Below are positions 1 to 17,354 of a stretch of DNA of 17,354 bases, piece by piece. Both the position numbers and the translations under genes were made by a program. The notes below the pieces were generated by a model. That model searched no databases, had not been told where the DNA came from, and worked only from the letters and a program-made list of their open reading frames with translations. Source of the DNA: an uncultured Clostridia bacterium (lineage in GTDB: Bacteria > Bacillota_A > Clostridia > Oscillospirales > Acutalibacteraceae). Where the stretch lies: positions 1 through 17,354 of the forward strand of contig CALWIE010000049.1 of assembly GCA_944380625.1 (NCBI GenBank). Reading direction: 5' to 3'. How positions within the stretch are numbered: the first letter of the stretch is position 1; every line of letters starts with the position of its first letter.

Positions 1-544
1 TCTTTAAGGCGTCGATGGCGGTGTTGCCGGTGACCACGATGGTCTCCGGCCGTTTGCCCTCTTTCAGCAGGTTGTCCCTGGCGCCCTCAGTGGGGGCGAA
101 GTGCAGGTCCGCCACACAGCCCACGAACTGGCGGTTCATCTCCTCGGGGAAGGGAGAGTACTTGTCGTAGGTGCGCAGGCCGGCCTCCACATGGCCCACG
201 GCGGTCTGGCCGTAGTAAGCGGCCAGGGCCCCGGCAAAGGTGGTGGTGGTGTCCCCGTGGACCAGGACCATGTCCGGCCGCTCTTTCTGGATCACGCCCT
301 CCAGCCCCTTCAGGACCCGGGACGTGATGTCGGAAAGGGTCTGGCCCCGCTGCATGATGTCCAGGTCGTAGTCGGGGGCGATGGAAAAGGCCTCCAGCTC
401 CTGGTCCAGCATCTGCCGGTGCTGGGCGGTGACGCACACCAGGCTTTCAAACTCCTCCCGGCGCTCCAGCTCCTTGACCAGGGGGGCCATTTTGATGGTC
501 TCCGGCCGGGTGCCGAACACGGACATGACCTTGATCTTCTTCAT
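1..544 (-). CDS. wecB: UDP-N-acetylglucosamine 2-epimerase, partial (3' end beyond window)
   Basis: The first 181 residues of a non-hydrolysing UDP-GlcNAc 2-epimerase, which interconverts UDP-GlcNAc and UDP-ManNAc in the cytoplasm. The N-terminus reads [21 protein letters not shown], the family signature. Further motifs are [20 protein letters not shown] and [21 protein letters not shown], the last of which contributes to the active site. The start is the ATG at 544-542, preceded on the minus strand by GGAAGGAT. It is the third gene of the minus-strand glycan operon, 103 bp after the TagA-like gene, with no convincing terminator or promoter in that gap. UDP-ManNAc is the donor used by TagA-type transferases, so this enzyme probably feeds its upstream neighbour. 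The C-terminal half lies outside the window, so intactness cannot be judged. Confidence 0.95.
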
Positions 545-647
545 GGGTATCCATCCTTCCATCACTATACGCGGTGATCCTCTCGTTCTTCTTCACAAAA
601 CCCTTACAAATTCCTGACAAGCCCTTAACACAGAGGGCCCAAAGGGC

Positions 648-1367
648 TCATCCCCGGCTCTCCCTGCGGACTTTTCCCAGGAATTTCACGTTGCTCTCAT
701 AAAAGCGGCCCAGCCGGGAGGGCTCCCGGAGGATCCGGTAGAGCCACTCGGTGTTGGTCTTCACAAACAGGGCCGGGGCGCGGCGCTTGCTGCCGGAGAG
801 CACGTCGAAGGAGCCGCCCACCCCCACGAACACCCCCTTCTGGAAGCGTTCCAGGTGCCGGGCGATCAAAAGCTCCTGGGCGGGCACGCCCAGGGCCACC
901 AGGACCAGGTCCGGCTGGAATTTCACAATCTCCTCAAAGTCGGCGTCCTTGTCCTTGCCGTAGCCGTTTTTAAAGCGCACCTCCATGCCGGGGTGCTGGA
1001 GCTTCAGCTTTTTCGCCAGGGCGGAGACCACCTCTTCCTTGGCCCCCAGCAGATAGACCCGCTTCCCCTGCTCCCCGGCCAGCCCCAAAAGGCGCTCGGC
1101 CAGGTCCACCCCGGTGATGCGCTCCCTCACCGGCAGGGAGAACTGCTGCATGGCCCGCACCACGCTGATGCCGTCGGGCACCACCGCCGTCCCCTCGTCC
1201 AGCAGCAGCCGGCGGATCTCCGGGCTGTTGTCGGCCCGCATGAGGATCTCCGGGTTGGCGGTGACCACAAAGAGGCGCTCCCCCTCCAGCATGGCCCTGC
1301 CCGCCTTTTGGAAGAACTCTTCCCCGGTGCCGGGGAACACCCGGCGCAAATACTCCTGAATCGCCAT
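648..1367 (-). CDS. WecG/TagA/CpsF-family glycosyltransferase (GT26)
   Basis: A 239-residue glycosyltransferase of the TagA/WecG/CpsF family, which transfers a sugar (ManNAc in TagA, ManNAcA in WecG) from a UDP donor onto an undecaprenyl-linked acceptor at the membrane. Visible motifs are TANPE (residues 36-40), PDGISVVRA with the conserved Asp at about 65, YLLGAKEEV, LVALGVPAQELLI and FVGVGGSFDVLSGSKRRAP. Thr36 and Asp65 sit where the TagA active-site Thr and Asp lie. I chose ATG 1367 (MAIQEYLRR), which follows the upstream stop codon by 7 bp and has AAGGA 11 nt upstream. A longer in-frame start at 1448 would run far into the preceding gene. Because UDP-GlcNAc 2-epimerase is next in the operon, ManNAc is the likeliest sugar; this is inference from context. 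Confidence 0.93.
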   Translation of the reverse strand: MAIQEYLRRVFPGTGEEFFQKAGRAMLEGERLFVVTANPEILMRADNSPEIRRLLLDEGTAVVPDGISVVRAMQQFSLPVRERITGVDLAERLLGLAGEQGKRVYLLGAKEEVVSALAKKLKLQHPGMEVRFKNGYGKDKDADFEEIVKFQPDLVLVALGVPAQELLIARHLERFQKGVFVGVGGSFDVLSGSKRRAPALFVKTNTEWLYRILREPSRLGRFYESNVKFLGKVRRESRG

Positions 1368-1374
1368 ATACCGC

Positions 1375-2802
1375 TCAGTCCTTCTTTCCTGGATTCTGCC
1401 CGCGCCGCCTTCTGGCAGCCCGCCGCTTGCGGCCCCGGTCCTCGTCAAAGTCGAAGACCTGCTGGGCGCCGAAAGCCTCTGTGCTCTCCGAGGCCTTCAA
1501 GAAGACGGTGATGGTCTGGAAGATCAGCTTGATGTCCATCCAAATGCTGTAGTGCTCGATGTACATCAAATCCATCACCAGCTTGTCCTTGGGGGAGGTG
1601 TTGTACTTGCCGGAGATCTGGGCCAAGCCCGTAAGGCCCGCCTTCATCCGCAGCCGGTAGGAGAACTCCGGCAGCTCTTCGGTGTACTTCTCCACGTTTT
1701 CCAGCATCTCCGGACGGGGGCCCACCACGGTCATGTCCCCCTTTAGGATGTTCAAAAGCTGGGGCAGCTCGTCGATGCGGAACTTCCGCAGGTATTTGCC
1801 CACCCGGGTGATCCGGTCGTCGTTTTCCGTAACGGACTTGTGGATGGAGTTTTTCTCCTTCATGGTGCGGAACTTATACACCTCGAACACCCGGCCGTAC
1901 TTGGTCAGGCGTTTCTGCTTGTAGAACACATGGCCCCCGTCCTCGGCCTTGATGGCGATGGCGCACGCCAGCATGATGGGGCTGGTGATCACCAGTCCCA
2001 CCACAGAGAGAAACAGGTCCATCAGGCGCTTGGCGATGCGCTGCTCCATGGTCAGGTCCTTGGCGGTGTACATCACCAGGGACTTGTCGTCCAGGTTCAG
2101 GTACTTGGCCCCCTGGCTGACCACGTCGATCATCTCGAAGTTGTAGTAGATGTTCTTCTGCTTTTGGTAGCAGTACTCGATCAAGTGGTTGCGCTCCCTG
2201 AGGGGCACGTCGTAGAGGAACACTGTGTCGTTGCGGGCGATCACGTCCAGCACCTGGGGGTCGTCGTACCGGACGATCTCGTCGATTTCATACTGCTTGC
2301 GGAACCGGTCGATTTTGGGGATGATGTGCCCCAGGCTCTCCCGGGAGGAGGACAGGACGCAGCACTTCTCCGGCGGCGCCAGGGAGAAGTAGATATAGTT
2401 GCCAAAATAGGCGAAAAACACGATCACCACCAGCTGCAAAAGGATCACCAGCAGCAGCCGCTCCGGGGTCTCGTAGACAAAGTGGGCGTTGTTTTTCTCG
2501 CTGGTGTTCATAATGGACAGCTGCAGGTGGGTCACCAGGTCGGTGATGATGGTGGCCAGGGCCATGGAGTGGACAATGGGCCGGCTCTTCTGGGTGCCGA
2601 TGGCGTAGCCCCCGTAGACCTGCATCAGGGCGATGCCCATCACCACAAAGGTCACCATGGTGACGCCGGTGGTCCGGGAGAGGTTGAACAGCCAGGGGTT
2701 ATTGATGCCGAAAATGCCAAAGAAAATACCAAATAGAGAGGCGAACAGCGCCAGCTTCAGCACAAAGACGATGGTCCGCTTCAGCTTTTTTATGGTGTGC
2801 AT
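1375..2802 (-). CDS. Exopolysaccharide polyprenyl glycosylphosphotransferase (initiating sugar transferase)
   Basis: A 475-residue polyprenyl-phosphate hexose-1-phosphate transferase (PGPT, WbaP/EpsE type). These enzymes start repeat-unit assembly by moving a sugar-1-phosphate from a nucleotide sugar to undecaprenyl phosphate. The N-terminal half has hydrophobic segments near residues 10-32, 45-68, 78-96 and 116-140, then a soluble CoA-binding-like region. The catalytic domain starts at about 257 (KRLMDLFLSVVGLVITSP) and carries FYKQKRLTKYGRVFEVYKFR, the RIDELPQ motif with the Asp-Glu pair 344-345, KGDMTVVGPRPE and KAGLTGLAQISGKYNT. The last 20 residues are strongly basic (RKRRAARRRR). ATG 2802 has AAGGA 10 nt upstream. 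It is the first gene of the operon, downstream of tandem promoters. The sugar transferred cannot be told from sequence alone. Confidence 0.95.
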   Translation of the reverse strand: MHTIKKLKRTIVFVLKLALFASLFGIFFGIFGINNPWLFNLSRTTGVTMVTFVVMGIALMQVYGGYAIGTQKSRPIVHSMALATIITDLVTHLQLSIMNTSEKNNAHFVYETPERLLLVILLQLVVIVFFAYFGNYIYFSLAPPEKCCVLSSSRESLGHIIPKIDRFRKQYEIDEIVRYDDPQVLDVIARNDTVFLYDVPLRERNHLIEYCYQKQKNIYYNFEMIDVVSQGAKYLNLDDKSLVMYTAKDLTMEQRIAKRLMDLFLSVVGLVITSPIMLACAIAIKAEDGGHVFYKQKRLTKYGRVFEVYKFRTMKEKNSIHKSVTENDDRITRVGKYLRKFRIDELPQLLNILKGDMTVVGPRPEMLENVEKYTEELPEFSYRLRMKAGLTGLAQISGKYNTSPKDKLVMDLMYIEHYSIWMDIKLIFQTITVFLKASESTEAFGAQQVFDFDEDRGRKRRAARRRRGQNPGKKD

Positions 2803-2835
2803 AGCAAAACCGTCCTTAGGATGAAAGTGATCTAA

Positions 2836-2863
2836 ATTATAACTTATACACGTTCACAGTCTA
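2836..2863 (-). promoter_or_regulatory. Candidate promoter P2 of the glycan operon
   Basis: On the minus strand a perfect TATAAT (2841-2836) lies 16 bp downstream of TAGACT (2863-2858, four of six matches to TTGACA). It is 33 bp before the start codon of the initiating sugar transferase. It is the proximal member of a tandem pair. Confidence 0.55.
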
Positions 2864-2867
2864 GGGT

Positions 2868-2897
2868 ATTATAGCACAGTTGAAGGAAAAAAGTAAA
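2868..2897 (-). promoter_or_regulatory. Candidate promoter P1 of the glycan operon
   Basis: On the minus strand a perfect TATAAT (2873-2868) lies 18 bp downstream of TTTACT (2897-2892, four of six matches). The -35 element lies immediately next to, and partly within, the U-tract of the hairpin at 2887-2924. The distal promoter therefore starts right where a terminator-like structure ends. Confidence 0.6.
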
Positions 2898-2924
2898 GCG
2901 CAGGGGAATACAAGCCCTGCGCTT
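2887..2924 (-). terminator. Terminator-like hairpin just upstream of the glycan operon promoter
   Basis: A perfect 10-bp stem (AAGCGCAGGG 2896-2905 pairing with CCCTGCGCTT 2915-2924) has a 9-nt loop. On the minus strand it is followed by TAC and a run of six T. It is the second terminator-like structure between the aldo/keto reductase and the glycan operon. No gene ends between the two, so it is either a backup terminator or the end of a small RNA. Confidence 0.55.
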
Positions 2925-2990
2925 CTCAAAATTCATGAAAAAAAGGGACGGGATTTTCCCATTTTTCAGCGTTCTCCCCCAAAGCTGTGG

Positions 2991-3022
2991 AAAAAGAAAA
3001 GGGGCGCGCTCACGCGCGCCCC
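2991..3022 (-). terminator. Rho-independent terminator of the aldo/keto reductase gene
   Basis: A perfect 9-bp stem GGGGCGCGC / GCGCGCCCC (3001-3009 and 3014-3022) with a TCAC loop begins 16 bp after the stop codon at 3038. On the minus strand it is followed by TTTTCTTTTT. Confidence 0.9.
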
Positions 3023-3037
3023 TGCCGCGGCCTGGCC

Positions 3038-4159
3038 TCAGGCAAACTCCGCCGCAGCCTTTTTCAGGGTCTCGATGATCTGGATCTTCTGGGGGCAGTG
3101 GGCCTCGCAGGCGCCGCACTGGATGCAGTCCCCCGCCTTGCCGCCGTCCTTCACGGCGTTGCCGTACTCCCGCTGGGCGTTGACCTTGTTGTTGTACAGG
3201 GTCAGGTCGTTCATGGCCTTGAAAATCCCGGGGATGTTGATCTTCTGGGGACATCCGTCCACGCAGTACTTGCAGGCGGTGCAGGGAATGGTGGGCAGGC
3301 TGTTCAAAATGTCCACCACCTGCTGGACCGTGGCCCGCTCGGCCTGGTCCAGGGGCTTGAAGTCCTCCATGTAGGAGACGTTGTTGTCCAGCTGCTCCTG
3401 GGTGGACATGCCGGAGAGCACCGTCAAAATCCCCTCCAGGGAGGCGCAGTAGCGCACCGCCCAGGAGGCCACGCTCATCTCCGGCTCGGCCTTTTTAAAG
3501 ACCTCCTGCACCTGGGGGGGCATAATGGCCAGGGACCCGCCCCGCACAGGCTCCATGATGATGACGGGCTTGTTGTACTTGCGGGCCACCTCGTAGCACT
3601 TGCGGGACTGGACCGACTCGCTCTCCCAGTCCACGTAGTTGATCTGCAACTGGACAAACTCCATCTCCGGATGGGCCTTGAGGATGTCCTCCAGGGCCTC
3701 GGCGGTGTCGTGGAAGGAGAAGCCAATGTGCTTGGCCCGGCCTTCGGCCTTCACCTTCTTCATAAAGTCCCAGGCGCCCAGCTCGTCCGCCTTCTTCACC
3801 CGCTCGGCGCTCATGGCGTGGAGCAGGTAGAAGTCATAGTAGGAAAGCCCCGCCCGGTCCAGGCTCTCCTGGAACACCTTTTCCATCTCGGCGGGCTCCT
3901 TTAGGTCCCACAGGGGCAGCTTGGTGGCGCACTGAAAGCTGTCCCGGGGATACCGGTCCACCACGGCCTCCTTCAGGGCCACCTCCGACTTGCCGCCGAT
4001 GTACACATAGGCCGTGTCGAAATAGGTAAAGCCCTTTTCCATAAAGGCGTCCACCATGCTCTTCGTCTGCTCCATGTCGATCTCTTCGCCCTTCATGGGC
4101 AGGCGCATCAGGCCGAAGCCCAGCTTTTTGATGCTCTCTCCCAAATAACTGTCTGCCAT
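3038..4159 (-). CDS. Aldo/keto reductase with C-terminal two-[4Fe-4S] ferredoxin domain
   Basis: A 373-residue oxidoreductase. Residues 1 to about 270 form an aldo/keto reductase barrel with the usual tetrad: Asp48 and Tyr53 in FDTAYVY, Lys80 in ATKLP, and His114 in LLHAM. The C-terminal part holds two cysteine clusters, CTACKYCVDGCP (C293, C296, C299, C303) and CIQCGACEAHCP (C345, C348, C351, C355), expected to bind two [4Fe-4S] clusters. This architecture is common in anaerobic Clostridia and suggests electron exchange with ferredoxin-type carriers instead of, or besides, NAD(P)H. The substrate is unknown. ATG 4159 follows GGAGGA by 7 nt. The gene is monocistronic, with its own promoter, a palindromic candidate operator and a strong terminator. 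A related partial gene sits at the right edge of the window. Confidence 0.93.
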   Translation of the reverse strand: MADSYLGESIKKLGFGLMRLPMKGEEIDMEQTKSMVDAFMEKGFTYFDTAYVYIGGKSEVALKEAVVDRYPRDSFQCATKLPLWDLKEPAEMEKVFQESLDRAGLSYYDFYLLHAMSAERVKKADELGAWDFMKKVKAEGRAKHIGFSFHDTAEALEDILKAHPEMEFVQLQINYVDWESESVQSRKCYEVARKYNKPVIIMEPVRGGSLAIMPPQVQEVFKKAEPEMSVASWAVRYCASLEGILTVLSGMSTQEQLDNNVSYMEDFKPLDQAERATVQQVVDILNSLPTIPCTACKYCVDGCPQKINIPGIFKAMNDLTLYNNKVNAQREYGNAVKDGGKAGDCIQCGACEAHCPQKIQIIETLKKAAAEFA

Positions 4160-4213
4160 TTTCCATTCCTCCCTCGCCCCGGGGCTCTCCCCCGGGCCTA
4201 CAGTATTCTTTCC

Positions 4214-4228
4214 CCTGTATCATACAGG
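4214..4228. promoter_or_regulatory. Perfect palindrome over the -10 of the aldo/keto reductase promoter (candidate operator)
   Basis: CCTGTAT C ATACAGG is a perfect 7-1-7 inverted repeat. It covers the whole candidate -10 element (4224-4219), so a bound regulator would block or remodel RNA polymerase. No regulator gene is adjacent, and I cannot assign a protein family. Confidence 0.5.
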
Positions 4229-4249
4229 ATAAAGTGGCCTTTAAGTCAA
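4219..4249 (-). promoter_or_regulatory. Candidate promoter of the aldo/keto reductase
   Basis: On the minus strand TTGACT (4249-4244, five of six) is followed after 19 bp by TATGAT (4224-4219, five of six). A 19-bp spacer is longer than optimal and typical of promoters that need an activator. The dyad at 4214-4228 overlaps the -10. Confidence 0.55.
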
Positions 4250-4256
4250 GGTTTTT

Positions 4257-4643
4257 TTACAGGGGCCCTAAAAAGCCAAATCCGGGCAGGTTCCGCAGCA
4301 CGGTGAACGCCACCCCGGCAGCCACTGCCGCTGCCAGGACCGCCCGCATCCATTTCCGTCTCCAAAGGGGCCGCCTGCCCCGGACGAAGCAGGCCGCCTC
4401 CCCTATAAGCCACAGCCCCCCCAGGGGAAGGGCCCAGAACATGTAGGGGTTCTGCCGGAAGGCCGCCCCCACCCGGCCCTGGAGCAGTTCCTCTACCATG
4501 CGGGTGGTGCCGCAGGCGCCGCAGTAAAAGCCCGTGGCCTCCCAAATAAGGCAGGGGGGCCTCAGGGCAAAGAACACCCCGGCCGCCGCCCCCAGGGCCA
4601 AAGCCGCCGCAAGGACTGCCAGGGCCCGGCGCCCTTTTCCCAT
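4257..4643 (-). CDS. DUF2752 membrane protein
   Basis: A 128-residue membrane protein of the DUF2752 family, function unknown. The recognisable core is TGFYCGACGTTRMVEELLQG followed by GAAFRQNPYMFW: a Cys-x2-Cys-Gly-x-Thr-Arg motif after the first membrane segment, then an Asn-Pro motif entering the second. Hydrophobic segments lie near residues 8-24, 62-80 and 98-115. The start taken is ATG 4643, with a GGGGGCGG purine block about 10 nt upstream. A GTG two codons earlier is possible, and the longer open frame to 4772 runs into degV. It follows degV by 73 bp, separated by a GC-rich hairpin with a poor U-tract, so partial read-through from the degV promoter is the likely source of expression. 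The stop codon lies only 8 bp from the -35 of the next gene. Confidence 0.8.
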   Translation of the reverse strand: MGKGRRALAVLAAALALGAAAGVFFALRPPCLIWEATGFYCGACGTTRMVEELLQGRVGAAFRQNPYMFWALPLGGLWLIGEAACFVRGRRPLWRRKWMRAVLAAAVAAGVAFTVLRNLPGFGFLGPL

Positions 4644-4679
4644 TTTCACAGAACCGCCCCCTTCCCAGGGGAAAGCCAA

Positions 4680-4701
4680 GGCGCGCCCTGCCGGGCGCGC
4701 C
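4680..4701 (-). terminator. GC-rich hairpin after degV (weak terminator)
   Basis: A perfect 9-bp stem GGCGCGCCC / GGGCGCGCC with a 4-nt loop lies 15 bp after the degV stop. On the minus strand it is followed only by TTGGCTTT, so termination is probably incomplete and could allow DUF2752 expression. Confidence 0.5.
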
Positions 4702-4716
4702 AGGATCTTCCCGCCT

Positions 4717-5553
4717 TTACTTTTTGATGTAGGCCAGCCCCACGGCCCCCGGGCCGGTGTGGGTGCCCACAATGCTGCCGATGGAGACCGTGTGGATCTC
4801 CCGCTTTTTCAGCAGGTCCTCCATGTACTCGCCAAAGGCCTTGCAGTTTTCCGGCACGTTGGCGTGGCCCAGGGTCACGCAGTAGTCCCGGGAGATGGGT
4901 TCCTTCTCCACAAATTTGCGCAGGGAGGCAAAGGCCGCCTTCTTGCCCCGGGCCTTGCCCACCACCTCCACCAGGCCGTCCTTGAGGGTGATGATGGGGC
5001 AGATGCCCAAAATGCTGGCCACCAAGGCGCTGGTGGCGGAGAGCCGTCCGCCCATTTTCAGGTACTTCAGGTCCTCGATCATGGCGAACAGCCGGATGCG
5101 GGGGATGAGCTCCTCCACCTTTTCCACGATCTGGGCGCCGGAGAGCCCCGCGTCCCGCATTTTGCAGGCCTCCTCCACCAGGAGGGCCAGGGCGAAGGTG
5201 ACGTTGAGGGTGTCCGGCAGCAGGATGTTCTCCGCCCCCAGGATGTTTTTCGCCACCCGGGCCGACTGGAGGGTGCCGCTCATCTTGGAGGAGATGAACA
5301 GGCACACCACATCCTCCCCGCTCTCCTTGTAGGGCTCGAAGATCTTCTCAAACTGGGCCGGGGTGATCTGGGCGGTTTTGGGCAGCTCCGGGGCCGCCGC
5401 CAGGCGCTCATAAAACTCCTCGTTGGAGATGTCCACGTTGGCGCGGAAACTCTCCTCCCCGAAATTCACGGTGATGGGCAGCATCTCCACCCCCAGCTCC
5501 CGGCACCGCTGGGGGCTCAGGTCGCAGGAGCTGTCCGTAAGGATCTTCACCAT
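4717..5553 (-). CDS. DegV family fatty-acid-binding protein
   Basis: A 278-residue DegV/FakB-type protein. This family binds a fatty acid in a buried pocket and, in the characterised Firmicute FakA/FakB system, presents it to a fatty acid kinase. Seen here are DSSCDL (residues 7-12), TAQITPAQF (about 60-68), SSKMSGTLQSA (about 88-98), the MGGRLSAT motif (about 167-174) and the C-terminal GTHTGPGAVGLAY. Length is typical for the family. I chose ATG 5553, with AAGGGAG 10 nt upstream. A GTG three codons earlier is only 1 nt from that Shine-Dalgarno sequence. No kinase partner (DAK2/FakA) is in the window, so the lipid role is by family only. It has its own promoter at 5628-5656. Confidence 0.92.
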   Translation of the reverse strand: MVKILTDSSCDLSPQRCRELGVEMLPITVNFGEESFRANVDISNEEFYERLAAAPELPKTAQITPAQFEKIFEPYKESGEDVVCLFISSKMSGTLQSARVAKNILGAENILLPDTLNVTFALALLVEEACKMRDAGLSGAQIVEKVEELIPRIRLFAMIEDLKYLKMGGRLSATSALVASILGICPIITLKDGLVEVVGKARGKKAAFASLRKFVEKEPISRDYCVTLGHANVPENCKAFGEYMEDLLKKREIHTVSIGSIVGTHTGPGAVGLAYIKK

Positions 5554-5627
5554 ATATTTCACGCTCCCTTTATTCTACGGAATCACGGCCGCCAGGCGGA
5601 GCCCGGAGGCGCGCAGCACACCTTGTT

Positions 5628-5656
5628 ATTGTACCATGCCGGGCCCTGCCGGTCAA
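5628..5656 (-). promoter_or_regulatory. Promoter of degV
   Basis: On the minus strand TTGACC (5656-5651) and TACAAT (5633-5628), each five of six matches to consensus, are separated by exactly 17 bp. They lie 75 bp before the degV start and immediately beyond the terminator of the GH130 gene. Confidence 0.75.
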
Positions 5657-5666
5657 CCGGGAATCG

Positions 5667-5699
5667 AAAAGGGGCCGCCGCTTTCGCGGCAGCCCCTTT
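5667..5699 (-). terminator. Terminator of the GH130 gene
   Basis: A 14-bp stem with one mismatch (5668-5681 pairing with 5686-5699, arms AAAGGGGCCGCCGC and GCGGCAGCCCCTTT) and a TTTC loop. On the minus strand it ends in TTTTCGATT. A second GC-rich imperfect hairpin (5703-5735) lies between it and the GH130 stop. Confidence 0.65.
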
Positions 5700-5702
5700 G
5701 GT

Positions 5703-5735
5703 CCCCGCCCCGTCCAAAGGGACAGGGGCGCGGGG
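5703..5735. repeat. Imperfect GC-rich inverted repeat after the GH130 gene
   Basis: CCCCGCCCCGTCC (5703-5715) pairs with GGACAGGGGCGCGGGG (5720-5735) with two bulged bases. It lies between the GH130 stop and the main terminator and may add to termination. On the plus strand it is followed by TTTT, but no plus-strand gene ends here. Confidence 0.4.
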
Positions 5736-5746
5736 TTTTAAAACGC

Positions 5747-6748
5747 TTACTTGTTCTCCTGGTCGCCCACGTCCATGGGGTACTTGCGCATGTAGGAGAG
5801 CAGTTCGTCCACGGTGGTGAAGGCCAGCCCCGTGACGGTGTCGGCGGCGCCGTAGTAGATGGTGATGCGGCCGGTCTCCGGGTCGGTAAGGGTGGCGCAG
5901 GGGAAGGTGACGTTGGGCACGTCGCCGGTGAGCTCATACTGCTCCTCGGGCCCGAACACGTAGAAGTTCCCCCGCTCCTTGACGATCCAGGGGCGGTCGA
6001 TGTCCAGCAGGGCCACGCCGAAGCGGTACACAAAGCCGTTGCAGGAGTTGAGCACCCCGTGGTAGATCATCAGCCACCCCTCGTCGGTCTCGATGGGGGT
6101 GGGGCCGGGGCCCACTTTCTTGGACTGCCAGCCGCCGGCGGTGCCGAACACGAACCGGTGCTTGCCCCAGTAGGTCATGTCGGGGCTCTCGCTGTAGAAG
6201 ATGTCGCCGAAGGGGGTGTGGCCGGTGTCGCTGGGCCGGGACACCATGGCGTATTTCCCGTTGATCTTCCGGGGGAACAGCACGCCGTTGCGGTTGTAGG
6301 GCAAAAAGGCGTTCTCCAGCTGGTAGAAGGTCTTAAAGTCGTAGGTGTAGCCGATGCCGATGGTGGGGCCGTGGTAGCCGTTGCACCAGGTGACATAGTA
6401 CCGGTCCTCAATAAAGCACACCCGGGGGTCGTAGCGGTACTCCTTGCGGGTCACGTCCTTCTCCCCCTCAAAGACGATGGGTTCGGGGTTGATGTCCCAG
6501 TGGATGCCGTCTTTGGAGAAGCCGGCGAAAATGTCCATCTCCACGCCCCGGTTGTCGCAGCGGAACACGCCGGCGTAGGCGTCGCCAAAGGTGACCACTG
6601 CGGAGTTGAAGACGCTGTTGGAGGTGGGGATGGCGTCTCTCTGGATGATGGGGTTGCCGTCGTAGCGCCACACAGGCTTTGTAAACCCTTCGGGCTTGTC
6701 CTGCCAGGGCATGTTGGGCAGGGCGGGCCTGCCGATAATCTTAGCCAT
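5747..6748 (-). CDS. GH130 beta-mannoside phosphorylase
   Basis: A 333-residue glycoside phosphorylase of family GH130, cytoplasmic five-bladed beta-propeller enzymes that split beta-mannosides with phosphate to give mannose-1-phosphate. Characteristic stretches are [20 protein letters not shown], the [19 protein letters not shown] block whose Asp107 is in the place of the family's general acid, [18 protein letters not shown], and [20 protein letters not shown]. The length is nearer that of mannooligosaccharide phosphorylases (about 330 residues) than of mannosylglucose phosphorylases (about 390), but I cannot decide the substrate from this. ATG 6748 has GGAAGGAG 8 nt upstream. The open frame extends to 6946, but that would put its start upstream of the promoter. 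No transporter or other mannan gene is adjacent. Confidence 0.9.
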
Positions 6749-6820
6749 ACTGCAAACTCCTTCCTTGCTGTTTAAAATTCCGTTCCAAGGTGTCGGCGCC
6801 TGGACGCCGTCCTTGCCCCT

Positions 6821-6826
6821 ATTATA
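6821..6826 (-). promoter_or_regulatory. -10 element of the GH130 promoter
   Basis: A perfect TATAAT on the minus strand, 72 bp before the GH130 start. No good -35 is present at 16-18 bp (best candidate TTCCCT, three of six), so the promoter may be weak or activator-dependent. The region 6749-7001 holds this promoter and the divergent one at 6907-6935, and otherwise no gene. Confidence 0.55.
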
Positions 6827-6906
6827 CCAACCCCCGGGAAGAAAGGGAAGGGTTAAAATCCCTTTTTCCAAAATTCTCTCCCCCCTCCCCTTTCCCGCAG
6901 GGCCGT

Positions 6907-6935
6907 TTGCAAATTCTCCCCGCAGCGTGTATAAT
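6907..6935 (+). promoter_or_regulatory. Promoter of the GT2-flippase operon
   Basis: TTGCAA (6907-6912, four of six) and a perfect TATAAT (6930-6935), the latter preceded by GTG, with a 17-bp spacer. It lies 66 bp before the glycosyltransferase start and rules out in-frame starts further upstream. Confidence 0.7.
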
Positions 6936-7001
6936 AGGGAAAACATCCAGGAAGGGCCGCCCCGCTTCCCCGGGGGCGCGGCCGGGAAAGAGGTTTTTTC
7001 T

Positions 7002-7985
7002 ATGCCAAAGGCGACGGTGGTCGTGCCCGTTTACAATGTGGAAAACTATCTGGAAAAGTGCGTGGATTCCATCCTGGCCCAGACCGAGCCGGATTTTGAG
7101 CTGCTGCTGGTGGACGACGGCTCCACCGACGGCAGCGGGGCTCTGTGCGACAGCCTTGCCCGGCGGGACGGGCGCATCCAGGTCATCCACCAGGAGAACC
7201 AGGGCCTGGGCGGCGCCCGGAACACGGGCATTGCAAAGGCCCAGGGGGACTGGGTCCTGCTGGTGGACAGCGACGACTGGATTGAGCCCCAGACCCTGGA
7301 GAAGGCCCTGGAGGCCGGCCTGCGGGAGGAGGCGGACCTGGTGATGTTCGCCTACCGGTGGGTGGACGAGGCGGGCAACACCTTGCAGGTGTTTTTGGAG
7401 GACGTGCCCAAGAACCAGGGCGCCGCCTTGGAGGAGCGTCCGGAGCTGCTGCTCTCGGCGCCCTCCGCCTGTGTGCGCTTGTACCGCCGGGAGCTTTTTC
7501 TCCGCACAGGGGTGCTGTTCCCGCCCCGGGTGTGGTACGAGGACATGCGCACCATCCCCAAACTGATGGCAGCCGCCCACCAGCTGGTCTTTTTGGACTT
7601 TGTGGGGTACAACTACCTCAACCGGGCGGGCTCCATCACCAAAAACCAAAACGCGGACCGGAACCGGGAAATCCTCTTGGCTTTTGAGGATCTGCTGGGC
7701 TACTTCCGGGAGAAGGGCCTTTTTGAGAAGTACCGGGAAGAGCTGTGCTACCTGACCCTGTTCCACGTGTTCCTGGCCGCCTCCTCCCGGGTGCTGCAAG
7801 TGGACCCGAAACACCCCCTTCTGGGGGAATTTTCCGCCTATCTGAAGGCCCAGTTCCCCGGCTACCGCCAATGCAAGTACCTTTCACGGCTCAGCCGCAG
7901 CCAGCGGCTGCTCCTGGCCCTGCTGGAGCGGCGGCAGTACCGGGCGGCGGCCCTGCTGTTTAATCTCAAGGAACGCCTGGGCTGA
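7002..7985 (+). CDS. Family 2 glycosyltransferase (GT-A fold)
   Basis: A 327-residue GT2 glycosyltransferase, transferring a sugar from a nucleotide donor, probably onto a lipid-linked or surface glycan at the cytoplasmic membrane face. Visible are the N-terminal [20 protein letters not shown], the nucleotide-binding DDGSTDGS (residues 38-45), [12 protein letters not shown] and the metal-binding VDSDDW (88-93). Further on come [13 protein letters not shown], in the place of the catalytic-base ED motif, and [14 protein letters not shown] 7002 is preceded by AAAGAGG with 8-nt spacing. Earlier in-frame starts lie before the promoter. The gene is followed after 11 bp by a flippase gene, suggesting glycan assembly and export. 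Donor and acceptor are unknown. Confidence 0.93.
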
Positions 7986-7996
7986 AAGGAGACCCT

Positions 7997-9268
7997 ATGA
8001 GCCTGAGAGAAAAAATCGCCGGCCGCCGGGGCGGCCTGCTGGAAAACACCCTGATGCTCTACATCCTCCAGTTCTCCAACATGGCCCTGGGCCTTTTGAC
8101 CCAAGGCTATCAGATGCGGGTGCTGGGGCTGGAGCGCATCGGCGTGCTGGGCGCGGCCCAATACGCCACCAACTTCTTCCAAATCCTCATCGACTTTGGG
8201 TTTATCTACTCGGCCACGGCCAAGGTCTCCCGCTTCCGGGAGGACAGGGATGTGCTGTGCAAGGTGCTCACCTGCGTCATCCTCTCCAAGGCCCTGTTCA
8301 TGGCCCTGTCGTTTTTGATCCTGTTCGCCTTCATCGCCCCCAGCCTGCCGGACATGGGCCAGGTGCTGGTGTACGCTTTCTACCTCATCTCTGTGTGCAC
8401 CTACGCCCTTTTGCCGGACTTTATGTACCGGGGCCTGGAGCAGATGGCCACCATCACTGTGCGGGCCGTGGCCATCAAGTTCTTCGCCACCCTGATGATC
8501 TTCCTCTTTGTCAGGGCGCCGGGGGACTACTTTTTGGTGCCCCTGTTCACGGCGGTGGGGAACGTGGGGGCCATGGTGTTTGTCTACTGGCACCTGTTTA
8601 GCAAGGTGGGGGTCCGCTTCTGCCGGGTCACCTGGTACGAGATCTGGATGGAGCTGAAGGACTCCTCCCAGTTTTTCCGCTCCAAGGTGGCGGGGTCCGT
8701 CAACTCCAACCTAAACGGCATCCTGCTGGGGGCCCTGGCGGGCTCTGCCGCCACCGGCCTTTACACCAACGCGGACAAGGTCGTCGGCGCGGCCCGGTCG
8801 GGCATGTCCCCCATTGCGGACAGCCTGTATCCCCACATGATGAAGCACCGGAATTTCAGCCTGATTAAAAAGGCCATGCTCCTGGTCTACCCGGTGATCC
8901 TGCTGGGGTGCGCCGTGGTGTTTGTCTTTGCCGAGCCCCTTTTGGTGTTCTGGCTGGGGGCGGAGGGCGCCCAGGTGACCCTTCCCCTGCGGCTTTTGAT
9001 GCCCGTGGCGGTGTTCTGCTTCCCCAACTACGTGCTGGGCTATCCCACCCTGGGGGCCATGGGGCTGGCGAAATACGCCAACATCTCGGTGGTGTTCGGC
9101 ACCTTTGTATACCTGGCGGGGGCGGCCTTGTGCTGGCTGTTCTGGGGCGTCAGCTTGGTGTCCCTGTGCGTGCTCACCAGCGTCACCGAGGGGAGCATCC
9201 TGGCCTTCCGGCTGGTGGTCATCGTAAAGAACCGGAAGCTGATGGGCGCCGCCACTCAGCAGATGTGA
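7997..9268 (+). CDS. Wzx-like oligosaccharide flippase (MOP superfamily)
   Basis: A 423-residue polytopic membrane protein with about 12 predicted hydrophobic helices, resembling polysaccharide-export flippases (RfbX/Wzx, COG2244). These carry undecaprenyl-linked glycans across the membrane. Supporting stretches are the N-terminal NTLMLYILQFSNMALGLLT, GLERIGVLGAAQYATNFFQ, the mid-protein GALAGSAATGLYTNADKVV, which matches the typical small-residue helix after the first half, and SLYPHMM. It is a little shorter than the usual 450-500 residues but shows no obvious break. ATG 7997 has AAAGGAG 5 nt upstream and follows the GT2 stop by 11 bp, so the two are co-transcribed. No polymerase (Wzy) is seen nearby, so the exported glycan may be built elsewhere. 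Confidence 0.88.
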   Translation: MSLREKIAGRRGGLLENTLMLYILQFSNMALGLLTQGYQMRVLGLERIGVLGAAQYATNFFQILIDFGFIYSATAKVSRFREDRDVLCKVLTCVILSKALFMALSFLILFAFIAPSLPDMGQVLVYAFYLISVCTYALLPDFMYRGLEQMATITVRAVAIKFFATLMIFLFVRAPGDYFLVPLFTAVGNVGAMVFVYWHLFSKVGVRFCRVTWYEIWMELKDSSQFFRSKVAGSVNSNLNGILLGALAGSAATGLYTNADKVVGAARSGMSPIADSLYPHMMKHRNFSLIKKAMLLVYPVILLGCAVVFVFAEPLLVFWLGAEGAQVTLPLRLLMPVAVFCFPNYVLGYPTLGAMGLAKYANISVVFGTFVYLAGAALCWLFWGVSLVSLCVLTSVTEGSILAFRLVVIVKNRKLMGAATQQM

Positions 9269-9277
9269 GCCCACCCC

Positions 9278-9306
9278 TTGCGATTTTTCCCAAAAGCCGC
9301 TATACT
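9278..9306 (+). promoter_or_regulatory. Promoter of the DUF4364-dockerin operon
   Basis: TTGCGA (9278-9283, four of six) and TATACT (9301-9306, five of six) with a 17-bp spacer, 35 bp before the DUF4364 start and 10 bp after the flippase stop. Confidence 0.7.
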
Positions 9307-9341
9307 GGTCTCAGTTCTTTAGGGAAGGGAGGACACCGCCC

Positions 9342-9932
9342 ATGAAACAGGACGCCTTTTCCGCCGGCGTGGAACCCGGCGGCCTCTGGCACAAAAACGA
9401 CATCCGCATCCTGCTGTGCTACATTCTGGCCAGCGTCGGCGCGCCCCTCTCCCGAGGGGATTTGACCCGGATGATCCAGGAAAAGGGCCTGGCCAACTAC
9501 TTCGAGGTGGAGGACGCCCTGGCCGCCCTGGCAAAGCAGGGGAACATCCTCCTCCAGGAGGACGGCGCCTGCGCCGTCACCGAAACGGGCAGGGAGATCG
9601 CCCGCAGCCTGGACACCACCCTGCCCCTCTCCGTGCGGGACAAGGCCCTGGAGGCCGCCGTATCCCTGCTGGCCCAGGCCCGCGCCCAACGGGAAAACCA
9701 GGTGGAGCTCCAGGAGACCGACCGGGGCTGGCAGGTGAAGTGCCACATCTCCGGCGGGGACATGGAGCTCATGTCCATCACCTTGTACGTGCCCGACCGG
9801 GCCCAGGCGGAGTGCGTCCGGGACCGTTTCCACCGGGACCCAGAAGGGGTCTACCGGCTGCTGCTGGCCGCCCTCACCGGGGACCGGGCCCTGTCCCGGG
9901 AGCTCTTTGAAGAGCAGGAATCCCGCCTGTGA
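9342..9932 (+). CDS. DUF4364 family protein (winged-helix-like)
   Basis: A 196-residue protein of the DUF4364 family, widespread in Clostridia and of unknown function. The N-terminal part (WHKNDIRILLCYILASVGAP, then a short helix and GLANYFEVEDALAALAKQGN) looks like a winged helix-turn-helix of the kind found in small transcription regulators. It is followed by TETGREIARSLDTTLPLSVRDKALEAA and a C-terminal alpha/beta region. ATG 9342 has GGGAGG 9 nt upstream. It shares a transcript with the dockerin protein, whose start is 22 bp beyond its stop. A regulatory role is inference from the fold-like N-terminus only. Confidence 0.85.
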   Translation: MKQDAFSAGVEPGGLWHKNDIRILLCYILASVGAPLSRGDLTRMIQEKGLANYFEVEDALAALAKQGNILLQEDGACAVTETGREIARSLDTTLPLSVRDKALEAAVSLLAQARAQRENQVELQETDRGWQVKCHISGGDMELMSITLYVPDRAQAECVRDRFHRDPEGVYRLLLAALTGDRALSRELFEEQESRL

Positions 9933-9954
9933 CCCAGTGGAAAGGAGGATGACC

Positions 9955-11451
9955 ATGGCCCCGAAAGCCGCGCCCCTGTGGAGGAGATTTTCCCGGCCGC
10001 TGCTCGCCCTTTTGGCCGCTGCGGCCCTGGTGTGCATGCTGGCGTTTTTGGGGGAGGGCGCTCCCCAGGCGTCCCAGGTCTGCCCCGCAGAGGGGGAGGT
10101 CCTCCTGCTGGGGGAGTGGGACGGCGCCTGCTGCCTTGTGACTGCCGCCGGGGACGGCGCCGGCCTCTACACCCTAAACAGCTCCACCGGGGAGGTTTTG
10201 GAGAAAGCCTCCCTCTCCCATCCTGTACTGTGGGCGGCCCTGCGGGGCGGCTCCCTCTACACCTTGGAAAACCAGGCGGGGACGCTGCGCCTGTCCCGCC
10301 GGGGCGCTTCCCTGGAAATATCCGACAGCTGGCCCTTGCCCATCGCCCCGGAGGAGATCTCCCTCTCCGGCTGCGACGGCACGGGCGTTTTTTATTTCAC
10401 CTCCCCGGAGGACCCCGCCTCCCTGCGGGCGGTGGACCCCCACGGGGCCCAGGCCCGTAAGGCGGACTTTCCCGGGCCGGGGGCCATCCAGTTCCTGGCC
10501 ACCACCCCGGGGGACAGGCTGTACCTGTTCGCAGGGGGCAGCCTCCACTTTGCGGACGCCCCCCAGCTGAGCTCCTGGAGCGCCGGGGCCTCCCTGCTGC
10601 CGCCCACGGCCCTTCTGGGAGAGGACGCCTTCCTGGACGCCTTCGGCCGGGTCTGCCGGTGGGAGGGCGGGGCCTTTGTCCAAAAGGGCACGGCCCCCGC
10701 AGACCCCCTCCTGTCCGCCCTGGACGGGGAAGGGCGCCTGCTCACCGCCTCCGGCAGCCAGGTGACCTGGTCCACCCTGGAAGGGGAGACCCTGGGCAGC
10801 GCCCGGGTCCAAGGGGAGGTGCGGGCCCTCTGCGGCGGGGGCGTCCTCTCCCAGGAGGGCGGCCAGTACCTGTTCACCCCCGGGGGCGGGGGCCAGGGCT
10901 CCACACCCACGCCTACGCCTTCGCCTTCTCCTTCTCCCTCGCCCTCGCCCTCTCCCTCTCCTTCTCCCTCGCCCTCTCCCTCTCCTTCCACCTCTCCTTC
11001 TCCCACGCCCAGCGCCTCTCCCCCGCCGGCGGGGAGCCCCTCGCCCTCCCCCAGCGCCACCCCTTCCGCCTCGCCTGGTCCCTCCACCCCGGAGGGGATC
11101 GCCCCAGAGGGGGAGTGGCTGCTGGCCCCGGCGGGGACCACAGTGGAAGACCTGGCCGCCTGGTATGCCCCGGACACCATCCTGGTCCGGGACCTGGAAG
11201 GCCAGCCGGTGAGCTCCGGGGCCCTGGCCACCGGCATGTCCGCCAGCACAGCCGGGGAGGAGTTCCTCCTGGTGGTGCCCGGGGACTGTGACGGCAACGG
11301 CGCCGTAAACCGCCAGGACCTGAAGGAGGCCCAAGCCCTGCTTTTGGAGGGGGACGGCCTCTCCACCCCCTACCGCCGGGCCGCCGACCTGGACGGGGAC
11401 GGGGCCCTCACCACCCAGGACCTGGCGCTGCTCTCCCAGAAGCTTTCCTAA
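9955..11451 (+). CDS. Membrane-anchored beta-rich protein with Ser-Pro stalk and C-terminal type I dockerin
   Basis: A 498-residue extracytoplasmic protein in four parts. Residues 1-34 carry basic residues followed by a hydrophobic stretch (LLALLAAAALVCMLAFLG), a signal anchor or uncleaved signal. Residues about 40-310 contain repeated short strands separated by Gly/Asp turns (LYTLNSSTGE, LYTLENQAGT, LYLFAGGSLH, LLTASGSQVTW), suggesting a beta-propeller, though no named repeat is clear. Residues about 316-380 form a low-complexity stalk with 11 consecutive Ser-Pro pairs. A small domain (TTVEDLAAWY to EEFLLVVPG) leads into a dockerin with two calcium loops, DCDGNGAVNRQD and DLDGDGALTTQD, having acidic or Asn residues at positions 1, 3, 5 and 12. 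Start ATG 9955 follows AAAGGAGG by 6 nt; an ATG abutting that site is less suitable. No cohesin protein is in the window. Confidence 0.85.
   Translation: MAPKAAPLWRRFSRPLLALLAAAALVCMLAFLGEGAPQASQVCPAEGEVLLLGEWDGACCLVTAAGDGAGLYTLNSSTGEVLEKASLSHPVLWAALRGGSLYTLENQAGTLRLSRRGASLEISDSWPLPIAPEEISLSGCDGTGVFYFTSPEDPASLRAVDPHGAQARKADFPGPGAIQFLATTPGDRLYLFAGGSLHFADAPQLSSWSAGASLLPPTALLGEDAFLDAFGRVCRWEGGAFVQKGTAPADPLLSALDGEGRLLTASGSQVTWSTLEGETLGSARVQGEVRALCGGGVLSQEGGQYLFTPGGGGQGSTPTPTPSPSPSPSPSPSPSPSPSPSPSPSTSPSPTPSASPPPAGSPSPSPSATPSASPGPSTPEGIAPEGEWLLAPAGTTVEDLAAWYAPDTILVRDLEGQPVSSGALATGMSASTAGEEFLLVVPGDCDGNGAVNRQDLKEAQALLLEGDGLSTPYRRAADLDGDGALTTQDLALLSQKLS
10903..10995 (+). repeat. Hexanucleotide (Ser-Pro codon) repeat tract
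   Basis: A run of TCN-CCN and ACN-CCN codon pairs encodes the stalk of the dockerin protein. The plus strand is almost all pyrimidine, broken by the G of TCG and ACG codons. The unit is 6 bp, so slippage changes stalk length in steps of two residues and keeps the reading frame. Confidence 0.85.
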
Positions 11452-11469
11452 GGAGGGATTTTCCCTCTT
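11451..11469 (+). terminator. Weak hairpin after the dockerin gene
   Basis: A short stem (AGGAGGGA pairing with TCCCTCTT, one G-U pair) with a 3-nt loop starts at the last base of the stop codon and is followed only by GCTTT. It may attenuate read-through into the alpha-galactosidase. Confidence 0.35.
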
Positions 11470-11496
11470 GCTTTCCCAAAGCCCCTGTGTTAAGAT
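11468..11496 (+). promoter_or_regulatory. Candidate promoter of the alpha-galactosidase
   Basis: TTGCTT (11468-11473) and TAAGAT (11491-11496) with a 17-bp spacer. The -10 is preceded by TGT, giving an extended -10 (TGnTAAGAT). Matches are moderate, so read-through from upstream may contribute. Confidence 0.4.
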
Positions 11497-11524
11497 GTTC
11501 ACAAACCCAGAAAGGAGCAGCCCT

Positions 11525-13708
11525 ATGCCCATCCTATACGACTCGGACCGCAAGGTCTTCAAGCTGGACGCCAAAGGCTTTACCTACGCCATGATGGTCT
11601 ACCGGGAAAACTACCTGGTACACCTGTACGCCGGAGCCCCTATTCCGGACACGGACCTCTCCTATTTGATGTACCGGGGGTGGTTCGACTCCCTGAGCCC
11701 CTCCAACCCCAAGGTGGAGGATCCCTACTTCTCCCTGGACATCCAGCCCCTGGAGTACCCCGCCGGGGGCACGGGGGATTTCCGCATCAGCGCCCTCTCC
11801 GTGCGGGGGGAGGCCGGGGACGCGGCCACGGACCTGCGCTACGTCTCCCACAAAATCTATCCCGGCAAGCCGGGCCTCCCCGGCCTGCCCGCCACCTTTG
11901 ACCGGGAGGGCGCCGCCCAGACCCTGGAGGTGGAGCTGCTGGACGCCGTCACCGGGGTGAAGGCCACCCTTCTTTACACTGTTTTTGAGGACTACCCCGT
12001 CATCGCCCGGAGCGCCCGGCTGGAGAACACCGGCGCCCACCCCGTCAGCCTGGAGCGGGCCTACAGCGCCTGCCTGGACCTGCCCACCATGGACTGGGAC
12101 ATGGTCCACCTGTACGGCCGCTGGGCCAAGGAAAACACCACCGCCCGGCACCCCTTGCAGCACGGCATCCAGGCCATCCACTCCAAGCGGGGCATGACCG
12201 GCCCCAACCACAACCCCTTCCTGGCCCTGGCGGCCCGGGGCGCCGGGGAGGAGTCCGGCGAGGCCCTGGGGCTCAGCCTTGTCTACAGCGGCAACTTCGC
12301 CTTCGACGTGGAGGTGGACACCCGGGGCTGCCCCCGGGTGCTCCTGGGGATCAACCCCGAGGAGTTCCGCTGGCGCCTGGAGCCCGGGGAGTGCTTCCAG
12401 TCCCCCGAGGCGGTGCTGGCCTATTCCCAGGCGGGCCTGGGGGCCATGAGCCGCACCTTCCACCACTTCTTCCTGGACCACCTGTGCCGCAGCCAGTGGA
12501 CCAAGAAAAAGCGCCCCCTGCTCATCAACAGCTGGGAGGCGGCCTACTTTGACTTCGACGACGATAAGCTGGTGGAGTTCGCCCGGGAGGCCAAGGCCCT
12601 GGGCATCGACATGCTGGTGATGGACGACGGCTGGTTTGGCAACCGCTTCGACGACCACCGGGCCCTGGGAGACTGGCAGGTCAACGAGGAGAAGCTCAAA
12701 GGGGGCCTGGGCAGCCTGATCCAGCGGGTCAACGCCCTGGGGGTCAAATTCGGCATCTGGTACGAGCCGGAGATGGTAAACCCCGACAGCGGCCTGTACC
12801 GGGCCCACCCGGACTGGGCCATCCGCGCCCGGGGCCGGGAACACTCCATCTCCCGCTACCAGTGCGTCCTGGACATGACCCGCCAGGACGTGCGGGACAA
12901 CATCTTCCAGCAGATGTACGACGTGATCTCGAAAAACAACATCGAATACATCAAGTGGGACTGCAACCGGCACATCACCGAGGCCGCCAGCGCGGCCCTG
13001 CCCCCGGAGCGCCAAGGGGAGTTCTTCCACCGGTACGTGCTGGGGGTCTACGACCTGATGGACCGGATCACCACCGCCTTCCCCCACATCCTGCTGGAAA
13101 ACTGCTCCTCCGGCGGCGGGCGCTTTGACCCGGGCATGCTCTACTACTCCCCCCAGATCTGGGCCAGCGACTGCACCGACCCCATCGAGCGGCTGAGCAT
13201 TCAGTTTGGGGCCTCCCTGTGCTACCCCATCGCCTCCCTGGGGGCCCACGTGTCCGCCAGCCCCCGCACCGGCATCCAGACCCGGGGGGCCGTGGCCCTG
13301 TGCGGCACCTTCGGCTATGAGCTGGACCCCCGCAAGCTCACCCCCGAGGAGCGGAAGGAGGTGGTCCGCCAGGTGGCCGACTACCACAAGTACTACGACC
13401 TGATCCACTACGGGGACTTCTACCGGATCACCTCCCCCACGGAAGACCCCTTCCTGTGCGACTGGGCCTTTGTCAGCCCGGACAAGGGGGAGATGCTCTT
13501 CACCCGGGTGATCATGCGCCAGCCCCCCAACGTGTACCGGCCCCTGCGCCTGCCCGGCCTGGATCCGGAAAAGACCTACGTGGAAGAGGCCTCCGGCCGG
13601 GCCTACTCCGGCGCCCTGCTCATGCACGGGGGCCTGGACCTCTCTTCCTACGACCGGGAGGAGCCCCGGGACGGGGACAGCCTGGTGCTCCACTTTACGG
13701 CCCGGTAA
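11525..13708 (+). CDS. GH36 alpha-galactosidase
   Basis: A 727-residue retaining alpha-galactosidase of family GH36, releasing terminal alpha-1,6-galactose from raffinose-family oligosaccharides, melibiose or galactomannan. It has no signal peptide, so it is probably cytoplasmic. The N-terminal beta-sandwich covers about 1-330, and the catalytic barrel opens with INSWEAAYFDFDDDKL and MDDGWFGNR. Asp479 in IKWDCNRH is the expected nucleophile and Asp549 in IWASDCTD the acid/base. The block LLENCSSGGGRFDPGMLYY is typical, and a C-terminal beta-domain follows. Length and catalytic positions fit the family closely. ATG 11525 follows AAAGGAG by 7 nt. The motif is WASDCTD where many homologues have TSDNTD, a mild substitution beside the acid/base. 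No alpha-galactoside transporter lies next to it. Confidence 0.96.
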   Translation: MPILYDSDRKVFKLDAKGFTYAMMVYRENYLVHLYAGAPIPDTDLSYLMYRGWFDSLSPSNPKVEDPYFSLDIQPLEYPAGGTGDFRISALSVRGEAGDAATDLRYVSHKIYPGKPGLPGLPATFDREGAAQTLEVELLDAVTGVKATLLYTVFEDYPVIARSARLENTGAHPVSLERAYSACLDLPTMDWDMVHLYGRWAKENTTARHPLQHGIQAIHSKRGMTGPNHNPFLALAARGAGEESGEALGLSLVYSGNFAFDVEVDTRGCPRVLLGINPEEFRWRLEPGECFQSPEAVLAYSQAGLGAMSRTFHHFFLDHLCRSQWTKKKRPLLINSWEAAYFDFDDDKLVEFAREAKALGIDMLVMDDGWFGNRFDDHRALGDWQVNEEKLKGGLGSLIQRVNALGVKFGIWYEPEMVNPDSGLYRAHPDWAIRARGREHSISRYQCVLDMTRQDVRDNIFQQMYDVISKNNIEYIKWDCNRHITEAASAALPPERQGEFFHRYVLGVYDLMDRITTAFPHILLENCSSGGGRFDPGMLYYSPQIWASDCTDPIERLSIQFGASLCYPIASLGAHVSASPRTGIQTRGAVALCGTFGYELDPRKLTPEERKEVVRQVADYHKYYDLIHYGDFYRITSPTEDPFLCDWAFVSPDKGEMLFTRVIMRQPPNVYRPLRLPGLDPEKTYVEEASGRAYSGALLMHGGLDLSSYDREEPRDGDSLVLHFTAR

Positions 13709-13723
13709 AATTGGGATTTTCCA

Positions 13724-13752
13724 TTGACAGGGCCCCATTTCCTTGCTATAAT
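13724..13752 (+). promoter_or_regulatory. Consensus promoter of tRNA-Lys
   Basis: A perfect TTGACA (13724-13729), 17-bp spacer and perfect TATAAT (13747-13752). The predicted start of transcription is at about 13758-13760, at the foot of the leader hairpin. It lies 15 bp after the alpha-galactosidase stop. Confidence 0.92.
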
Positions 13753-13757
13753 AAATA

Positions 13758-13778
13758 AGCTGCCCAGAGCGGGCAGCT
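13758..13778 (+). other. Hairpin in the 5' leader of tRNA-Lys
   Basis: A perfect 8-bp stem AGCTGCCC / GGGCAGCT with a 5-nt loop (AGAGC). It starts about where transcription should begin and ends 4 nt before the mature tRNA. The precursor would thus carry a stable 5' hairpin next to the RNase P cleavage site. Confidence 0.6.
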
Positions 13779-13782
13779 GTCT

Positions 13783-13858
13783 GACTCATTAGCTCAGTCG
13801 GTAGAGCACTTGACTTTTAATCAAGGTGTCCGGGGTTCGAATCCCCGATGGGTCACCA
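13783..13858 (+). tRNA. trnK: tRNA-Lys (anticodon UUU)
   Basis: A 76-nt cloverleaf with encoded CCA. The acceptor stem GACTCAT pairs with ATGGGTC (one G-U). The D arm is AGCTCAGTCGGTAGAGC, the anticodon stem CTTGA/TCAAG has loop CTTTTAA and anticodon TTT, and the T arm is CCGGGGTTCGAATCCCCG. The discriminator is A. A consensus promoter lies upstream and a strong terminator begins at the final A of CCA. Confidence 0.98.
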
Positions 13859-13902
13859 CGTCGTCGCGGACTGCGTATCGTTCGCGACGACGTTTTCTTT
13901 TT
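13858..13902 (+). terminator. Terminator of tRNA-Lys
   Basis: A perfect 11-bp stem ACGTCGTCGCG (13858-13868) / CGCGACGACGT (13883-13893) with a 14-nt loop, followed by TTTCTTTTT. The first stem base is the last base of the encoded CCA. Confidence 0.92.
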
Positions 13903-13945
13903 CAAAGCAAACGTCATCGCTCATTTACTCCATCGCTCCTCCTCT

Positions 13946-13981
13946 CCAAATCGCAACCGCTTGCGCTGGGTTGCGATTTGG
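13946..13981. repeat. Perfect 13-bp inverted repeat in the intergenic region after tRNA-Lys
   Basis: CCAAATCGCAACC (13946-13958) pairs with GGTTGCGATTTGG (13969-13981) around a 10-nt loop. Neither strand has a U-tract after it, so it is not a plain terminator. The gene-free stretch 13859-14181 holds the tRNA terminator, this repeat, the hairpin at 14034-14084 and the DUF4130 terminator. It is richer in A/T than the neighbouring genes. Confidence 0.6.
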
Positions 13982-14033
13982 GTTTGGGTACAGATTTGGA
14001 GGCGGCGGCATCTATACTGTTGCGATGTTCCAA

Positions 14034-14090
14034 AAGAAAGCCTAGCATTTACGCCGTTTACGGGTGTGGTTGCTAGGCTTTCTTATTTTT
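14034..14090. terminator. Bidirectional terminator-like 14-bp hairpin
   Basis: AAGAAAGCCTAGCA (14034-14047) and TGCTAGGCTTTCTT (14071-14084) pair perfectly around a 23-nt loop. On the plus strand ATTTTT follows. On the minus strand the stem itself ends in TTCTTTT. It could back up termination of the minus-strand DUF4130 operon; no plus-strand gene ends immediately before it. Confidence 0.55.
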
Positions 14091-14122
14091 CCAAACGGCA
14101 TATTTTGACGTGTTTTGACCAC

Positions 14123-14164
14123 AAAAAGGCCCCGTCTCCCCGCAGCCCCTCGCCGGGATGGGGC
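14123..14164 (-). terminator. Candidate terminator of the radical SAM-DUF4130 operon
   Basis: On the minus strand GCCCC-AT-CCC (from 14164) can pair with GGGA-GAC-GGGGC, with a bulge, immediately before CTTTTTG. It lies 18 bp after the DUF4130 stop. Confidence 0.5.
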
Positions 14165-14181
14165 GGGCGCCTTCCGCCTCC

Positions 14182-14937
14182 TCACTGCCCCTCCATCTCC
14201 ACCATCTGGGGCCAGTAGCGCTTGGGGCACAGGCTTTGGCGCAGCTGGGGGTTGCGGCGGCCCTCCACGGCGACGGTGCGGTAAAAGACCTTCCAAAGGT
14301 CCCGCCAGCGGGACTCTGCCTCGCTGGGGGGCGGCAGCTCCACCCCCTCCGCCTGGAAAAACTCCCCCCTCTCCCCCTTGGGGTGGACAAAGCCCATCCC
14401 GTGGGCCTCGTCGTAGATCACAAAGCTCTCCCCGGGGAGGCGGTCGCAGAAGTGGGGCGCCGCCAGGGGAAGCACCCGGTTCTCCGGGGCAATGCGGGCG
14501 GCCAAGAACTCCCCGCAGTCGGAAAAGCGCAAAAACTCCAGCACCCGGTGGGCCTCGTTTTCCAGGGAGAGCACCCCCTTGCGCAGGGGAGCCACCGCCG
14601 GGTGGGCATCCATGCGGGCGGCCCGGGCCCCGTACCGGTAGCCCAAAAGCAAAAACCGCAGCAACAGCATCTCCCGGTCCGGCAGGCAGGTGAGGAACCC
14701 CTCCCGCACCAGCCGGTGGGCCTCCGGGGAAATCTTCCGGGAGATGGAGCGCTCCACCCGCTGGGCCCAATCCACCCGGGTGGGCACCTCCCGCAGGCCG
14801 AAGAGGCTCTGCTGGGCCTCGTCTGCGGGGCGGATGGCCACCGGCAGCTCCTTTGCCAAAAAGCACTGAAACACACAGCACAAAAACCCTTGATAGGACC
14901 CGTCGTAGCGGTAGATCACATCTGTCCTGTGAGGCAT
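14182..14937 (-). CDS. DUF4130 / TIGR03915-type protein, partner of the DNA-repair-associated radical SAM protein
   Basis: A 251-residue protein of the DUF4130 family, described only as a probable DNA metabolism protein. It is nearly always encoded beside the radical SAM protein found here, and in many genomes is fused to a uracil-DNA-glycosylase-like domain. Characteristic parts are IYRYDGSYQGFLCCVFQCF at the N-terminus, the LLLRFLLLGYRYGARA helix near 95, LPLAAPHFCDRLPGESFVIYD in the middle, and LWKVFYRTVAVEGRRNPQLR and CPKRYW at the C-terminus. No glycosylase domain is attached, and none is in the window. ATG 14937 has AAAGGAGG 10 nt upstream, inside the 3' end of the radical SAM gene. The two frames overlap by 22 bp, implying translational coupling and a likely complex. 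The biochemical activity is unknown. Confidence 0.88.
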   Translation of the reverse strand: MPHRTDVIYRYDGSYQGFLCCVFQCFLAKELPVAIRPADEAQQSLFGLREVPTRVDWAQRVERSISRKISPEAHRLVREGFLTCLPDREMLLLRFLLLGYRYGARAARMDAHPAVAPLRKGVLSLENEAHRVLEFLRFSDCGEFLAARIAPENRVLPLAAPHFCDRLPGESFVIYDEAHGMGFVHPKGERGEFFQAEGVELPPPSEAESRWRDLWKVFYRTVAVEGRRNPQLRQSLCPKRYWPQMVEMEGQ

Positions 14938-16244
14938 TTTACCCGATCCTCCTTTGTAGGCGAAAACAGGGAGAGCTGCTCCGGGGCCTCCAGCCAGGGG
15001 GCCTCCCCCGCGCCGGGCAGCTGGGTCCGGTGGAAGGCCGCCCCCTCCCGCAGGGCGCCCGCCACCACCTGGGGGTCGTCCGTGGGCAGGGGGGAGAGGC
15101 TCTTGCCCCGGCAGGTGAGGAAAAACCGGGCCCGCTTGAGGGAGACCCCCAGCTTTTTCAGGGCCGCCCCGTCCAGGAGGGCGTACCGCCGGGCGGAGCG
15201 GATGGCCCTGGCGCTCTTCACCCCAATGCCCGGCACCCGCAGGAGCATCTCATAGGGGGCATGGTTCACCTCCACCGGGAACAGCTCCATGTGGCGCAGG
15301 GCCCAGTGGCACTTGGGGTCCAAGAGGGGGTCGAAATCGGGGGCCTCCTCGTCCAAGATCTCCTCGGCGGAAAAGCCGTAAAACCGCAGCAGCCAGTCCG
15401 CCTGGTAAAGCCGGTGCTCCCGCAGGAGGGGCGGGGGCGTGCCCAGGGCGGGCAGGTTCCGGTCGCTGACCACCGGCATGTAGGCGGAGAAAAACACCCG
15501 CTTGAGCCCATACTGCCGGTACAGTCCCTGGGCCAGCCGGAGGATCTGCCGGTCGCTTTCGGGGGTGGCCCCCACGATCATCTGGGTGGACTGGCCCGCG
15601 GGCACAAAGCGGGGGGCCTTCCGGTAGAGGGCCAATTCCCGGCCGTTCTGACGGATACCGTCCCGGATGAGCCCCATGGGGCCCAAGATCTTCGCCTTGC
15701 TCTTCTGGGGAGCCAAAAGCCCCAGGCTCTTCTGGCTGGGCAGCTCGATGTTCACGCTCATCCGGTCGGCGTAGAGCCCCAGCCGGTAGGTGAGCTCCGC
15801 CGAGGCCCCGGGGATGGCCTTCACGTGGACATAGCCCCCAAACTGGCACTCCTCCCGCAGCCTTCGCAACACAGCCAGCATCCTCTCGCAGGTGGCGTCG
15901 GGGCTTTGCACCACGGCGGAGCTGAGAAACAGCCCTTCAATGTAGTTGCGACGGTAGAATTCCATGGTCAGACGGCACAGCTCCTCCGGGGTAAAGGTGG
16001 CCCGGCGGCATTCCACCGAACGCCGGTTGACGCAGTAGGCGCAGTCATAGGCGCAGTCGTTGGAGAGGAGCACCTTCAAAAGGGAGATGCACCGGCCGTC
16101 GGCGGCGAAGCTGTGGCAGAGGCCGGCGGCCACGGCGTTGCCCAGCACCCCCGGCCTGCCCCGCCGGTCCGCCCCGGAGGAGGTACAGGCCACGTCGTAC
16201 TTGGCGGCGTCCGTGAGGATTTTCAGCTTCTCAAACAGATCCAC
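14916..16244 (-). CDS. Putative DNA modification/repair radical SAM protein (TIGR03916-type) with C-terminal sliding-clamp motif
   Basis: A 442-residue radical SAM enzyme. The cluster motif is CAYDCAYC (C64, C68, C71), which holds the [4Fe-4S] cluster that cleaves S-adenosylmethionine. It opens VDLFEKLKILTDAAKYDVACTSSG, typical of a family known only as a putative DNA modification/repair radical SAM protein. Residues about 335-352 (LLRVPGIGVKSARAIRSA) form a helix-hairpin-helix, a DNA-backbone-binding element. The tail contains QLSLF at 423-427, the consensus pentapeptide for binding the DnaN sliding clamp. The start is GTG 16244, with GGAAGGAAGGG 8 nt upstream. In-frame ATGs at 16280 and 16304 lack such a site, and 16304 lies upstream of the predicted transcription start. 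Two LexA-type boxes bracket the promoter. The reaction and substrate are unknown. Confidence 0.92.
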   Translation of the reverse strand: MDLFEKLKILTDAAKYDVACTSSGADRRGRPGVLGNAVAAGLCHSFAADGRCISLLKVLLSNDCAYDCAYCVNRRSVECRRATFTPEELCRLTMEFYRRNYIEGLFLSSAVVQSPDATCERMLAVLRRLREECQFGGYVHVKAIPGASAELTYRLGLYADRMSVNIELPSQKSLGLLAPQKSKAKILGPMGLIRDGIRQNGRELALYRKAPRFVPAGQSTQMIVGATPESDRQILRLAQGLYRQYGLKRVFFSAYMPVVSDRNLPALGTPPPLLREHRLYQADWLLRFYGFSAEEILDEEAPDFDPLLDPKCHWALRHMELFPVEVNHAPYEMLLRVPGIGVKSARAIRSARRYALLDGAALKKLGVSLKRARFFLTCRGKSLSPLPTDDPQVVAGALREGAAFHRTQLPGAGEAPWLEAPEQLSLFSPTKEDRVKCLTGQM

Positions 16245-16273
16245 CCGGCAATCCCTTCCTTCCTCGCTTTTCT

Positions 16274-16287
16274 CGAACATGCGTTTG
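16274..16287. promoter_or_regulatory. LexA (SOS) box, promoter-distal copy
   Basis: CGAAC-ATGC-GTTTG has one mismatch to CGAAC-N4-GTTCG, the Gram-positive LexA/DinR operator, and fits the RNRY rule of its centre. It covers the predicted transcription start (about 16286), a repressing position. Confidence 0.75.
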
Positions 16288-16292
16288 CAGTT

Positions 16293-16298
16293 ATTATA
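16293..16298 (-). promoter_or_regulatory. -10 element of the radical SAM-DUF4130 operon
   Basis: A perfect TATAAT on the minus strand, 48 bp before the GTG start. The -35 region has no good match at 16-18 bp. The hexamer sits exactly between two LexA-type boxes and shares one base with the upstream one. Confidence 0.7.
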
Positions 16299-16311
16299 GA
16301 ACATTCGTTCG
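16298..16311. promoter_or_regulatory. LexA (SOS) box, promoter-proximal copy
   Basis: AGAAC-ATTC-GTTCG (on the minus strand CGAAC-GAAT-GTTCT) has one mismatch to CGAAC-N4-GTTCG. It occupies the spacer between -35 and -10. Its centre is 24 bp from that of the other box. Confidence 0.75.
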
Positions 16312-16330
16312 CAGAATGCGAGGCCTTGGA

Positions 16331-16369
16331 AAAGAAAAAATCCCCCCAGGGGCTTCCCTGGGGGGATTT
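16331..16369 (-). terminator. Terminator of rubrerythrin
   Basis: A perfect 14-bp stem AAATCCCCCCAGGG / CCCTGGGGGGATTT with a 4-nt loop. On the minus strand it ends in TTTTTTCTTTTCC. It begins 14 bp after the rubrerythrin stop and insulates the SOS-type operon downstream. Confidence 0.95.
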
Positions 16370-16382
16370 CACAAGCTTGGGA

Positions 16383-16922
16383 TCAATAATTATCGGCCTT
16401 GATGGCGAAGTAGGCCTGGGGATGGGCGCACACAGGGCAAACTTCCGGGGCCTTCTTGCCGATGACGATGTGGCCGCAGTTCTGACACTGCCAGACCACG
16501 TCCCCGTCCCGGGAGAAGACCAGGCCCTGCTCCAGGTTCTCCACCAGCTTGAGGTAACGGGCCTCGTGCTCCTTCTCGATGGCGGCCACGCCCTCGAACA
16601 GGGCGGCGATCTCATCGAAGCCCTCTTCCCGGGCGGTCTGGGCAAAGCCGGCGTACATGTCGGTCCACTCGTAGTTCTCGCCGGCGGCGGCGTCCTTCAG
16701 GTTGTCGATGGTGGAGCCGATCCCGCCGTTTAAGAGCTTAAACCACATTTTGGCGTGCTCTTTCTCGTTGTTGGCAGTCTCCTCAAACAGGTTGGCAATC
16801 TGGACGTAACCGTCCTTCTTGGCCTTGGAGGCGTAGTAGGTGTACTTGTTCCGGGCCTGGGACTCCCCGGCAAAGGCGGTCATCAGGTTGGCCTCGGTCT
16901 TTGTGCCTTTCAGTTCTGGCAT
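16383..16922 (-). CDS. rbr: Rubrerythrin
   Basis: A 179-residue rubrerythrin, a cytoplasmic peroxidase that reduces hydrogen peroxide in anaerobes with electrons from rubredoxin or NADH-linked donors. The ferritin-like domain carries the diiron ligands: Glu20 in GESQARNKY, the E-x2-H pair Glu53/His56 in NNEKEH, and the second pair Glu116/His119 in [10 protein letters not shown]. The C-terminal rubredoxin-like domain has CQNC (C146, C149) and CPVC (C162, C165). The length is close to the usual 180-195. ATG 16922 follows AAGGAGG by 8 nt. A TTG further upstream lies before that site, and an ATG at 16930 is out of frame. It stands alone with its own promoter and terminator; promoter elements suggest oxidative-stress control. 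Confidence 0.97.
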
Positions 16923-16988
16923 GGTCGCATCCTCCTTCAAAAGATTTTTCCGCCGCCGGACGGCGGACCTAGGGCTTTTGTTATGCTT

Positions 16989-17017
16989 AGTATACCCTTG
17001 ATTTTCCTAAAAGTCAA
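16989..17017 (-). promoter_or_regulatory. Promoter of rubrerythrin
   Basis: On the minus strand TTGACT (17017-17012, five of six) and TATACT (16994-16989, five of six) are 17 bp apart, 66 bp before the start codon. The two elements lie in, or overlap, opposite arms of the inverted repeat at 16992-17023. Confidence 0.85.
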
Positions 17018-17023
17018 GGGTAT
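16992..17023. promoter_or_regulatory. Inverted repeat spanning the rubrerythrin promoter (candidate operator)
   Basis: ATACCCTTGA (16992-17001) and TCAAGGGTAT (17014-17023) are perfect 10-bp arms, with further TTTT/AAAA pairing inside. One arm overlaps the -10, the other contains most of the -35. It lies upstream of the predicted transcription start, so it acts as DNA, not as an RNA hairpin in the rubrerythrin message. Confidence 0.55.
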
Positions 17024-17028
17024 TTTTA

Positions 17029-17039
17029 AGAATTATTCT
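17029..17039. promoter_or_regulatory. PerR/Fur-like half-dyad upstream of the rubrerythrin promoter
   Basis: AGAAT-T-ATTCT is a perfect 5-1-5 palindrome. Extended to 7-1-7 it matches the PerR consensus (TTATAAT-N-ATTATAA) at 9 of 14 positions. It lies 12 bp upstream of the -35. PerR control of rubrerythrin is known in other anaerobic Firmicutes, but the match is only partial. Confidence 0.35.
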
Positions 17040-17067
17040 CGTTTTTTGAGAGTCCCTGCGGGCGGCC

Positions 17068-17354
17068 TCAGCCCAGCAGGGCCTTGGCCTGTTCCATTTT
17101 TTCCACCACCTTCACCCCAGAGGGACAGCGGCCCTCGCAGCCGTGGCAGGCAATGCAGCCGGCGGCCGTGACGGGAAGGGCCTGGTAGTGGGCTTTCACC
17201 GTGGCGGGGACCTGAGGCTGCATGGCAGCCAAATCCAGGAGCTTGTTCACCATGGCGATGTCGATGCCCGCCGGGCAGGGGGCGCAGTGGCCGCAGTAGG
17301 TGCACTGGCCGGAATAGGCGTGGCGGGGGGCCCTGGCCAGGGCGGTGGCGTAGT
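17068..17354 (-). CDS. Aldo/keto reductase family protein, C-terminal ferredoxin-like part (5' end beyond window)
   Basis: The last 95 residues of a protein whose N-terminal part is outside the window. Two cysteine clusters are present: CTYCGHCAPCP followed by AGIDIAMVNKLLDLA, and CIACHGCEGRCP followed by SGVKVVEKMEQAK. This layout is that of the C-terminal two-[4Fe-4S] domain of anaerobic aldo/keto reductases, as in the complete gene at 3038-4159, though the spacing of the first cluster (C-x2-C-x2-C-x2-C) differs. Without the barrel another iron-sulfur oxidoreductase cannot be excluded. No convincing terminator follows before the rubrerythrin control region. Confidence 0.75.
   Translation of the reverse strand, partial: YATALARAPRHAYSGQCTYCGHCAPCPAGIDIAMVNKLLDLAAMQPQVPATVKAHYQALPVTAAGCIACHGCEGRCPSGVKVVEKMEQAKALLG

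What the first reader, a model, noticed from the sequence alone, without database searches (positions are those of the whole stretch)
16274..16311. Two LexA-type SOS boxes bracket the -10 of the uncharacterised radical SAM-DUF4130 operon
Seen: CGAAC-ATGC-GTTTG and AGAAC-ATTC-GTTCG, each one mismatch from CGAAC-N4-GTTCG, flank a perfect TATAAT on the minus strand. One box covers the predicted transcription start, the other the promoter spacer. Known: this is the Gram-positive LexA operator, and double sites at promoters are typical of tightly repressed SOS genes. Inference: this gene pair, annotated only as putative DNA modification/repair, is induced by DNA damage here. That gives direct regulatory support for a repair role otherwise argued from fusions to uracil-DNA-glycosylase-like domains.
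Basis: partly seen in the sequence, partly recalled or inferred. Interest (0 to 1): 0.88.

Follow-up and report, generated by a model that had tools for sequence, protein, structure and literature searches.

The report
DNA-damage switch on repair gene pair
Two binding sites for the DNA-damage repressor LexA sit on the promoter of an uncharacterised repair-like gene pair in a bacterium, and many relatives keep such a damage switch even where LexA itself seems to have been replaced, which marks the pair as part of the emergency DNA-repair response.

Summary
The two boxes are real: the only matches to CGAACN4GTTCG with at most one mismatch in the window, 24 bp apart, flanking a TATAAT upstream of the TIGR03916 radical-SAM/DUF4130 pair.

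With a matrix trained only on lexA promoters, 62 of 79 relatives carry a LexA box upstream of this gene, against 5 of 418 control upstream regions. Over three genome sets the box follows canonical LexA: 94 of 101 with LexA, 6 of 46 without. Eleven of 11 alphaproteobacterial plasmid copies fetched carry GAAC-N7-GAAC; one betaproteobacterial copy carries CTGT-N8-ACAG.

LexA control of this operon is not new: it was predicted in Clostridium acetobutylicum (PMC3828012) and, for an apparently orthologous UDG operon, in Bacteroidetes (PMC8565304).

The newer result lies outside the window. In a Gemmiger/Ruthenibacterium-type clade without canonical LexA the operon is headed by an HTH_3-S24 repressor gene preceded by ACAAC-N5-GTTGT (7 of 10, then 10 of 10 further genomes, three of these near-copies of earlier ones). 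The same palindrome precedes recA in 8 of 16 such genomes and 0 of 37 with LexA. I read this as a non-canonical SOS repressor. In 12 of 40 LexA-less, boxless genomes I found no switch. Binding and induction are untested.

The parts
16298..16311 (-). LexA box A (minus strand CGAACGAATGTTCT), overlapping by one base the upstream end of the -10
   Evidence: matrix score 19.2
16274..16287 (-). LexA box B (minus strand CAAACGCATGTTCG), over the expected transcription start
   Evidence: matrix score 16.4
16293..16298 (-). -10 element TATAAT (no recognisable -35)
   Evidence: one search found no two-hexamer promoter
16253..16265 (-). ribosome-binding site GAGGAAGGAAGGG, 8 nt before GTG (read by eye)
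   Evidence: sequence
14916..16244 (-). [quoted passage not shown] CxxxCxxC (CAYDCAYC) and a C-terminal helix-hairpin-helix-like stretch (both read by eye)
   Evidence: 640.7 bits, cut-off 343.5
14182..14937 (-). TIGR03915 / DUF4130 putative DNA repair protein, overlapping the end of the radical SAM gene
   Evidence: 209.9 bits TIGR03915; 145.2 bits PF13566
16337..16370 (-). terminator-like hairpin between the upstream rubrerythrin-like gene (named by eye) and the boxes, so the pair most likely has its own promoter

Best explanation
The pair is a LexA-repressed SOS operon. LexA dimers on the two boxes cover the -10 and the start of transcription; when RecA filaments trigger LexA self-cleavage, the pair is expressed. 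Shown: the boxes, their place, their conservation and their dependence on canonical LexA across genomes. Inferred: binding, repression and induction in this organism, and a DNA-repair role. In many lineages without canonical LexA the operon stands behind another S24-type repressor gene, which suggests that the damage switch itself is what is kept.
For: The two best LexA-matrix hits of the window flank the -10. 62 of 79 orthologue upstream regions pass a score reached by 5 of 418 control regions. Box present in 57/61 LexA+ vs 5/18 LexA- genomes (set 1), 23/23 vs 1/15 (set 2), 14/17 vs 0/13 (set 3); total 94/101 vs 6/46. Lineage-specific operators upstream of plasmid-borne copies: 11/11 alphaproteobacterial GAACN7GAAC, 1/1 betaproteobacterial CTGTN8ACAG. 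Printed predictions for C. acetobutylicum CAC3343-CAC3344 and Bacteroidetes.
Against: The window's own genome is not held, so its LexA is unseen; its sister in the tree, L002, lacks canonical LexA and the box, and 11 of 11 further members of L002's family have no box, although 2 of these 11 have a LexA hit over the cut-off. Seven LexA+ genomes of 101 lack a box. The counts are not corrected for kinship. No -35 was found. No binding or expression data. Gemmatirosa (L178) has no perfect match to the four operators tried. The C. difficile paper has no 'radical SAM' or 'uracil' in its main text.
Confidence: 0.9

Rival explanations
1. The boxes are sites of an S24/XRE repressor of a phage or other non-LexA regulator that happens to share GAACN4GTTC-like half-sites.
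For: The window's sister in the tree (L002) has an S24 gene in the operon and no canonical LexA; S24 repressors lead this operon in several lineages.
Against: The matrix comes from lexA promoters and fits both sites. The S24-headed operons of the Gemmiger type have no such boxes: 0 of 9 in set 1 and 0 of 10 in set 2. No S24-like gene precedes the pair in the window (read by eye).
Confidence: 0.06
2. Chance: two palindromic matches in an intergenic stretch with no regulator.
For: Pattern counts at two mismatches do not exceed chance; 8 of 200 shuffles hold two matches at one mismatch somewhere.
Against: Both fall in one promoter 24 bp apart, and the same site type recurs in relatives.
Confidence: 0.02
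3. The pair is in the SOS regulon but is not a repair system; for example it modifies DNA or counters mobile elements that are induced by damage.
For: Nothing that I read establishes an enzymatic activity; the C. difficile work reports LexA sites at non-repair genes too (PMC4234289, passages).
Against: The next gene is annotated as a UdgX-family uracil-DNA binding protein in 10 of 10 annotated proteobacterial loci fetched; a Y-family polymerase gene stands in front of the pair in L002 (Pfam) and, by eye, in L311 and L314.
Confidence: 0.25

Closest known systems
CAC3343-CAC3344 of Clostridium acetobutylicum (PMC3828012, passages read)
   Different: One species; the paper says that no orthologue was listed as LexA-controlled in RegPrecise; in the passages read no test of LexA dependence across genomes
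COG1573-COG4277 UDG operon in Bacteroidetes under non-canonical LexA (PMC8565304, passages read)
   Same: Predicted SOS control of what I take to be the same radical SAM family (COG4277 = TIGR03916 is recalled, not tested) by S24 repressors with phage-type HTH
   Different: Other phylum; [quoted passage not shown] not described as heading this operon in the passages read
Gram-positive LexA operator GAAC-N4-GTTC (B. subtilis; stated in PMC4234289)
   Same: Core, spacing and promoter position of both boxes
   Different: Each box departs from CGAACN4GTTCG at one position
HdiR, UmuDAb and Bacteroidetes S24 regulators (named in PMC8565304 passages)
   Same: Non-LexA S24 proteins that control SOS genes; compare the S24 heads found here in relatives
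   Different: Those of the Gemmiger-type clade head the radical SAM-DUF4130 operon and share a palindrome with recA

Membership tests
LexA (SOS) regulon, Gram-positive type | Operator matching GAACN4GTTC in the promoter | tested here: met
LexA (SOS) regulon, Gram-positive type | Operator conserved at orthologues in genomes with LexA | tested here: met
   94 of 101 vs 6 of 46 without LexA; but 0 of 2 LexA+ members of the nearest family, that of L002
LexA (SOS) regulon, Gram-positive type | Cognate canonical LexA in the same genome | not testable with these tools
   window's genome not held
LexA (SOS) regulon, Gram-positive type | LexA binding and RecA-dependent induction by DNA damage | not testable with these tools
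   needs bench work
TIGR03916 / TIGR03915 (DUF4130) pair | Family models over curated cut-off, adjacent and co-directional | tested here: met
   640.7 vs 343.5 bits; 209.9 vs 112.25 bits
Canonical LexA (TIGR00498), for the S24 protein heading the operon in relatives | Whole-length match over cut-off including the LexA N-terminal domain | tested here: not met
   two proteins scanned: 72.1 and 66.8 bits vs 110.95, C-terminal part only; HTH_3 plus Peptidase_S24. One such genome, G045, has a C-terminal-only hit of 115.3 bits at another place
S24 self-cleaving repressors (non-canonical LexA-like) | Scissile Ala-Gly, catalytic Ser and Lys | tested here: met
   A-G, GDSM and TLK invariant in 20 of 20 aligned
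S24 self-cleaving repressors (non-canonical LexA-like) | Shared operator at its own gene and at core SOS genes | tested here: met
   ACAACN5GTTGT at own gene 7/10 and 10/10, at recA 8/16 vs 0/37; single cases at uvrB, a GyrB/ParE-type subunit, rmuC, a Y-family-polymerase-like gene. Half of the recA genes lack it
S24 self-cleaving repressors (non-canonical LexA-like) | Binding to that operator and RecA-triggered cleavage | not testable with these tools
   needs bench work

The most novel reading that the evidence does not exclude
A clade of gut bacteria (Gemmiger and Ruthenibacterium-like, with Subdoligranulum and Faecalibacterium less firmly tied in) has replaced canonical LexA by an HTH_3-S24 repressor that heads the radical SAM-DUF4130 operon, recognises ACAAC-N5-GTTGT, and also controls recA in part of the clade and, in single genomes, uvrB, a topoisomerase subunit, rmuC and a Y-family polymerase. 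Elsewhere other S24 types were coupled to the same operon (next to it in L324, L327 and L322; S24-polymerase-radical SAM in L002 and, by coordinates, G200, G203 and G204). The pair would then be an SOS gene that is mostly kept under a damage switch whichever repressor supplies it.
Probability: 0.75. Interest if true: 0.75.

Novelty: new member of a known kind. Interest (0 to 1): 0.6.

Why it matters
It places an uncharacterised, widely spread radical SAM/DUF4130 pair in the SOS response of Bacillota on comparative evidence that reaches beyond one species, and so says when to look for its activity: after DNA damage. The follow-up offers a testable candidate for the SOS repressor and its operator in gut commensals in which no canonical LexA was found, a gap like the one that PMC8565304 describes and closes for Bacteroidetes.

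Tried and rejected
A close relative of the radical SAM protein in viral contigs: none (a search for close relatives only). Plain mismatch counts were too weak at two mismatches and were replaced by a matrix trained on another gene. A first pass over lexA and recA promoters read minus-strand loci in the wrong orientation; it was redone and those numbers are not used. The idea that double boxes are the rule was not borne out. Papers: ten searches. Only named Faecalibacterium; in their listings (12 of 28 and 6 of 6 papers shown, titles and starts of abstracts) no SOS repressor of that genus is announced. Gemmiger, Subdoligranulum and the palindrome were not searched for, so I cannot say that the substitute repressor is not in print. 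The Caulobacter paper cited by PMC8565304 was not opened; a Verrucomicrobia paper asked for by a recalled DOI is not held. Which genes stand behind the 5 of 418 control regions that pass the threshold was not looked up. The small proteins beside sites in L210, L216 and L217 were not identified.

Full report
WHAT IS THERE. On the minus strand, 5' to 3', the promoter reads GCGAACGAATGTTC-TATAAT-AACTG-CAAACGCATGTTCG, followed by GAGGAAGGAAGGG and GTG at 16244. The two palindromes are the only matches with at most one mismatch to CGAACN4GTTCG in the window (mean 0.38 in shuffles). The gene is a full TIGR03916 protein (640.7 bits) and overlaps a TIGR03915/DUF4130 gene (209.9 bits). A terminator-like hairpin separates it from the rubrerythrin-like gene upstream, and no promoter with a -35 was recognised.

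With the simple pattern, 31 of 80 upstream regions have a site with at most one mismatch, against 12 of 2348 other 270-bp windows of the same loci (L045 has no upstream DNA and counts as a miss). I then built a matrix from 96 sites found in the promoters of 53 lexA loci (orientation as corrected) and set the threshold at the 99% level of 418 other upstream regions of the rSAM loci: 62 of 79 radical SAM upstream regions pass, 5 of 418 controls pass, and the window's boxes score 19.2 and 16.4.

DEPENDENCE ON LexA. Canonical LexA was scored with TIGR00498. A genome counts as LexA+ if a hit is over the cut-off, except G045, whose hit covers only the C-terminal part. Set 1 (79 loci): box in 57 of 61 LexA+ and 5 of 18 LexA-. 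Of those five, two (L029, L058) have a LexA fragment at a contig end, so incomplete assemblies may explain some. Set 2 (38 genomes new to me, out of 46 with TIGR03916 over its cut-off among 119 of the family of Gemmiger An194): 23 of 23 and 1 of 15. Set 3 (30 genomes: 11 of the family of L002 and the 19 best-scoring new ones of the family of L005; 200 bp upstream instead of 250): 14 of 17 and 0 of 13. Together 94 of 101 and 6 of 46, Fisher p = 2e-22, not corrected for kinship. LexA+ without box: L034, L041, L068, L076, G195, G202, and G409 (11.2, just under the threshold).

OTHER PHYLA. A tblastn search of plasmids found 158 records; I fetched 15 of the 40 listed. All 11 alphaproteobacterial copies among them have GAACN7GAAC without mismatch 17 to 43 bp before the start; the one betaproteobacterial copy (Cupriavidus) has CTGTATATCCATACAG at -27; Gemmatirosa has only a one-mismatch site; of the two Bacillota records L185 has a one-mismatch GAACN4GTTC site and L181 is S24-headed. 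In the 10 proteobacterial loci with annotation the next gene is a UdgX-family protein.

THE SUBSTITUTE SWITCH. In many genomes without canonical LexA an S24 repressor gene stands on the same strand just before the radical SAM gene, or one short gene further up (L040, L291, L304): 9 of the 80 first loci and 10 of 38 in set 2, all LexA-; also L181, whose genome was not checked for LexA. Its domains are HTH_3 and Peptidase_S24 (two scanned), with Ala-Gly, GDSM and TLK invariant in 20 of 20. A palindrome ACAACN5GTTGT stands within 160 bp upstream of this gene in 7 of the 10 loci in which I found it (absent in L040, L042, L051) and within 260 bp in 10 of 10 further ones. Three of these ten (L291, L292, L293) are near-copies of L040, L059 and L019, so they add less. 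In Gemmiger An194 (L040) the site lies about 1.7 kb upstream with a transposase gene in between. In the 300 bp before recA the exact palindrome occurs in 8 of 16 S24-headed genomes (4 of 9 in the discovery set, 4 of 7 later), in 2 of 6 other LexA- genomes and in 0 of 37 LexA+ genomes. It is missing at recA in the three Ruthenibacterium-type genomes G006, G019 and G045; Faecalibacterium (G053) has a one-mismatch site at recA, none within 160 bp of its S24 gene, and an exact one by a Y-family-polymerase-like gene, so its place here is less firm.

SITES IN WHOLE GENOMES. Gemmiger An194 has just two exact sites in 3.1 Mb: recA and this operon. Nine S24-headed genomes hold 30 sites (16 for the pattern read backwards): 10 at S24-radical SAM operons, 4 at recA, 16 elsewhere. 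Of these 16, all fetched, one each precedes uvrB (over the NCBIfam cut-off), a GyrB/ParE-type subunit and a Y-family polymerase (both under their cut-offs; cut pieces were scanned), rmuC (Pfam) and a second S24 gene; the other 11 precede no recognised SOS gene, two of these loci (L210, L214) having only weak S24-like or polymerase-like hits. Ten LexA+ genomes hold 12 sites (22 backwards), none with a recA, uvrB, polymerase, rmuC, topoisomerase or radical SAM hit within about 1.5 kb, two (L250, L256) with S24/XRE-like frames.

OTHER ARRANGEMENTS, AND THE GAPS. In two LexA- genomes the palindrome sits directly upstream of the radical SAM gene (L070 at -72, L297 at -80) and in a third (L296) at -646, towards a divergent S24 gene. 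Other S24 types stand next to the radical SAM gene in L324 and L327 (about 10-30 bp away) and in L322, whose genome G202 also has canonical LexA but no box. L002 has S24-polymerase-radical SAM-DUF4130; L311 and L314 show the polymerase frame (by eye), and G200, G203 and G204 an S24 hit about 1.3 kb upstream. Of the 40 LexA- genomes without a box, 25 have such an S24 head and 3 the palindrome; for 12 I found no switch (L057, L073, G089, G121, G192, G193, G194, G196, G197, G208, G317, G430). Conversely, two LexA+ loci (L074 with box, L076 without) have a weak S24 hit 2-4 kb upstream.

TREE. The 20 S24-headed radical SAM proteins of the Gemmiger type fall on one side of a branch with support 95, together with one LexA+ row (L302, box score 22.9), which would fit one origin and a later change back. 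The window pairs with L002 (support 97) on long branches (quick method, 118 rows). No species close to the window turned up (best identities about 70%), and L002's family has no boxes (0 of 11 besides L002). So the window's lineage keeps, or regained, LexA boxes that the nearest family seen lacks.

PRIOR WORK. [quoted passage not shown] PMC8565304 (passages) predicts SOS control of COG1573-COG4277 in Bacteroidetes and says that SOS regulation of a UDG-based repair system was reported in Verrucomicrobia and Alphaproteobacteria; that COG4277 is TIGR03916 is my recollection. PMC3765255 (passages) calls DUF4130 a predicted mutagenesis-related enzyme associated with SplB-like radical SAM and uracil DNA glycosylases. 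PMC7739468 (passages) lists a radical SAM protein in the Gram-positive SOS core without saying, in what I read, which. PMC4234289 and PMC8457756 (passages) hold no 'radical SAM' in their main texts.

VERDICT. The extra value lies in the cross-genome test and in the candidate non-canonical SOS repressor, both computational.

Noticed in passing
L040 581-595, 802-2010 and 2299-2913 (Gemmiger sp. An194): A transposase gene (IS110-like by eye) lies between the ACAACN5GTTGT site and the S24 gene that heads the operon; in the near relative L291 the site is at -109.
   Followed up: partly
L302 (G159): A radical SAM gene that falls inside the S24-headed clade of the tree but sits in a LexA+ genome with a strong LexA box (22.9), as if LexA control was regained.
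   Followed up: no
L324, L327, L322: S24 repressors of other subtypes next to the radical SAM gene; their operators were not worked out.
   Followed up: partly
L002, L311, L314: A Y-family polymerase gene directly before the radical SAM-DUF4130 genes, behind an S24 gene in L002; a common operator was not sought.
   Followed up: partly
L256 and L250: ACAACN5GTTGT sites in LexA+ genomes near S24/XRE-like reading frames, perhaps phage repressors with a similar operator.
   Followed up: no
window 9907-11451 (+): A protein with a long Ser/Thr/Pro repeat stretch and a dockerin-like C-terminal end (by eye).
   Followed up: no
window 13783-13858 (+): tRNA-Lys (TTT) gene between an alpha-galactosidase-like gene (by eye) and the DUF4130 gene.
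   Followed up: no
plasmids collection hits H3 and H20: Records of 3.97 and 2.63 Mb filed as plasmids look chromosome-sized.
   Followed up: no
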